A stretch of 64,000 nucleotides of DNA from Antiquaquibacter metalliresistens (lineage in GTDB: Bacteria; Actinomycetota; Actinomycetes; Actinomycetales; Microbacteriaceae), in the NCBI RefSeq assembly GCF_029211225.1, contig NZ_JARGEM010000004.1, positions 62,001-126,000 on the forward strand, read 5' to 3'. Positions 1 through 64,000 of this stretch are shown here, in pieces. A program made the position numbers and the translations under genes. Each line of letters opens with the position of its first letter. Within the stretch, counting starts at the first letter, position 1. Under the pieces are notes generated by a model, which was not told the origin of the DNA, did not search any database, and saw nothing but the letters and a program-made list of their open reading frames with translations.

Positions 1-471
1 GTTGAGCCCGGCGAGCTTCATCAGGTCCACGGCCGCCTCGGTGTGACCGTCGCGCTGCTGCACCCCGCCGTCCACGGCACGAAGCGGCAGGATGTGGCCC
101 GGGCGGATCACGCTCGCCGGCGTCGACTCCGGGTCGGCCAGCACCCGCAGCGTGTGGGCGCGGTCGGAGGCGCTGATGCCGGTGGAGAGCCGGTCCGCAG
201 CATCCACCGAGATCGTGTAGGCGGTGCCGCGCGGGTCTTCGTTGGTCGAGACCATCGGCGGCAGGTTCAGCCGCTCGGCGATCTCGTTCGTCATGGGCGC
301 GCAGACGAAGCCGGACGAGACGCGCACCATCCAGGCCAGCCACTCCTGGCTCGCGAGCTCCGCCGAGATGATCACGTCGCCCTCGTTCTCGCGGCCCTCG
401 TCGTCGGCGACGATCACGGGCTTGCCGAGGCGCAACGCGGCGACGGCTTCGGGGATGGTTGAGAGGGTCAT
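1..471 (-). CDS. ribBA: RibBA / RibB, 3,4-dihydroxy-2-butanone-4-phosphate synthase (partial, runs off the window)
   Basis: Makes 3,4-dihydroxy-2-butanone 4-phosphate from ribulose 5-phosphate for riboflavin synthesis. Only the first 157 codons are present, and all belong to the RibB domain. The acidic loop DDEGRENEGD near residues 23-32 is the metal and substrate site, and further on lie RPGHILPLRA and the GHTEA region. In actinobacteria this domain is usually fused to GTP cyclohydrolase II, but that half lies outside the window, so RibBA rather than RibB is an inference. The ATG at 471 overlaps the TGA of ribE as ATGA, which suggests translational coupling in a ribD-ribE-ribBA operon under the FMN riboswitch. 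Confidence 0.9.
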   Translation of the reverse strand, partial: MTLSTIPEAVAALRLGKPVIVADDEGRENEGDVIISAELASQEWLAWMVRVSSGFVCAPMTNEIAERLNLPPMVSTNEDPRGTAYTISVDAADRLSTGISASDRAHTLRVLADPESTPASVIRPGHILPLRAVDGGVQQRDGHTEAAVDLMKLAGLN

Positions 472-1076
472 GATCGTCCTTCCATGGGCGCGAACTCGGC
501 GAGACGGGCCACGTGGCGGGCCAGGATGTCCGTCTCGATGTTGACCGTCGCGCCGGGGGTGAGCAGGCCGAGCGTCGTCGCGGTGAGGGTCTCGGGGATC
601 AGGGACACCTCGAACCAGTCCCGCCCGACCGCGCTGACGGTGAGCGAGGTGCCGTCGACTGCGATCGAGCCCTTGCGGGCCACGAGGGGGGCGACATCCG
701 GGGCCAGGGTGAAGCGGATGACGCGCCAGGCGCTGCCGTCCTCGACGGAGAGCACCGTCGCGGTGCCGTCGATGTGGCCCTGCACGATGTGCCCGCCGAG
801 CCGGTCGTTCACCTGCGCGGCGCGCTCGATGTTCACGCGGCGACCTGGGGCGAACCCTCCGAGCGTCGACATGGCGATCGATTCCGCCATGACGTCGGCG
901 GCGAACCAGTCCGGCCCCTGCTCGATCACGGTCAGGCACACGCCGCTGACCGAGATGGAGTCGCCGTGCTTCGCGTCGGAGACCGCCAGCGGTGCGCGCA
1001 CGGTGAGGCGACCGGCGTCGGCGCCGTGCTCCCACGCGATAACCTCGCCGAGTTCTTCGATGATGCCGGTGAACAT
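468..1076 (-). CDS. ribE: Riboflavin synthase, alpha chain
   Basis: Dismutates two 6,7-dimethyl-8-ribityllumazine molecules into riboflavin and a pyrimidinedione. The 202-residue protein starts with the family hallmark MFTGIIEELG. It has the two-fold internal repeat of lumazine-binding beta barrels: the first has DSISVSGVCLTV near residues 38-49, and the second has GSIAVDGTSLTV about 95 residues later. The start at 1076 was chosen because it gives the conserved N-terminus; the frame stays open upstream inside ribD. The gene begins 2 nt after the ribD stop and ends in an ATGA overlap with ribBA. It also carries the name ribC in some species. Confidence 0.95.
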   Translation of the reverse strand: MFTGIIEELGEVIAWEHGADAGRLTVRAPLAVSDAKHGDSISVSGVCLTVIEQGPDWFAADVMAESIAMSTLGGFAPGRRVNIERAAQVNDRLGGHIVQGHIDGTATVLSVEDGSAWRVIRFTLAPDVAPLVARKGSIAVDGTSLTVSAVGRDWFEVSLIPETLTATTLGLLTPGATVNIETDILARHVARLAEFAPMEGRS

Positions 1077-1078
1077 GA

Positions 1079-2092
1079 CTACTCCTTGGGCCGTGCGGTG
1101 ATGAGGATGTCCTCGCCGAGCGACTCGACGGAGACGATGTGCAGTGTGCGGGCCTCGGCGATCGAGCCGATGCCGAGATCGCCGATGGCGACCCGTGGGC
1201 CGCCGATGAGCTTCGGGGCGAGATAGACGAGGTACTCGTCGGCGAGCCCGGCGGCGATGACGGCGCTCGCGAGCGTGGGCCCGCCCTCGACATAGACGCG
1301 ACGGATGCCGCTGCCGAACAACCCCGAGAGCACCGCCTCCACGTCCCGCGTGCCGGTCTCCAGCAGCCCCGCGGGGTGCTGCCGGAGCCTGGCGTCGCCC
1401 GGAACGGCGCGCTCGCCCACCACCACCGGCAGCGGCTGGTGCGGCATGAGCTCGCCGGCATCCCCGCGCGCGGTCAGCGCCGGGTCGTCGGCGAGCACCG
1501 TGCCGGTGCCGACCAGGATCGCGTCGCTCGCGGCGCGCTGCTCGTGCACGCGCTGCCGCGAGGCGGTGCCGGTGATCCACTGGCTGGAGCCGTCGGCCGC
1601 AGCCGCGCGGCCGTCCAGGCTCGCGGCCCACTTCACGGTGACGTAGGGGCGTCGGTGGCGCACGGCGGTCAGCCAGCGGTGCAGGAACTCCTCGGCTTCA
1701 TCGGCGAGTTCGCCGCCGATGACCTCGACGCCGGCCTCGCGCAGGCGCTCGGCGCCGCCCGCCGACTCGATGCCGGGGTCGTCGATCGCGTAGACGACGC
1801 GGGCGACGCCCGCGGCGATGAGTGCCTCGCTGCAGGGTCCGGTGCGGCCGGAGTGGTTGCAGGGTTCGAGGGTGACGACCGCGGTGAGGCCCGTCGCGTC
1901 CGCGACCTTCGAGAGCGCGTCGACCTCGGCGTGCGCGGTGCCCGAACCGCGGTGCCAGCCCTCGGCGACGACGCTGCCGTGCGCGTCCAGCAGCACGCAA
2001 CCGACCTGGGGGTTCACCCCGACCGAGGGGCCGTTCGCGGCGAGCGCGAGGGCGCGGCGCATCGCGGCCTCGTAGGGCGCTGGCTGGGGCAT
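1079..2092 (-). CDS. ribD: Bifunctional pyrimidine deaminase / reductase RibD
   Basis: Catalyses deamination and then side-chain reduction of the pyrimidine made by GTP cyclohydrolase II. In the 337-residue protein the N-terminal half is a zinc cytidine-deaminase-like domain with HAEVDAL and the PCNHSGRTGPC zinc ligands. The C-terminal half is a reductase domain with the segment VKWAASLDGR. The ATG at 2092 has a GAGGA ribosome site a few bases upstream and gives the typical N-terminus. It is the first gene of the rib operon, directly below an FMN riboswitch, and its ribosome site lies inside a small hairpin at 2098-2111. Confidence 0.95.
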   Translation of the reverse strand: MPQPAPYEAAMRRALALAANGPSVGVNPQVGCVLLDAHGSVVAEGWHRGSGTAHAEVDALSKVADATGLTAVVTLEPCNHSGRTGPCSEALIAAGVARVVYAIDDPGIESAGGAERLREAGVEVIGGELADEAEEFLHRWLTAVRHRRPYVTVKWAASLDGRAAAADGSSQWITGTASRQRVHEQRAASDAILVGTGTVLADDPALTARGDAGELMPHQPLPVVVGERAVPGDARLRQHPAGLLETGTRDVEAVLSGLFGSGIRRVYVEGGPTLASAVIAAGLADEYLVYLAPKLIGGPRVAIGDLGIGSIAEARTLHIVSVESLGEDILITARPKE

Positions 2093-2097
2093 CCGGT

Positions 2098-2111
2098 CCT
2101 CGTTCTCGAGG
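2098..2111 (-). promoter_or_regulatory. Hairpin that masks the ribD ribosome-binding site
   Basis: On the minus strand CCTCG-AGAA-CGAGG forms a perfect 5-bp stem with a 4-nt loop. Its 3' arm contains most of the GAGGA ribosome site of ribD. It lies about 50 nt downstream of the FMN aptamer and is a candidate expression platform for translational control. No poly-T terminator is evident between aptamer and gene, which favours control of translation. The switching itself is inferred. Confidence 0.5.
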
Positions 2112-2158
2112 CTCCGGGAATGGTCGACGACCCGATCGTGCGGCGACGCCACCCGATC

Positions 2159-2299
2159 CGTGCTGCCTCTCTTCCGGACTAGACGATTCTCATCGCCATC
2201 ACCGTCGGTACCGGAATTCCACCGGATCAACCGTGTCGTTGCCGACGCGGGTCGCGGACTATCACCGCCGGTTCGGATTCACACCGACCCCGGAGCACG
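2159..2299 (-). ncRNA. FMN riboswitch (RFN element)
   Basis: Reading the minus strand, the conserved RFN blocks appear in order: GGGGTCGGTG, AACCGGCGGT, AGTCCGCGA, GGTGGAATTCCGGTACCGACGGT (overlapping blocks) and AGTCCGGAAGAGAG. The closing stem P1 is perfect: CGTGCT at 2299-2294 pairs with AGCACG at 2164-2159. The aptamer binds FMN and represses riboflavin synthesis genes. It sits directly upstream of ribD, the first gene of the ribD-ribE-ribBA operon. Confidence 0.95.
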
Positions 2300-2313
2300 T
2301 TCTTGCTACGGCA

Positions 2314-2319
2314 AGTGTA
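2314..2319 (-). promoter_or_regulatory. Possible -10 box of the rib operon
   Basis: The minus strand reads TACACT here, about 15 nt upstream of the first base of the FMN aptamer. This suits a transcript that begins at or just before the riboswitch. No good -35 box is seen at the expected distance, so the call is weak. Confidence 0.3.
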
Positions 2320-2374
2320 ACGCGCACGACCTGGAGGTATTCCCGTGCCGACCGCGGCGTTCGGCGCCGACGCT

Positions 2375-3715
2375 TCAGGAGTCGGTGGATGCCGTGGTGC
2401 CCTCGTAGTCGATGTCGCGCGTCTCGCGGCTGATGAGCAGCGCCACGAGGGTGATCACGGCCATCGCCGACAGGTAGACGCCGACCAGCACCGGGCTGCC
2501 GCCGGCCGCACTCCACAGTGCGACCGCGATGAACGGCGCCACCGCCGCGCCGAGGATGCTGGAGACGTTGTAGCTGATCGCCGACCCGGTGTAGCGCACG
2601 TTGGTCGGGAACAGTTCGGGCAGCACCGCGGCCATCGGCCCGAAGGTCAGGCCCATGAGCGTGAACCCGATCACGAGCACGGCCATCACTCCGATGAAGC
2701 CACCGCCGAACAGCGGCGTGAACAGCAGACCGAAGACGATGATCGCGATCGTGACGACGATGAGGTGGGCGCGGCGTCCGAACCGCTCCGCGAGCGGCCC
2801 CGAGATCAGGGTGAAGACGCCGAAGAACACCACGCCGACGATGAGCATGATGAGGAAGTCGTTGCGGGTGTACCCGAGGCCGGGCACCGCGGCGTCCGTC
2901 GCTGCGGTGCCGTAGGTGAGCGTGAACGTCGTCATCAGGTAGAACAGCGTGTAGGTGGCGAGCATGATGAAGGTGCCGAGGATCAGCGGGCGCCAGCTGC
3001 CCTTGAGCACGCGCCCGAGCGGCACCTTCGCCACCTCGCCGCGCTCGATGACCTTCTGGAATGCCGGGGTCTCGATGAGCCGGAAGCGCACGTAGAGCCC
3101 GATGATCACGAGCACCGCGCTGGCCAGGAACGGCACGCGCCAGCCCCAGGCGAGGAACTGCTCCTGATCGATCGTCGTCGACAGCAGCAGGAAGATGCCG
3201 TTGGCGAGGACGAACCCGATCGGTGCGCCCAACTGCGGGAAGGTGCCGTAGATGGCGCGCTTGCCGGCGGGCGCGTTCTCCGTCGCGAGCAGCGCGGCGC
3301 CGCTCCACTCGCCGCCGAGGCCCAGGCCCTGCCCGAAGCGCATGATCACCAGCAGCGCCGGGGCGATGATCTCCCAGCCCGGCGTCAGCCCGCTCGGCAG
3401 CAGACCGATGATGAACGTCGCGATCCCCATCGTGAGCAGGGATGCCACGAGCGTCTGCTTGCGACCGACGCGATCGCCGAAGTGGCCGAACAGGATCGAG
3501 CCGATCGGGCGGGCGACGAACGCGACGCCGAACACGGCGAAGGACTGCAGCAACGAGATCGTCGGGTCGGCGTTGGCGAAGAACAGGGTCGGGAACACGA
3601 GCACCGCCGCCGTCGCGTATGCGTAGAAGTCGTAGAACTCGATCGAGGTGCCGATGAGGCTCGCGACGATGATGCGCGAGCGCGGGTTGGTCGGGGCGGG
3701 GGCGGTGACTGACAC
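2375..3715 (-). CDS. MFS transporter of the metabolite:H+ symporter (MHS) family
   Basis: Inner-membrane proton symporter for a small organic acid or osmolyte; the substrate cannot be read from sequence. The protein of about 446 residues has 12 hydrophobic helices. Family signatures are IGTSIEFYDFYAY in helix 1, GHFGDRVGRK in the helix 2-3 loop, and RFGQGLGLGGEWSGA in helix 4, typical of the ShiA/ProP/KgtP branch. I prefer the GTG at 3715 because GGAAGGA precedes it by about 9 nt; an in-frame ATG at 3748 lacks such a site. It stands alone between the rib operon and the HAD gene. Confidence 0.85.
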   Translation of the reverse strand: MSVTAPAPTNPRSRIIVASLIGTSIEFYDFYAYATAAVLVFPTLFFANADPTISLLQSFAVFGVAFVARPIGSILFGHFGDRVGRKQTLVASLLTMGIATFIIGLLPSGLTPGWEIIAPALLVIMRFGQGLGLGGEWSGAALLATENAPAGKRAIYGTFPQLGAPIGFVLANGIFLLLSTTIDQEQFLAWGWRVPFLASAVLVIIGLYVRFRLIETPAFQKVIERGEVAKVPLGRVLKGSWRPLILGTFIMLATYTLFYLMTTFTLTYGTAATDAAVPGLGYTRNDFLIMLIVGVVFFGVFTLISGPLAERFGRRAHLIVVTIAIIVFGLLFTPLFGGGFIGVMAVLVIGFTLMGLTFGPMAAVLPELFPTNVRYTGSAISYNVSSILGAAVAPFIAVALWSAAGGSPVLVGVYLSAMAVITLVALLISRETRDIDYEGTTASTDS

Positions 3716-3757
3716 GGTGCTGAATCCTTCCGGCCGCGCGGGCGGCACCGCACAACC

Positions 3758-6341
<2,584 letters not shown>

Positions 6342-6385
6342 GGCACCGAGCCTAGAAGGCGCCGCCGTCATTCGGGGATCGACGG

Positions 6386-7324
6386 CTACAGCGGCAGCGC
6401 GGTGCCCGACGGGGTGCCGTGCTCGGTGCGGTGCTCGTTCAGGTCGATGCCGCGATCGCTCGCGCTCACGGCGATCCAGGCGGCGCCGATCAGCACGACC
6501 TGACACACGAAGTTGAACCAGATGAGCAGACCGATGATCGCCACGAAGCTCGCCAGCAGCGGATTGTGCGTGGCGCCGCCCAGCAGGCTCGTGCCCAGTG
6601 CCTTGAGCACACCGAGCGCGATCGCCGCGAGCACGGTGCCGGGCATCAGCAGCCGCAGCGGAATGTGGATGCCCGAGACCACGCGGTAGAACGAACCGAG
6701 CAGCACGGTGTCGACGATCAGCACGAGCAGCAGGCCGACAGCACGCGCCGCGAACTCCGCCGGCACCGAGTTCTCGTTGACGCCCGCCACCTCGAACAGC
6801 CAGCTCAGCACCTGGGCTCCGAACACCGAGAGTGCCGTGGACACGAGGATGATCGCGCCGAACCCGAGCGCGAGCAGCAGATCCTTGAGCTTGAGCAGTA
6901 CGACGTTGGTGGCGGGGTGCGGCATCCCGAAGAGCGTTCGCACGGCATCCCGGCCCGAGGCGAGCCACCCCAGTGCGGTCAGCAGCAGGCCCCCGGCGGC
7001 GACGGCACCGGTCCAGCCCAGGATGCTCGCCGAGAGCAACTGGGTGGGATCGATCACGCCGCCGCCGCCGGTGTCGATGAGACCCGGCACGTTGAGGGAG
7101 ATGAAATCGAAGAACGCCTGTTGGAGAGCGGGACGCGCCCGGATGATGAAGCCGGCGATCGCGAAGCCCACCCAGATCGCGGCGAACACCGCGAAGATCG
7201 CCTGATAGCTGAGGCCCGCGGCGAGCAGCGGACCGCGGTAGGAGCCGTAGCGCAGCATCACTCGCACGACCTTCAGGCGCATCACGAACGCGGTCGCGTC
7301 GCTGATCCAGCGCTTCAGGCCCAT
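6386..7324 (-). CDS. YihY/BrkB-family integral membrane protein
   Basis: A 312-residue protein with about six membrane helices and the YihY hallmark AAGLSYQAIFAVFAAIW near the N-terminus. The biochemical role of the family is not settled, and the old label as ribonuclease BN was an error. The short C-terminal tail is polar. It begins 59 nt from the divergent ptsI gene and lies upstream of xth on the same strand, with a 44-nt gap. Confidence 0.85.
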   Translation of the reverse strand: MGLKRWISDATAFVMRLKVVRVMLRYGSYRGPLLAAGLSYQAIFAVFAAIWVGFAIAGFIIRARPALQQAFFDFISLNVPGLIDTGGGGVIDPTQLLSASILGWTGAVAAGGLLLTALGWLASGRDAVRTLFGMPHPATNVVLLKLKDLLLALGFGAIILVSTALSVFGAQVLSWLFEVAGVNENSVPAEFAARAVGLLLVLIVDTVLLGSFYRVVSGIHIPLRLLMPGTVLAAIALGVLKALGTSLLGGATHNPLLASFVAIIGLLIWFNFVCQVVLIGAAWIAVSASDRGIDLNEHRTEHGTPSGTALPL

Positions 7325-7383
7325 CGGTCCACCATATCCGCGCGGCTAGTCTGGGCCGAGGTGCGTGATCGGAGGCGCGGGGC

Positions 7384-9021
7384 ATGGAGCTGCTGGGTAC
7401 CGGCGTCGGTCGTGGCGTCGTCGTCGGCAGGGTGCTGCGGATGCCGCCCCCGCTCGCCGCGCCGACCCCGGCCGCCCACGACGGCGACGCCGACGCCGAA
7501 CTGCGGTCGGTGCTGGCCGCGCTCGCCGCGGTCGCCGACGACCTGACCGAGCGTGCTCGGAATGCCGACCCTGTTGCGGGCGCCGTACTCCAGGCGACCG
7601 CCATGATGGTCGCGGACCCGATGATCGCGGACGACGTCGCGACGCGGGTGCGATCCGGCAGCGCGGGCGAGTGGGCGGTGTTCGAGGCGTTCGGCGTGTT
7701 CGAGCGCAGCATCGCCGCGCTCGGCGGAGACCTCGCCGAGCGCGCGGCGGACGTTCGCGATGTCGCGCAGCGCGTGATCGCGCGGCTGCGTGGTGTTGCC
7801 GCGCCGGGCGTGCCGACGAGCGATGCTCCTTTCGTGCTCGTCGCCCACGATCTCGCGCCGGCCGACACCGCCGTGCTCGACCTCGACCTGGTGCTCGGCT
7901 TCGTGACGCGCGACGGCGGTCCGACGAGCCACACGGCGATCCTCGCCCGCTCGCGCGCCATCCCGGCGGTGGTCGGGGTGGCGGACGCCCTCGATCTCGT
8001 CGATGGCATGGTCGTCATGGTGGATGCCGCATCCGGCCGCGTCACGGTCGACCCGGGTGCGGCGGCGATCGCCGCGGTGCCCCGGTCGCGGCCGCGGCGC
8101 GGCGGCGCGGCATCCGCTCGCACCGGACCCGGGGCCCTCGCCGACGGGACCAGGGTGGCGCTGCTGGCGAACGTCGGCTCGGTCGACGACGCGGTGGCCG
8201 CCGTGGCCTGCGGCGCGGAGGGCATCGGCCTGCTGCGGACGGAGTTCCTGTTCATGGGCGAGGCCGTCGCGCCGAGCGTCGAACGTCAGGTCGCTCGCTA
8301 CGTCGAGGTGTTCGAGCACTTTCCGGCCAGACCGGTGGTGGTTCGCGTGTTCGACGCCGGGGTGGACAAGCCGCTGGCCTTCCTGCCGGGCGGCGGTGAG
8401 CAGAATCCCGCGCTCGGCGTGCGGGGATTGCGTGCCCTGCGCGCGAACGGGTCGGTGCTCGACGACCAGCTCGCGGCGCTCGCCCGCGCGCAGGAGCTCG
8501 TGGACGCGCAGGTGTGGGTGATGGCGCCGATGGTGGCGGATGCAGGCGAGGCGACCTGGTTCGTCGAACGCGCTCGCGCCGCCGGCCTGCGCACCCTCGG
8601 GGTGACGGCGGAGGTGCCCTCCCTCGCGATGATGGCGCGGGAGGTCGCGGCCCTCACCGATTTCGTCTCCGTCGGCACCAACGACCTGACCCAGTACCTG
8701 CTCGCGGCGGACCGGTCGCAGGGCGCGCTCGCCGCGTACCAAGACCCGTGGCATCCCGCCGTGCTGCGCACGATCGCGCTGTTCGCGGATGCCGCGGTTG
8801 CGGCGGGCAAGCCCGTGGGCGTATGCGGAGAGGCGGCATCCGATCCCGCCCTGGCGGTCGTGCTGGCCGGGCTGGGGATCACGTCGCTGTCGATGGCTCC
8901 GGCGGCGATCGGCGATGTGCGCGCGGAGCTGTCGTCGGTCACCCTGACGCAGGCGCGCGCACGGGCGGCCGCCGCGCTCGGTGCCTCGACCGCGGGAGAG
9001 GCGCGTGCCCTGGCTGGGTGA
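7384..9021 (+). CDS. ptsI: PTS enzyme I (phosphoenolpyruvate-protein phosphotransferase)
   Basis: Takes phosphate from PEP and passes it to HPr, starting the sugar phosphotransferase chain in the cytosol. The 545 residues are slightly shorter than the usual 570. The N-terminal region holds the HPr-binding helices, and GGPTSHTAI carries the phosphorylated His183. The C-terminal PEP barrel shows LRTEFLFM, the metal-binding stretch RVFDAGVDKP, and SVGTNDLTQY. GGAGG lies 8 nt before the ATG. No ptsH or permease gene is nearby, but an EIIA gene occurs at 31116. Two strong hairpins end the unit. Confidence 0.95.
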   Translation: MELLGTGVGRGVVVGRVLRMPPPLAAPTPAAHDGDADAELRSVLAALAAVADDLTERARNADPVAGAVLQATAMMVADPMIADDVATRVRSGSAGEWAVFEAFGVFERSIAALGGDLAERAADVRDVAQRVIARLRGVAAPGVPTSDAPFVLVAHDLAPADTAVLDLDLVLGFVTRDGGPTSHTAILARSRAIPAVVGVADALDLVDGMVVMVDAASGRVTVDPGAAAIAAVPRSRPRRGGAASARTGPGALADGTRVALLANVGSVDDAVAAVACGAEGIGLLRTEFLFMGEAVAPSVERQVARYVEVFEHFPARPVVVRVFDAGVDKPLAFLPGGGEQNPALGVRGLRALRANGSVLDDQLAALARAQELVDAQVWVMAPMVADAGEATWFVERARAAGLRTLGVTAEVPSLAMMAREVAALTDFVSVGTNDLTQYLLAADRSQGALAAYQDPWHPAVLRTIALFADAAVAAGKPVGVCGEAASDPALAVVLAGLGITSLSMAPAAIGDVRAELSSVTLTQARARAAAALGASTAGEARALAG

Positions 9022-9022
9022 G

Positions 9023-9068
9023 TACCCCCCCCGTTTTGGGGGTAACGGTCCCCCTTATTGGGGACCGT
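9023..9068 (+). terminator. Tandem GC-rich hairpins after ptsI
   Basis: The first hairpin (9023-9044) is TACCCCC paired with GGGGGTA around GTTTT, with extra Cs. The second (9045-9068) is a perfect 9-bp stem, ACGGTCCCC with GGGGACCGT, around a CTTATT loop. They begin 1-2 nt after the ptsI stop. Neither has a clear T-run, which is common for actinobacterial terminators. The 9022-9324 stretch contains no convincing long gene. Confidence 0.6.
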
Positions 9069-9101
9069 CGAGACTGGCGTTCTCTGCTGAGAAGCTGTCA
9101 C

Positions 9102-9142
9102 AATCGGAGCGCTCCAACCCGAATCGGAGCACCTGGAACCCG
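9102..9142 (+). repeat. Two tandem 20/21-bp direct repeats upstream of the VWA adhesin
   Basis: Copy 1 (9102-9121) and copy 2 (9122-9142) share AATCGGAGC at the left and AACCCG at the right, with a variable middle (GCTCC in copy 1, ACCTGG in copy 2). A third AACCCGAAA follows at 9162-9170. The 20-bp step is about two helical turns, so the copies face the same side of DNA. That is the pattern of a regulator-binding site. The regulator is unknown. Confidence 0.45.
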
Positions 9143-9158
9143 AAACCAGGATGTACAG

Positions 9159-9200
9159 ATGAACCCGAAACAGACTTACCCCTTCCGCTCTTCTCTCTGA
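9159..9200 (+). CDS. Possible 13-residue leader peptide upstream of the VWA adhesin
   Basis: ATG at 9159 is preceded by AGGA at a 7-nt spacing and opens a 13-codon frame (MNPKQTYPFRSSL) ending in TGA. It lies 124 nt before the adhesin start. It could be a leader peptide or chance. No homology claim can be made; the ribosome site is the only support. Confidence 0.2.
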   Translation: MNPKQTYPFRSSL

Positions 9201-9324
9201 CGCGCGACGGCATGCCGTTGCGCGCGCGAGTTCAGCGCTGCAGCAACGACGTGCCACCGTGCGGTCCGACGGATCGCGGTCGCTCGCGGGATTCCCGCGC
9301 GCCCGAACAGGTTGGCACCCCCCC

Positions 9325-12300
9325 ATGCGCACACCCTCCATTGCCCGCACCCCGCTCTGGCGCGCCCTCGCGGCATTCATCGCGGCCCTGCTGGCAGCGG
9401 CCGCACTCGTTCCGCTGACCGCAGTCTCTGCGAGCGCGGCGGACCTCGGCACGACGTCGACGATCACCGTGAACGTCAAGGCGCTGCGCACCGGCGTCAA
9501 CGCGGTGAACGGCATCGCAGGGGTCACGTTCGCGCTCTACGCGGGCACCACGGCATCCACGGACTCACCCGGTGCCAAGGTCAACGAGGCGTGGGCCGAG
9601 TGCGTCAGCAACGCCTCGGGCGTGTGCACCTTCACCGTGCCCAACACGGGCAACGGGCAGGTCAACCACAATGCGGTCTACTGGGTCAAGCAACTGGATG
9701 CACCGGACGGCTACTACCTGAACCCCTCGCTGGTCACGGGCAACGGCACCAACGATCCGTCCAATTCCGAGCGGTTCGCCTCCACGGTGAACGCGTTCCG
9801 CACCCCGGCGCTGTCAGGCAGCACGGTGACGCTGCCGGGCACGGGCGCCATGCCCGCGAACACGTCGATGACCTTCCCGCAGGGCACGGCGAACGGGCAG
9901 ACGAGCGGTCGCTACACCACCTCGGGTTCGTTCGCGGTGTCCCTCGACAACCCGCGCTATCAGCCGACCTGCGAGGCCGACCTCGAGGTCGCGATCGTCA
10001 TCGACCTCTCCACCTCCATGGTCTCGCCCACCGATGCGGGACTGGTCGGGGCCAAAACCGCGGCCAAGGCCTTCCTCGATGCGCTCGTCGACACCGGAAC
10101 GAAGGTCTCGATCTTCACCTTCGGCAGCAACGCGAACACGCCGCCTCAGGCGACGCCTGTGGAGGTCACCAGCGCGAACCTCGCCTCGCTGAAGACCACG
10201 GTCAACAACCTCTCGGTCTCCGGTATCCAGTACACCAACTGGGAACGCGGTCTGTGGCAGGTCGCCGCGCAGTCCGGCGCCTACGACCTCGCGGTCGTGC
10301 TGACCGACGGCAATCCAACGCGGCAAGGCGACGGCGCGGGCCAGAGCGACACCTGGACGAACATGCAACGCATGGAAGGCTCCATCTTCTCCGCGAACGC
10401 GATCAAGGCCGAGAACACGCAGATCTTCACGTTCGGGGTGGGGGACGGCGTGACCGGTGCCCCCGACAACCTCCGGGCCGTCTCCGGCGAGATCCCGTGG
10501 AACGGCGCGGGCGGCACCGTCGCGACCTCGGACTTCTTCCAGACCACGCAGTGGGGCCTCGTGGCGGACGGGCTCGGCTCACTCGCGAACTCGTTGACCT
10601 GCGTCGTGCCGATCACCGTCACCAAGACCGAGATCCTCGCCGACGGCTCGACCGCGGTCGGCAGCGGTTGGAAGTTCACCGCGACCGCATCCGGCGACGG
10701 CACGATCGCCCCGGTCGGGCAGCAGACGACGAACGCCAGCGGCGAAGCCGCATGGCAGCTCGCGATCGGCAGCGCCGACGGTGAGGCGTCCGTCTCCCTC
10801 TCGGAGAACCTCGCCAGCAAGCCCGGTTCCTGGTCGCTGGCGAGCGTGCAGTGCACCAACACCCGCACCGGCACCGATCTCGTCGTGCCGCAGTCCCTGC
10901 CCATCCAGTTGACGGGTCTGACCGTCGGCGACAACATCGAGTGCGCGGTCTCGAACCAGCTGCCGCGTGCGGCGAGCGTCGTGGTCACCAAGCAGTGGGT
11001 CATCAACGGCGCAGCGCCGGTGCCGAACGGCCAGCAGCCCGACGGCCTCGCAGCGCAGCTGACGCTCGACGGCCAGAATCGCGGCTGGGGCAGCGCGGTC
11101 ACCGGCTTCGTCTCCGGTTCGGACATCGTGATCAACGAGACGACGACCGACACGAACGAGTTCTGTTCGATCACCGCGAAGCAGCTCACCTCGCCGACGA
11201 CCTCGTCGCTCGGATACACGGCCTCCCTCGTTCCCGGGGTGAACGCGTTCACGATCACGAACACCGTGACCTGCGAGTCGACCCTCACCCTGATCAAGCG
11301 GGTCACCGGAAACGACACGGCGGGTGGTGCCGCCGATGCCGAGGACTTCACGCTGACGGCCGCGGCCGCGGGTCAGACGACGATCACCGGCGACGGGACC
11401 GTCACCGGTTCCGTCGCACCGGGCGTCGCCTACACCCTCAGTGAGACCGGCCCGGCCGGGTACCGCCAGACCGCGCTCGAGTGCGGTCCGAGCGCCACCG
11501 GACCGTGGACGCCGCTCGCGGAGTCCACGGTCACCGTCGCCGCGCAGACCCACACCTGGTGCCGCTTCACGAACGAGGCGGTGGCCCCACAGCTGCGACT
11601 CGTGAAGACGGTGACGGATGGCGTCGTCGACGCGGACAACTGGACACTCACCGCGAGCATCGACGGGTCCGCCGTCGTCTCCGGCGACGGTGTCGCGGAG
11701 CACACCGTGAAGGCCGGCGTCGCCTACCAGCTCGCGGAGACCCCCGTGGACGGTTTCGACGGCTCGGAGTTCACGGCCAGCGCATGGGTGTGTGAGGTCA
11801 CCAGCGGGCCCGGGCAGGGATCGACCCTGCCCACCGCCGACAGCACGGTGACCCTGGCGCTCGGCCAGAACGTCGAGTGCGAGATCGTGAACACCGTGCA
11901 TCCGCTCGCGCCGACGTTCACGAAGACGCCCGGCAGCGCGAGCGCCAATGCCGACGGCACCTGGAATGTCAGCTACACCCTGACCGCGTCGAACCCCTCA
12001 TCCGTCGCAGACGTCGTCTACGACCTGACCGACACCCCGAACCTGCCGTCCGGAGTCACCGGCGTCAGCGCGACGGTGGAGATCGATGGCGTCACGACGC
12101 CCGTGACCTGGACGACGGGCACCTTCACGGTGGCCACCGGTGCGACCATCGGTGCCGGAGCGGACCCGCACGTCTACACCGTGACGCTGCGCCTGGCGGT
12201 CGCGCCCACGACGGATCCCGCGGATCTCGACTGCGCCGTGAGCGGCGGCGGCATCGACAACGATGCGCTGCTGACGCCGGTGGGCGGCGCACCGATCCCG

Positions 12301-14172
12301 GACGACGCGTGTGTGACCATCGTGCCGCCGACGGTCGCCCACACCAAGACCGTCACCGCACTGCAGCAGAACGCCGATGGAACGTGGACGATCGTCTACG
12401 ACGTCGTGGTGACGGCGACCGGCTCGGGCGTCGCGACCTACTCGCTGAGCGACGTTCCCGCGTTCGGCTCCGGGTTCACGGTGCTGAGCGCATCGGCCAC
12501 CGGCCCGGCGCTCGCCGGCAGCTGGAACGGCACGAGCAGCACGGCGCTGGCGCTGAACCGCCCGCTCGCCGCGGGTTCCAGCGAGACCTATTCGGTCACG
12601 ATCGCGGCTCAGGTCGGTGCGAAGGTCATCGGTACGCCCGCAGCGGATTGCATCCTGGTCTCCCCGGAGGACGGCACCGGCTTCCTCAACCGCGCGACGC
12701 TGACCGCAGGCGGTGAGCAGACCGTGCGTGAGGCGTGCGACGTTCCGGTCTCACCCGAGCTCGACAAGGAGTGGATCTCGACCGTGCAGAACGACGACGC
12801 GAGTTGGGCGGTCACCTTCGACGTGACGGTGACCAACCCGAGCGCCGCCACGGGTCTCGTCTACTCGCTCTCGGACCTGCCGGCATTCGCGACCGGGACG
12901 ACGGTGACCGCGCGCACGGTCGCGCTGAACTCCGCAGCGCCGGTCGGTTGGGATGGCGTGGCGCCGCTCGCGAGCGAGCGCGCGCTCGCCGCGGGCAGCA
13001 CCGATCGCTACACGCTCGTCTTCACGGTCACCGTGCCCGCCGGGCTCGCCCCCGCCGTGCTCGAGTGCGACGCCGAGCCGGGCCACGGCTTCTACAACCA
13101 GGCGGAGGCCACCTCGGGTGATGACACGTTCGGCGCTGAGGACTGCGGTCCGGTCGAGGCTGGCGTGCTGCCGCTCATCGACAAGGTGGTCGCCGACGGC
13201 TACCCGCGGCAGCTTGCCGGCGGTGACTGGGAGATCGCCTACGACATCACGGTCTCGACGCCGCAGGGCAGCCCTCGCGCGGTCTACGACCTGGAGGACT
13301 CGCTCGACTTCGGCGGCGACATCGACGTGCAGACGGCCTCGGTCTCCGGACCGGGCACCGTGAACCCGCTGTGGGACGGCGAGGGCGTGACCTCGGTCGC
13401 CACCGGCGTCGTGCTGCCGGGCGGAGCATCCCACGTCTACACGGTGCTCGTGACCGCTCGCCTTGCGGCGGGCGTCGTGGACAGCGAACAGGCCGACTGC
13501 TCCCTCGACGAGGGTGAGCAGGGCACCGGCTTCCTGAACATCGCCACGGTGCTCAGCGGTTCGCTCGAGCGCAGTGACGACGCGTGCGAGAGCCCCGCCG
13601 CGCCGGAGCTCACGAAGGAACTGCTCGGCACCCCGGTGAAGGGCGGCGACGGCAAGGTGACGATCAAGTACACCGTGACCGCGAGCAACCCCTCCAAGGT
13701 CACGCTCAACTACGACCTGGATGATGCCGTCGCGTTCGCGCAGTACGTGATCATCAACTCCGCAGCGGTGCAGTCGGACGATGCCTCGGTGAACCCTGGC
13801 TGGAACGGCTCGACCACCACACGCGTGGTGACGGGGCAGGAGCTGCCGGCGGGCGCATCCGACGTCTTCGTGGTGACGGTCGTCGCCTCGCCGACGCTGC
13901 TCGTCGAGGACGAGAAGCTCGCGTGCGTGCCCGCCACTCCGGGCCACGGCTTCTTCAACGGTGCCGTGCTCACCAGCGGTGCGGACCAGTACCGGGATGA
14001 CGCGTGCGCGCCGATCCTGCGCACCGATCTGCCCACGCTGCCGCTGCCCGACCTGCCGACGCTCGCCTACACGGGCGTCGCGGTCGCGGTCATCGCGGGC
14101 CCGGGGCTGGCCCTGATCGCCATGGGTCTGCTCTTCTTCGCGCTGCGTCGTCGCCGGCAGCCGAAGCACTGA
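9325..14172 (+). CDS. Giant secreted VWA-domain surface protein with tandem repeats and LAYTG sorting signal
   Basis: A 1615-residue cell-wall protein, probably an adhesin. Residues 1-38 are a signal peptide ending SASA. Residues 40-215 resemble a prealbumin-like (SpaA-type) domain. A von Willebrand A domain follows (about 222-400) with a MIDAS site: DLSTS at D227/S229/S231 and a second Asp, D328, in LTDGN. Two SpaA-like domains begin near 652 and 757. Five repeats of about 140 residues start near 863, 1005, 1144, 1283 and 1427, each with a KxW/T opening, a Y(D/S)L(D/S)D strand and a paired Cys region. The end has LAYTG (1580-1584), a membrane helix and RRRRQPKH, fitting a class E sortase substrate. 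I chose the ATG at 9325 because it starts directly at the signal peptide; 9259 is an in-frame alternative. Confidence 0.85.
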   Translation: MRTPSIARTPLWRALAAFIAALLAAAALVPLTAVSASAADLGTTSTITVNVKALRTGVNAVNGIAGVTFALYAGTTASTDSPGAKVNEAWAECVSNASGVCTFTVPNTGNGQVNHNAVYWVKQLDAPDGYYLNPSLVTGNGTNDPSNSERFASTVNAFRTPALSGSTVTLPGTGAMPANTSMTFPQGTANGQTSGRYTTSGSFAVSLDNPRYQPTCEADLEVAIVIDLSTSMVSPTDAGLVGAKTAAKAFLDALVDTGTKVSIFTFGSNANTPPQATPVEVTSANLASLKTTVNNLSVSGIQYTNWERGLWQVAAQSGAYDLAVVLTDGNPTRQGDGAGQSDTWTNMQRMEGSIFSANAIKAENTQIFTFGVGDGVTGAPDNLRAVSGEIPWNGAGGTVATSDFFQTTQWGLVADGLGSLANSLTCVVPITVTKTEILADGSTAVGSGWKFTATASGDGTIAPVGQQTTNASGEAAWQLAIGSADGEASVSLSENLASKPGSWSLASVQCTNTRTGTDLVVPQSLPIQLTGLTVGDNIECAVSNQLPRAASVVVTKQWVINGAAPVPNGQQPDGLAAQLTLDGQNRGWGSAVTGFVSGSDIVINETTTDTNEFCSITAKQLTSPTTSSLGYTASLVPGVNAFTITNTVTCESTLTLIKRVTGNDTAGGAADAEDFTLTAAAAGQTTITGDGTVTGSVAPGVAYTLSETGPAGYRQTALECGPSATGPWTPLAESTVTVAAQTHTWCRFTNEAVAPQLRLVKTVTDGVVDADNWTLTASIDGSAVVSGDGVAEHTVKAGVAYQLAETPVDGFDGSEFTASAWVCEVTSGPGQGSTLPTADSTVTLALGQNVECEIVNTVHPLAPTFTKTPGSASANADGTWNVSYTLTASNPSSVADVVYDLTDTPNLPSGVTGVSATVEIDGVTTPVTWTTGTFTVATGATIGAGADPHVYTVTLRLAVAPTTDPADLDCAVSGGGIDNDALLTPVGGAPIPDDACVTIVPPTVAHTKTVTALQQNADGTWTIVYDVVVTATGSGVATYSLSDVPAFGSGFTVLSASATGPALAGSWNGTSSTALALNRPLAAGSSETYSVTIAAQVGAKVIGTPAADCILVSPEDGTGFLNRATLTAGGEQTVREACDVPVSPELDKEWISTVQNDDASWAVTFDVTVTNPSAATGLVYSLSDLPAFATGTTVTARTVALNSAAPVGWDGVAPLASERALAAGSTDRYTLVFTVTVPAGLAPAVLECDAEPGHGFYNQAEATSGDDTFGAEDCGPVEAGVLPLIDKVVADGYPRQLAGGDWEIAYDITVSTPQGSPRAVYDLEDSLDFGGDIDVQTASVSGPGTVNPLWDGEGVTSVATGVVLPGGASHVYTVLVTARLAAGVVDSEQADCSLDEGEQGTGFLNIATVLSGSLERSDDACESPAAPELTKELLGTPVKGGDGKVTIKYTVTASNPSKVTLNYDLDDAVAFAQYVIINSAAVQSDDASVNPGWNGSTTTRVVTGQELPAGASDVFVVTVVASPTLLVEDEKLACVPATPGHGFFNGAVLTSGADQYRDDACAPILRTDLPTLPLPDLPTLAYTGVAVAVIAGPGLALIAMGLLFFALRRRRQPKH

Positions 14173-14178
14173 GGACTT

Positions 14179-14209
14179 CCCGGCGCGGGGTGTTCGGTCC
14201 CGCGCTGGG
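14179..14209 (+). terminator. Hairpin after the VWA adhesin gene
   Basis: CCCGGCGCGGG at 14179-14189 pairs with CCCGCGCTGGG at 14199-14209, an 11-bp stem with one G-T wobble and a 9-nt loop. It begins 7 nt after the stop codon. No T-run follows. It probably ends or attenuates the transcript before the sigma gene. Confidence 0.55.
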
Positions 14210-14218
14210 AGGCTATGT

Positions 14219-14312
14219 CCCCCGAAAGGGGGTGATATCCATCGTCGCAATCCGCGTCATAGTGGGCCGACGCGGGTGTCTCTTTCGATGAAGGTACTAG
14301 TGCACCTTCATC
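14219..14312 (+). promoter_or_regulatory. Two dyads in the leader of the sigma/anti-sigma fusion gene
   Basis: At 14219-14232 CCCCC-GAAA-GGGGG is a perfect stem with a GNRA tetraloop. At 14287-14312 GATGAAGGT and ACCTTCATC form a perfect 9-bp inverted repeat around an 8-nt spacer; this ends 43 nt before the gene start. The second is well placed to be an operator or a 5' leader structure. No standard promoter could be assigned with confidence. Confidence 0.45.
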
Positions 14313-14355
14313 CCAGAGGGGACAATGAAAGAGGACCCGGGAATGGATCAGGGGG

Positions 14356-15906
14356 ATGAACCGAACTGAGGGTCCGGCATCGACGATGTCGGATCAGGCG
14401 TTGGTGGAACGAGCGCGTGCGGGGGATCGGCACGCCTTCGGTGAATTGTGGCGCCGTCATTTCCGTTCGGGAGCACGGGTCGCCCGCCAGTTCACGTCGT
14501 CGCTGGATGCGGACGACCTCGTTGCCGAGGCCTACACCCGCATCTATCAGCGCGTGCTGGCGGGCGGCGGCCCGAAGGGCGCGTTCCGTCCATACCTCTA
14601 CACGACCATCCGCAATCTCGCAGCCACCTGGGGTGCCGCATCTCGCGACATCCAGGTGGATGACATGACCGCTTTCGAGGATCCCGCGACGAGCGAGGAT
14701 CCGGCGGCCGTCGCACTCGATCGCACCCTGACCGCGCGCGCCTTCCGCAGCCTGCCCGAGCGCTGGCAGTCCGTGCTCTGGTATACCGAGGTCGAGGGTA
14801 TGGACCCGCACGAGGTCGCGCCGATCCTGGGGATCACCGCCAACGGGGTCGCGGCGCTGTCGTACCGTGCACGTGAAGGCCTGCGCAAGGCCTGGCTGCA
14901 GGCCCACATCAACGACGCCACGGCATCGGGCGAGTGCCAGTGGGCGATCTCCCGGATCGGCGACAACGCTCGCAACGGTCTCGGCGCCCGCGACACGGAA
15001 CGCATGTCGTTCCACCTCGCCACATGCGCGCGATGCGCGATCATCAGCGAAGAGGTCGACGAGGTCGGCTCGCGCCTCGCGCTCGTGATGCTTCCCATCC
15101 TCCTCGGCGGTATCGCCGGGGGCACCCTGCTCGCTTCCGTTGGCAGCGCCTCGAGTTCCATGGCGGCGTCGGGGGACGCCATACCTGCCATGCCCGAGGC
15201 CATCGGAGCGGGAGGGGCGGTCGCGGCCGGAGCATTCGGGTTGCTCGGCGCCGCGACCGTCCCCGTAGCGCTCATCGGGGGACTGGCCATCGTGGTCGCG
15301 GCGACCGGCTCGGTCATCGCGCTGTCGCCGACGAGCACGACCGACGGGCAGGGCGACTCCACCGTCGCCGTCGGCGAGGCGAGCAGCGACGGCGCCGAGC
15401 CCGGGGGCGACCTTCCGATCGTGCCGGTCGACGTCGACAAGATCGGACTCGACGACCCGGCGAACGTGCCGGAGGGCCTCGTCGACGGTGTTGTGGGGGA
15501 TGTCGGCGGTCTGGTCGACGGCGTGCTCGGCACCATCACCGGTGGTGAGGCGCCCGACGGTCACACGGCGCCCGGCGGGGTCGTCGGCGCCGATATCTCG
15601 CTGAACCTCACGGGCACCGGCACACCGGGCGCGCACGTCTCGCTGCAGGCGGCCGGTCAGGTCTACGCCACGACCACGGTGGATGCGAACGGCACGTTCG
15701 TGCTAAACGTCACCGCGATCCCCGGCGGGCTGTCGTCGCTGGATCTCGTGCAGACGGTGGACCGCAGCTACCTCGCGAACCTGCTCGGGCTGGGCGGTCT
15801 GCTCGACGGACTGCTCGGCAACCTGGATTCGCTCATCAACGGTCTCATCCAGCCGATCCGGCTGACCAGTGGCGGATCCAGTATCGGCATCAACCTTCTG
15901 GGCTGA
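14356..15906 (+). CDS. ECF RNA polymerase sigma factor fused to a zinc anti-sigma motif, membrane helices and an Ig-like domain
   Basis: One 516-residue chain combines parts that are normally separate proteins. Residues 12-80 are sigma region 2 (LDADDLVAEAYTRIYQ) and 126-180 are region 4 (SLPERWQSVLWYTEVEG, then a helix-turn-helix). A ZAS zinc motif follows: C194-x25-H220-x3-C224-x2-C227. Hydrophobic stretches lie at 241-263 and 285-323; the second is long enough for one or two helices. After an acidic linker comes an Ig-like domain (about 410-516) interrupted by a Leu/Gly-rich segment. I infer a membrane-held sigma factor released on a surface signal, as in known fused ECF groups. ATG 14386 is an equally good start because GAGGG precedes it more distantly. 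It follows the VWA adhesin by 183 nt. Confidence 0.85.
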   Translation: MNRTEGPASTMSDQALVERARAGDRHAFGELWRRHFRSGARVARQFTSSLDADDLVAEAYTRIYQRVLAGGGPKGAFRPYLYTTIRNLAATWGAASRDIQVDDMTAFEDPATSEDPAAVALDRTLTARAFRSLPERWQSVLWYTEVEGMDPHEVAPILGITANGVAALSYRAREGLRKAWLQAHINDATASGECQWAISRIGDNARNGLGARDTERMSFHLATCARCAIISEEVDEVGSRLALVMLPILLGGIAGGTLLASVGSASSSMAASGDAIPAMPEAIGAGGAVAAGAFGLLGAATVPVALIGGLAIVVAATGSVIALSPTSTTDGQGDSTVAVGEASSDGAEPGGDLPIVPVDVDKIGLDDPANVPEGLVDGVVGDVGGLVDGVLGTITGGEAPDGHTAPGGVVGADISLNLTGTGTPGAHVSLQAAGQVYATTTVDANGTFVLNVTAIPGGLSSLDLVQTVDRSYLANLLGLGGLLDGLLGNLDSLINGLIQPIRLTSGGSSIGINLLG

Positions 15907-15985
15907 GTCGCGTCATACTCGGGGCCGATCACAGTCTCTTGAATGGGATGTCACCATCCTGTCCCTGACGTCACCAAGGGACGCT

Positions 15986-16018
15986 GGTCCCGCTCGCCGC
16001 CCAGGGCGAAGCGGGACC
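15986..16018 (+). terminator. Terminator of the sigma fusion gene
   Basis: GGTCCCGCTCGCC at 15986-15998 pairs with GGCGAAGCGGGACC at 16005-16018, a 13-bp stem with one bulged base and a 6-nt loop. It lies 80 nt after the stop of the sigma fusion gene, in the convergent space with sdhB, and could act in both directions. Confidence 0.6.
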
Positions 16019-16032
16019 GGCATGGCATCACG

Positions 16033-16065
16033 CGCAGGGGCCGACGCGGTGGCGCGGCCCCTGCG
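16033..16065 (-). terminator. Terminator of the sdhCDAB operon
   Basis: CGCAGGGGCCG and CGGCCCCTGCG form a perfect 11-bp stem with an 11-nt loop. It begins 12 nt downstream of the sdhB stop codon on the minus strand. Confidence 0.7.
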
Positions 16066-16077
16066 TGCAATGCCGAG

Positions 16078-16821
16078 TTACGGGCGACCGCGCAGCACGG
16101 CCTGCTTGACCTCGGCGATCGCCTGGGTCACCTGGATGCCGCGAGGGCAGGCATCCGTGCAGTTGAAGGTGGTGCGGCAGCGCCACACCCCCTCCTTGTC
16201 GTTGAGGATGTCGAGGCGCACCTGCGCGTTGTCGTCGCGCGAGTCGAAGATGAAGCGGTGCGCGTTGACGATCGCGGCCGGGCCGAAGTACTGACCGTCG
16301 GTCCAGAACACGGGGCAGCTCGACGTGCACGCGGCGCACAGGATGCACTTGGTGGTGTCATCGAAGCGCGCGCGCTCGACGGGGCTCTGCGTGCGCTCCT
16401 TGCCCTTCTCGGGCGTCGTCGACGCCATGAGGAACGGGTTGACCGCCTTGAAGGAGTCGAAGAACGGCTCCATGTTCACGACCAGGTCTTTCTCCAGCGG
16501 CAGGCCCTTGATCGCCTCGACGTAGATCGGCTGCGAGATGTCCAGATCCTTGATCAGCGTCTTGCAGGCGAGTCGGTTCTTGCCGTTGATGCGCATCGCA
16601 TCCGACCCGCACACGCCGTGCGCGCACGAACGGCGGAAGGTCAGCGAGCCGTCCTGCTCCCACTTGATCTTGTGCAAGGCATCGAGGATGCGGTCGGTGG
16701 GGTAGAGCTCGACGTCGAAGTCCTGCCAGCGGGGTTCGTCATCCACGTCCGGGTCGAATCGGCGGATGATGAGCGTCGCGGTGAACGTCGGAATGACCTC
16801 AGGCACGCTCGGCTTGTCCAT
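16078..16821 (-). CDS. sdhB: Succinate dehydrogenase iron-sulfur subunit
   Basis: Carries electrons from the FAD subunit to quinone in complex II. The 247-residue protein has the [2Fe-2S] motif SCAHGVCGSDAMRING with a later Cys in LACKTL. The C-terminal ferredoxin domain has CILCAACTSSCPVFW and CTDACPRGI for the [4Fe-4S] and [3Fe-4S] clusters. I chose ATG 16821 over the in-frame GTG at 16836, because GAGGGTG near the sdhA stop lies too close to the GTG. It is the last gene of the operon. Confidence 0.95.
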   Translation of the reverse strand: MDKPSVPEVIPTFTATLIIRRFDPDVDDEPRWQDFDVELYPTDRILDALHKIKWEQDGSLTFRRSCAHGVCGSDAMRINGKNRLACKTLIKDLDISQPIYVEAIKGLPLEKDLVVNMEPFFDSFKAVNPFLMASTTPEKGKERTQSPVERARFDDTTKCILCAACTSSCPVFWTDGQYFGPAAIVNAHRFIFDSRDDNAQVRLDILNDKEGVWRCRTTFNCTDACPRGIQVTQAIAEVKQAVLRGRP

Positions 16822-16838
16822 GACGGCGTTCGACACCC

Positions 16839-18638
16839 TCAGTACTTCCTCTCCATGGGCGGGTAGTTCGTGATGACGACCGGTTTCCAGTCCAGCCGGA
16901 TGTGGTCGCCGGCCTCGGACTCGGGGTCGCCGACCCGGTAGGCCATCGTATGCACGAGGAAGTTCTCGTCGTCGCGATTCGGGTAGTCCTCGCGCATGTG
17001 GCCGCCGCGCGACTCGTGCCGCGACCGAGCGGAGTAAACGAGCACCTCGGCGAGGTCGAGCAGGAACCCGAGCTCGATGGCCTCGAGCAGGTCGGTGTTG
17101 AACCGCTTGCCCTTGTCCTGCACCTGGATGTTCTTGTAGCGCTGGCGCAGCTGCTGGATGAGGTCGGTGACCTCCTTGAGGCTCTCCTCCGTGCGGAAGA
17201 TCTGCGCGTTGCGGTCCATCGAGTCCTGCAGCTCCTTGCGGATCGCCGCGATCCGCTCGGTGCCGTCGCCGGAGCGCACCGTCTCGATGAGGGCGAGCAC
17301 GCCCGCTGCGGGGTTCTCCGGCAGGGGCAGGAAGTCGTCCGTGGCCTGCACGTACTTCACGGCGTTCTTGCCAGCGCGCTTGCCGAACACGTTGATGTCC
17401 AGCAGCGAGTTGGTGCCGAGACGGTTGGAGCCGTGCACCGAGACGCACGCGCACTCGCCGGCGGCGAACAGCCCCGGCACGACGGTCGTGTTGTCGCGGA
17501 GTACCTGGGCGTCGTTGTTCGTCGGGATGCCGCCCATCGCGTAGTGCGCGGTCGGCAGCACCGGCACGGGCTCCGTGTACGGCTCGACACCGAGGTAGGT
17601 GCGTGCGAACTCGGTGATGTCCGGGAGCTTCTCGTCGATCACCGCGGGCTCGAGGTGCGAGATGTCGAGGTAGAGGTAGTCCTTGTTGGGGCCGGCGCCG
17701 CGACCTTCGCGAATCTCCAGGGCCATCGACCGGGCGACGATGTCGCGCGGCGCGAGGTCCTTGAGCGTCGGCGTGTAGCGCTCCATGAAGCGCTCGCCGC
17801 TGGCGTTGCGCAGGATCGCTCCCTCACCACGAGCCGCCTCGGAGAGCAGGATGCCCAGCCCGGCCAGTCCGGTCGGGTGGAACTGGAAGAACTCCATGTC
17901 CTCCAGCGGCAGTCCCTTGCGCCAGATGATGCCGACGCCGTCGCCCGTGAGGGTGTGCGCGTTGGAGGTGGTCTTGAAGATCTTGCCGAAACCGCCGGTC
18001 GCATAGACGATCGCCTTGGCCTGGAACACGTGGATGTCACCGGTGGCCAGCTCATAGGCGACGACACCGCTCGGCTGCTCGACCCCATCCACCTCGGTCA
18101 TCACCATGTCGAGCACATAGAACTCGTTGAAGAAGTTGATGCCGAGCTTGACGCAGTTCTGGTACAGCGTCTGCAGGATCATGTGACCGGTGCGGTCGGC
18201 CGCGTAGCAGGCCCGGCGCACGGGCGCCTTGCCGTGCTCACGCGTGTGACCGCCGAAACGGCGCTGGTCGATCTTGCCGTCCGGGGTGCGGTTGAAGGGC
18301 AGGCCCATGTTCTCGAGGTCGATGACCGCGTCGATGGCCTCCTTCGCCAGGATCTCGGCGGCATCCTGGTCGACCAGGTAGTCGCCGCCCTTGACGGTGT
18401 CGTAGGTGTGCCACTCCCAGTTGTCGTCCTCGACGTTGGCGAGCGCCGCGGCCATGCCGCCCTGTGCAGCACCGGTGTGGGAGCGCGTGGGGTAGAGCTT
18501 GGAGATCACCGCGGTGCGAGCGTGCGGTCCGGCCTCGATCGCCGCGCGCATACCGGCGCCGCCGGCGCCCACGATGACGATGTCGAACTGGTGGTAGTGC
18601 ACACCGTTCTTCACGGTGCCGGTCTCGGGGGCGGCCAC
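16839..18638 (-). CDS. sdhA: Succinate dehydrogenase flavoprotein subunit
   Basis: Oxidises succinate to fumarate with covalently bound FAD. The 599-residue protein has the dinucleotide fold [12 protein letters not shown], the flavinylation motif SHTGAAQGG, the substrate loop [10 protein letters not shown] and a C-terminal region with [14 protein letters not shown]. The GTG start at 18638 directly abuts the sdhD stop (TAA-GTG). Confidence 0.97.
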
Positions 18639-19091
18639 TTACTGCACCGGGCAGAAGCTCGGGAGCAGGTCCGCAGGGGAGCCGGCAGGGCACGGGTCGA
18701 AGGTGTAGATCACGAGAGTTCCCAAGATGAGGAGGACGGCCGTGGACGCGGCGAGCGCGCCCAGGAGGGTGAGCCGCACGAGGCGGTTGCTGGCGTAGTC
18801 GTTGACGAGGGTGCGCATGCCGTTGGCGCCGTGGATGAGCGCGAGCCAGAGCAGCAGGGTGTCCCAGACGACCCAGAACGGGTCGGCGAGCTTGCCGGCG
18901 ACGAAGGCGAAGTCGATCGCCTTGACGCCCTCACCCGCGACGAGGTTGACGAAGAGGTGGCCGAAGATCAGCACCACGAGCACGACGCCCGAGGCGCGCA
19001 TGTAGATCCAGCCCCACTTCTCCCAGTTGATGCCACGGCGCTTGCGAGCGATCTCCGGGGACCGGGGCGCTTCGATGGTCTCGGTCGTCAT
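18639..19091 (-). CDS. sdhD: Succinate dehydrogenase hydrophobic membrane anchor
   Basis: Small membrane anchor of complex II. The 150-residue protein has a polar N-terminus, then three helices: VVLVVLIFGHLFVNLV with a candidate haem-ligand His, then WDTLLLWLALIHGANGMRTL, and a third before the C-terminus. Start at ATG 19091, sharing its A with the sdhC stop (TGATG). The assignment of C versus D follows gene order and can be swapped. Confidence 0.88.
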   Translation of the reverse strand: MTTETIEAPRSPEIARKRRGINWEKWGWIYMRASGVVLVVLIFGHLFVNLVAGEGVKAIDFAFVAGKLADPFWVVWDTLLLWLALIHGANGMRTLVNDYASNRLVRLTLLGALAASTAVLLILGTLVIYTFDPCPAGSPADLLPSFCPVQ

Positions 19092-19531
19092 CACTCGCCT
19101 CCGAAGATGTGCATGAGCTGGCGCGGGATGAAGCCGGCGAGCAGCACGAGCCACAGCGCGATGACGATCCAGAACATCACGCGCTGGTACTTGGTGCCCA
19201 GCCGCCAGAAGTCGATGAGGATGATGCGCAGGCCGTTGAGCGCGTGCAGCCCGATCGCGGCGACGAGCGCGATCTCACCGAGCCCCATGATGGGCGTCTT
19301 GTAGGTGCCGATCACCGCGTTGTAGGCCTCGGGGCTCACTCGCACGAGCGCCGTGTCGAGGATGTGCACGAGCAGGAAGAAGTAGATCGCGGTGCCGGTG
19401 ATGCGGTGCAGCACCCATGACCACATGCCCTCCCGTCCGCGATAGAGCGTTCCCGCCGGCCGTTTCGGGGCGGCGATCTTGGGCAAGGCGAGCGTGTCGC
19501 CCGCCAGGGTACCCGTCGACCTCTGAGGCAC
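19091..19531 (-). CDS. sdhC: Succinate dehydrogenase cytochrome b556 subunit
   Basis: Membrane cytochrome subunit that helps hold haem and the quinone site. The 146-residue protein has the family signature GMWSWVLHRITGTAIYF and a second helix ending IGLHALNGLRIILID. I chose GTG 19531 because AAGGAGGG precedes it by 6 nt; a TTG at 19537 is in frame but too close to that site. First gene of sdhCDAB; the 125 nt upstream should hold the promoter, but no clear boxes were seen. Confidence 0.92.
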   Translation of the reverse strand: MPQRSTGTLAGDTLALPKIAAPKRPAGTLYRGREGMWSWVLHRITGTAIYFFLLVHILDTALVRVSPEAYNAVIGTYKTPIMGLGEIALVAAIGLHALNGLRIILIDFWRLGTKYQRVMFWIVIALWLVLLAGFIPRQLMHIFGGE

Positions 19532-19656
19532 GAGCAACCCTCCTTGGAGTCGATTGGCCGCTTCGGGGGCGGCTGAGGAGAGTCCGGATGTCGGACGTTC
19601 CCAGTGTATTCCGCCTGGAAGGCGCAGGGTGCGCAGCAGCGGTTAAGAGCGGGGCC

Positions 19657-20808
19657 TCACGCGAGGTTCTGGAAAGAATCGGCGATCTTTAGCGGCTGGC
19701 GAGCCTCGATGACCGTCCCGTAGTGCCCTAGCAGTTGGTCGCACACCGATTCCCACGAGCGCGATAGCACCGCGCGACGCCCCGCTTCGCCCATACGCGA
19801 GCGCAGTGCGGGGTCGGTGGCGAGGCTCTCGACCCTGGCGCGCAGGTCCAGGTCGTCGTCGGGAGCGAAGAGGTACCCGTTCTCGCCGTGCGCGACCAGA
19901 TCGATCGGGCCGCCCGCGCGGGGTGCGACGACGGGCACGCCGCTCGCGTGCGCCTCCTGCACCGTCTGCCCGAACGTCTCCTCCGTGCCGGTGTGCAGGA
20001 AGACGTCGAAGCTCGCGTAGGCGGCGGAGAGCTCGCGCCCGGTGAGCTTGCCGAGCCAGGTGACGGGCATCCCGGCGAGTGCGCGCTGCGCGGACGGCAG
20101 CGACGGGCCGTCGCCGACGATCGCGAGCCGGATGCCGGACATGCCCCGGAGGGAGGCCATCCGCTCGACCTGCTTCTCGGGCGCGATGCGACCGACGTAG
20201 CCGACGATCGTCTCACCGCGCGGGGCGAGACGCTGGCGCAGGTGCTGCACGGTCGGCTCGAGGCGATTCCTCGGGTGGTAGGCGGTGAGATCGACGCCGC
20301 GGCCCCACCGTGCGAGGCGCTCGACGCCGGCGGCCTCCAGGTCGGCGAGGGAGGAGCTCGAGGGCACGAGGGTGAGATCGGCCCGTGCGTGGATCCACCG
20401 CACCGCACGCCAGGCGATGCGGGTCGCGGCACCCAGGTGATTCCTGCGGGCGTAGCCTGCGACATCCGTCTGGAAGATCGCGACCGAGGGGATGTCGAGC
20501 CGGGCCGCGGCGGCGATCGCCTGCGCGCCGAGCAGGAAGGGGGATGCGGCGTGCAACACGTCGGGCTGGAACTCGGCGAGCAGTGACTGCACCTGTGGGC
20601 TGGGCAGACCCACCGGGAACTGGCGGTAGGCGAGAGCGGGAACCTCATGCACGGGGAAGCCCGCGTATTCGCGCGGCGCCCCGGCCGCGGGGACGATGAT
20701 CATCGCCTCGTGCCCGCGCTCGCGGAGATGATCGAGCACCTTGCGCACGCTCGTCGTGACACCGTTGACGGTGGGCAGGAAGCTCTCGCTGACGATCGCG
20801 ATGCGCAC
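19657..20808 (-). CDS. mgtA: GDP-mannose-dependent alpha-mannosyltransferase (GT4, MgtA-like)
   Basis: Transfers mannose from GDP-mannose to a membrane glycolipid or glycan. The 383-residue GT-B protein opens with MRIAIVSESFLPTVNGVT and has the donor-site motifs GYVGRIAPEKQ and EETFGQTVQEAHASGVPVVAP. It resembles the MgtA/PimB group of actinobacteria. GTG start at 20808 has GGAG 6 nt upstream. It is divergent from the GDP-mannose-forming gene at 20893, with an 84-nt shared promoter space, which supports the donor assignment. The acceptor is not known. Confidence 0.85.
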   Translation of the reverse strand: MRIAIVSESFLPTVNGVTTSVRKVLDHLRERGHEAMIIVPAAGAPREYAGFPVHEVPALAYRQFPVGLPSPQVQSLLAEFQPDVLHAASPFLLGAQAIAAAARLDIPSVAIFQTDVAGYARRNHLGAATRIAWRAVRWIHARADLTLVPSSSSLADLEAAGVERLARWGRGVDLTAYHPRNRLEPTVQHLRQRLAPRGETIVGYVGRIAPEKQVERMASLRGMSGIRLAIVGDGPSLPSAQRALAGMPVTWLGKLTGRELSAAYASFDVFLHTGTEETFGQTVQEAHASGVPVVAPRAGGPIDLVAHGENGYLFAPDDDLDLRARVESLATDPALRSRMGEAGRRAVLSRSWESVCDQLLGHYGTVIEARQPLKIADSFQNLA

Positions 20809-20892
20809 GCGGTCTCCGTTCGTTCCGTGCTGGAAACGCTACGGAACCGCCGTGTCCACGAGGTGAATGCCCGCCTAATCTATGGTTGACGG

Positions 20893-22011
20893 ATGACCGA
20901 GACACCCGGAGCCTTCGACGGCTTCACGAGCGTCATACCTGCGGGCGGAATCGGGTCGCGACTGTGGCCGCTCTCCCGGGCGGACTCGCCGAAGTTCCTC
21001 CACGATCTCACCGGCTCCGGGCAATCCCTGCTCCGCGACACCTGGGAGCGGCTCGAGCCGCTCTGCGGCCCGGAACAGATCATGGTCGTGACCGGACGAG
21101 CGCATCGCAGCGCAGTGACCGGTGAACTGCCCGAACTGCTGGACCACAATCTGGTGCTCGAGAGCGACCCGCGCGACTCCTCCGCAGCCATCGGTCTCGC
21201 CGCGGCGATCCTGCGTCGACGGGACCCGGACGCTGTGATCGGCTCCTTCGCCGCCGATCACGTCATCAAGAACCTCCGCGGCTTCCGTCGTGCGGTCACC
21301 GAGGCGATCGCCGTCGCACGGGCCGGCTACATCTCGACGATCGGCATCTCGCCGACGGAGGCCGCCATCGGGTTCGGGTACATCCGGTGCGGCGGTGCGC
21401 TGGCCGTCGACGGTGCGCCGAGCGCGCTCATGGTCGACTCGTTCGTCGAGAAGCCGGATCAGGCGACGGCGCAGGAGTACCTCGACGCCGGGGACTACCT
21501 CTGGAACGGCGGCATGTTCATCTCCCGCGCGGATGTGCTGCTCGAGCAGCTCGGCGCGTCGCGGCCCGAGCTCCTCGCAGGGCTCGAGGAGCTGGCTGCC
21601 GCCTGGGACACCCCGGAGCGCGGTGCGGTCGTCGACCGGGTCTGGCCCGGCCTGGAGAAGATCGCCATCGACTACACGGTCGCCGAGCCCGCCGCCGCGG
21701 CGGGCAAGCTCGTCGTGATCCCCGGCCACTTCGATTGGGACGACGTCGGCGACTTCGCCTCCGTCGGCAAGCTCCATTCGGCGGGCAAGGCCGATCTCGC
21801 GATCATCGGCGAGAACCCGAGGGTGCTCTCCGATTCGTCGAGCGGCGTGGTGATCAGCCACAGCGGTCGCGTGATCTCGCTCATCGGGGTCAAGGACATC
21901 GTGGTCGTCGACACCCCGGATGCCCTGCTGGTGACGACGACGGCGAACGCTCAACGGGTGAAGTCGGTCGTGGATGCCCTCAAACTCGCCGGACGCACGG
22001 AGGTACTGTGA
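20893..22011 (+). CDS. manC: Mannose-1-phosphate guanylyltransferase
   Basis: Makes GDP-mannose from mannose 1-phosphate and GTP. The 372-residue protein has the nucleotidyltransferase signature PAGGIGSRLWPLSR near the N-terminus, then FAADHVIK, FVEKPD and the C-terminal region DVGDFASVGKLH. It lacks the isomerase domain of the bifunctional type II enzymes. It is divergent to the mannosyltransferase that would use the product. Its last 4 nt overlap the next gene start (GTGA). Confidence 0.93.
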   Translation: MTETPGAFDGFTSVIPAGGIGSRLWPLSRADSPKFLHDLTGSGQSLLRDTWERLEPLCGPEQIMVVTGRAHRSAVTGELPELLDHNLVLESDPRDSSAAIGLAAAILRRRDPDAVIGSFAADHVIKNLRGFRRAVTEAIAVARAGYISTIGISPTEAAIGFGYIRCGGALAVDGAPSALMVDSFVEKPDQATAQEYLDAGDYLWNGGMFISRADVLLEQLGASRPELLAGLEELAAAWDTPERGAVVDRVWPGLEKIAIDYTVAEPAAAAGKLVVIPGHFDWDDVGDFASVGKLHSAGKADLAIIGENPRVLSDSSSGVVISHSGRVISLIGVKDIVVVDTPDALLVTTTANAQRVKSVVDALKLAGRTEVL

Positions 22012-22982
22012 ACGCCACGATCCCGCTGGTGATCGATACCGACACCGCGCAGGACGATTGCGTCGCCCTGCTGGTGGGCCTGCTCGATCCGCTCGCCGAT
22101 CTGCGGGCGATCACGATGGTCGCCGGCAACGTGAGCTTCGAGCGCCAGGTGCACAACGCGCACCTGACGCTGAGCGCCGCCGGGCGCCTCGGCGAGGTTC
22201 CGATCCACCTCGGCTGCCGCCGACCGCTCGTGCGGGAGTGGGTTTCGGCGGAGAACGTGCACGGCGACGGCTCCGGCGGGCTCGACATGGACTTCGACGG
22301 CATCGAGCCGCCTGCCGCGGAACACGGCGTCGACGCGCTGATCCGGCTCGCCGCGGACGCGCCGGGCGAGCTGACCATCGTCTGCATCGGGCCGCTGACG
22401 AACATCGCCATGGCGGCCATCAAGGATCCGCGCTTCGTCGCGAACGTCAAGGCCCTCTACATCATGGGCGGATCGAACAACGCACGCGGAAACATCACTG
22501 CTGCTGCGGAGTACAACTTCTACGTCGACCCGGAGGCCGCGCGCACGGTCTTCGAAGCGGGCTTCGCGCGCATCGTGGTCGTGCCCTGGGCGCCGCTGAC
22601 GCTGCGGGATGCCGTGTTCTCCCGAGAGCAGTTGGCCGCGATCGCGGCGGTCGGCACGCCGCTGGCCGGATTCTTCACCCGCGTGGTCGGCACGACGCTC
22701 GAGTTCGACGAGAGCGTGGGCATCCCTGGCTCCACCCACCCGGACTCGCTCACCGCGGCGGTGCTGCTGCATCCTGAACTGGTCACGTCATCCGCTGAGT
22801 ACGCCGTCGACATCGAGACCTCGTCCGAGCTCACGCGCGGGTACGCCGCGATGTCGTGGGGAGTGCACGGACTGACGCCGAACGCCACCGTGATCGAAGC
22901 GGTGGATGCCGCGGGGTTCTTCGACTATCTGACCGGCCTGCTCTCCGATCCCACCGAACCCACCCGACCGTTCCGGGGCTGA
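22008..22982 (+). CDS. Nucleoside hydrolase (IunH/ribohydrolase family)
   Basis: Hydrolyses a nucleoside into base and ribose. The 324-residue protein has the calcium-binding Asp cluster in DTDTAQDDCVAL at the N-terminus, the loop GPLTNIAMA, YIMGGS, and the C-terminal HPDSLTAAVLL. GTG start at 22008 overlaps the manC stop as GTGA, although the two pathways are unrelated. The next genes encode a nucleoside importer, so the role in nucleoside use is supported by context. Base preference cannot be read. Confidence 0.9.
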   Translation: MNATIPLVIDTDTAQDDCVALLVGLLDPLADLRAITMVAGNVSFERQVHNAHLTLSAAGRLGEVPIHLGCRRPLVREWVSAENVHGDGSGGLDMDFDGIEPPAAEHGVDALIRLAADAPGELTIVCIGPLTNIAMAAIKDPRFVANVKALYIMGGSNNARGNITAAAEYNFYVDPEAARTVFEAGFARIVVVPWAPLTLRDAVFSREQLAAIAAVGTPLAGFFTRVVGTTLEFDESVGIPGSTHPDSLTAAVLLHPELVTSSAEYAVDIETSSELTRGYAAMSWGVHGLTPNATVIEAVDAAGFFDYLTGLLSDPTEPTRPFRG

Positions 22983-23123
22983 GGTTTCTGCGACGTTACG
23001 GGCGTGTCCCGAGTTGGTAACACCTGGGCCACGATGCCGCGCAGGGTGTGCCGCGGGCCGAACGCAGCGAGTAACGTAGCCGCATCCGCCCCGGTATGGC
23101 CGGGGCTTGTACTTGGAGGAAGA

Positions 23124-24212
23124 GTGAACGTAATCACGCGTAAGCGGGGCCTTGCCGGCCTCGCCCTGGTCGGCGCCGCCGGCCTGCTGCTCGGCGGTTG
23201 TGCCGCGGCGCCCGAAGAGGGCGGCGGCGAGGCGACCACCGACTTCCTGGCTTGCGCCGTCTCCGACGAGGGCAGCTGGAACGACAAGTCGTTCAACGAG
23301 GCGGCGTACGACGGTCTCCTGAAGGCCAAGGACGAGCTGGGCGTCGAGATCAAGGACGCGGAGTCGCAGGACACCGAGGACTTCGAGCCGAACCTGGCCT
23401 CGATGGTCGACGCGGGCTGCGACGTGACGTTCGCGGTCGGCTTCAACTTCTCGCTCAACGACACGATCTTCACCGTCGCGGACAGCAACCCCGAGTCGCA
23501 CTTCGTGTGGATCGACGGCTGGAACCAGGGCCAGACCAACCTCAAGCCCATCACCTACGCGATGGACCAGTCGAGCTACCTCGCCGGGTACCTCGCCGCG
23601 GCGTACAGCACCTCGAAGGTCGTCGGCACGTACGGCGGTCTCGACATCCCCGCCGTCGTGACCTTCATGGACGGCTTCTACTACGGTGCGAAGGCCTACG
23701 AGGAGGAGACCGGCACGCCGGTCACCGTTCTCGGCCGCGACCCGATCGCCGGCACCGGCACCTTCACCGACCCGGAGCTCTCCTTCGGTGACACCGAGGG
23801 CGCCAAGTCGATCTCGGCCGGTCAGCTCGCTGCGGGCGCCGACGTGATCTTCCCGGTCGCCGGTGGCCTCTTCGCCTCGACCGCCGAGGCGATCAAGGAG
23901 TCCGGCAGCACCACCGCCGTCTTCCTCGGTGTCGACAAGAACGTCGCCGTCACCTCGCCCGAGTACGCCGACCTCGTCCTCACCTCGGTCGAGAAGCGCA
24001 TGACGCAGGCCGTGTTCGACGTCATCGCATCGCTGTCCTCCGGTGACGCCTTCAACGTCGACCCGTACGTCGGCACGCTCGAGAACGACGGCACCGCGCT
24101 GAGCGACTTCGGTGTCTTCGACAGCAAGGTCTCGGACGAGATCAAGGCCAAGCTCGAGGAGCTCAAGGCCGGCATCATCGACGGAAGCATCGTTCCGGTT
24201 CCCGCGAGCTGA
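23124..24212 (+). CDS. bmpA: BmpA/PnrA-family nucleoside-binding lipoprotein
   Basis: Extracellular receptor of a nucleoside ABC importer. The 362-residue protein has a lipoprotein signal with the lipobox LLLGGC, the lipidated Cys being about residue 26. Family features are DEGSWNDKSFNEAAYDG, QSSYLAGYLAA, and FPVAGGLF. GTG start at 23124 follows GGAGGA. A 7-bp hairpin (GCCCCGG/CCGGGGC, 23088-23106) sits just upstream of the ribosome site. It is followed by a strong hairpin and then the ATPase gene. Confidence 0.93.
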   Translation: MNVITRKRGLAGLALVGAAGLLLGGCAAAPEEGGGEATTDFLACAVSDEGSWNDKSFNEAAYDGLLKAKDELGVEIKDAESQDTEDFEPNLASMVDAGCDVTFAVGFNFSLNDTIFTVADSNPESHFVWIDGWNQGQTNLKPITYAMDQSSYLAGYLAAAYSTSKVVGTYGGLDIPAVVTFMDGFYYGAKAYEEETGTPVTVLGRDPIAGTGTFTDPELSFGDTEGAKSISAGQLAAGADVIFPVAGGLFASTAEAIKESGSTTAVFLGVDKNVAVTSPEYADLVLTSVEKRMTQAVFDVIASLSSGDAFNVDPYVGTLENDGTALSDFGVFDSKVSDEIKAKLEELKAGIIDGSIVPVPAS

Positions 24213-24227
24213 TTCCTTCGTAACACC

Positions 24228-24267
24228 GAACGCGCCGGGAGAGACTTTGGTCCCTCCCGGCGCGTTC
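24228..24267 (+). terminator. Strong hairpin between bmpA and the ABC ATPase
   Basis: GAACGCGCCGGGAG (24228-24241) pairs perfectly with CTCCCGGCGCGTTC (24254-24267), a 14-bp stem with a 12-nt loop. It starts 15 nt after the bmpA stop. It probably terminates part of the transcripts and protects the bmpA message, giving more binding protein than permease. Confidence 0.7.
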
Positions 24268-24302
24268 TGTTAACCCCGTCGATAGTGCAGGATGGACCCA
24301 CC

Positions 24303-25799
24303 ATGAAACTCGAGCTCCGCGACATAACGAAGCGTTTCGGGAGTCTTGTCGCCAACGATCGCATCAGCCTCGTGGTGGAGCCCGGACAGATCCACGCCCT
24401 CCTCGGAGAGAACGGCGCAGGCAAGTCCACCCTCATGAACGTGCTGTTCGGCCTCTACCAGGCGGACGAAGGCGAGATCCTCCTGGACGACAAGCCGGTG
24501 CGATTCTCCGGTCCCGGTGACGCCATGGCGGCCGGAATCGGCATGGTGCACCAGCACTTCATGCTCATCCCCGTCTTCACGGTCGCGGAGAACGTGATGC
24601 TCGGTCACGAGCCCGCGAAGTTCGGCATCCTCGACATGGATTCGGCTCGCCGTCGCGTGCGAGAGATCTCGGACCGCTTCGGCTTCGACATCGACCCGGA
24701 TGCGCTCGTCGAAGACCTCCCGGTCGGGGCGCAGCAGCGGGTCGAGATCGTCAAGGCGCTCTCGCGCGAAGCGAAGGTGCTCGTGCTGGATGAACCGACC
24801 GCGGTGCTGACCCCGCAGGAGACCGACGAGCTCATGGTGACCATGCGCCAGCTCGCCGATGCCGGCACCTCGATCGTGTTCATCACCCACAAGCTCCGCG
24901 AGGTGAAGGCGGTCGCCGATGTGATCACCGTCATCCGCCTCGGCAAGGTCGTCGGCGATGCACCGCCGACCGACTCGACCGAGCACCTCGCCTCGCTGAT
25001 GGTGGGTCGCACCGTCGACCTCACGGTCGCCAAGGGCCCGGCCAAGCCGGGGGAGCTCGCCCTCGTGGTCAAGAATCTGACCCTCTTCGACCAGAGCGGT
25101 CGTACCCTGCTCGACGACGTGTCGTTCGAGATCGCCGAGGGTGAGATCCTCGCCGTCGCCGGGGTGCAGGGCAACGGTCAGACCGAGCTGACCGAGGCGA
25201 TCATCGGACTGCACCACCGGGTGCATGGTTCGATCGCGCTGTACGGCGAGGAACTCTCGCACGCGAGCGTTCGGGATGTGCTCGACGCCGGCGTCGGGTA
25301 CGTGCCCGAGGACCGACAGGAAGACGGGCTCGTCGCGGAGTTCACGATCGCCGAGAACCTCATGCTCGATCGCTCGGTGAGCGGGCCGTTCACCAGCGGA
25401 CTCAACGTGAACGTGCGCTACCGGGACGAGTTCGCGGATGCCGCGATCCGCGAGTTCGACGTCCGCACCCAGGGTCCGGCCACGCTGGTCGGACAGCTCT
25501 CCGGAGGCAACCAGCAGAAGGTGGTGCTCGCTCGCGAACTGTCGCGCGACCTCAAGCTGCTCGTCGCCGCCCAACCCACCCGAGGCGTGGATGTCGGCTC
25601 CATCGAGTTCATCCACGAGCGCATCGTCGCGGTGCGCGACAGTGGCGTGCCGGTGCTCATCATCTCCACCGAACTCGACGAGGTGCTCGCCCTCGCCGAC
25701 CGCATCGCCGTGATGTACCACGGTCGGATCGTGGCGATCGTCTCGCCGGACACGCCGCGCGAGCGGCTCGGACAGCTGATGGCTGGGGTGGCGGCATGA
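24303..25799 (+). CDS. Nucleoside ABC transporter, double ATPase subunit
   Basis: Powers nucleoside import. The 498-residue protein has two ABC domains, as in RbsA and YufO. The first has Walker A GENGAGKST and Walker B LVLDEPTAVLTP with a degenerate signature VGAQQR. The second has an altered Walker A, VQGNGQTELTEAI, and a full signature LSGGNQQKVVLAREL. ATG 24303 is preferred to an upstream in-frame GTG at 24285 because it gives the usual MKLELRDITKRFG. Overlaps the permease by ATGA. Confidence 0.93.
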   Translation: MKLELRDITKRFGSLVANDRISLVVEPGQIHALLGENGAGKSTLMNVLFGLYQADEGEILLDDKPVRFSGPGDAMAAGIGMVHQHFMLIPVFTVAENVMLGHEPAKFGILDMDSARRRVREISDRFGFDIDPDALVEDLPVGAQQRVEIVKALSREAKVLVLDEPTAVLTPQETDELMVTMRQLADAGTSIVFITHKLREVKAVADVITVIRLGKVVGDAPPTDSTEHLASLMVGRTVDLTVAKGPAKPGELALVVKNLTLFDQSGRTLLDDVSFEIAEGEILAVAGVQGNGQTELTEAIIGLHHRVHGSIALYGEELSHASVRDVLDAGVGYVPEDRQEDGLVAEFTIAENLMLDRSVSGPFTSGLNVNVRYRDEFADAAIREFDVRTQGPATLVGQLSGGNQQKVVLARELSRDLKLLVAAQPTRGVDVGSIEFIHERIVAVRDSGVPVLIISTELDEVLALADRIAVMYHGRIVAIVSPDTPRERLGQLMAGVAA

Positions 25800-27037
25800 G
25801 TACGACGACGACCGAGCGCCCTCGACCGAAGGCGAGCCAGGTGCTGCGCGACATCGCGAGCGGAAGTCCACTGCGGATCTTCTTCTCGTTCGTGCTGGCC
25901 TTCGCGGCCGGGTCGTTGCTCATCATCTTCACCAACGAACGTGTGCTCGACTCCCTCGGCTACTTCTTCGCGCGACCGACCGACTTCTTCGGGGCCGCCG
26001 GCCAGGCGACCGCCGACGCGTATGCCGCGATGTTCCGCGGCTCGATCTACAACTACCGTGCGGACTCGTTCGAGTCGGCCATCCGTCCGCTCACCGAATC
26101 TCTGCGGTTCGCGGGGCCGCTCATCGCGGCCGGGCTCGGCATCGCGTTGACCTTCCGCGTGGGCATGTTCAACATCGGTGGCACCGGTCAGTTGCTCATG
26201 GGCGCGATCTTCGCCGCGTGGGCGAGCTTCCAGCTGCACCTGCCCTACGGACTGCACCTCATCGTGGCGATCCTCTTCGGCTTCGTCGGGGCGGCCTTCT
26301 GGGCTGGCATCGTCGGCTTCCTCAAGGCCCGAACCGGGGCGCATGAGGTGATCGTCACGATCATGCTCAACTACATCGCGGTGAGCCTCGTCACGTATCT
26401 GATGCGCACTCCCGTGCTGCACGACATGGACTCCGGCAACAACCCCACCACGATCCCGCCGGATGTCACGGCGCAGCTGCCGAAGATCCTCGGCGGCAGC
26501 TTCAACCTGCACCTCGGTTTCATCCTCGCGCTCATCGCGGTGGTCGTCTACTGGTGGCTGATGGAGCGTTCCACACTCGGCTTCCGGCTGCGCATGGTCG
26601 GTCTCAACCCGGATGCGGCGCGCACCGCGGGCATCAACGTCAATGTCGTCTTCGTGCTCGCGATGGTGCTCTCGGGGCTGTTCGTCGGCCTGGCCGGCGT
26701 GAACCAGGCGCTCGGCCGCTCCGGCAGCTTCAGTCCGAGCATCGACTCCGGCATCGGCTTCGACGCCATCACCGTCGCGCTGCTGGGCGGGTCACGTGCC
26801 GGCGGCGTGCTGCTGGCCGGCCTGTTGTTCGGCGCGATGAAGGCGGCGGGGCCCGCGATGCAGCTCGAGGATGTCGCGCCCGAAGTGCTCTCGGTCGTGC
26901 AGGCCCTCATCGTGCTCTTCATCGCCGCGCCCCCGCTGGTGCGGGCGATCTTCCGCTTCCTTCCGGAACCGCGTGAGCCGGAGCAGCTGACCACGCAACA
27001 GAAGCCGGAGCTCGAGAAGAAGGAGCTCGAGGCATGA
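25796..27037 (+). CDS. Nucleoside ABC transporter permease 1
   Basis: Membrane channel subunit of 413 residues with about nine to ten hydrophobic segments. The BPD_transp_2 family signature region reads GAHEVIVTIMLNYIA, followed by RMVGLNPDAARTAGI, the loop that contacts the ATPase. A long charged tail ends the protein. It corresponds to YufP of Bacillus. Both ends overlap neighbours (ATGA), so all three transporter genes are tightly coupled. Confidence 0.92.
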   Translation: MSTTTTERPRPKASQVLRDIASGSPLRIFFSFVLAFAAGSLLIIFTNERVLDSLGYFFARPTDFFGAAGQATADAYAAMFRGSIYNYRADSFESAIRPLTESLRFAGPLIAAGLGIALTFRVGMFNIGGTGQLLMGAIFAAWASFQLHLPYGLHLIVAILFGFVGAAFWAGIVGFLKARTGAHEVIVTIMLNYIAVSLVTYLMRTPVLHDMDSGNNPTTIPPDVTAQLPKILGGSFNLHLGFILALIAVVVYWWLMERSTLGFRLRMVGLNPDAARTAGINVNVVFVLAMVLSGLFVGLAGVNQALGRSGSFSPSIDSGIGFDAITVALLGGSRAGGVLLAGLLFGAMKAAGPAMQLEDVAPEVLSVVQALIVLFIAAPPLVRAIFRFLPEPREPEQLTTQQKPELEKKELEA

Positions 27038-28305
27038 CCACCCTCGCTACCCCCGTCGCACTGCCGACCATCGCGCCGCCGCGCAACTGGAAGACGCCGA
27101 TCGTCGTGACGGTGCTCGCGGCCGTGACCTTCCTCGCCTTCGGCGTGTTCGGTGCCAACGAGACCGTGCGCTTCGCCTGGTCCGAGTCCAACAGCGCCGT
27201 GCAGTTGTCCCCGACCCCGGTGAACTCGATGGTGCTCGGCGTCGTGCTCGGTGTGATCGCCCTCGCCATCTCGGGACTCGCCTTCTGGTTCGCCTATCGC
27301 CGCCACGACATCCCGTTCTGGATCCCGCTCATCTCCGGCTTCACCTTCCTGACCGGACTGGTCGCGTGGGTCGGCGCCGGCGGCACCGTGCCGGTGGTGT
27401 TCCTGCTGACCGGCGCGATCGGGCTGTCGACCGCGGTGGTGTTCGGCTCGCTCGCCGGCGTGATCGGCGAGCGTGCGGGTGTGACGAACATCGCGATCGA
27501 AGGCCAGCTGCTGGGCGGGGCCTTCATCTCCGCGGTCGTCGCGAGCGTCACCGACAGCCTGATCCTGGGGCTGCTCGCGGCGATGATCGTCGGTGCGCTG
27601 ATCTCGATGGTGCTCGCGGGGTTCTCCATCAAGTACTTGGTCGACCAGGTCGTGGTCGGTGTCGTGCTCATCGCGCTCATGTCGGGGCTCACGAACTTCT
27701 TCTACTCCGCGGTGCTCTCCGACAACAGCCAGGAGCTCAACTTCCCCGGCACACTGCCGTTCCTGCCGATCCCGTTGCTGTCGGACATCCCGGTGCTCGG
27801 GCCCGTGCTCTTCGATCAGCGCGCGACCACCTACATCATGTTCCTCCTGGTGCCCATCGTGTGGTTCGTGCTCTTCCGCACCAAGGTGGGCCTGCGCATC
27901 CGCGCCCTGGGCGAGCACCCGCTCGCGGCCGACACCGTCGGCATCAAGGTCAACCGCTGGCGGTTCTGGACCGTCACGGTCGCGGGCCTGATCGCAGGCC
28001 TCGGCGGCGCGGCGCTCACGCTCGGCTCGATCGGGCCGTTCGTTCGCGACATGAGCGCCGGGCAGGGCTTCATCGCGCTCGCCGCGGTGATCCTCGGGCG
28101 CTGGAACCCGTTCATGGCGGCCGCGGCGGCGCTGTTGTTCGGCTTCTCGCGCAACTTCCGCATCTGGGCCGGCCAAGCAGGCTCGACCATTCCGCCGGAC
28201 CTGATCGCAATGACGCCGTACCTGGTGACGCTCATCGCGGTGGCGGTGCTGGTCGGCAGGTCGGTCGCGCCGAAGGCGGTCGGCAAGCCGTACGTCAAGG
28301 GGTGA
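27034..28305 (+). CDS. Nucleoside ABC transporter permease 2
   Basis: Second channel subunit, 423 residues, YufQ-like. It has an unusually long N-terminal part with three helices before the conserved core. The core has GVIGERAGVTNIAIEG, VDQVVVGVVLIALMSG and the coupling loop RALGEHPLAADTVGI. The gene starts by ATGA overlap with permease 1 and is followed by cdd with 2 nt between. Confidence 0.92.
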   Translation: MTTLATPVALPTIAPPRNWKTPIVVTVLAAVTFLAFGVFGANETVRFAWSESNSAVQLSPTPVNSMVLGVVLGVIALAISGLAFWFAYRRHDIPFWIPLISGFTFLTGLVAWVGAGGTVPVVFLLTGAIGLSTAVVFGSLAGVIGERAGVTNIAIEGQLLGGAFISAVVASVTDSLILGLLAAMIVGALISMVLAGFSIKYLVDQVVVGVVLIALMSGLTNFFYSAVLSDNSQELNFPGTLPFLPIPLLSDIPVLGPVLFDQRATTYIMFLLVPIVWFVLFRTKVGLRIRALGEHPLAADTVGIKVNRWRFWTVTVAGLIAGLGGAALTLGSIGPFVRDMSAGQGFIALAAVILGRWNPFMAAAAALLFGFSRNFRIWAGQAGSTIPPDLIAMTPYLVTLIAVAVLVGRSVAPKAVGKPYVKG

Positions 28306-28307
28306 TC

Positions 28308-28712
28308 GTGACCGAGATCGACTGGCAAGCGCTGAGGGCCCGGGCCACCGAGGCGATGCACAAGGCCTACGCGCCATACTCGAACTTCCCCGTCGGGGCG
28401 GCCGCCCTGGTCGACGACGGACGCATCATCACGGGATGCAACGTCGAGAACGCCTCGTACGGTGTCGGCCTCTGCGCCGAGTGCGCGCTCGTGTCGATGC
28501 TCTGGCTCACCGGCGGAGGCAAGCTCGTCGCATTCAGCTGCGTCGACGGCCACGGCAACACGCTCATGCCGTGCGGCCGCTGCCGCCAGTTGCTCTACGA
28601 ACACTCCGCCGAGGGGATGCTGCTCGACACCGTGTCGGGACTCAAGACCATCGACGAGGTGCTCCCCGACGCCTTCGGGCCGCGCCAGCTCGAGGACTAC
28701 GCGCATGGTTGA
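28308..28712 (+). CDS. cdd: Cytidine deaminase
   Basis: Deaminates cytidine and deoxycytidine to uridine forms. The 134-residue length is typical of the tetrameric zinc enzyme. Motifs: YAPYSNFPVGAA, CNVENASYGVGLCAE with the catalytic Glu, and PCGRCRQ with the two zinc Cys. Start at GTG 28308 follows AAGGGG by 5 nt; GTG 28302 is in frame. Its stop overlaps deoA by 8 nt, so import and breakdown genes are one unit. Confidence 0.95.
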   Translation: MTEIDWQALRARATEAMHKAYAPYSNFPVGAAALVDDGRIITGCNVENASYGVGLCAECALVSMLWLTGGGKLVAFSCVDGHGNTLMPCGRCRQLLYEHSAEGMLLDTVSGLKTIDEVLPDAFGPRQLEDYAHG

Positions 28713-29997
28713 GGCCTTCGACGCCGTCGACCTCATCCGCACCAAGCGCGATGGCGGCACGCTCTCGACCGCGCAACTGAACTGGCTCATCGACGCGTAC
28801 ACCCGCGGGTTCGTCGCGGACGAGCAGATGTCCGCCATGACGATGGCCATCTTCCTCAACGGCATGAGCCGCGAGGAGATCCGCGACCTCACGCTCGCGA
28901 TGATCGCCAGCGGCGAGACCCTCTCGTTCGACGACCTCGGCAAGCCGACCACCGACAAGCACTCCACCGGCGGCGTCGGTGACAAGATCACCCTGCCGCT
29001 CGCGCCGCTCGTGGCATCCTTCGGCGTCGCGGTGCCACAGCTCTCGGGCCGCGGCCTCGGGCACACCGGCGGCACGCTCGACAAGCTCGAGTCCATCCCA
29101 GGTTGGCGGGCGAAGCTCTCGAACGACGAGTTCTACGCCCAGCTGCGCTCGGTGGGTGCCGTGGTCTGCGCGGCGGGCGCCGGACTCGCTCCGGCCGATG
29201 GCAAGCTCTATGCGCTGCGCGACATCACCGGCACGGTCGAGGCGATCCCGCTCATCGCCTCCTCGATCATGAGCAAGAAGATCGCCGAAGGCACCGCCTC
29301 GCTCGTGCTCGACGTGAAGTTCGGCTCCGGCGCCTTCATGCAGGATCCCGCGCGCAGCCGCGAGCTCGCCGAGACGATGGTGCAACTGGGCAACGACGCC
29401 GGTACCAAGACCGTCGCGTTGCTGACGAACATGAACGTGCCCCTGGGCCTGGCGATCGGCAACGCCAACGAGGTTCGGGAGTCGGTCGAGGTGCTCGCCG
29501 GTGGCGGCCCGGCCGACGTCGTGGAACTGACCGTCGCCCTCGCCCGCGAGATGCTGGCGCTGGCCGGTCAACCGGACGCCGATGTGGAGTCCGCGCTGCG
29601 CAACGGGCGCGCCATGGACACCTGGCGCGCCATGATCAGCGCTCAGGGGGGCGATCCGGATGCCGCCCTGCCCACCGCTCCGGAGCACCACACGGTCACC
29701 GCCGAGCGCGACGGCGTGCTGGTGGCCCAGCACGCCCTGCCCTTCGGGATCGCCGCCTGGCGGCTCGGTGCCGGCCGGGCCCGCAAGGAGGATCCGGTCG
29801 ATCACGCGGCCGGGATCGACCTACATGTGAAACCAGGTGAGGCGGTTACCGCCGGTCAACCGCTGTTCACCATGCACAGCAGCGATTCCGCGCGGTTCGA
29901 GCGTGCCGCAGAGGCACTCGCCGGGGCGTACCGGATCGGCGATTCGGGCGAGCCGATCGAGGATGGCGGGGCGCTCATCCAGGGTCGGGTCGGATAG
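28705..29997 (+). CDS. deoA: Thymidine phosphorylase (pyrimidine-nucleoside phosphorylase)
   Basis: Splits thymidine or uridine with phosphate, giving base and (deoxy)ribose 1-phosphate. The 430-residue protein has the phosphate loop KHSTGGVGDK, the signature SGRGLGHTGGTLDKLESIPG (20 residues), and SIMSKKIAEG. The C-terminal domain is the usual alpha/beta one. ATG 28705 gives MVEAFDAVDLIRTKRDGG, the normal beginning. Product sugar phosphates could be handled by the phosphomutase at 31559. Confidence 0.96.
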   Translation: MVEAFDAVDLIRTKRDGGTLSTAQLNWLIDAYTRGFVADEQMSAMTMAIFLNGMSREEIRDLTLAMIASGETLSFDDLGKPTTDKHSTGGVGDKITLPLAPLVASFGVAVPQLSGRGLGHTGGTLDKLESIPGWRAKLSNDEFYAQLRSVGAVVCAAGAGLAPADGKLYALRDITGTVEAIPLIASSIMSKKIAEGTASLVLDVKFGSGAFMQDPARSRELAETMVQLGNDAGTKTVALLTNMNVPLGLAIGNANEVRESVEVLAGGGPADVVELTVALAREMLALAGQPDADVESALRNGRAMDTWRAMISAQGGDPDAALPTAPEHHTVTAERDGVLVAQHALPFGIAAWRLGAGRARKEDPVDHAAGIDLHVKPGEAVTAGQPLFTMHSSDSARFERAAEALAGAYRIGDSGEPIEDGGALIQGRVG

Positions 29998-30006
29998 CCT
30001 TAGGGC

Positions 30007-31113
30007 ATGAGCGCCGACTATCTCATGCCAGGCGGCGGAGCCAGCATCACCGCCCTTCCGAAGGTCTCGCTTCACGACCATCTCGACGGCGGTCTACGAC
30101 CCCAGACGATCATCGAACTCGCCGATGCCGTGGGCCTCGCCCTGCCCGCGAACGACCCGGCGCAGCTCGCGGACTGGTTCAACGAGGAAAAGGACTCGCT
30201 CGTCGAGTACCTGAAGACCTTCGCGGTCACGACCGGTGTGATGCAGACCGCCGAGGGCCTCACCCGCGTCGCACGTGAGTTCGTGCAAGACCTCGCCGAT
30301 GACGGCGTCGTCTACGGCGAGATCCGCTGGGCCCCCGAGCAGCACCTGGAACGCGGGCTCACGCTCGACCAGACCGTCGAGGCGGTGCAGGAGGGCATCG
30401 AGGCCGGCATCGACGACGTGCGTGCGTCGGGGCGCAGCATCCGGATCGGTCAGCTCGTGAGCGCCATGCGTCACCTGGACCGCGGCCCGGAGATCGCGGA
30501 ACTCGCCGTGCGCCACCGTCGCGCAGGCGTGGTCGGTTTCGACATCGCGGGGCCCGAGGCCGGGTTCCCGCCGAGTCGCATGCGCGAGACGTTCGACTAC
30601 CTCGCGGCCCAGTTCCTGCCCCGCACCGTGCATGCCGGTGAGGCCGACGGACTGGAGAGCATCCGCAGTGCGCTCAACGACGGGCGAGCACTGCGCCTCG
30701 GCCACGGCGTGCGCATCGCCGAGGACATCACGATCGAACGCGAGGACGACGAGAACAGCTACGTGACCCTCGGCGCGGTGGCGCAGTGGGTGAAGGACCG
30801 CGAGATCGCCCTCGAGCTGAGCCCGACCTCGAACGTCGACACCAAGGCGTTCGCGCAGTGGGGCGACGACCTCGAGGACTACCCCTTCGATCTGCTGTAC
30901 CAGCTCGGGTTCCGGGTGACGGTCAACACCGACAACCGTCTGATGAGTCGCACGAGCCTCAGCCGCGAGCTGTCGCTGCTCGCCGAGACCTTCGGCTACG
31001 ACCTCACCGACCTCGCGGTGTTCCAGCTCAATGCGGCGGCCTCCGCCTTCCTGCCGCTCGAGGATCGCGAGGAGCTCGCCGACATCATCACGGCCGGTTT
31101 CGAAGCGGCCTAG
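30007..31113 (+). CDS. add: Adenosine deaminase
   Basis: Converts adenosine to inosine. The 368-residue zinc TIM-barrel protein has HDH at residues 23-25 for zinc binding, then GVVGFDIAGPEAGFPPS, TVHAGEADG with the catalytic His and Glu, the loop RLGHGVRI, and the NTDNR with the zinc Asp. It starts 9 nt after deoA. Inosine would pass to the nucleoside phosphorylase encoded at 33196. Confidence 0.96.
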   Translation: MSADYLMPGGGASITALPKVSLHDHLDGGLRPQTIIELADAVGLALPANDPAQLADWFNEEKDSLVEYLKTFAVTTGVMQTAEGLTRVAREFVQDLADDGVVYGEIRWAPEQHLERGLTLDQTVEAVQEGIEAGIDDVRASGRSIRIGQLVSAMRHLDRGPEIAELAVRHRRAGVVGFDIAGPEAGFPPSRMRETFDYLAAQFLPRTVHAGEADGLESIRSALNDGRALRLGHGVRIAEDITIEREDDENSYVTLGAVAQWVKDREIALELSPTSNVDTKAFAQWGDDLEDYPFDLLYQLGFRVTVNTDNRLMSRTSLSRELSLLAETFGYDLTDLAVFQLNAAASAFLPLEDREELADIITAGFEAA

Positions 31114-31115
31114 GG

Positions 31116-31562
31116 ATGCACCTACCGCCGCTGCCGCCGAGCGCGATCCTGCTCTCGGCGCACGCCGCAGACTGGCGAGGTGCCGTCGCGCTCGCGGGCG
31201 ATGCGCTCGTGGCATCGGGTGCCGCCGCGCCGGCCTACGCCGGCGAGATGATCCGGATGATCGAGGAGCACGGCCCGTACGTTGTCGTCGCGCCCGGCCT
31301 CGCCCTCGCCCACGCGCGCCCGGGCCCGGAGGTTCTGGCGGACGGGCTGGCGGTGGTCACGCTCGCGGAACCCGTGGACTTCGGGCATCCGCACAACGAC
31401 CCGGTGCGCGTGGTGGTCGCCTTGGCGATCGCACCCGGTGGCGACCACCTGCGCGCGGTGGCGGCAGTGGCCAACGTCTTCAACGACTCCACCGCGATCC
31501 AGGAGCTGGTAGACGCGACGAACCCGGCCGAAGTGCAGCGCATCATGGGCGCGGTCGACTAG
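31116..31562 (+). CDS. PTS EIIA component (fructose/ascorbate/Ntr type)
   Basis: A 148-residue cytosolic phosphocarrier of the PTS_EIIA_2 family. The motif APGLALAHARPGPE carries the active His66, and FGHPHNDPV is the second conserved stretch. It begins 2 nt after the add stop, at the end of the nucleoside operon. No EIIB or EIIC gene is near, so either it supplies a permease encoded elsewhere or it has a regulatory role. Enzyme I at 7384 is the natural phosphate source. The stop shares bases with that of the convergent phosphomutase gene. Confidence 0.85.
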   Translation: MHLPPLPPSAILLSAHAADWRGAVALAGDALVASGAAAPAYAGEMIRMIEEHGPYVVVAPGLALAHARPGPEVLADGLAVVTLAEPVDFGHPHNDPVRVVVALAIAPGGDHLRAVAAVANVFNDSTAIQELVDATNPAEVQRIMGAVD

Positions 31563-33199
31563 ACCTCGAGCAGCGCCCGCATCCCGGAGTCCAGGGCCGC
31601 GACGGCCGCGGCGGCCGCGGACTGACGCTGGGCAGCCGACCCCTCGTCGCTGAAGGCATCGAGGTAGACCTTGAGCTTGGGCTCGGTGCCGCTGGGGCGC
31701 ACGATCACCCGCGAGCCTCCGGCCAGCCAGTAGCGCAGGATGTCGCCGGCCGGGTAGTGCTCGAACCCCGCGATGAAGTCGTCGATCCGCTCGACGGCGA
31801 TGCCGCCCACGGACGCGGGGGGATTCTCGCGCAGCCGCGTCATCGCGGCGGCGATCCGCGACAGGTCGTCGAAGCGCAGCGAAATCTGGCCGGAGGCGAA
31901 CGCGCCGAATCGTTCGGCGCACTCGGCGAGGCGGTCGTCGATCGTGCGGCCCTCGGCCTTGAGCTCGGAGGCCATCGAAAGGAAGTCGACGGCGGCGGAG
32001 ATGCCGTCTTTGTCGCGCACCTTCTGGGGATCGACGAGGTAGCCGAGCGCCTCCTCGTAGCCATAGGCGAGCCCCTCCACCCGGGAGATCCACTTGAAGC
32101 CGGTGAGGGTGTCGCGGTACGGCATCCCGTAGGCATCCGCGATCGTGCGCAGCGCCGGCGAGGAGACGATGGATGCCGCGAGCGCCCCGCCCCCGCCCCG
32201 TTCGGCCGCGCGCCAGCCGAGCAACGTGCCCACCTCGTTGCCGCTGAGCCGCCGCCACCCCTGCGGTCCGGGGACCGCGACCGCAAGGCGGTCGGCGTCC
32301 GGGTCGTTGACGATGGCGAGGTCCGCATTCACCTCCGCCGCCCGCGCGAAGGTGAGGTCCATGGCGCCGGGTTCCTCGGGGTTGGGGAAGGCGACCGTGG
32401 GGAACGTGGCATCCGGCTCGGCCTGCTGCGTGACCAACTCGGGCGTGCCGAAGCCCGCCGCCTCGAAGACGGCGTGCGCCGTCTCCCACCCCACGCCGTG
32501 CATCGCCGAGTACACGAAGGTCAGGGGCGTCGGTGCGTGGCCGAGTTCGGCGGTGCGGCGCACGTACTCGTGCACGACCCCGTCGTCCGCCACGAGGAAG
32601 TCGGTCGAGCGGGGCAGCTCGCCGATCGATCCGGTGGCCACACGTTGGATGTGCGAGGCGATGAGCCCGTCCTCGGGCGGCACGATCTGGGAGCCGCCGT
32701 CGAGCCCGCCGAGGTAGACCTTGTAGCCGTTGTCACGGCCCGGATTGTGGCTCGCGGTCACCATGACCCCCGCGCTGGCGGCGAAGTGCCGCACGCCGAA
32801 GGCGAGCACCGGCGTCGGCAACGCTCGCGGAAACAGGGTGGCGCGCACGCCCGCCCCGGCCATGATGACGGCCGTGTCCCGCGCGAAGACCTCGGAGTTC
32901 GTGCGACCGTCGTAGCCGATCACGATGCTCGGCTCATCGAAGCGCTCGCGCAGGTAGGCCGCGAGACCGGCCGCAGCCTGGGTCACCAGCACCCGGTTCA
33001 TGCGGGTGGGGCCGGCGCCGAGCTCGCCGCGCAGCCCGGCGGTGCCGAACTCGAGCCGGGACGCGAAGCGCTCGACCAGCGGCGCCGCATCACCGGCCTC
33101 GGCGGCGGCGATCAGGGCTGAAAGCTCGTCGCGCGTGACGGGGTCGGGATCCTGGTCGCGCCATGCGTTGGCCGCCGCGAGAGCGGAGTCGAGATTCAC
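31559..33199 (-). CDS. pmmB: Phospho-sugar mutase (alpha-D-phosphohexomutase; phosphomanno/pentomutase type)
   Basis: Moves phosphate between the 1 position and the 5 or 6 position of sugars. The 546-residue protein has the active-site Ser150 in TASHNPGRDNGYKVY, the metal loop NDPDADRLA, the sugar loop TGFKWISR and the phosphate loop RPSGTEPKLKVY. Linked to pnp by GTGA overlap and convergent with the nucleoside operon, it may convert ribose 1-phosphate to ribose 5-phosphate. Phosphoglucomutase or phosphomannomutase activity is equally possible by sequence. The symbol follows the mycobacterial neighbour of pnp. Confidence 0.85.
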   Translation of the reverse strand: MNLDSALAAANAWRDQDPDPVTRDELSALIAAAEAGDAAPLVERFASRLEFGTAGLRGELGAGPTRMNRVLVTQAAAGLAAYLRERFDEPSIVIGYDGRTNSEVFARDTAVIMAGAGVRATLFPRALPTPVLAFGVRHFAASAGVMVTASHNPGRDNGYKVYLGGLDGGSQIVPPEDGLIASHIQRVATGSIGELPRSTDFLVADDGVVHEYVRRTAELGHAPTPLTFVYSAMHGVGWETAHAVFEAAGFGTPELVTQQAEPDATFPTVAFPNPEEPGAMDLTFARAAEVNADLAIVNDPDADRLAVAVPGPQGWRRLSGNEVGTLLGWRAAERGGGGALAASIVSSPALRTIADAYGMPYRDTLTGFKWISRVEGLAYGYEEALGYLVDPQKVRDKDGISAAVDFLSMASELKAEGRTIDDRLAECAERFGAFASGQISLRFDDLSRIAAAMTRLRENPPASVGGIAVERIDDFIAGFEHYPAGDILRYWLAGGSRVIVRPSGTEPKLKVYLDAFSDEGSAAQRQSAAAAAVAALDSGMRALLEV

Positions 33200-34020
33200 A
33201 GCACCTCCACGATCCGCGCGAGCAGTGCGCTGATGCGCACCTCGGCGTCCTTGCCGGCCTGAATGACCTCCTCGTGGCTCAGCGGGGTCTTCTGGATGCC
33301 CGCCGCGAGGTTCGTGATCAGACTCATGCCGAGCACCTCCATGCCCGCCTGCCTCGCCGCGATGGCCTCGAGGGCGGTGGACATGCCGACGATGTGGCCG
33401 CCGATCGTCTTGGCCATCTGCACTTCGGCGGGGGTCTCGTAGTTCGGCCCGCGGAACTGGCAGTACACGCCCTCGTCGAGCGAGGCATCGATGCCTCGGG
33501 CCAGTTCCCGAAGCCGCGAGCTGTAGAGATCGGTGAGGTCGACGAACGTCGCGCCCTCCAGGGGCGAATCGGCCGTGAGATTGATGTGGTCGCTGATCAG
33601 CACGGGGGTGCCGGGCTTCCAGGTCTCGCGGATGCCGCCGGCCCCGTTCGTGAGGATCATGGTGGTGGCGCCCGCGGCGGCCGCGGTGCGCACCGAGTGC
33701 ACGACGCGACGCACGCCGTGGCCCTCGTAGTAGTGCGTGCGCGCCCCGATGACCAGCGCGCGCTTGCCGTTCGGCAGCAGCACGGAGCGCAGGGTGCCGA
33801 CGTGGCCCTCGAGGGCGGGTTTGGAGAATCCCGTGATCTCGGATGCCGGGATGGTCGCGGTCGTCTCGCCGATGAGGTCCGCCGCCTTCGCCCATCCCGA
33901 GCCGAGCGTGAGCGCCAGGTCGTGTCGATCGACCCCGGTGCGCTCGGCGATCTCGGCTGCGGCCTGCGCCGCGATGGCGAAGGGGTCGGCGGTGGGGGCG
34001 TCGAGGGGATTCTGCAGCAT
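33196..34020 (-). CDS. punA: Purine-nucleoside phosphorylase
   Basis: Phosphorolysis of inosine and guanosine. The 274-residue protein is of the trimeric type, with LTLGSGW, the phosphate-binding HYYEGH, the ITNGAGGI-like LTNGAGGI, GPNYETPAEV with the purine-site Glu, and NLAAGI with the base-binding Asn. ATG 34020 is followed by MLQNPLDAP. The gene lies upstream of the phosphomutase and is divergent from lpdA. Confidence 0.94.
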   Translation of the reverse strand: MLQNPLDAPTADPFAIAAQAAAEIAERTGVDRHDLALTLGSGWAKAADLIGETTATIPASEITGFSKPALEGHVGTLRSVLLPNGKRALVIGARTHYYEGHGVRRVVHSVRTAAAAGATTMILTNGAGGIRETWKPGTPVLISDHINLTADSPLEGATFVDLTDLYSSRLRELARGIDASLDEGVYCQFRGPNYETPAEVQMAKTIGGHIVGMSTALEAIAARQAGMEVLGMSLITNLAAGIQKTPLSHEEVIQAGKDAEVRISALLARIVEVL

Positions 34021-34084
34021 CCGACCACTCTATTCGGCACCCCTCGGTACCGCCTCGCGACCGGCGATCTGAAAGAATCGGCGT

Positions 34085-35521
34085 ATGGCCTACGAGTTCG
34101 AACGCACGCAGCGGATCGCAGTACTCGGCGGAGGGCCAGGAGGGTACGAAGCCGCGCTCGCGGGGGCGCAGCTCGGTGCCGACGTGACGCTCGTCGAGCG
34201 GGAAGGCGTCGGCGGGTCCGCCGTGCTGACCGACGTCGTGCCCTCGAAGACGCTCATCGCGACCGCGGAGGCGACCAACAGCATCCGCGAGGCCGCCGAT
34301 CTGGGCGTGCAGTTCTTCGTGCGCAACGAGGCGGGGCGCTCGGCGCGGCCCGAGGTGGCGGTGAATCTCGCCGCGGTCAACGCGCGACTGCTGCGTCTGG
34401 CGCGCCAGCAGTCCGAGGACATGAAGTCGCAGCTCATCAAGGCCGGGGTGCGCGTGATCACCGGTGAGGGACGCCTCGACGGGCCGCAGCGGCTCGTCGT
34501 CGCCACGGGCAAGGGCAAGAACCGCACCGACTTCGACGAGGTCGATGCCGACACGATCGTCGTCTCGGTGGGGGCTCGGCCGCGCATCCTGCCGTCGGCG
34601 GCACCGGACGGCGAGCGCATCCTCACGTGGACGCAGCTCTACACGCTCGAGGAGACCCCCGAGCACCTCATCGTGGTTGGCTCGGGCGTCACCGGTGCCG
34701 AGTTCGCCTCGGCCTACCGTGCGCTCGGCTCCAAGGTGACCCTGATCTCCAGCCGCGATCAGGTGCTGCCGGGCGAGGACCAGGATGCGGCCCGCGTCAT
34801 CGAGGACGTCTTCACCCGCAACGGCATGACGGTGCTCTCCAAGTCCCGCGCCGAGTCGGTGACCCGCACCAAGGAGGGTGTCATCGCGACGCTCGCCGAC
34901 GGTCGGACGGTTGAGGGCAGCCACTGCCTGATGGCGGTCGGTTCGCTGCCCAACACCGAGGGCATCGGACTCACCGAGGCGGGCGTGCAGCTGACCCAGT
35001 CCGGGCACGTGCGGGTGAACCGGGTGGCGCGCACCTCGATGCCCTCGATCTACGCGGCTGGTGACTGCTCGGACTTCCTGCCGCTGGCATCCGTCGCCTC
35101 GATGCAGGGCCGCACGGCCGTGTACCACGCGATGGGCGATGCCGTCAGCCCGACCGAACTGCGCAACGTGACGTCGAACATCTTCACGCAGCCCGAGATC
35201 GCCACGGTCGGCTGGTCGCAGAAGCAGATCGAGGAGGGGCTCGCGCAGGGCGACATCTACAAGCTGCCGCTGTCGTCGAACCCCCGCGCGAAGATGATGG
35301 GGATCAAGGACGGGTTCGTGAAGCTCTTCGCCCGCACCGGCTCGGGCACGGTGATCGGCGGCGTCATCGTGGCGCCGCACGCCTCGGAACTGATCCTGCC
35401 GGTCTCGCTCGCGGTCGAGCACCGCATGACGGTGGATCAGCTCGCGCGCGCATTCTCGGTCTACCCCTCGCTGACGGGCAGCATCACGGATGCCGCCCGC
35501 GCGATGCACATCGTCAACTGA
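34085..35521 (+). CDS. lpdA: NAD(P)H-quinone dehydrogenase of the LpdA type
   Basis: A 478-residue FAD/NAD disulfide-reductase-family protein. It has the FAD motif VLGGGPGGYEAAL, the NAD motif VVGSGVTGAEFAS and the second FAD motif SIYAAGDCS. The redox Cys pair is absent: the usual GxCxxxxC stretch reads VGGSAVLTDVVPSK. It therefore cannot be a true lipoamide dehydrogenase. The mycobacterial homologue of this kind is known as a quinone reductase, and I transfer that role. The gene is single and lies 12 nt from the convergent accA3 stop. Confidence 0.85.
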   Translation: MAYEFERTQRIAVLGGGPGGYEAALAGAQLGADVTLVEREGVGGSAVLTDVVPSKTLIATAEATNSIREAADLGVQFFVRNEAGRSARPEVAVNLAAVNARLLRLARQQSEDMKSQLIKAGVRVITGEGRLDGPQRLVVATGKGKNRTDFDEVDADTIVVSVGARPRILPSAAPDGERILTWTQLYTLEETPEHLIVVGSGVTGAEFASAYRALGSKVTLISSRDQVLPGEDQDAARVIEDVFTRNGMTVLSKSRAESVTRTKEGVIATLADGRTVEGSHCLMAVGSLPNTEGIGLTEAGVQLTQSGHVRVNRVARTSMPSIYAAGDCSDFLPLASVASMQGRTAVYHAMGDAVSPTELRNVTSNIFTQPEIATVGWSQKQIEEGLAQGDIYKLPLSSNPRAKMMGIKDGFVKLFARTGSGTVIGGVIVAPHASELILPVSLAVEHRMTVDQLARAFSVYPSLTGSITDAARAMHIVN

Positions 35522-35533
35522 CGGGTCGTCGCC

Positions 35534-37291
35534 TCAGTCGGCGATGTTGAGCAGCAGGTGCCCCGACGAGACCGTGGTCCCGACCGTGGCATTCACGTTC
35601 GCGATCGTGCCGTCTTTGTGCGCCGCGATCGGCTGCTCCATCTTCATGGCCTCGAGCACCAGGATCAGATCGCCCTTGACCACCTTGTCGCCCTCCGCGA
35701 CCGCGAGCTTGACGATCGTCGCCTGCATCGGCGCCTTCACCGCATCCCCGGTGATGGTCGACACGGATGACGCGGACCGCCGCTTCGGCGCCGCCGCGAC
35801 CGCAGCTCCCGCCCCGCCCGCCGCGGGAATGAGCTTCGACGGCAGGCTCACCTCGACGCGCTTGCCGTCGACCTCGAGCACGACGTTGTGGCGGGGGACC
35901 GCCGGTGCGCCGTCGGCCAGCGAACCGCTCCACGGCTCGATGTCGTTGTCGAACGCGGTCTCGATCCACCGGGTGTACACGGAGAACGGCGCGGAGGTGA
36001 ACGCCGGGTCCCGCACGATCTTGCGGTGGAACGGCAGCACGGTCGGCAGCCCCGCGATCTCGAACTCGTCGAGCGCGCGCCGGGAGCGCTCCAGCGCGTC
36101 CTCGCGGCTCGAACCGGTCACGATGAGCTTGGCCAAGAGGGAGTCGAACGCGCCGCTGATGACGTCGCCGGTGGTCACGCCGCTGTCGACGCGCACGCCC
36201 GGGCCGCCGGGGAAGCGCAGCGCGTGCACGGGGCCGGGCGCCGGCATGAAGTTGAGGCCGGGGTCCTCGCCGTTGATGCGGAACTCGAACGAGTGGCCCG
36301 AGGGGATCGGGTCGTCGTAGCCGATCTCGGCGCCCTCGGCGATGCGGAACTGCTCGCGCACCAGATCGATGCCCGTGACCTCCTCGGAGACCGGGTGCTC
36401 GACCTGCAGGCGGGTGTTCACCTCGAGGAACGAGATGGTGCCGTCCTTGGCCACGAGGAACTCGCAGGTGCCGGCGCCGACGTAGCCGACCTCACGCAGG
36501 ATGGCCTTGGAGGAGGTGTAGAGCGCCTCGTTCTGGGCGTCGGTCAGGAACGGCGCCGGCGCCTCCTCCACGAGCTTCTGGTGGCGACGCTGCAGGGAGC
36601 AGTCGCGGGTGGAGATCACGACGACGTTGCCGTGGCTGTCGGCCAGGCACTGGGTCTCGACGTGACGCGGCTCGTCGAGGTACTTCTCGACGAAGCACTC
36701 GCCGCGTCCGAAGGCGGCGACCGCCTCGCGGGTGGCCGACTCGAAGAGCTCCGGCACCTCCTCGCGCGTGCGCGCGACCTTCAAGCCGCGACCGCCGCCG
36801 CCGAAGGCCGCCTTGATCGCGACCGGCAGGCCATGGAGATCGACGAACTCGAGCACCTCTGCGGCGCCCGAGACGGGGTTGAGGGTGCCGGGCGCGAGCG
36901 GTGCACCGACCCGCTCGGCGATGTGCCGAGCGCTGACCTTGTCGCCCAGTTGCTCGATGGCCTCCGGCGAGGGGCCGATCCAGATGAGCCCGGCGTCGAT
37001 GACGGCGCGGGCGAAGTCCGCATTCTCGGCGAGGAATCCGTAGCCGGGGTGCACGGCATCCGCTCCCGATCGCCGTGCGACGGAGAGCAGCTTGTCGATG
37101 ACGAGGTACGTCTCGGCGCTCGTGGTGCCGTCGAGGGCGTACGCCTCGTCGGCGAGCTTGACGTGTCGGGCGTCCCGATCCTGGTCCGCGTAGACCGCAA
37201 CGGACGCTATGCCGCTGTCTTTCGCCGCCCGGATGACACGGACCGCGATCTCGCCTCGGTTGGCGATCAGGACCTTCGTGATTCGAGCCAT
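35534..37291 (-). CDS. accA3: Acyl-CoA carboxylase alpha chain (biotin carboxylase plus biotin carrier)
   Basis: Carboxylates its own biotin for acetyl-/propionyl-CoA carboxylation. The 585-residue protein has the biotin carboxylase domain first (residues 1-450): [10 protein letters not shown], the ATP-grasp loop [13 protein letters not shown], and [15 protein letters not shown] linker with an Ala-rich stretch leads to the carrier domain with EAMKME and biotinylated Lys550. The beta and epsilon subunits lie at 42655-44468 and the biotin ligase at 45383, so all parts of the complex are in the window. Confidence 0.95.
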
Positions 37292-37369
37292 AGGAACTCA
37301 GCCTATTGCCGCACCAGGCCCAACCTTTGGCCGTGCCGTACAAAAAGAATGATCTGCGCCTGTAGATCG

Positions 37370-38002
37370 CTACAGGGGGCGATTCCAGAGGTCGGTCCAG
37401 CGGATGCCGAAACCGGCGAGCAGGGACCGCACGGTCGACACGGAGAGGCCCACCACGGCGTGCGGATCGCCCTCGACGCGCGTGATGAAGGCGGAGCCGA
37501 GGCTGTCGATTGTGAACGCGCCTGCGACCCACAGCGGTTCGCCGGTGGCGACGTAGTCGTCGATGTCCTGGTCGCTGATGTCCTCGGCGAAGGTGACGGC
37601 GGCGGTGGACACCGCCCCGGCGCCGCCGGCGACGGTGCCGCCCCGCGCGTCGATGAGCCAGTGACCCGAGTGCAGCAATCCCGTGCGTCCACGCTGGGCG
37701 CGCCATCTCGTACGTGCGACCTCGGCGGTCAGCGGCTTGCCGAAGAGCCCGCCGTCGAGTTCGAAGGCGGAGTCGCCACCGAGGATCATGCCGTCGAGCG
37801 GTTCGCCGTCGACGAGGGTGTCGAGCACGGCCTCCGCCTTGGCGCGCGCGAGCAGGGCGACGAGGCCCGGTCCATCGAGCGGGCCGGCGGCCGCGGCCAC
37901 CGCCTCCTCGTCCACGCCCGAGGAGAGCAGCACCGGCTCGACTCCGGCCGCACGCAGCGTTGCGAGCCTGGCCGGCGAGGTTGAGGCGAGATACAGCCGC
38001 AC
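37370..38002 (-). CDS. maf: Maf-family nucleoside triphosphate pyrophosphatase
   Basis: Hydrolyses non-canonical or modified nucleotides. The 210-residue protein opens with the family signature LYLASTSPARLATLR, then ALLARAKAEAV, LGGDSAFEL and the C-terminal IDSLGSAFI. GTG start at 38002. Just at its stop lies a 7-bp dyad (CCTGTAG/CTACAGG, 37359-37376), followed on the minus strand by ATTCTTTTTG, which may act as a weak terminator before accA3. The pair maf-accA3 is conserved in actinobacteria. Confidence 0.92.
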   Translation of the reverse strand: MRLYLASTSPARLATLRAAGVEPVLLSSGVDEEAVAAAAGPLDGPGLVALLARAKAEAVLDTLVDGEPLDGMILGGDSAFELDGGLFGKPLTAEVARTRWRAQRGRTGLLHSGHWLIDARGGTVAGGAGAVSTAAVTFAEDISDQDIDDYVATGEPLWVAGAFTIDSLGSAFITRVEGDPHAVVGLSVSTVRSLLAGFGIRWTDLWNRPL

Positions 38003-38019
38003 GGGGCTCCTATGCTCGG

Positions 38020-39252
38020 ATGATGGGCGAATGGGTCGGGCGTGAGGTCGAGATCGACGTTACCAACATCGCGCACGGCGGGATCGCCGTCGCGCGGCAC
38101 GAGGGGCGCGTGGTGTTCGTCACCGATGCGATTCCGGGCGAGCGTGTCGTCGCCCGGATCGCCGACGACCGCAAGAAGGCGTTCTGGCGGGCGGACACGG
38201 TGCGGGTCATCGAGCCGAGCGAGCACCGCATCCCGCACATCTGGTCGGCGGCGTCGCTCGAGCGCGACCCGGCGGACCGCGCCGGCGGAGCGGAGTTCGG
38301 GCACATCGAGCTCGCGCATCAGCGCGAACTGAAGCGTCGAGTGCTGACCGAGGCGCTGCAGCGCATGGCGGGCCTCGAACGGGAGGTCGTGGTCGAGGCG
38401 CTGCCCGGTGATCAGGCGCGGTCGGGCACCGGATGGCGCACCCGCGTGCGCCTGCACGTCGACGAGTCGGGGCGGCTGGGGCCGTTCGCCGCGCGGTCGC
38501 ACCGGGTGATCCCCGTGGCCGATCTGCCACTGGCCACCGAGGCGCTCGCCGCCGGGGCCCCGCTCGGCGAGCGGTTCGCCGGGGAGGAGCATGTGGACGT
38601 GCTGGCGCCGTCGACCGGCGGCGTGCGCCTGATCGTCGGCAAGCAGAAGCCGACCACGATCACCGAGCTGGTCGGCGATCGGGAGTTCCGTCTGGCGGAT
38701 GCGGGATTCTGGCAGGTGCACCGGGAGGCGGCCGCGACGCTCACGCGCGCCGTGCAGGAGGCGATCGACCCGGCCCGATTCGATCCGCTCGCCTACAACC
38801 TCGATCTCTACGGCGGCGTCGGCCTGTTGGCCGCTGCGGTTGCGGACCGATTCGGCCCGACCACGCGCATCACGACCGTCGAGTCGGACGCGGTCGCGAC
38901 GGACTACGCCGCCGACAACCTCGCCGAATGGCTCGGCGCTCGCGCGGAGACCGGCCGGGTCGAGCGCTGGGTGCGCGACCTCGCCGCCACCGCGACACCG
39001 GGAGATCGCACCCGGTTGGGGGCGGCCACGGTGGTGTTGGACCCGCCTCGGTCGGGTGCCGGGCGCGAGGTCGTCGACGCACTCGCCGCGCTCGCGCCGG
39101 CCCAGATCGTCTATGTGGCATGCGATCCGGTGGCGCTGGCCCGCGACATCGCGCTCTTCGCCGGGCATGGCTTCGTGCTGTCGGATCTTCGCGCCTTCGA
39201 CCTGTTCCCGAACACCCACCACGTGGAAGCCGTCGCGACGCTCTCCCGCTGA
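38020..39252 (+). CDS. TRAM-domain class I SAM-dependent RNA m5U methyltransferase
   Basis: Likely methylates a uridine in rRNA or tRNA. The 410-residue protein has an N-terminal TRAM domain (residues 1-60, GREVEIDVTNIAHGGIAVAR), a central domain, and the methyltransferase domain with LDLYGGVGLLA, DPPRSGAG and the catalytic Cys in YVACDP. It belongs to the RumA/TrmA family without an obvious N-terminal iron-sulfur cluster. The target base is unknown. ATG 38020 and 38023 are both possible. It is divergent from maf. Confidence 0.9.
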   Translation: MMGEWVGREVEIDVTNIAHGGIAVARHEGRVVFVTDAIPGERVVARIADDRKKAFWRADTVRVIEPSEHRIPHIWSAASLERDPADRAGGAEFGHIELAHQRELKRRVLTEALQRMAGLEREVVVEALPGDQARSGTGWRTRVRLHVDESGRLGPFAARSHRVIPVADLPLATEALAAGAPLGERFAGEEHVDVLAPSTGGVRLIVGKQKPTTITELVGDREFRLADAGFWQVHREAAATLTRAVQEAIDPARFDPLAYNLDLYGGVGLLAAAVADRFGPTTRITTVESDAVATDYAADNLAEWLGARAETGRVERWVRDLAATATPGDRTRLGAATVVLDPPRSGAGREVVDALAALAPAQIVYVACDPVALARDIALFAGHGFVLSDLRAFDLFPNTHHVEAVATLSR

Positions 39253-39324
39253 TTCGGCGGGCAAGACGCCGCAACCCGACGGCTCGACAGTACGATGGGG
39301 TACACAACCCCGGAGGATGCAGGC

Positions 39325-40029
39325 ATGGCGCACGCAGCGGTGACCGAGTCGGACGGATCGTCAGCGCCCGCGCAGGTCCGAGTCGCAGTCGTCGACGACC
39401 ACGAATCGGTGCGACTGGGGCTCAAGGCCGCGTTCCTGGATGCCGGCTACGACTTCGTGCTCGCCGCCGCGACCGTGCAGGAGTTCGTCGACACACTCGG
39501 CGGCCGTGAGGTCGACGTCGTCGTGCTCGACCTGTCGCTCGGAGACGGTTCCTCGGTGACCGACAACGTCAAGCGGGTGCAGGCCACCGGCTCCGCGGTG
39601 CTCGTGCACTCCATCGCGGACCGGGTGGCGAGCGTGCGTGAAGCGCTCGCGGCCGGGGCGGCGGGGGTCATCCCCAAGTCCTCCGCGACCAAGACCGTGC
39701 TGGCCGCCGCGGCGACGGTCGCGCGTGGTGAGGTGCTGAACAACCTGGAGTGGGCGACCGCGATCGATGCTGACCGCGATTTCGCGAAGGCGCAGCTCGG
39801 TCGGCGTGAGCGCGAGATCCTGCACCTCTACGCCTCGGGTCTGCCGCTCAAGCTTGCGGCCCAGCAGCTCGGGATCGGGTATTCGACCGCCCGGGAGTAT
39901 CTGGACCGGATCCGCGTGAAGTACGTCGAGGTCGGACGCCCGGCCCCGACGAAGGTGGATCTGCTGCGCAGGGCCGTCGAGGACGGCATTCTTCCCGGGC
40001 TCGACCCGGATGGCGCAGATGGTCGTTAG
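39325..40029 (+). CDS. LuxR/NarL-family response regulator
   Basis: Transcription factor of 234 residues. The receiver domain has VDDHE and the phosphoacceptor D69 in VVLDLSLG, and the switch Lys in IPKSSA. The C-terminal helix-turn-helix is atypical in detail but LuxR-like: LGRREREILHLYASG, then KLAAQQLGIGYSTAREYLDRIR. I chose ATG 39325 because GGAGG precedes it by 9 nt; ATG 39295 lacks a site. Its last 20 nt overlap the sensor kinase gene. The targets are not known. Confidence 0.9.
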   Translation: MAHAAVTESDGSSAPAQVRVAVVDDHESVRLGLKAAFLDAGYDFVLAAATVQEFVDTLGGREVDVVVLDLSLGDGSSVTDNVKRVQATGSAVLVHSIADRVASVREALAAGAAGVIPKSSATKTVLAAAATVARGEVLNNLEWATAIDADRDFAKAQLGRREREILHLYASGLPLKLAAQQLGIGYSTAREYLDRIRVKYVEVGRPAPTKVDLLRRAVEDGILPGLDPDGADGR

Positions 40030-41263
40030 CGGCACCCCGGCGCCGTCACTTCCTCGGGGCCGTCAGCCCCGGAATCCGATCAGTCGGAGCCAGGTCGAGC
40101 GGGTGCTCTCGCGTTCGGTCGCCGCCTTCGGCATCGTCTACGGGTTGCAGACCGTGCCGTCCGTGCTCGGCCAGCTCGACGAGGCCTACCCGCTGTGGCT
40201 GTTGATCGTGATTCCCGCCCTGTTCGGCTGGCTGGTCGTCACCCTCGTGCTCTCCATCGCCCAGGTCTGGGTGCGGGGCGCGCACGGCACCTTCGCCGTG
40301 CTCTACCTGGGCGCCCTGGTCAGCTGGCCGCTCGGCGTGCTGCCCGGCGCAGAGGTGTTCGGCGGCATCCATTGGCTGAACTACCTCATCACCGTGGCGA
40401 CGGCCATGGCGGCGATCGCCTTCTCGACCCCGGTCGCCACGCTCTACCTGCTCGTGACCCCGCTCATCTACGTGCTGGGCCGCACCACGCCGCAGGGCGG
40501 CGGCGCCTCGTGGCTCCTGGCCATGCTCGAGGGCGTCTACGCGGTGCTGCTCGGCGGGGTCGTGCTCATCCTCATCGCCATGCTTCGGCAGGCGGCATCC
40601 GCGGTCGACACCGCTCAGGCGACCGCCATCGACCGATACGAGCATGCGGTTCGCCTGCATGCCACCGAGGTCGAACGCGTGCAGGTGGACTCGATCGTGC
40701 ACGACAGCGTTCTGACCACGCTCATCTCGGCGGCTCGCGCGTACACCCCCGAGGCGAAGGCGCTCGCCGCCACCATGGCAGGCAAGGCGATCGGCCATCT
40801 CAGGGATGCGGCGATCGCCTCGCCCGCAGACGACACCGTCGTGCGGATGAGCATCGTGGCGCAGACCATCGCGGAGTCGGCGAGCGAACTGCTCGGCTCA
40901 TCGACGCCGCGCATCGTCGGCGTGGGCACGCGGTCGATGCCCACGGCGGCCGCCGAAGCGATCTCGTCGGCCGCGGTTCAGGCGATGGTCAACAGCCTGC
41001 AGCACGCCGGGGAGGCCTCGCGATGGGTCTCGGTGCGCGGCATCCCGCGCGGAGGCCTCGAAGTCGTCGTCGGCGACACCGGTCGCGGATTCCAGCTGGG
41101 CGAGGTGCCTGATGAGCGCCTCGGCGTGCGCATCTCGATCATCGAGCGCATCGCCAATGCCGGCGGGCGCGCGACGATCAGGTCGGCGCCCGGCGAGGGC
41201 ACCGTGATCACCCTGCGCTGGCCCGATTCGGGGGCCGTGGGCGAGACGGAGGGCACGGCATGA
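40010..41263 (+). CDS. Membrane sensor histidine kinase
   Basis: A 417-residue kinase with about six membrane helices (residues 33-190) and no extra sensor domain, so the input is probably within the membrane. The dimerisation helix carries H231 in DSIVHDSVLTTL. The ATPase domain has an N box, VQAMVNSLQHA, the G1 box VGDTGRGF, and G2 LGVRISIIERI with GEGTVITLRWP. It overlaps the response regulator gene at the start and the next gene by ATGA. Confidence 0.88.
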   Translation: MAQMVVSGTPAPSLPRGRQPRNPISRSQVERVLSRSVAAFGIVYGLQTVPSVLGQLDEAYPLWLLIVIPALFGWLVVTLVLSIAQVWVRGAHGTFAVLYLGALVSWPLGVLPGAEVFGGIHWLNYLITVATAMAAIAFSTPVATLYLLVTPLIYVLGRTTPQGGGASWLLAMLEGVYAVLLGGVVLILIAMLRQAASAVDTAQATAIDRYEHAVRLHATEVERVQVDSIVHDSVLTTLISAARAYTPEAKALAATMAGKAIGHLRDAAIASPADDTVVRMSIVAQTIAESASELLGSSTPRIVGVGTRSMPTAAAEAISSAAVQAMVNSLQHAGEASRWVSVRGIPRGGLEVVVGDTGRGFQLGEVPDERLGVRISIIERIANAGGRATIRSAPGEGTVITLRWPDSGAVGETEGTA

Positions 41264-42300
41264 ACATCGGCGTGCCGAGATTCGTCGTCGTCGCGGTGGC
41301 CGGCGCATTCTCCGCCTACCTGCTCGTGCTCGCGCTCTATTCCATCGACGTGCCGCGCAATCCCGCGCCCACCTACCTCGCGATGGGGCTTTTCGCGATC
41401 GCCACGGTGGTCAGCCTGTGGCCGGGCGGGCGCATGCCCATCTGGATGGCGGCGCTCAACGTCGCGGTCGTGGTGGCCATGACGCTGCTCGTGAGCAACG
41501 AGATCGACCTCGCCCGTGCGGGCGGCACGGGCTACGCGACCTGGTACGTGGCCGGCGCGGGCACCCTGCTGACCATCACCTCCACCCGGCGCCGGCACAT
41601 CTTCGCCTGGAGCGGCATCGCGTTCCTCGTGGTGCACACGATCATCTGGGCCGGACCGGCGGGCGTGCTCGGCCTGGGCGTGATCGGCAGCATCACTTGG
41701 GTCGCGGTCTCGCACATCCTCAGCGCCGCGCTCGCGAAGGCCTCCCGGGACGCCCAGCGCTTCGCGCTGGCCGAGCGTGAGGCCACCGAATGGCAGGCCG
41801 CCCAGGACGCGCATCTCTATGAGCGCCAGTTCCGGCTCGGGCAGACCAGCACGATGGCCCTCGCGATGCTCGCGCGCATCCAGGAGACGCAGGGAGATCT
41901 CTCCGACGAGGAGCGCCGGGAATGCCTCCACCTCGAGGGCGCGATCCGGGACGAGATCCGCGGACGCAAGTTGCTCAACGACGCCGTGCGCGACGAGGTC
42001 ATGGTCGCCAGGCGCCGCGGCGTCACGGTGACGTTGCTCGACGAGGGCGGCATCGACGACCTCGATGAGGCGAACCTCGAACGGGTGCTCAATCGTCTCG
42101 CCCTGGCCATCCACGAGACCGATGCGGACAGGGTCATCGCGAGGACCGTTCCCGAAGGGTCACCGATCGCCGTCACGGTCGTGGGTCTCCGCACGGTCGG
42201 CGACGGCGAGTCGCGCGCGCTCGGTCAGGAGTCGGACGATGACGACGACGAGCAGGTCGATCTGTGGCTCGAGATCCCGCGGACGCCGACGGGATCGTAG
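41260..42300 (+). CDS. Degenerate histidine-kinase-like membrane protein
   Basis: A 346-residue partner of the two-component system. It has the same layout as the preceding kinase, with about six membrane helices (1-170) and a long coiled-coil rich in Arg and Glu (QRFALAEREATEWQAAQDAH). The phosphoacceptor His and the ATPase N and G boxes are missing. The conserved stretch RRGVTVTLLDEGG and the acidic DDDDDE near the end are visible. It may modulate the kinase by heteromer formation; that is an inference. It is the last gene of the operon. Confidence 0.7.
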   Translation: MNIGVPRFVVVAVAGAFSAYLLVLALYSIDVPRNPAPTYLAMGLFAIATVVSLWPGGRMPIWMAALNVAVVVAMTLLVSNEIDLARAGGTGYATWYVAGAGTLLTITSTRRRHIFAWSGIAFLVVHTIIWAGPAGVLGLGVIGSITWVAVSHILSAALAKASRDAQRFALAEREATEWQAAQDAHLYERQFRLGQTSTMALAMLARIQETQGDLSDEERRECLHLEGAIRDEIRGRKLLNDAVRDEVMVARRRGVTVTLLDEGGIDDLDEANLERVLNRLALAIHETDADRVIARTVPEGSPIAVTVVGLRTVGDGESRALGQESDDDDDEQVDLWLEIPRTPTGS

Positions 42301-42308
42301 TCAGGCAG

Positions 42309-42341
42309 AAGGGCCGGGGGCTTTCGCCTCACCCGGCCCTT
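42309..42341 (+). terminator. Terminator of the two-component operon
   Basis: AAGGGCCGGG (42309-42318) pairs with CCCGGCCCTT (42332-42341), a perfect 10-bp stem with a 13-nt loop. It begins 9 nt after the last stop codon. Confidence 0.75.
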
Positions 42342-42351
42342 CGCCAGAACC

Positions 42352-42388
42352 CGGGTCAGGGCGATAACCCGAATATCGCCCTGACCCG
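42352..42388. terminator. Perfect 15-bp inverted repeat, possible second terminator
   Basis: CGGGTCAGGGCGATA and TATCGCCCTGACCCG pair without mismatch around ACCCGAA. It is the strongest dyad in the window. It lies 11 nt beyond the previous terminator, in convergent space, so it could stop transcripts coming from the accE side or act as a protein site. Confidence 0.5.
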
Positions 42389-42654
42389 CCCCCAATGCAT
42401 TGGCCCGCTTACCCTAGTCGGCCAATGAATGGTGGTGTGACTCTGAGAGTGACACCTAGCACGATCAAGTCTGCTGGGGTAGACAGGTCGTGGATAGTCA
42501 TCTCTTTGGGGGACTGGCGGGGTACAGATTCGGGTCCGAAGGCCCGGAAACACTGGTATATCGGTGACCATGACCCCCAAGTTGGGGTACATCTCGAGTC
42601 CGAGAGCCCCGCCTCGGCGGCCAAAGGTGCACTAGAACGGTCTGTGCAGTCGGG
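42389..42654. other. Structured intergenic region without a gene
   Basis: The convergent gap 42301-42654 is one of the longest in the window. No reading frame here has a plausible start, family or codon pattern, and base composition looks less GC-rich than in the neighbours. It holds several more dyads: CATTGGCC/GGCCAATG spaced by 14 nt near 42399-42428, the palindrome GGTGTgACTCTgAGAGTgACACC (broken at the lower-case g) at 42434-42456, and ACCCC/GGGGT near 42572-42588. A small RNA, an element remnant or operators are all possible. Confidence 0.4.
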
Positions 42655-42873
42655 TCATCCCGAGAATCCGCGCCACGCGCCCGGCCCGGCGTGCAGCGGC
42701 GTGCGAAGCGTGCGCTGGCTGCGCTGCCACGCCGACTGGGTGGGGCCGTTCGTCGCATCCGCCTCCGCGGCCAGCTCGTCGAGCGCGGCGTGCAGCACCG
42801 CGGTGACGGCGGCGACATCCCCCGCGGTCGCCCCGGACGAGACGATGCGCAGGTCGAGCGGCTCCGCGCTCAC
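42655..42873 (-). CDS. accE: Acyl-CoA carboxylase epsilon subunit (AccE)
   Basis: A 72-residue protein following the beta-subunit gene by GTGA overlap. It begins [24 protein letters not shown], the pattern (LRVVxGxPtxEExAAltAvl) of actinobacterial epsilon subunits, and ends with the W-rich tail AWQRSQR...PGAWRGFSG. The family stabilises or activates alpha-beta complexes. Position between maf and accD5 matches mycobacterial AccE5. Confidence 0.8.
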
Positions 42874-44468
42874 AGCGGGATGTTCCCGTGCTTCTTCGGC
42901 GGCAGGCTCGCGCGCTTCGTGCGCAGCGCCCGAAGCGCCTTCGTGACGGCGACGCGGGTGGCCGCCGGCTCGATCACACCGTCGAGTTCGCCGCGCTCCG
43001 CGGCCAGGAACGGGGATGCCACGTTGTAGGTGTATTCGTTCGCGAGGCGGGTGCGCACCGCCGCGACATCCTCGCCGGCCGCCTCGGCGGCCTTGATCTC
43101 GCCGCGGTAGAGGATATTGACGGCGCCCTGCCCACCCATGACGGCGATCTCGGCGGTGGGCCAGGCGTAGTTGAGGTCGGCGCCCATCTGCTTCGAGCCC
43201 ATCACGATGTAGGCGCCGCCGTAGGCCTTGCGCGTGATGACGGTCACCAGCGGCACGGTCGCCTCGGCGTAGGCGTAGAGCAGTTTGGCGCCTCGACGGA
43301 TGACACCGGTCCACTCCTGGTCGGTGCCCGGCAGGTAGCCCGGCACGTCGACGAGGGTGAGGATCGGGATGTTGAACGCGTCGCAGAAGCGCAGGAAGCG
43401 CGCGGCCTTCTCGCCCGCCTCGATGTTGAGCGTGCCGGCCATGGACTTCGGCTGATTGGCGATCACGCCGACGGTGCGGCCCTCCACCCGGCCGAAGCCG
43501 ACCACGATGTTCGGGGCGAACAGCGGCTGGATCTCCAAGAAGTCACCGCCGTCGACGATGTGCTCGATGATCTGGATGACGTCGTAGGGCTGGTTCGGAC
43601 TGTCCGGCACGATCGCGTTGAGCTTGCGATCCTCGTCGGTGATCTCCAGCTCCACCTCGCTGGCGTACACCAGCGGCTCGGCGAGGTTGTTGTCGGGCAG
43701 GAAACCGATCAACGTGCGCACGTAGTCGAGGGCGTCATCCTCGTCGCTGGCCAGGTAGTGCGAGACGCCCGAGACGGTGTTGTGCGTGAGTGCGCCGCCG
43801 AGCTCCTCCATGCCGACGTCTTCGCCGGTCACGGTCTTGATCACGTCGGGACCGGTCACGAACATCTGCGAGGTCTTGTCGACCATGATCACGAAGTCGG
43901 TGAGGGCGGGCGAATAGACTGCGCCGCCGGCGGCCGGGCCCATGATGATCGAGATCTGGGGGATCACACCCGAGGCCTGGGTGTTCCGGCGGAAGATCTC
44001 GCCGTACTTGCCGAGGGCGACGACGCCCTCCTGGATGCGGGCGCCGCCCGAGTCGAGCATGCCGATGATCGGCACGCCGGTCTTCATCGCGTGCTCCATG
44101 ACCTTGATGATCTTCTCGCCGGCCACTTCGCCGAGCGACCCACCGAAGATCGTGAAGTCCTGCGAGTACACCGCGACCTGTCGGCCGTGGATCGTGCCGA
44201 GACCGGTGACGACGGCATCGCCGTACGGACGGTTCTTCTCCATGCCGAAGGCGTGGGTGCGGTGCCGCACGAACTCGTCGAGCTCAACGAAGGAGCCGTG
44301 GTCGAGCAGTTCGTTGATGCGCTCGCGCGCCGTCTTCTTGCCCTTGGCGTGCTGCTTCTGGATCGCGGCCTCGCCGCTGGCGGTCACGGCCTCGTGGTAC
44401 CGCACCTTGAGGTCGGCGATGCGGCCGGCGGTGGTCGACAGGTCGGGAACGTGTTCTTCGGCACTCAC
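42870..44468 (-). CDS. accD5: Acyl-CoA (propionyl-CoA) carboxylase beta subunit
   Basis: Carboxyltransferase that moves CO2 from biotin to acetyl- or propionyl-CoA. The 532-residue protein has two crotonase-like halves. The first has [26 protein letters not shown] and [18 protein letters not shown]. The second has [31 protein letters not shown] and [11 protein letters not shown] start at 44468. It works with AccA3 and AccE. The specific acyl-CoA cannot be fixed by eye. Confidence 0.94.
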
Positions 44469-44518
44469 GCTGACACTGTACCGTCACGCCCCGCGCGTAC
44501 CGGTGACGCCGGGCTCGC

Positions 44519-45301
44519 TCAGGGGCGCGCGAAGGCGTCCGCGGTCGCGAAGAGATAGTTGCGACGTTCGAGCGTCACGCGTTCCGCGGGACTCCATCCG
44601 CCATCCGTCCAGGTGTACATGCCGTACTCGGGCCAACGGGCGCGCAGCTCATCGGCGAACTGGTTGGCATCGCGACCGTAGCGGGCCAGGTGACGGTCCT
44701 CGATCTCGAGCAGGAGGCTCGGCCGGTCGCGGTCGATCGTCTCGGCGGCACCCTCGATGACGGACGGCTCGAATCCCTCCACGTCGATCTTGATGAACGA
44801 CACCCGGGGCGTACCCTCGATCCGGTTCACCTCGTCGACCGTGGTGACGGGCGTGAGCCAGGTGCGGAAGCGGCGCTTGGGATCGGCCGCAGCACCCGCG
44901 GCGACGTGGGCGTGCCCGTAGATCGGGAACAGCAGGTGATACGGCAGCCGCATGCTCTGCTCGCCCACCTCCGATCCCACGGCGGCCGCGTGCACGTCGA
45001 CCTGCCGCAGCCCGAGCATGCGCCGCAGAAACCGCAGCTGCGACTGCTGCCGAGGATGCGGCTCGAAGGCGTGCACGCGCCCGCCGGGGCCCACCAGGCG
45101 GGCGACCGGCAGCGTGTACATGCCGTGTGCAGCACCCACGTCGAAGACATGATCACCGGGCCGGATCACGGCCTCGAGTCCGCGAATCTCCGGCTCCGCC
45201 CAGTCGATGCGGGTGGCCATGCGCATGATGGCGTGGGCGATGCGCGGCCTCAGGGGCGACGGCTCCAGAAGGAGTGGAACCTGGTCGGCGTCTGTCGTCA
45301 C
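44519..45301 (-). CDS. FkbM-family SAM-dependent methyltransferase
   Basis: A 260-residue methyltransferase. The SAM site is VFDVGAAHGMYTLPVAR, followed by HAFEPHP, the FkbM-type KIDVEGFEPSVIEGA, and a C-terminal EIEDRHLARYG. Substrates of this family are often sugars or glycans, which would fit the polysaccharide genes nearby, but this is inference. GTG 45301 has GAGGA 7 nt upstream; an ATG at 45362 is in frame. It lies between accD5 and birA and is divergent from birA. Confidence 0.85.
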   Translation of the reverse strand: MTTDADQVPLLLEPSPLRPRIAHAIMRMATRIDWAEPEIRGLEAVIRPGDHVFDVGAAHGMYTLPVARLVGPGGRVHAFEPHPRQQSQLRFLRRMLGLRQVDVHAAAVGSEVGEQSMRLPYHLLFPIYGHAHVAAGAAADPKRRFRTWLTPVTTVDEVNRIEGTPRVSFIKIDVEGFEPSVIEGAAETIDRDRPSLLLEIEDRHLARYGRDANQFADELRARWPEYGMYTWTDGGWSPAERVTLERRNYLFATADAFARP

Positions 45302-45382
45302 TGGTTCATCCTCGTTCGGACCGGGGGAGGTGCCTGCCGCCCTTATCGTAGTGGCAACCATGACGGTCCTAGCCTTGTAGGC

Positions 45383-46135
45383 ATGGACCTTCCGCGCAGC
45401 CGAGCCGTCGCCCCAGCCCTCGAAGTGCTCGACGAGATCGGCTCCACCAATGCGGAGCTCGCCACCCGTGCCGACCCCGACGAGTTCACGGTGCTCGTCA
45501 CCACGAATCAGACGACCGGTCGGGGGCGCCTGGACCGACGCTGGGTCGCACCGGCGGGCACGTCGCTCGCCGTCTCGGTGCTGCTGCCGCGCCCGGCGGC
45601 GGCGGGGCTCGGGTGGGTGCCGCTGCTGACGGGGCTCGCGATGCGGCGGGCGGTGGCATCCCTGGTCCCCGGTCCTGTGGCGCTCAAATGGCCGAACGAC
45701 GTGCACGTGGGCGGGCGTAAGATCTCGGGGATCCTCGCCGAGCTCGTGCCGGGCGGTGTGGTGGTCGGCGCGGGACTGAACCTCACCATGACGCTCGACC
45801 AGTTGCCGACCCCGACGGCCACATCGCTGACGCTCGAAGGCGCCGACCCGTCGGAACTCGCCGATCGAGCGCTCGCTGCGTACCTCCTCGAGCTGCGATC
45901 GCTCGCGACGCAATTGTCGACGGATGCCCCGGCCCTGCGCGCCGCGGTCGCCGACGGCTGCGACACCCTCGGTCGTCAGGTGCGCGTCGAGCTGCCGGGC
46001 GGTGACGAGTTGCGCGGCACCGCCATCCGGATGGACGAGCTCGGTCGGCTCGTCGTGCTCACCACCGGCGGCGAAGCGGTGGTCGCCGCGGGAGACATCA
46101 CGCATCTTCGCCTCGACGACACCGGCGTCCGCTAG
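45383..46135 (+). CDS. birA: Biotin-[acetyl-CoA-carboxylase] ligase
   Basis: Attaches biotin to the carrier lysine of AccA3. The 250-residue protein is the short class I type without a DNA-binding N-terminus. Motifs: EIGSTNAEL, TNQTTGRGRLDRRW with the ATP loop, KWPNDV with the biotin-site residues, and VVVGAGLNL. Neighbourhood with the carboxylase genes supports the role. It is followed 10 nt later by ugd. Confidence 0.93.
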   Translation: MDLPRSRAVAPALEVLDEIGSTNAELATRADPDEFTVLVTTNQTTGRGRLDRRWVAPAGTSLAVSVLLPRPAAAGLGWVPLLTGLAMRRAVASLVPGPVALKWPNDVHVGGRKISGILAELVPGGVVVGAGLNLTMTLDQLPTPTATSLTLEGADPSELADRALAAYLLELRSLATQLSTDAPALRAAVADGCDTLGRQVRVELPGGDELRGTAIRMDELGRLVVLTTGGEAVVAAGDITHLRLDDTGVR

Positions 46136-46145
46136 GGTGCAGCGC

Positions 46146-47447
46146 GTGAGAATCTCGGTGATCGGTTGCGGCTACCTCGGCGCGGTCCACGCGGCGTGCA
46201 TGGCCGACCTCGGCCATGACGTGATCGGCATCGACGTGGATGCGGCGAAGGTGCAATCCCTCTCCGCCGGTCGGGCCCCGTTCTTCGAGCCCGGCCTGCC
46301 TGAGCTGCTCGAGCGCTCCCTTGAGAGCGGCCGGCTTCGGTTCAGCACCGAGATGGCGGCCGCTGCCGGCGCTGCGGTGCACTTCGTCGCCGTGGGAACG
46401 CCGCAGCAGGCGGACAGCTACGCCGCGGACCTGCGCTACGTCGATGCGGCCTTCGAGGCGCTGGTTGCGGTGCTGTCGCCCGGCGACCTGGTGGTCGGCA
46501 AGTCGACGGTGCCGGTCGGCACGGCTGCGCGACTTGCGGAACTCGTCGAGGGCGCGGGGGCGCGCCTGGCATGGAATCCGGAGTTCCTCCGCGAGGGCTT
46601 CGCGGTGAAGGACACGCTGTCGCCGGATCGGCTCGTCTACGGCGTGCGCGGCGGCGACGAGGCATCGGTCGCCGATCTGGACTCCGTGTACGCCGCGGCG
46701 CTCGCCGCCGATACCCCGCGCGTGGTCACCGACTTCGCGACCGCGGAGCTGGTCAAGGTCGCGGCGAACGCGTTCCTCGCCACCAAGATCTCCTTCATCA
46801 ACGCGATGGCCGAGGTCGCGGAGGCGACCGGGGCCGACGTGACCCAACTCGCCGACGCGATCGGCTACGACGCCCGCATCGGTCGCCGCTTCCTCAACGC
46901 CGGGCTCGGATTCGGCGGCGGCTGCCTGCCGAAGGACATCCGCGGCTTCATGGCTCGTGCGGAGGAGCTCGGTGTCGACCAGGCCCTCGAGTTCCTGCGC
47001 GAGGTGGACGCGATCAACCTCCGGCGACGCGAGCGCATGGTGGACCTCGCCAAGGAGGTGTGCGGCGGAGCGGTCGACGGCAAGCGCATCGCGGTGCTCG
47101 GCCTGGCGTTCAAGCCCGATTCCGACGACGTGCGCGACTCGCCCGCCCTCGATGTCGCAGCGCGGCTCGCAGAACTCGGAGCCGAGGTCATCGCCACCGA
47201 CCCCGAGGCGATCGAGACCTCTCGGCGACTGCGGCCGGGACTGCACTATGTGGAGTCCGCGGAGGCGGCCGTGACCGGGGCGGATGCCGTGCTGCTGCTC
47301 ACCGAATGGAAGCAGTACCGCGACCTCGACCCCGAGCGCCTCGGGTCACTCGTCGCGGTGCGCGCGATCCTCGACGGCCGCAACTGCCTCGATCCTGCGC
47401 AGTGGCGCGCGGCCGGATGGACGTATCGGGCGCTCGGCCGACCGTAG
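46146..47447 (+). CDS. ugd: UDP-glucose 6-dehydrogenase
   Basis: Oxidises UDP-glucose to UDP-glucuronate, a donor for surface polysaccharides. The 433-residue protein has the NAD fold VIGCGYLGAVHAACMADLGH, STVPVGT, WNPEFLREGFAVKDTLSPDR (20 residues), the catalytic Cys260 in FGGGCLPKDI, and the C-terminal LGLAFKPDSDDVRDSPAL. GTG start at 46146. Its last 102 nt overlap the convergent GtrA gene. Confidence 0.95.
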   Translation: MRISVIGCGYLGAVHAACMADLGHDVIGIDVDAAKVQSLSAGRAPFFEPGLPELLERSLESGRLRFSTEMAAAAGAAVHFVAVGTPQQADSYAADLRYVDAAFEALVAVLSPGDLVVGKSTVPVGTAARLAELVEGAGARLAWNPEFLREGFAVKDTLSPDRLVYGVRGGDEASVADLDSVYAAALAADTPRVVTDFATAELVKVAANAFLATKISFINAMAEVAEATGADVTQLADAIGYDARIGRRFLNAGLGFGGGCLPKDIRGFMARAEELGVDQALEFLREVDAINLRRRERMVDLAKEVCGGAVDGKRIAVLGLAFKPDSDDVRDSPALDVAARLAELGAEVIATDPEAIETSRRLRPGLHYVESAEAAVTGADAVLLLTEWKQYRDLDPERLGSLVAVRAILDGRNCLDPAQWRAAGWTYRALGRP

Positions 47448-47879
47448 CGGCATCGAACGGCTCGGGTGGAAGACCCACGACCGGTAGAACAGGAAGCGGA
47501 AGGCCGTTCCGAGGGCGAGCCCGACCACGTTGCCGGCGATGTTGTCGGCGAGCACCGAGGTGAACCCGAGCACGTAGTGCGAGATCCACAGGCAGGCGAG
47601 GGTGATCAGCATCCCTCCGACGCTGACCAGCGCGAACTCGACGCCCTCGCGCACGACCTGCTCGCGGCGGGTCGCGCCGAAGGTCCAGTACCGGTTGCCG
47701 ACCCAGTTCGCGAGGATCGCCAGGCTGGTCGAGATGACCTTGGCGATCACCGGGCCGCCGTGCACGAGGTCCGGGGCGAAGACCGTGGCCCTCAGCAGGT
47801 TGAACACCGCCACGTCGATCACGAGCCCGATCAGGCCGACCGCTCCGAACCTGCCCAGCTGTGCGAGCAGCTGGCGCAT
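47346..47879 (-). CDS. GtrA-family membrane protein
   Basis: A 177-residue protein with four membrane helices of the GtrA family, thought to move polyprenyl-linked sugars across the membrane. Family features are FGAVGLIGLVIDVAVFNLL in helix 1, the STSLAILANWVGNRYWTF segment, and the C-terminal GLALGTAFRFLFYRSWVF. ATG 47879 starts MRQLLAQLGRFG. The last 34 codons run antisense through ugd and are polar and Arg-rich, so that tail is probably not conserved. Confidence 0.85.
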   Translation of the reverse strand: MRQLLAQLGRFGAVGLIGLVIDVAVFNLLRATVFAPDLVHGGPVIAKVISTSLAILANWVGNRYWTFGATRREQVVREGVEFALVSVGGMLITLACLWISHYVLGFTSVLADNIAGNVVGLALGTAFRFLFYRSWVFHPSRSMPLRSAERPIRPSGRAPLRRIEAVAAVEDRAHRDE

Positions 47880-47977
47880 GGCGACTCCTGGGTGAACGAG
47901 AATGGGGGTGAGCGGCCCAAGTGTAGCCGCCCCGCCATGGCGCGATGCTGAGCGGGTCCAGAGCACCAGGAGTCCGG

Positions 47978-49090
47978 ATGTCACGAACCGTCGCAGTCCT
48001 CGGTGGCGGCCAGCTCGCCCGCATGATGATCCCGCCCGCCGTCGAGCTCGGCATCGATCTGCGGGTGCTCTCCGCGCAGGGCGGGGACTCGGCGGCACTG
48101 GCGACGACCGCGGTCGGCGACCACCGCGATCCGCAGACCGTGCTCGAGTTCGCCGCGGGGGCCGACGCGGTGACCTTCGACCATGAGCACGTTCCGCAGG
48201 AGGTGCTGCACGCCATGCTCGCCGCCGGCCTCGCCGTGCGCCCCGGGCCGGATGCGCTGCTCTACGCCCAGGACAAGCTCGCGATGCGAGCGCGCCTGAG
48301 CGAGCTGGGGCTGCCCGTGCCCGAGTGGGCGGCGATCGCGAGCCCCGCCGATCTCGACGGGTTCCTGGCCGAGCACGGGGGAGCAGCCGTCGTGAAGACG
48401 CCCCGCGGAGGATACGACGGCAAGGGCGTACGGCTCGTGCACTCCGCGGACGAGGTCGCCGACTGGTTCGCCGCGGGGCAGACGCTGCTCGCGGAGGAGG
48501 TCGTGGAGTACCGCCGCGAGCTCGCGCAGCTCGTCGCTCGACGACCCAGCGGCGACATCGTCGCCTGGCAGGTCGTCGAGACCGTGCAGCGGGACGGGGT
48601 CTGCGTCGAGGTGATCGCTCCCGCCCCGGACTCGTCGGGACGCCTCGGCGAGGTCGCGCGCGAGGTCGCCGCGACGATCGCCAGGGAGCTCGGCGTCACC
48701 GGTGTGCTCGCCGTCGAGCTGTTCGAGACGACCGACGAGCGCATCCTCGTCAACGAGCTCGCGATGCGTCCGCACAACAGTGGCCACTGGACGATCGAGG
48801 GCGCGGTCACCAGCCAGTTCGAGCAGCACCTGCGCGCGGTGCTCGACCTGCCCCTCGGGTCCACGGATGCCCGCCAGCCCTACGCCGTCATGGTCAACGT
48901 GCTCGGCGGGCCGGATGACCCGGCCAGTCGCTACGCGGCGGCGCTCGCCGACCAGCCGGACGCCAAGCTGCACTTCTACGGCAAGAGCGCGCGCCCCGGA
49001 CGCAAGGTCGGCCACGTCACCGCCGTCGGCGACGACCTCGACGACGTGGTGTTCCGGGCGCGCGCCGCAGCGGCGTTCTTTGAGGTTTGA
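47978..49090 (+). CDS. purK: N5-carboxyaminoimidazole ribonucleotide synthase
   Basis: Forms N5-CAIR from AIR, bicarbonate and ATP in purine synthesis. The 370-residue ATP-grasp protein has VAVLGGGQLARMM at the N-terminus, KTPRGGYDGKGVRL, ELFETTDERILVNELAMRPHNSGHWTIEG (read as two blocks) and HFYGKSARPGRKVGHVT. ATG 47978 has AGGAG 6 nt upstream. It is followed 16 nt later by purE. Confidence 0.96.
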   Translation: MSRTVAVLGGGQLARMMIPPAVELGIDLRVLSAQGGDSAALATTAVGDHRDPQTVLEFAAGADAVTFDHEHVPQEVLHAMLAAGLAVRPGPDALLYAQDKLAMRARLSELGLPVPEWAAIASPADLDGFLAEHGGAAVVKTPRGGYDGKGVRLVHSADEVADWFAAGQTLLAEEVVEYRRELAQLVARRPSGDIVAWQVVETVQRDGVCVEVIAPAPDSSGRLGEVAREVAATIARELGVTGVLAVELFETTDERILVNELAMRPHNSGHWTIEGAVTSQFEQHLRAVLDLPLGSTDARQPYAVMVNVLGGPDDPASRYAAALADQPDAKLHFYGKSARPGRKVGHVTAVGDDLDDVVFRARAAAAFFEV

Positions 49091-49106
49091 GCCATACCCT
49101 TGGTGA

Positions 49107-49601
49107 GTGCCTGAACCCCTCGTCGCCGTCGTCATGGGCTCCGACTCCGACTGGAGCGTGATGTCCGATGCTGCCGCTGCGCTGACGGAGTTCGGCATCG
49201 AGCACGAGGTCTCCGTGGTGTCGGCCCACCGCAGCCCCGAGCGGATGATCGGCTTCGGCAAGGAAGCGGCTGGCCGCGGCATCCGCGTCATCATCGCCGG
49301 TGCCGGGGGTGCCGCGCACCTGCCGGGCATGCTCGCCTCGGTCACGACACTGCCGGTCATCGGCGTGCCCGTGCCGCTGAAGACGCTCGACGGCCTCGAT
49401 TCGCTGCTGTCGATCGTGCAGATGCCCGCAGGCATCCCGGTCGCGACCGTCTCGATCGGGGGTGCGCGCAACGCGGGCATCCTCGCCGCTCGCATCATCG
49501 GCTCGGGGGATGCCGCGATCACCGCCAGACTCGCGGACTTCGCCCGGGGCCTCGAGGCCCTCGTGGACGAAAAGGATGCGGCGCTGAAGCGGTCGTTGTG
49601 A
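49107..49601 (+). CDS. purE: N5-carboxyaminoimidazole ribonucleotide mutase
   Basis: Converts N5-CAIR to CAIR. The 164-residue length is that of class I PurE. Motifs: [19 protein letters not shown] with the catalytic His, [12 protein letters not shown], and [30 protein letters not shown] (two adjacent blocks). GTG start at 49107. It overlaps the LCP gene by GTGA. Confidence 0.97.
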
Positions 49602-50956
49602 GCGCCACGAACCCCGTCCGGTATCCGGACACGAACGCACCGGCACTCATGACCAAGCGGGCCTGGTGGCTCGTCGTGCTCAACGTGCTGATCCCCGGCA
49701 GCGCGCAGCTGCTCGCAGGCAACCGGCGCCTCGGGCGTTTCGGCGTCGCATCGACCTTCGTGCTCTGGGGTCTCGCGATCATCGCGGTGCTGCTCTACTT
49801 CCTCAACCGCACCATCCTCCTGACGGTGCTGAGCACGACGATCGGTCTCTGGGCGGTGACGGCGCTGCTGCTCTTCTACGCCGTGCTGTGGGTCGTGCTC
49901 ACGCTCGACACGCTGCGGCTCGTGCGGTTCGTGCGAGTGCCCCCACGGGGCAGAGCTGCGGTCGCCGGGGTCGCCATCCTCGCTCTGGTGGTGGCCGGCG
50001 GCGGTGCGTCCTATGGCGCCTATCTCGCCACCACGGCCAACACCTTCATCACCGACGTGTTCGTCACCGCTCCGCCCGAGCCCCCCGTGGACGGGCGATA
50101 CAACATCCTGCTGCTCGGCGGCGACGCCGGCCCGGATCGCGACGGCCTTCGGCCGGACAGCATCACCGTGGTGAGCGTCGACGCCGAAACGGGCGCGGCG
50201 ACGATGATCGGGCTTCCGCGCAACCTGGAGTACTTCCCCTTCGTGGAGGGCTCGCCGCTCGCCGCCGAGTATCCGAACGGTTACGGCTGGGACGGCTGCG
50301 AGGTCGATGTCTGTCTCTTGAACTCCGTCTACACCGAGGTCGAACTCATCAGCCCCGAGATGTACCCTGACGCCGCCGCGCAGGGCAGCCAGCCGGGCAT
50401 CGAGGGCATGCGCGATGCCGTCGAGGGGATCACCGGCCTGACCATCCAGTACTACGCCCTCATCGACATGCAGGGATTCTCAGACCTCATCAACGCGCTC
50501 GGCGGGGTCACGATCAACGTCGAGACGGCGGTGCCCGTGCACACCGACGAGACCTTCAGCGAGGTCGCGTACTACATCGGCCCGGGTGTGGTGCAGATGG
50601 ACGGCTACACGGCGCTCTGGTACGCGCGATCCCGCCACGACACCACGGACTACGACCGCATGGCCCGTCAGCGTCAGCTGCAGCAGGCGATCCTCGAGCA
50701 GTTCAACCCGGCCAACGTGCTCGCGAAGTTCCAGTCGATCGCGCAGGCGAGTTCGCAGGTGGTGCGCACGGACATCCCGCAGGCGACCCTCGGGTACTTC
50801 GTGGAACTCGCGTCGAAGACGCGTGAACTGCCGATCACCGATGTCGAGCTCGTTCCGGCCAACGGTGTCGAACCCGAGGACCCCGACTACGCGTACATCC
50901 GGGAGCTCGTGGCCGCGGCGGTGGCACCCGCCGCGGAGGACGAGCCGACCGGCTAA
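49598..50956 (+). CDS. LytR-CpsA-Psr (LCP) family glycopolymer transferase
   Basis: Attaches a polyprenyl-linked glycopolymer to peptidoglycan. The 452-residue protein has a cytosolic start, four hydrophobic segments within residues 25-150 (longer than the usual single anchor), and an extracellular catalytic domain. In it are [18 protein letters not shown], the Arg in [26 protein letters not shown] and [20 protein letters not shown] (20 residues). GTG start at 49598. It lies beside the rhamnose and glycosyltransferase genes, whose product it may attach. Its stop overlaps the next, convergent gene. Confidence 0.92.
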
Positions 50957-52032
50957 AGGTCGGCGTGCAGCTGCCAGATCTTCTCGGCGGCGCTGCGCCA
51001 GCTGAAGGCCCTCGCACGGTCTTCACCTGCGTAGCGAAGGTGCCGGGCCGAGGTCTCGTCCTCGAGGATCGCGCGCGCGGCATCCGCGAGTCGTTCGGGA
51101 TAGCCCGGTGCACCCCGCTCGACGACGCTGGCCGCGCCCGCGGTGAGTTCGACGAGGGCCGGGGCGTCGGAGTGCACGACGGGGGTGCCGAGCGCGAGAG
51201 CGTCGAGCACGGGCATGCCGAAACCGACCTCGACGGCGGGGTGGATGAGCGCCGACGCCTGAGAGATGACCGCAGCGAGATCATGCGGGTCGTGGGTGAC
51301 GAACTGATGCTCGGCGCCGGCGAACGGGTGGGCGGCGACCACCACGAGGGGGGCGGGCAGGGCGCTCGCGTGCGCGAGCAGTTCGCGGATCCCAGCACTC
51401 GTGCCCGGGCCATCGACCGCGACGAGGTATCGCTCGGGCAGCGATGCCCGCGCGAGCCGGTCTGCACTGTCTTCGGGGAGTTCGGCGGCCAGCGATTCGC
51501 CCCCGGGGATCACGCGAATGCGGTCCCCGAAGCCGAGGAACTCGTCCGCACGGGCGGCGACGGCGTGCGACGGCACGACGACCGCGTCCGCGTAGCGCTC
51601 GGCGCGCTTGGCGAGTGCGAGCTGTCTGCTCACCTCTCGGGGCGAGAGCGCCTCAGGGTCGGTCCAGGCCAGGGTGTCGTACAGCGTGACGACGACCTGC
51701 TCCTGGTCATTGAGTCGATCGTGGCGGGCGAGCGGGGCCATCAGGCTCGGTGCATGCAGCATCCCACCACCGGGCACGCGGGTGAAGCCGTGCTGCCAGG
51801 CCGCCGCGAGCTCGCGACGTGCCAAGGAACTCTTGTGAAGCATCCCAAGCCCGGGCAGCAGCGCACGAACGGCGTCGTAGTCGGACTCGGGGGAGGAGGG
51901 CACGAAGCCGTCGACGGTGCAGCCCGGCGGCGCGAAGCGGATCAGCGCACCGGCCACCTGGCCGGCGTACTGCGAGAGCTCGCCCCCTGCCGGGTCGAGC
52001 ATCTCGTCGAGGATCACGCGCAGCGTCGTCAT
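50953..52032 (-). CDS. Glycosyltransferase family 1/GT4 (rhamnosyl- or mannosyltransferase-like)
   Basis: A GT-B glycosyltransferase of 359 residues. The N-terminal domain begins MTTLRVILDEMLDPAGGELSQ; the C-terminal donor domain has YLVAVDGPGTSAGI in place of the usual G-rich loop and a good EX7E-like region, HPAVEVGFGMPVLDALALGTPVVHSD (two adjacent blocks). The gene overlaps rfbD by ATGA, so it may use dTDP-rhamnose. The donor cannot be proven by sequence reading. Confidence 0.8.
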   Translation of the reverse strand: MTTLRVILDEMLDPAGGELSQYAGQVAGALIRFAPPGCTVDGFVPSSPESDYDAVRALLPGLGMLHKSSLARRELAAAWQHGFTRVPGGGMLHAPSLMAPLARHDRLNDQEQVVVTLYDTLAWTDPEALSPREVSRQLALAKRAERYADAVVVPSHAVAARADEFLGFGDRIRVIPGGESLAAELPEDSADRLARASLPERYLVAVDGPGTSAGIRELLAHASALPAPLVVVAAHPFAGAEHQFVTHDPHDLAAVISQASALIHPAVEVGFGMPVLDALALGTPVVHSDAPALVELTAGAASVVERGAPGYPERLADAARAILEDETSARHLRYAGEDRARAFSWRSAAEKIWQLHADL

Positions 52033-52877
52033 GTCCGCAGTGCTCCCGTCTCGAATGCCTCGCCGAGTGCAGCATGCCACGGTCGCATCGGTGCGAGTCC
52101 GATCTGGGCCCAGCGCGCATGCCCGAGCACGGAGAATGCCGGTCGCGGCGCCGGCCGGACGAACTCGGCGCTCGTCGTCGGTCGCACCCGATCGGGGTCG
52201 TGGCCGCCGAGCTCGAAGATCGCCCGCGCGAAGCCGTACCAGGTGGTCTCCCCGGCGTTGGTGCCGTGGTAGATCCCGGCTGGTGCTCCGGCATCGAGCA
52301 TGGCGACGGTCTGCTGTGCGAGGTCGTGGGTCCACGTGGGTTGGCCGAGCTGGTCGTCGACGACCGAGACCGTCGGCCTCTCCTCTGCGAGGCGCAGCAT
52401 GGTGCGCGCGAAGTTCGGCCCATCCTGGCCATAGAGCCACGCCGTGCGAACGATGAACGAGTCGGGATTCGCGGCCATCGTCAGCTCTTCGCCCTCGGCC
52501 TTCGTGCGGCCGTAGGCGGAGACGGGATGCCGCGGAGCGTCCTCCGCGTACGGCGCCGTCGCGCTTCCGTCGAAGACGTAGTCCGTCGAGAACTGCACGA
52601 ACCGCGCCCCGGTCGCTGCGGTCGCTGCGGCGAGGTTCGCCGGCCCGAGCGCGTTGATGGCGCGAGCCTCGGCTTCGTGAGTCTCCGCGTCGTCGACCTT
52701 CGTATAGGCGGCAGCGTTGATCACGACGTCGACGCCGTCGACGGCCGCTCGCACGGCCTGCTCGTCTGTGACGTCGAGCGCGCGACGATCGAGGGCGATG
52801 ACCTCGCGCCCCGCGAGCGCGCGCTGCAGATCATGGCCGAGCATGCCGCCCGCGCCGGTGATGAGGTATCGAGTCAT
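52029..52877 (-). CDS. rfbD: dTDP-4-dehydrorhamnose reductase
   Basis: Last step of dTDP-L-rhamnose synthesis. The 282-residue extended short-chain reductase has YLITGAGGMLGHDLQ, VINAAAYTKVDDAE, FSTDYVFDG, catalytic YGRTKAEGE, and IVRTAWLYG. ATG at 52877. It lies 8 nt downstream of rfbB and overlaps the glycosyltransferase. Confidence 0.95.
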   Translation of the reverse strand: MTRYLITGAGGMLGHDLQRALAGREVIALDRRALDVTDEQAVRAAVDGVDVVINAAAYTKVDDAETHEAEARAINALGPANLAAATAATGARFVQFSTDYVFDGSATAPYAEDAPRHPVSAYGRTKAEGEELTMAANPDSFIVRTAWLYGQDGPNFARTMLRLAEERPTVSVVDDQLGQPTWTHDLAQQTVAMLDAGAPAGIYHGTNAGETTWYGFARAIFELGGHDPDRVRPTTSAEFVRPAPRPAFSVLGHARWAQIGLAPMRPWHAALGEAFETGALRT

Positions 52878-52885
52878 GGGGGGCG

Positions 52886-53872
52886 TCAGCTCAGCGCCGC
52901 GCGCGCCTTCAGCGGTTCCCACCACGCACGGTTGTCGCGGTACCACTGCACGACGTCGGCGAGACCCTGCGTGAACGGCACCTGCGGCTCGTAGCCGAGC
53001 TCCGCCCGGATCTTCGAGATGTCGACGCTGTAGCGCAGGTCGTGACCGAGGCGGTCCTGCACCCGGTCGACGTACGACCAGTCCTTGCCCGTGGCATCCA
53101 GCAGCATCTCGGTGAGCTCCTTGTTGGTGAGCTCGGTGCCGCCGCCGATGTTGTAGATCTCGCCGGCGCGACCGCGCGTGAGCACCATCGCGATGCCGCG
53201 GGTGTGGTCATCGACGTGCAGCCAGTCCCGGATGTTGTTGCCCTCCCCGTAGAGCGGCACATGCTTGTCGTCGATGAGGTTGGTCACGAACAGCGGGATG
53301 ACCTTCTCCGGGAAATGGTACGGACCGTAGTTGTTCGAGCACCGCGTGATCGAAAGGTTCATGCCGTGCGTGCGGTGGTAGCTGCGTGCGAGCAGGTCGC
53401 TGCCCGCCTTCGATGCGGAATAGGGGGAGTTCGGCTCGAGGGGCTGCTGCTCGTTCCACGAGCCCTCAGCGATCGAGCCGTACACCTCGTCGGTGGAGAC
53501 GTGCACGAAGCGCTTGCCCCCCGCGCGCAGGGCGGCGTCGAGGAGGCGCTGGGTGCCGAGCACATTGGTCTCGACGAAGATGCCGGAGTCGCGCACCGAG
53601 CGGTCGACGTGGGACTCCGCAGCGAAATGCACGATCGAGTCGACGCCTGGCACGATCGTGTCGAGCAGCGCGGCGTCTCGGATGTCGCCGTGCACGAAGC
53701 TGTAGCGCGCCGACTCGGCAACCGGGGCGAGGTTCTCGAGGTTGCCCGAGTAGGTGAGCGCGTCGAGCACGACGACTTCGGCGCCCTCGAGGCCCGGGTA
53801 GGCATCCTGCAGGGTGCGGCGAACGAAGTTCGAGCCGATGAAGCCGGCGCCGCCGGTGACGAGGATCTTCAT
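52886..53872 (-). CDS. rfbB: dTDP-glucose 4,6-dehydratase
   Basis: Second step of dTDP-rhamnose synthesis. The 328-residue protein has ILVTGGAGFIGSNFVR, HFAAESHVDRSV, HVSTDEVYG, the catalytic Tyr-Lys in PYSASKAGSD, and RCSNNYGPYHFPEKVIPL. I chose ATG 53872 with GGAAG a few nt upstream; GTG 53878 is in frame. It starts 2 nt after the stop of the upstream epimerase gene. Confidence 0.95.
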   Translation of the reverse strand: MKILVTGGAGFIGSNFVRRTLQDAYPGLEGAEVVVLDALTYSGNLENLAPVAESARYSFVHGDIRDAALLDTIVPGVDSIVHFAAESHVDRSVRDSGIFVETNVLGTQRLLDAALRAGGKRFVHVSTDEVYGSIAEGSWNEQQPLEPNSPYSASKAGSDLLARSYHRTHGMNLSITRCSNNYGPYHFPEKVIPLFVTNLIDDKHVPLYGEGNNIRDWLHVDDHTRGIAMVLTRGRAGEIYNIGGGTELTNKELTEMLLDATGKDWSYVDRVQDRLGHDLRYSVDISKIRAELGYEPQVPFTQGLADVVQWYRDNRAWWEPLKARAALS

Positions 53873-53874
53873 GG

Positions 53875-54843
53875 TCACTTCCGTTCGGAGGCAGGGAACT
53901 CCGCCTCGATGGTGCGACGAAGTGCTTCGTCCATGCTGAACTTCGGCCGGTAGCCGACGGCGTTCAGCCGATCGGTGTTGACGGTCGTGTCTGCAGCGAA
54001 CTTGCGGATGCGGATCGCGCTGATCGGGAACGTGTGACCCGTGATCTTCCCGATCGCGTCGAGGACGTGCCCTGCGGCGAGGCCGACCGCGAGGGGCAGC
54101 CGCACTCGATCGCGCTCGGGCAGGTTCATGGAGCGACGGAGCACAGCAATGAGCTCGCGCGTGCTCAGGTCGGGCTTGTCGGCGTAGTTGGTCAGGTGCA
54201 CGCCCGCGGGGGCCTCGAGCGCGTCTGCGAGGTACTCCACGATGTTGCCGACGTAGGACATCGACTTCCGATTGTCACCCTTGCCGATCATGATGAACCG
54301 GCGCGAAGAGACCTGCTTCGCGAGGGTGTAGACGTTGCCGCGGTTGCCTTCGCCGAACACGACCGAAGGTCGGACGATCGTCAGGGAACGCTCCGCGCCC
54401 CGCTCGGCCCACGTTCGGAACTCCCGCTCGGCGGCGAGTTTCGTGCGGCCGTACTCGTTGAACGGCTCTGGCGTGGTGTGCTCGTCGGCATCGCTCTTGT
54501 CGAGACCGTACACGGCGACGGTGCTGGTGAACACGACTCGCTCGATCCCCGCCGCTTCAACAGCCGCGATGATCGCGCGCGCGCCATCGATGTTCACCTC
54601 CTCGTAGAGGGAGAGGGGGGTGACATCATCCCGGTGTTCTGCCGCGAGGTGGATGACCGCGTCGTGGCCACGGGCCGCCGCCGTGAGTTGTTCGGCCGAG
54701 CGAACGTCACCGATCGTCGTGAACTGCCCGTAGCGCGGCGCGGGTACCCGATCGAAGTTCGTGAACGTGTGGCCACGGGCCGAGAGCACGTCGAGCAGTC
54801 GGCTGCCGATGAATCCGCTTCCGCCAACGACGAGTAGCTTCAT
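53875..54843 (-). CDS. NAD-dependent epimerase/dehydratase (nucleotide-sugar)
   Basis: An extended SDR of 322 residues that acts on a nucleotide sugar. It has LLVVGGSGFIGSRLLD, VIHLAAEHRDDV, FTSTVAVYG, the catalytic YGRTKLAAE, and VRPSVVFGEGNRGNVY. The product is not determined; the family includes UDP-hexosamine epimerases and reductases. ATG 54843 is preceded by GAAGGAG. It is first in a unit with rfbB, rfbD and the glycosyltransferase. Confidence 0.82.
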   Translation of the reverse strand: MKLLVVGGSGFIGSRLLDVLSARGHTFTNFDRVPAPRYGQFTTIGDVRSAEQLTAAARGHDAVIHLAAEHRDDVTPLSLYEEVNIDGARAIIAAVEAAGIERVVFTSTVAVYGLDKSDADEHTTPEPFNEYGRTKLAAEREFRTWAERGAERSLTIVRPSVVFGEGNRGNVYTLAKQVSSRRFIMIGKGDNRKSMSYVGNIVEYLADALEAPAGVHLTNYADKPDLSTRELIAVLRRSMNLPERDRVRLPLAVGLAAGHVLDAIGKITGHTFPISAIRIRKFAADTTVNTDRLNAVGYRPKFSMDEALRRTIEAEFPASERK

Positions 54844-54888
54844 CCCGCTCCTTCTGCTCGTCCGCGGCCCGGGAGGACCAACCGTTCA

Positions 54889-54894
54889 ATTATC
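54889..54894 (-). promoter_or_regulatory. Possible -10 box of the epimerase-rfbB-rfbD unit
   Basis: The minus strand reads GATAAT about 45 nt upstream of the first start codon. It sits in an A/T-rich pocket (GGATAATTGAA) unusual in this genome. No clear -35 was seen. Confidence 0.4.
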
Positions 54895-55005
54895 CACGCT
54901 TCGTCCGCGGGAGGCGCCGTCCCCCATTCGTCAGGTCCCACGAGGCGGCTGGCGCTAGTGTTATGCACTGGCGAACCGCCCCACGCGCAGACAAATGGAG
55001 GAACC

Positions 55006-56151
55006 GTGGCCAGCGAGAGCGTGCTCATCACCGGCGGCGCCGGGTTCATCGGCACCGCGCTCGCCCACCGACTCGTGGCCGATGGTCACCGGGTCCGGGT
55101 GCTCGACACGCTCTCATCCCAGGTTCACGGTGATGACCCCGCGAATACCTCACCGCTGCTTCAGGCGGTCTCCAAGGTCGCGGAAGTGCGTGTGGGTTCG
55201 GTGACGGATCGATCGATCGTGCAGGACGCACTCGAGGGTATCGACGTTGTCGTGCATCTGGCCGCGGAAACCGGCACCGGACAGTCGATGTACGAGATCG
55301 CTCGCTACGTCGAGGTGAACGCGGGAGGCACGGCGCTCTTGCTTGACGTGCTTGCAGCAGGCGAGCACACGGTTCGCAAGATCGTCGTTGCCTCCTCCCG
55401 CGCGATCTACGGGGAGGGCAAGTACCAGGACTCCACGGGGGCCGTCGTATACCCGGCGTTTCGTTCCGATGAGCAGCTCGCGGCGGGTCGTTTCGAGCTC
55501 GTCGATCCGCGGGATGGGAACGCAACACTCACGACTGTGCCGACCGACGAGGGCTCGCGCCTCAGCCCCTCCTCCGTCTACGGCATCACCAAGCTCACCC
55601 AAGAGCAACTCGTCCTGACCTCCGCTCCCACCGTGGGCGTTGCGGGCGTCGCGCTGCGGTATCAGAACGTCTACGGCCCGGGGCAATCGCTGCGCAACCC
55701 CTACACGGGCATCCTCTCCATCTTCTCCACGCTCATTCGGGAGGGATCCGAGATCAACATCTTCGAGGACGGGCTCGAGAGCCGGGACTTCGTCTTCATC
55801 GACGACGTCGTGGCCGCGACCCACGCAGCGATGTTCTCGCCTGCCGCGGACGGTCTTGCGATCAACGTCGGCAGCGGGGTCTCGACGACAGTGCTCGACG
55901 TCGTGGCCGAGTTGGAGCGGGCGTTCGAGCGGTCCGCGCGGGTTGTGGTCTCCGGCAACTACCGGCTCGGGGATATCAGGCACAATGTGGCGGATCTGAC
56001 CCTCGCCGAGCGCGTGCTCGACTACCGACCGACCGTCACGTTTGCCGAGGGGATCGGCCGGTTCGTCGGCTGGGTCAAGGACACGCGTCTCGAGGCCGGT
56101 GCCTACGAGCGCTCGCTGGATGAGTTGCGCTCGAGGAGCCTCCTCAAGTGA
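55006..56151 (+). CDS. NAD-dependent epimerase/dehydratase (nucleotide-sugar)
   Basis: Extended SDR of 381 residues. It has VLITGGAGFIGTALAHRL, VVHLAAETGTGQSMYE, VASSRAIYGEG, catalytic YGITKLTQEQ and RYQNVYGPGQSLRNPYTGI (19 residues). The TGTGQSM and NPYTGI features recall the WbpP/4-epimerase relatives. The product sugar is unknown. GTG start at 55006 follows GGAGG. It overlaps the next gene by GTGA and is divergent from the rhamnose unit. Confidence 0.83.
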   Translation: MASESVLITGGAGFIGTALAHRLVADGHRVRVLDTLSSQVHGDDPANTSPLLQAVSKVAEVRVGSVTDRSIVQDALEGIDVVVHLAAETGTGQSMYEIARYVEVNAGGTALLLDVLAAGEHTVRKIVVASSRAIYGEGKYQDSTGAVVYPAFRSDEQLAAGRFELVDPRDGNATLTTVPTDEGSRLSPSSVYGITKLTQEQLVLTSAPTVGVAGVALRYQNVYGPGQSLRNPYTGILSIFSTLIREGSEINIFEDGLESRDFVFIDDVVAATHAAMFSPAADGLAINVGSGVSTTVLDVVAELERAFERSARVVVSGNYRLGDIRHNVADLTLAERVLDYRPTVTFAEGIGRFVGWVKDTRLEAGAYERSLDELRSRSLLK

Positions 56152-57161
56152 CCGGATCGAGGCCGGTGCTCCTCATCACGCCCAGCTTCTTCGGATACGA
56201 GCGCGACATCGCCCTCGCACTGGAGCGAAGGGGTCTTGGGGTGGACATGATCGATGAGCGTCCCTCCAACTCTGCCCTCATGAAGGCGCTTCTTCGGGTG
56301 CGTTCGAGTGCTCTCGGTCGCGCGACGGATCGCTACTACCGTCGCTTCGTCGACCAGGGGTACACGCGTGGGCGCCGACTCGTGATCGTGATCAAGGGAG
56401 AGGTGGTGCCGGCATGGTTCCTCGACGCCGTGCGCCGCGACTCGCCGGGCGCAGTCTTCGTCTTCTACACCTTCGACTCGCTCGCCAACAGCGCCAACTT
56501 CGTCTCGCTGCTTCCCGTGTTCGATCACCTTTTCAGTTTTCAGGCCGAGACAGGGGAGGTGGGAAGCAGGTTCAGGCTCAAGCACCTGTTCTATGGTCCG
56601 GAGTTCTCGCCGTTGGGAGACGCGGATACGAGACGCTATGGGATCGCGTTCGTCGGCACGGTGCACTCCGACCGATACAGGTTCGTCAAGCGCATCGTCG
56701 CCGCGTTCGGCTCGAGCTTCGTGTACTTCTACGTGCAGGCTCGCTGGTACTTCCGGGTGCGTCGCCTCACCAGTGCGCGTTACCGGGAGATCCCCGAGAA
56801 GGACGTTCGCTTCGACAAGCTCAGCCGGTCGGCGGTCGCCGAGGTCTTCCGCAACTCGCTGGCGGTCCTCGACATGCAGCACGAGCAGCAGACCGGCCTC
56901 ACCATGCGCACGTTCGAGGTGATCGCGTCTGGGGCGTATCTCGTGACGACCAACGCCTTCGTCGCGCTGACGCCTCTCGCAGACACCGGGCGGGTGATCG
57001 TTGTGCCGCCGCTGCCGACGGAGCACGACATCCGCGAACTCACCGAAAGGCTCGCCGAGCTTCCTGTGCCCACGTCCGCACCCGAGGGCTTCGCTCAGTT
57101 CAGTGTGGACGCGTGGGTCGACGAGTTCGTGATGCTCATGCCGGGGGAGGTTCCGACATGA
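56148..57161 (+). CDS. CgeB-like glycosyltransferase
   Basis: A 337-residue protein that resembles glycosyltransferases of the spore-protein CgeB/eps group. Visible pieces are LLITPSFFGYERDIALALE, a central AFVGTVHSDRYRF that looks like the start of the donor domain, and the C-terminal EQQTGLTMRTFEVIASGAYLVT, which has the family T-x-R-x-FE(V/I)-x-A-x-G pattern. The donor and acceptor are not known. Base composition is a little less GC-rich at places than nearby genes. Tightly overlapped on both sides (GTGA, ATGA). Confidence 0.7.
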   Translation: MTGSRPVLLITPSFFGYERDIALALERRGLGVDMIDERPSNSALMKALLRVRSSALGRATDRYYRRFVDQGYTRGRRLVIVIKGEVVPAWFLDAVRRDSPGAVFVFYTFDSLANSANFVSLLPVFDHLFSFQAETGEVGSRFRLKHLFYGPEFSPLGDADTRRYGIAFVGTVHSDRYRFVKRIVAAFGSSFVYFYVQARWYFRVRRLTSARYREIPEKDVRFDKLSRSAVAEVFRNSLAVLDMQHEQQTGLTMRTFEVIASGAYLVTTNAFVALTPLADTGRVIVVPPLPTEHDIRELTERLAELPVPTSAPEGFAQFSVDAWVDEFVMLMPGEVPT

Positions 57162-58129
57162 TCTCCGTGGCACTGTGCACCCACAACGGCGAGCGGTACT
57201 TGGCCGCCCAACTGAGGAGCATTCTCGAACAGAGCCACCCGCCGGGCGAAATCGTGCTGTCCGACGACGCGTCGACCGACGGGACGGTCGCCCTCGCGGA
57301 GGCGATCGTTGCGCAGCACGGTCGCGAGGTCGACTTGCGCGTCATCCGCAACGAGACCGCGCTCGGGGTGACCGCCAACTTCCAGCAAGCCATCTCCGCC
57401 ACCACGGGCGAACTCATTGCGCTGAGTGACCAGGACGACATCTGGCGGCGCGACCGGCTGGAACTCATGTCCGCACGCTTTGACACCCGTCCAGAACTCC
57501 TCTTGCTGCACGGCGACGCCCGTCTGGTCGATGGCAACGGCGAGCCTCTCGGCGTCTCCGTCCTCGACGCCCTCGAAGCGAACGCGTGGGAGCGGCAGAC
57601 GATCGCGAGTGGTCGCGCGTACGAGGTGTTCCTTCGCAGGAATCTCGCTGTCGGTGCGACCACCCTCTTCCGTCGCAGCCTTCTGGCCGCAGCCGTTCCC
57701 TTCCCGAGTGGCTGGGTTCACGACGAGTGGTTGGCGATCATCGCCGCGGCGAGCGGGTCGGGCACCGTGGACTACATGACCGAAGCCCTCGTCGACTACC
57801 GCCAGCACGGCGGCAACCAGATCGGCGCGCGCAAGCTCTCCTTCGCCGGGAAGGTCCGACGCGTCATGGAACCCCGGCGCGCGCGCAACCAGCGGCTGGT
57901 CACCGCCTTCGACGCATTGGCGGATCGTCTGAGGGAGCTTCCCGTAACGGCCGAAGTGCTTGCGATGGGGCGAGCGAAGGCCGAGCACGAGCACGTTCGA
58001 AACGGCCTTCCCGAAGGCAGACTGCGACGGATCGTCCCCATCGCGCGGGAGGTCCGCGCCGGAAGATACTCGCGTTACGGTCGCGGCCTGCCAGACATCG
58101 TGCGGGATCTCGTGCAGCCGGTCGACTGA
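57158..58129 (+). CDS. Glycosyltransferase family 2 (rhamnosyltransferase-like)
   Basis: A GT-A protein of 323 residues. It opens with SVALCTHNGERYLAAQL and has VLSDDASTDGT, the metal motif ALSDQDDIW, then GWVHDEWLAIIAA and DYRQHGGNQIG. This set is typical of rhamnosyl- or galactosyltransferases of O-antigen type clusters. ATG 57158 overlaps the preceding stop as ATGA. The dTDP-rhamnose genes rfbC and rfbA follow. Confidence 0.88.
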   Translation: MISVALCTHNGERYLAAQLRSILEQSHPPGEIVLSDDASTDGTVALAEAIVAQHGREVDLRVIRNETALGVTANFQQAISATTGELIALSDQDDIWRRDRLELMSARFDTRPELLLLHGDARLVDGNGEPLGVSVLDALEANAWERQTIASGRAYEVFLRRNLAVGATTLFRRSLLAAAVPFPSGWVHDEWLAIIAAASGSGTVDYMTEALVDYRQHGGNQIGARKLSFAGKVRRVMEPRRARNQRLVTAFDALADRLRELPVTAEVLAMGRAKAEHEHVRNGLPEGRLRRIVPIAREVRAGRYSRYGRGLPDIVRDLVQPVD

Positions 58130-58150
58130 CCCCGGCGGATAGGATGAGAC

Positions 58151-58762
58151 GTGCACATTCGTGAGCTGTCGATCCCGGACTCTTACGAGATCACTCCGAC
58201 TCAGCACCGTGATGATCGCGGCGCGTTTCTTGAGTGGTATCGGTTCGATCGGCTCGAGGAATTCATCGGTCACCCACTTGAGTTGAGGCAGGCGAACGCG
58301 TCGATCTCGAAGCGAGGCGTCGTTCGCGGCATCCACTTCGCGGATGTGCCCCGAGGCCAGGCGAAGTACATCACGGCCACCCACGGGGTCGTCCTCGATT
58401 TCGTCGTCGACATTCGGGTGGGCTCGCCGATGTTCGGTGAGTGGGACTCGGTCCTGCTCGACACGGTGGACCGCAGAGCGGTCTACATCGCCGAAGGGCT
58501 GGGGCATGCCTTCGTGGCGCTCACCGACAACGCCGCCATCAGCTATCTCGTGAGCGATGTCTACAACCCCGTCTCGGAGCATGCGATCAACCCACTCGAC
58601 CCGGACGTCGCCCTTGACTTCCGACTCGCAGACGGCAGTACGTTGCTCTCGCCGAAAGATGCCTCGGCGCCCTCGCTGCGTGAACTCGAAGCAGCAGGGT
58701 CGCTACCCACCTGGTCGGGGATGCGTTCCTACTACGACAGCCTTCGCCGGGACGCGGTCTGA
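58151..58762 (+). CDS. rfbC: dTDP-4-dehydrorhamnose 3,5-epimerase
   Basis: Third step of dTDP-rhamnose synthesis. The 203-residue cupin has [13 protein letters not shown], the catalytic His in [26 protein letters not shown], and the catalytic Tyr region [22 protein letters not shown] start at 58151. Its TGA shares a base with the rfbA ATG (TGATG). Confidence 0.95.
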
Positions 58763-59628
58763 TGCGCGGCATCATCCTCGCCGGCGGCAGCGGAACTCGG
58801 CTCTGGCCGATCACCAAGGGCATCTCGAAGCAGCTCATGCCGATCTACGACAAGCCGATGATCTACTACCCGCTGTCGACGCTCATGAGCGCGGGCATCC
58901 GCGAGATTCTCATAATTACCACTCCCGACGATCAGGATTCGTTCCGCCGATTGCTCGGCGATGGCAGCGATCTCGGAGTCTCTCTTACATATGCGGCACA
59001 GCCCTCCCCGGACGGTCTCGCGCAGGCCTTCATCATCGGGGAGAGCTTCATCGGTGATGAGAAGGTTGCACTCGTTCTCGGTGACAACATCTTCCATGGG
59101 GTGGGTCTCGGGTCGAACCTGCGCACCTTCACCGACCTCGATGGCGCCCTGATCTTCGCGTACCAGGTGGCCAACCCGCGCGCCTACGGTGTGGTCGAGT
59201 TCGACGCGGATCTGCGCGCCGTCTCGATCGAGGAGAAGCCCGAGCATCCACGTAGCAACTACGCGGTGCCAGGGTTGTACTTCTACGACAACGCGGTCGT
59301 CGAAGTGGCGAAGTCGATTACCCCGAGCGCCCGCGGCGAACTCGAGATCTCCACCGTCAACGAGCACTACCTCAACGCACGCGCCCTCCACGTGCAGGTG
59401 CTCGATCGCGGCACGGCGTGGCTCGACACCGGCACCTTCGAGTCGATGGTGCAGGCGAGCGAATTCGTGCGGGTGATCGAGGATCGACAGGGCTACAAGA
59501 TCGGCTGCGTCGAGGAGATCGCCTGGCGTGCCGGGTGGATCTCGGATGAGAAGCTCGCCTCGCTGGCCGCCCCACTGACCAAGAGCGGTTATGGCACCTA
59601 CCTGCATCGACTGCTCTCGGAGCGGTGA
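58762..59628 (+). CDS. rfbA: Glucose-1-phosphate thymidylyltransferase
   Basis: First step: makes dTDP-glucose. The 288-residue protein has [20 protein letters not shown] (20 residues), the [12 protein letters not shown] site, [10 protein letters not shown], and [20 protein letters not shown] (20 residues). With rfbC here and rfbB, rfbD at 52029-53872, the full rhamnose pathway is present, split into two divergent units. Confidence 0.96.
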
Positions 59629-60977
59629 TGACGCGCGTACTGGTCATCACCGGAGATCCGCTCGGCGCTCGCATGGCCGGGCCGGGCATTCGTTCGTGGA
59701 ACATCGCGCGCGTGCTTTCGAGCGAGAACGAGGTGGTGCTGATGACCACGACCCGCCTCGAGTCGGTTGACGCCCCGTTCCGAGTCGAACTTGTTCGCCC
59801 TGGTGAGGATGCCGCGTTCGACACCCTGCACGACTGGGCCGACGTTGTGGTGTTCCAGGGCCACGCACTTGACCAGTTCGACGCACTCAGGACGAGTCAG
59901 AAGGTGCTTGTCGCAGACATCTACGACCCCATGCACCTGGAGATGCTTGAGCAGGGTCGCGAGCTCGGGCTCTCCACATGGAACCTGCGTGTGAGCACTG
60001 CAACGCGCGTGCTCAACGACCAGCTCGCGCTCGCGGACTACTTCCTCTGCGCGTCCGAGCGCCAACGCTTGTTCTACCTCGGTCAGCTCGCGGGCCTCAG
60101 GCGGATCACTCCAGCGACCTATGGCAACGACCCGCACCTACGCGGCCTGCTCGATGTCGCACCGTTCGGATTGCCTGCGGAGTTGCCCGTGCACGAGCGC
60201 GCCGCGATCAAGGGCGTCGTGCCCGGAATCAATGCAGGGGATCGTCTGCTCATCTGGGGTGGCGGAATCTACAGTTGGTTTGACCCGAAGTCGCTCATTC
60301 GCGCGGTTTCTGCCCTCTCCAAGCGTCGCCCTGATCTTCGCTTGTTCTTCCTCGGCACGAAGCACCCCGGGGTGGACGAAATGGGCATCGTACGCGAGTC
60401 CTTCGATCTCGCTCGGGAGCTCGGGGTGCTGGACTCCGCCGTGTTCTTCAACCAGACGTGGGTCGAGTACGCCGATCGCCAGAACCACCTCGTGGAAGCC
60501 GACGCCGGGGTCAGCACCCACATGTCGCACCTCGAGACGACGTTCTCCTTTCGAACCCGCATCCTCGACTACCTGTGGGCAGGATTGCCGATGGTTGTCA
60601 CCGATGGTGACGCCTTCGCGGAGCTTGTGGAGGCGGAGGGCCTCGGCCTCGTTGTACCTGCGGAGGATGTCGCGGCTCTCGAGTCCGCGATCGACCGAGT
60701 GCTGTACGACGAAGAGTTCGCGGCGAGCACCCGGCGCAACGTCGAGCGAGTGCGGGAGGATTTCGTCTGGGAACGCGCGCTCGCGCCTCTTGTCGAGTTC
60801 GTGCGAGCGCCCCGGCGAGCGGCCGACCAGACTGACGGTCGGTCGGTTCAGCACGCCGGGAGACGACGCAAGCCGTACGGAGTTGGCCACGATCTCCGGA
60901 TGTTCTGGCACTACCTTCGCGCGGAGGGCGCTCGCGGGGCGCTGCGCCGGGTGACCGCGCGGATGCGTCGGAACTGA
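59628..60977 (+). CDS. Glycosyltransferase family 4
   Basis: A GT-B protein of 449 residues. The start [20 protein letters not shown] is characteristic of a group with the RMAGPGIR motif. The donor domain has LLIWGGGIYSWFDPKSLIRA and, later, LDYLWAGLPMVVTDGDAFAEL. The C-terminal 60 residues are basic and may bind the membrane surface. ATG 59628 is chosen over GTG 59625, giving TGATG overlap with rfbA. The donor is unknown. Confidence 0.85.
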   Translation: MTRVLVITGDPLGARMAGPGIRSWNIARVLSSENEVVLMTTTRLESVDAPFRVELVRPGEDAAFDTLHDWADVVVFQGHALDQFDALRTSQKVLVADIYDPMHLEMLEQGRELGLSTWNLRVSTATRVLNDQLALADYFLCASERQRLFYLGQLAGLRRITPATYGNDPHLRGLLDVAPFGLPAELPVHERAAIKGVVPGINAGDRLLIWGGGIYSWFDPKSLIRAVSALSKRRPDLRLFFLGTKHPGVDEMGIVRESFDLARELGVLDSAVFFNQTWVEYADRQNHLVEADAGVSTHMSHLETTFSFRTRILDYLWAGLPMVVTDGDAFAELVEAEGLGLVVPAEDVAALESAIDRVLYDEEFAASTRRNVERVREDFVWERALAPLVEFVRAPRRAADQTDGRSVQHAGRRRKPYGVGHDLRMFWHYLRAEGARGALRRVTARMRRN

Positions 60978-61058
60978 GTCGGCGACGGTGCAAGGGTTTG
61001 CTCAGACCGCCTGCAACCTTGGAGCGGGTGTTTCGCGGGTCCCGGTAGGCTCGTGGAC

Positions 61059-61802
61059 ATGAGAGTGCTCGTCGCCGTCCCGGCGCTGAATGAGTCGGCG
61101 GTCATCGGGGGTGTGCTGGATTCGCTCTCGCAGGTCCATCCCCTCACCGACGTCGTCATCGTCGACGACGGGTCGCGTGACAACACGGCGCAGATAGCCA
61201 AGGAGGCGGGGGCGCGAGTTGTTGAGCACGCGATCAACCTGGGCGTCGGCGCAGCGATGGGGACGGCATTCAAGTATGCGGTGCGCAATGGCTACGACGC
61301 CGTCATCCAGTTCGACGGGGACGGTCAGCACCGGCCAGAGCACATCCAGGAACTCGTGGCCGCGCTCGGCGAAGCGGACATCGTGATCGGGAGCCGTTTC
61401 GCTGACGGCGGGAGCTACAAGTCTTCGGCGGCGCGTCGAGGCGTGCAGAGGTTCATCGCTCGCGTGGTCTCTGTGTACGCCCGGACCAGGCTTACCGATG
61501 CAACGAGCGGGTTCCGAATCGCGGGGCCTCGGGCCGTCGCGGTCTTCGCGGAGCATTACCCCGTGGAGTGGCTCGGCGACACGGTCGAGTCGATCGTGCT
61601 CGCGACGCGGCAGGACCTGACCGTGCATGAGATCCCCGTTGCCATGAATGAGCGGGCCGGTGGCGTGCCATCCCAGTCTGTGTTCCGCGCAACGCTCTAC
61701 ACCGCGCGGATTCTGTTCATCCTCGGACTCGCGAGCATCAGAAGCGTCCCCCCACAACTGCGGACCCTGCGGGGGCGCAAGCACAAGGAGGTGGCGGCAT
61801 GA
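61059..61802 (+). CDS. Glycosyltransferase family 2, polyprenol-phosphate sugar synthase-like
   Basis: A GT-A protein of 247 residues resembling dolichyl-phosphate mannose synthase. Motifs: VAVPALNESAVIGGVLDSL, IVDDGSRDNTA, the metal site QFDGDGQHRPEHI, and IGSRFADGGSYK. No membrane domain of its own is seen, but a DUF2304 membrane protein follows by ATGA overlap, a pairing known in many bacteria. It probably makes a lipid-linked sugar donor for outside glycosylation. Confidence 0.87.
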   Translation: MRVLVAVPALNESAVIGGVLDSLSQVHPLTDVVIVDDGSRDNTAQIAKEAGARVVEHAINLGVGAAMGTAFKYAVRNGYDAVIQFDGDGQHRPEHIQELVAALGEADIVIGSRFADGGSYKSSAARRGVQRFIARVVSVYARTRLTDATSGFRIAGPRAVAVFAEHYPVEWLGDTVESIVLATRQDLTVHEIPVAMNERAGGVPSQSVFRATLYTARILFILGLASIRSVPPQLRTLRGRKHKEVAA

Positions 61803-62143
61803 CGCCGCAGATTCTCGCGATTCTCATGGCGGTGGTCCTGCTCATCGCCGTGCTGCTCCTCCTGCGGTCGTACGTTCTCCCCGAGAAGTACGCGGTGATC
61901 TGGCTCGTCGCTTCGGTCGCCGCCATCGTGCTCTCGGCGTGGCCGGGTCTCATCGACGCGATCAGCAGGTTCTTCGGGATCGCGCAGCCGATCAACCTCC
62001 TGTTTGTGGGCGCTTTTTTCGTAGTGTTCTTGCTCCTTATGCAGATCAGCCTCGAGCTCGCGCGCACCAGAGACGAACTCCGGCGGGTTGTGCAGAGACT
62101 CGCCCTCGATGTCGAGAAGGCATCCAAGGACAATGACGCCTGA
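61799..62143 (+). CDS. DUF2304 small membrane protein
   Basis: A 114-residue protein with three hydrophobic segments (residues 3-23, 33-52, 65-86) and a charged helical tail (ARTRDELRRVVQRLALDVEKA). This layout and the location behind a GT2 gene are typical of DUF2304. No catalytic residues can be named. It likely anchors or assists the upstream glycosyltransferase. It overlaps the next gene by 11 nt. Confidence 0.85.
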   Translation: MTPQILAILMAVVLLIAVLLLLRSYVLPEKYAVIWLVASVAAIVLSAWPGLIDAISRFFGIAQPINLLFVGAFFVVFLLLMQISLELARTRDELRRVVQRLALDVEKASKDNDA

Positions 62144-63671
62144 CCGACGGTCGGCCAGCCGCCTGATCAAGCCGCTGAGCCGTTTCCGCTGGATCTTCCT
62201 CGCACCGATTCTCGCGTTCGTCGCGCTCGGGGCGTGGGCATTCGCCTCGCCCATCGGCGCTGGCCCTGACGACGACTATCACCTCGTCAGCATCTGGTGC
62301 GCCAACGGTGGCAGCGACCAATGCGAACCGGGCACGGAGGAGAACTCCCGCATCGTACCTTCGGCGTTCCGCGAGCTCACATGCTACGTGCAGGTCGAAG
62401 AGCGCAGTGCGGCCTGCCAAGACTCGGTCTGGCCGACGTGGGATGGGGATCCCTGGGAGACCACGCGGGGAAACTTCGGCGGCGAGTACCCGCCCGTCTA
62501 TTACGCGACCATGCGCCTCTTCGCCGGTGGGGACATCCAAACCAGTGCGCTGGTGATGCGACTGATCAATGCTGCGCTGTTCGTCGGGCTGGCGACGGCT
62601 CTCGCGGTGCTGCTACCCGATGCGCGCCGCCGCACGCTCCTGTGGGGCTGGTTGGTCACACTCGTGCCGTTGGGGATGTTCCTCATCCCGTCGAACAATC
62701 CCAGCGGCTGGGCGATCACGGGGATTGGCACCGCCTTCCTCGCCTTGTTGGGTTGGTTCGAGACCGACGGCCGACGGCGCTGGGCGCTCGGCGCCCTGTA
62801 CCTCGTGGGCCTCGTCATGGCAGCGGGCGCCCGAGGGGATGCTGCGGTGTACGCGGTCGGAGCGACCGTCACCGTCCTGCTCCTCACAGCGGTGAGGACC
62901 CGGGCGTGGGCGTTTTCGGCGATCCTGCCAGCGGCCGGACTCGTGGTCGCGCTCGTGCTGTTCGCGAGCGCCGGACAGGCTGGCGTCGGCGCGAGCGGCT
63001 TCAGCGGCGGTGGCACGGCGACGATGCCACTTGAGGGTGACGGTGGCGACGAGATGCCTCTGAGCGGGTTCGCGCTGGCGGCATACAACCTCCTGATGCT
63101 CCCCTTCCTCTGGACCGGCGTGTGGGGAACCTGGGGTCTCGGCTGGTTCGACACGCAACTGCCGGCGATCGTGCCTTGGTCGGCCACCGCGGCCTTCATC
63201 GTCGTCGCATTCGCGGGTCTCGGTCTCCTCACCTGGCGCAAGGCGATCGCGACCTCCGGAGTGCTCTTCGTGCTCGTCGCCCTCCCCACGTATGTGCTCA
63301 CCGTCGGTGGAGACAAGGTCGGGGCACAGCTCCAGCCCCGTTACCTGCTGCCCTTGATCGTGTTGTTCGCGTTTCTCCTCTTAACCGAAACCGTCCAGGG
63401 GCGGCTGCGTTTCACCCGGGTGCAGACGTTCGCAATCCTCGGCGCGCTCGCGATCGCCAATTTCGTCGCGCTCCAAGTGAACATCCGTCGGTACGTCACC
63501 GGGGCGGATGAGCAGGGCCTCAACCTCGATGTCGGAGCCGAATGGTGGTGGACGGGATTCCCGCTGGGGCCGAGCGCAGTTTGGATCGTCGGCGCTGTCG
63601 CCTATGCGGGGTTGCTTGCCATTCTCTGGCCGCGACTCAGGGCGACCGATGAGCTGGCCCGGCGGGGCTGA
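62133..63671 (+). CDS. DUF2142 polytopic membrane protein
   Basis: A 512-residue membrane protein with about 11 helices. Family signatures are PDDDYHLVSIWC near the start with its acidic DDD, and the region GGEYPPVYYATMRLF, followed by PSNNPSGWAITG. This resembles GT-C type enzymes, with an acidic motif in the first outside loop. A glycosyltransferase or related function on lipid-linked sugars is likely but unproven. ATG 62133 is preceded by AAGGA. Confidence 0.85.
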   Translation: MTPDRRSASRLIKPLSRFRWIFLAPILAFVALGAWAFASPIGAGPDDDYHLVSIWCANGGSDQCEPGTEENSRIVPSAFRELTCYVQVEERSAACQDSVWPTWDGDPWETTRGNFGGEYPPVYYATMRLFAGGDIQTSALVMRLINAALFVGLATALAVLLPDARRRTLLWGWLVTLVPLGMFLIPSNNPSGWAITGIGTAFLALLGWFETDGRRRWALGALYLVGLVMAAGARGDAAVYAVGATVTVLLLTAVRTRAWAFSAILPAAGLVVALVLFASAGQAGVGASGFSGGGTATMPLEGDGGDEMPLSGFALAAYNLLMLPFLWTGVWGTWGLGWFDTQLPAIVPWSATAAFIVVAFAGLGLLTWRKAIATSGVLFVLVALPTYVLTVGGDKVGAQLQPRYLLPLIVLFAFLLLTETVQGRLRFTRVQTFAILGALAIANFVALQVNIRRYVTGADEQGLNLDVGAEWWWTGFPLGPSAVWIVGAVAYAGLLAILWPRLRATDELARRG

Positions 63672-63677
63672 TCCGGT

Positions 63678-64000
63678 CTAGCTCGCGTCGATTCCCGCGA
63701 GCGCGATCCATCGGCGAAGGTTGATGAGGCGCCAGTGCGAACGGCCGCCCCAACGGATCTCCGCCTCAGAGAGGCCACCCGTGAGGGTGGCGGTGCGTCC
63801 GGCGCGCAAGAACGGGATCGGGTGCGCGGGGTCGATCGGCAGCGCTCCGAGCCGCTCCTGCCACTGCCGCTCCGGGGTTTCGAAGCCGACCTTGTCGCGG
63901 CGATCGATGATCGCGTCCGGAACCCAACCGCGCACGGCGTCGCGCAGGATCCGCTTCGACGTGCCATCGGTGCCGATGAGATAGTCCTCGGGCAGAGTCA
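63678..64000 (-). CDS. asnB: Asparagine synthase (glutamine-hydrolysing) C-terminal end (partial)
   Basis: The last 107 codons of a gene that begins beyond the window. The visible part, LPEDYLIGTDGTSKRILRDA (20 residues) then VPDAIIDRRDKVGFETPERQW, is typical of the C-terminal ATP-pyrophosphatase domain of AsnB. Members within polysaccharide clusters may amidate uronic acids, which would suit the nearby UDP-glucuronate gene, but this is inference. It is convergent with the DUF2142 gene, with 6 nt between stops. Confidence 0.85.
   Translation of the reverse strand, partial: TLPEDYLIGTDGTSKRILRDAVRGWVPDAIIDRRDKVGFETPERQWQERLGALPIDPAHPIPFLRAGRTATLTGGLSEAEIRWGGRSHWRLINLRRWIALAGIDAS

Follow-up and report, generated by a model that had tools for sequence, protein, structure and literature searches.

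Predicted promoter element and targets of a membrane-fused ECF sigma factor in Antiquaquibacter metalliresistens

In a 64-kb window of Antiquaquibacter metalliresistens DNA (the whole stretch analyzed in this work), we found an ECF sigma factor gene whose product also carries a zinc anti-sigma domain, hydrophobic helices, and an Ig-like C-terminal part. A promoter-like element, CGTCATA-N16-GTCTCT, occurs at both ends of this gene and upstream of a surface-protein gene elsewhere in the genome. These patterns suggest that the protein is probably a tethered, self-inhibited sigma factor that acts on its own gene as well as on a small RNA and a choice-of-anchor G protein with a sortase signal, serving as a switch for the cell-wall surface. 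The fusion itself is of an already known kind; the prediction of its promoter and surface-protein target is well supported.

Architecture and conservation of the fused sigma factor

The gene is located at positions 14356..15906 on the forward strand, and the other features given with window coordinates below are on the same strand. It is a single ORF running from ATG to TGA, encodes 516 aa, and has no internal stops. Profile searches for sigma-70 region 2, sigma-70 region 4, and zf-HC2 all gave matches. Region 2 was found at residues 32-89 (14449..14622; Pfam Sigma70_r2, E 1.1e-6, over the cut-off) and region 4 at residues 128-174 (14737..14877; Sigma70_r4_2, E 5.5e-4), the latter with 20 bits against a curated cut-off of 25.7 and spanned by the NCBIfam sigma70-ECF model TIGR02937, which covers residues 26-179 (E 2.7e-16, 59.6 bits, over the cut-off of 42.9). 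Having regions 2 and 4 only and matching this model, the protein is a member of the ECF sigma factors; its best PDB match is sigma-E (1or7, 3.1e-11). The zinc anti-sigma domain occupies residues 194-228 (14935..15039; zf-HC2, E 3.1e-5, over the cut-off), and its C194-x25-H220-x3-C224-x2-C227 arrangement is that of a ZAS/zf-HC2 motif with conserved ligands. It is followed by the hydrophobic helix H1 at residues 237-259 (15064..15132), in which L241, P247, and G251 are found family-wide, and by the main membrane helix within residues 296-322 (15241..15321; best windows 304-322 and 296-314). The predicted outer part (15322..15903) consists of a linker, Leu/Gly-rich segments, a Big_6-like domain at residues 412-454 (15589-15717; E 1.2e-5, 25.9 bits, just under the Pfam cut-off of 27.6), and a Leu/Gly-rich end. 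The ORF and the profile matches bear out the original prediction that a single polypeptide combines ECF regions 2 and 4, a zinc motif, helices, and an Ig-like end. The GLVDG- and GLLDG-type Leu/Gly-rich stretches that it described are present in the translation, and these segments are conserved within the genus.

Matches to the fused sigma factor at 1e-10 were found in 23 of the 27 same-genus genomes, some of which have paralogues only. At the orthologous locus, the complete genes that were called read as single frames of 473-576 aa that are alignable along their length; one gene is cut by a contig end (L057), and the match in G018 continues past a stop near its end. Among 36 sampled homologues, H220, C224, and C227 are invariant, C194 is kept in at least 90%, and zf-HC2 was matched in 35; the paralogue L040 has lost the entire zinc domain. 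Because the orthologues keep both the frame and the zinc ligands, two objections raised with the original prediction, namely, a frameshift artefact and loss of the ligands, fall away. Fused membrane ECF sigma factors were found across actinobacteria, at least as widely as represented by the 80 encoding stretches taken out of 552. Among 72,556 plasmid records, 16 contain partial relatives, none of which covers 80% of the query. Genes were called by a simple codon-usage caller, which also called false antisense ORFs over sdhAB. The locus survey of helix windows, elements, and neighbors left out 10 loci that have no called sigma gene (L041, fetched for an unfused zf-HC2 protein, and L060, L139, L141, L146, L160-L163, and L177).

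Membrane helices were predicted from Kyte-Doolittle values only, and three 19-residue windows have a mean above 1.6 (residues 237-255, 282-300, and 304-322). H1 may be peripheral or membrane-spanning; a C-terminus inside the cell would follow if H1 spans the membrane and residues 282-300 do not. The segment that follows the main helix is strongly acidic (net charge -139 over 55 homologues vs. +11 before the helix; Wilcoxon p 4e-9), and the C-terminal parts of relatives have Pro/Thr-rich linkers and Ig, DUF642, DUF11-like, or NPCBM domains. The topology check proposed with the original prediction was favorable to an outer C-terminus in terms of the acidic stretch, and the K and R counts alone lent it no support (more before the helix in 12 of the 55 homologues, more after it in 16). 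Taken together, the C-terminal part is likely outside the cell. This architecture fits the earlier proposal that the sigma factor is fixed to the membrane by the fusion and must be released or change shape to act; silencing by the zinc domain and proteolytic release of the sigma domain are both presumed here. The genome has two M50 matches and two sortase matches, which make release and anchoring possible. None of these genes is near the sigma gene; they are either over 220 kb from it on its contig or on different contigs.

A promoter-like element and its predicted targets

The first copy of CGTCATA-N16-GTCTCT (14255..14283) lies 5' of the sigma gene, and its pattern and conservation suggest an autoregulated -35/-10 promoter. 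It is followed by a conserved leader of the sigma mRNA (14284..14355), which has a predicted hairpin (14287-14312) and a start-like ATG at 14343. The second copy (15911..15939) starts 5 nt after the sigma stop codon. Within the window, the pattern CGTCATN{14,20}GTCTCT matched only these two positions (14255 and 15911), compared to an expectation of 0.13. A search of the whole genome (3.07 Mb in 34 contigs, 97.7% complete) that allowed up to one mismatch found three perfect matches and one with a single mismatch, while the reversed control gave 0. Two of the perfect sites are the copies 5' and just 3' of the sigma gene, and the third is at least 94 nt 5' of a gene whose product has a choice-of-anchor G domain and the sortase signal LAYTG. 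The original prediction made no mention of a promoter-like element, a regulon, or a downstream RNA, and we found no description of them among the titles and abstract openings listed from the open-licence literature.

The element is conserved within the genus. Each of 19 loci from the genus, selected by gene, has one element upstream of the sigma orthologue, with the reading gCGTCATA, 16 nt, GTCTCT. These sites were located with the loose pattern CGTCA-N17-19-GT, which fixes those letters; among the letters left free, T is found in 19 of 19, A in 18 of 19, and CTCT in 18 of 19 (CTTT in one), and the spacing is constant. The sequence of the spacer varies, as in sigma promoters. Across the 27 genomes of the genus, there are 91 matches with 16-18 nt after CGTCAT vs. 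6 for the reversed control, and the four genomes that have no sigma match at 1e-10 (G015, G017, G023, and G025) contain one match in all. A looser pattern, CGTCATN{16,18}GTNTNN, was discarded as unspecific (54-89 matches per genome in six genomes; reversed control 6-17).

At the family level, 63 sites were found in 199 genomes, with 10 for the reversed control. Of these, 17 are 5' of a fused sigma gene, 13 follow one at a distance of up to 1.2 kb, and 9 are 5' of choice-of-anchor G genes; the other 24 are unexplained, and some of them are inside called genes. These classes, including the downstream label in G143, rest on distances to match ends. A sigma homologue at 1e-30 is present in 26 of the 33 element-bearing genomes vs. 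73 of 199 overall (Fisher p 1.3e-7), and the element is present in 16 of the 22 genomes with a close homologue at 1e-100 (p 3e-10); these genomes are related, such that the tests are not independent. The exact element is missing in 47 of the 73 genomes with a fused sigma homologue, and 7 of the 33 element-bearing genomes have no sigma homologue at 1e-30.

For the surface-protein target, the choice-of-anchor G family model NF033766 matched the protein from this genome with 237 bits and that from locus L102 with 238 bits (cut-off 45). Within the genus, 32 CGTCATA sites lie away from the sigma locus, and 31 of them were examined as target sites; the remaining one (G018, contig C220) falls in L037. 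In 16 of these 31, from 16 genomes, the first downstream ORF belongs to the choice-of-anchor G group, as defined by mutual similarity, with the family model run on L102 and model-based matches in G000, G001, and G011. The other 15 sites precede a LASTG protein (1), SigK-like ECF sigma factors (2), other genes (3), or no called gene (9). Choice-of-anchor G proteins are present in 18 of the 22 genomes that have a close sigma homologue at 1e-100 (p 9.9e-6, related genomes). In Microcella pacifica, a choice-of-anchor G gene (211 bits) is located directly upstream of the fused sigma gene, with CGTCATA-N14-GTCTCT, which is 2 nt shorter than usual, ahead of it. In the Leifsonia locus L151, the exact element is found 5' of a LAHTG protein that adjoins the fused sigma. 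A text search of the open-licence literature found no mention of choice-of-anchor G. The Leu/Gly-rich part of the sigma ectodomain was also considered as a relative of the Leu/Gly-rich part of this predicted target and rejected. The best E-value was 0.53 with composition adjustment; without adjustment, the score of 39.7 bits was matched by 2 of 60 shuffles and beaten by the reversed sequence (43.9), and the likeness is compositional only.

Several fused-sigma paralogues also adjoin sortase-type surface proteins, namely, L034 in this genome, L035, L036, L040, L133, and L151, as well as L164 outside the family. Reading the promoters by eye, we found that the L034 paralogue and its divergent LGFTG neighbor have CGTCATA-N17-GTGT(C/T)A in common. 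In both L034 and L035, the sigma gene and its neighbor have CGTCAT in common and a second box that differs from the usual one (17/17 and 16/17 nt of spacer, respectively, counted after the seventh letter), a pattern that fits conservation of region 4 and divergence of region 2. In L036, L040, and L164, the same reading by eye showed no element in common. In the 55 Microbacteriaceae fused-sigma loci, a sortase-type protein is found at most two genes away in 7, with the window counted. Five duplicate loci were dropped from this set, and L153, L160, L164, L166, and L167 were dropped as not clearly Microbacteriaceae. Sortase signals were defined by a regular expression and hydrophobicity, and genes for such proteins account for 8 of 202 within two genes of a fused sigma vs. 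4 of 503 farther off (p 0.0066, window counted); there is no enrichment in the genus orthologue loci alone (p 0.43).

The surface protein beside the sigma gene in this window is a giant adhesin with VWA and SpaA_2 domains and a LAYTG end, which the original prediction regarded as a partner. In each of the 18 orthologue loci examined from the same genus, ptsI precedes the sigma gene at a distance of 214-1016 nt between matches (5404 nt in the window), and an adhesin relative is lacking; hence, within this set of loci, the adhesin is an addition particular to the present genome. No CGTCAT..GTCT element occurs in the 240-300 nt that separate ptsI from the adhesin start. Relatives of the adhesin (1e-20) are present in 24 of the 198 other family genomes and lie away from the listed fused-sigma coordinates, except in G146, where one comes after a fused-sigma paralogue. 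We therefore abandoned the adhesin as a conserved partner. That the sigma factor and the adhesin nevertheless form the functional unit would agree with their adjacency here and with the over-representation of sortase-type proteins near fused-sigma genes, yet the 18 loci without it and the lack of an upstream element make this highly improbable. Alternatively, the element may be that of another regulator, or of another sigma factor, with control over both the fused sigma gene and the surface protein; the fused sigma would then have other targets. The seven element-bearing genomes without a fused-sigma match and the element upstream of a SigK-like ECF gene in some genomes are in line with such a regulator. 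However, the co-occurrence of the element with close homologues is strong, the element flanks the sigma gene at both ends, and the L034 and L035 pairs have the combination of shared CGTCAT and changed second box that a constant region 4 and a variable region 2 would be expected to produce. We consider control by another regulator quite unlikely and favor recognition of the element by the fused sigma factor itself.

A candidate RNA downstream of the sigma gene

Behind the second element, folding and conservation predict a small RNA (15940..16021) that is convergent with sdhB and has three hairpins (15945-15960, 15961-15982, and 15983-16021), the last of which is terminator-like. Compared with dinucleotide shuffles, the 120 nt that follow the element have a more stable fold in the 21 copies analyzed (20 distinct), which come from several genera (z -2.2 to -9.0). 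This set comprises the copies with CGTCATA-N16-GTCTC(T/C), found in 21 of 30 loci, with L138 and L299 being the same sequence. The 3' element is present in 12 of the 19 same-genus loci and absent in six (L046, L051, L053, L054, L055, and L056), and the remaining locus ends before it. In eight related species, 10 of 40 base pairs changed on both sides, and 8 of these belong to hairpins 1 and 2, which precede the terminator. Of the 13 remaining copies, 12 retain a CCCAG loop in the third hairpin on stems that differ; the CCCAG of L130 is found in another hairpin. A covariance model built from the eight species identified a copy at the corresponding position in Glaciihabitans (E 0.0012). This model does not recognize the window RNA in a search of 33 sources, and it also matches the opposite strand of the palindromic terminator. 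No Rfam family was found at gathering score in 15940-16021 or in the whole window, and the three sub-threshold matches have E-values of 0.14-0.87.

For pairing of this RNA with the leaders of the sigma and choice-of-anchor G mRNAs, the computed duplex energies are no better than those of shuffles, and the longest perfect RNA-leader complement is equaled by 10% of shuffles at best in any of the 13 species. In the eight-species subclade, the invariant ACCCGAA loop of hairpin 1 is complementary to TTCGGG repeats in the choice-of-anchor G leader (8/8; noticed post hoc). ATTCGGG occurs 18 times in 1,932 nt of these leaders vs. 8 times in the other 156,136 nt of these loci, with both strands counted. 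This complementarity is found neither in the species of the window nor in five others. The RNA prediction is less certain than that of the promoter and the target.

The downstream element may alternatively drive an antisense RNA to sdhB, toward which its transcript would point, or the hairpins may be only a shared terminator of convergent genes. In the eight-species subclade, the third hairpin is a near-perfect bidirectional terminator with model matches on its opposite strand; moreover, the leader-pairing tests gave no target for the RNA of this window, and 6 of the 19 same-genus loci have no downstream site. Against these readings, hairpins 1 and 2 precede the terminator and hold most of the pairs changed on both sides, and the Glaciihabitans copy is found at the same place; on balance, an antisense or terminator role appears somewhat unlikely, and we retain a candidate small RNA that may be a real transcript with an effect. 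For the protein, a rival view is that the C-terminal part is cytosolic after two membrane passes and that the sigma factor is switched by an internal ligand or a shape change. Most same-genus orthologues have two hydrophobic windows above the threshold in the 230-330 region, both windows are strongly hydrophobic (mean 1.94 and 2.32), and K and R alone favor neither side. The acidic stretch after the second helix argues against a cytosolic location, as do the linkers and domains of the relatives, which are typical of outer parts, and the family-wide L, P, and G of H1, such as a sigma-contacting helix could have. A cytosolic C-terminus is therefore unlikely in our judgment, and the following model assumes an outer one.

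Proposed switch and comparison with known systems

We propose that the zinc anti-sigma domain holds the ECF sigma domain of the same polypeptide inactive at the membrane, with the C-terminal part outside the cell. An envelope cue would act on this outer part and lead to release of the sigma domain, for which regulated proteolysis, already proposed for ECF52 (PMC5826349), is the most likely route. The freed sigma factor would transcribe from CGTCATA-N16-GTCTCT promoters and may thereby activate its own gene in a positive feedback, the structured RNA right behind it, and the LAYTG choice-of-anchor G gene elsewhere in the chromosome. The whole would be a self-contained switch for remodelling the cell-wall surface. 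We advance only tentatively a fuller version, in which the one-protein switch and its three-part regulon are complemented by tuning of the wall-protein mRNA by the RNA, as the loop-leader complementarity of the subclade may indicate, and in which paralogues with changed second boxes form private circuits for other surface proteins. With these predictions, a rarely studied class of switches gains a sharp promoter-like element, a small conserved target set, and a candidate small RNA. As these organisms have cultured relatives, recognition, release, and output are directly testable.

Fused ECF groups with C-terminal extensions are known in actinobacteria, as the original prediction stated. In ECF48, ECF52, and ECF53, the part C-terminal to the sigma domains comprises a zinc domain, one or two membrane helices, and an extension that can reach 400 residues (PMC8999054, PMC5826349, PMC10766802), and proteolytic release is expected for this type (PMC8999054). 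With its zinc domain, helices, and long C-terminal extension, the window protein belongs to this broad ECF48/52/53 type (definition in PMC8999054), and the architecture and expected release of the ECF48 and ECF53 groups are those of our protein and model. It does not group with ECF52 in the strict sense. No C-terminal carbohydrate-binding module was found (no NPCBM at E 1, a Big_6-like domain instead), and in a tree of 61 rows the SCO4117-like protein L347 falls in a 14-row clade (100/97) without the window protein, which is moderate evidence given the long branch of L347. This Streptomyces protein has an NPCBM domain (1.2e-27) and a TetR-family gene upstream, presumably atrA, which are the marks of SCO4117. 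The phylogenetic check suggested earlier thus gave no clade shared with L347.

One of the closest known systems is SCO4117 of Streptomyces coelicolor, called the first characterized member of ECF52 (PMC5826349) and the one member studied so far in the literature examined. Like the window protein, it has an ECF domain, a zinc finger, a membrane helix, and a long C-terminal extension in one protein; it differs in having a carbohydrate-binding module after a Pro-rich part and in its location beside atrA (PMC5826349). Its truncated sigma domain activates its own gene, and its knock-out lowers chaplin genes (PMC5826349). SCO4117 is thus a precedent for autoregulation by a free sigma domain and for chaplin control; positive autoregulation and control of surface-coat genes (chaplins and rodlins) have predicted counterparts here. 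The motif proposed for SCO4117 is CSGYN-17bps-SRHA, as compared to CGTCATA-N16-GTCTCT in our case, and its authors stated that the promoter signature calls for more experimental work (PMC5826349). ChpA-C are substrates of class E sortases, which read LAXTG (PMC5148588). Control of sortase-anchored surface proteins may be a recurring job of the fused sigma class, which would agree with the effects of SCO4117 on chaplins. In SigI/RsgI of Clostridium thermocellum, an outer domain couples the surface to the sigma factor, as proposed here; that system differs in consisting of two proteins and in its sigma family. SigI6 and SigI7 are named and autoproteolysis of RsgI is cited in PMC10766802. IutY of Pseudomonas putida (ECF243) is likewise a sigma factor fused to a membrane anti-sigma part and released by RIP; it differs in serving Gram-negative cell-surface signalling under iron starvation, and the description consulted names no zinc domain (PMC8999054). 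Finally, protein genes and the small RNAs MicA, RybB, and MicL are together under the control of the envelope ECF sigma factor sigma-E in E. coli (PMC8103513), which is a precedent for the combination predicted here. Sigma-E differs in having a separate anti-sigma factor, RseA, and the RNA predicted here is encoded right behind the sigma gene.

Giant surface proteins beside fused sigma genes

A giant LAYTG-type surface protein with VWA and SpaA_2 domains is encoded between ptsI and the fused sigma gene (window 9259-14172). No counterpart of this protein was present at any of the 18 same-genus orthologue loci examined, and a 35% relative was found on a different contig, C12, of the same genome. 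In Glaciihabitans (L130, 5574-16616), a giant protein is encoded on either side of the sigma gene; the two measure 1409 and 1539 aa and show matches to Ig and SdrD_B-like domains. At L040 (8998-10818), a fused-sigma paralogue has lost the zinc domain, retains the membrane and outer parts, and has a 2496-aa surface protein two genes away.

Leader sequences and RNA features

A short start-like ORF (ATG GAT CAG ... TGA; window 14343-14369), with GAGG 8 nt upstream, overlaps the sigma start in a different frame. Its initial letters are kept in the leaders of sigma orthologues, a hint of translational coupling. In one subclade, to which the pattern is limited, the choice-of-anchor G leaders (L093, L095, and L101-L106) carry one to four TTCGGG repeats, which could pair with the invariant loop in the same species' predicted small RNA, being its complement. 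Elsewhere in the window, an FMN riboswitch lies at 2157-2301 on the minus strand (75 bits).

Promoter-like elements at other genes

The exact CGTCATA-N16-GTCTCT element was found 5' of a gene for an MSCRAMM-like LAHTG protein located directly upstream of the fused sigma in Leifsonia (L151, 8316-11788). In some genomes, the same element precedes a SigK-like ECF sigma gene (L117, 2099-2662; L121, 2098-2661; L267; L270), an identity HMM-tested in L117 and L121; this arrangement may be a sigma cascade. On contig C30 of the same genome (L034, 8404-13875), a paralogous fused sigma is divergent from a DUF11, LGFTG-type protein. Reading by eye, we found CGTCATA-N17-GTGT(C/T)A upstream of both genes, as if these were a private promoter pair.
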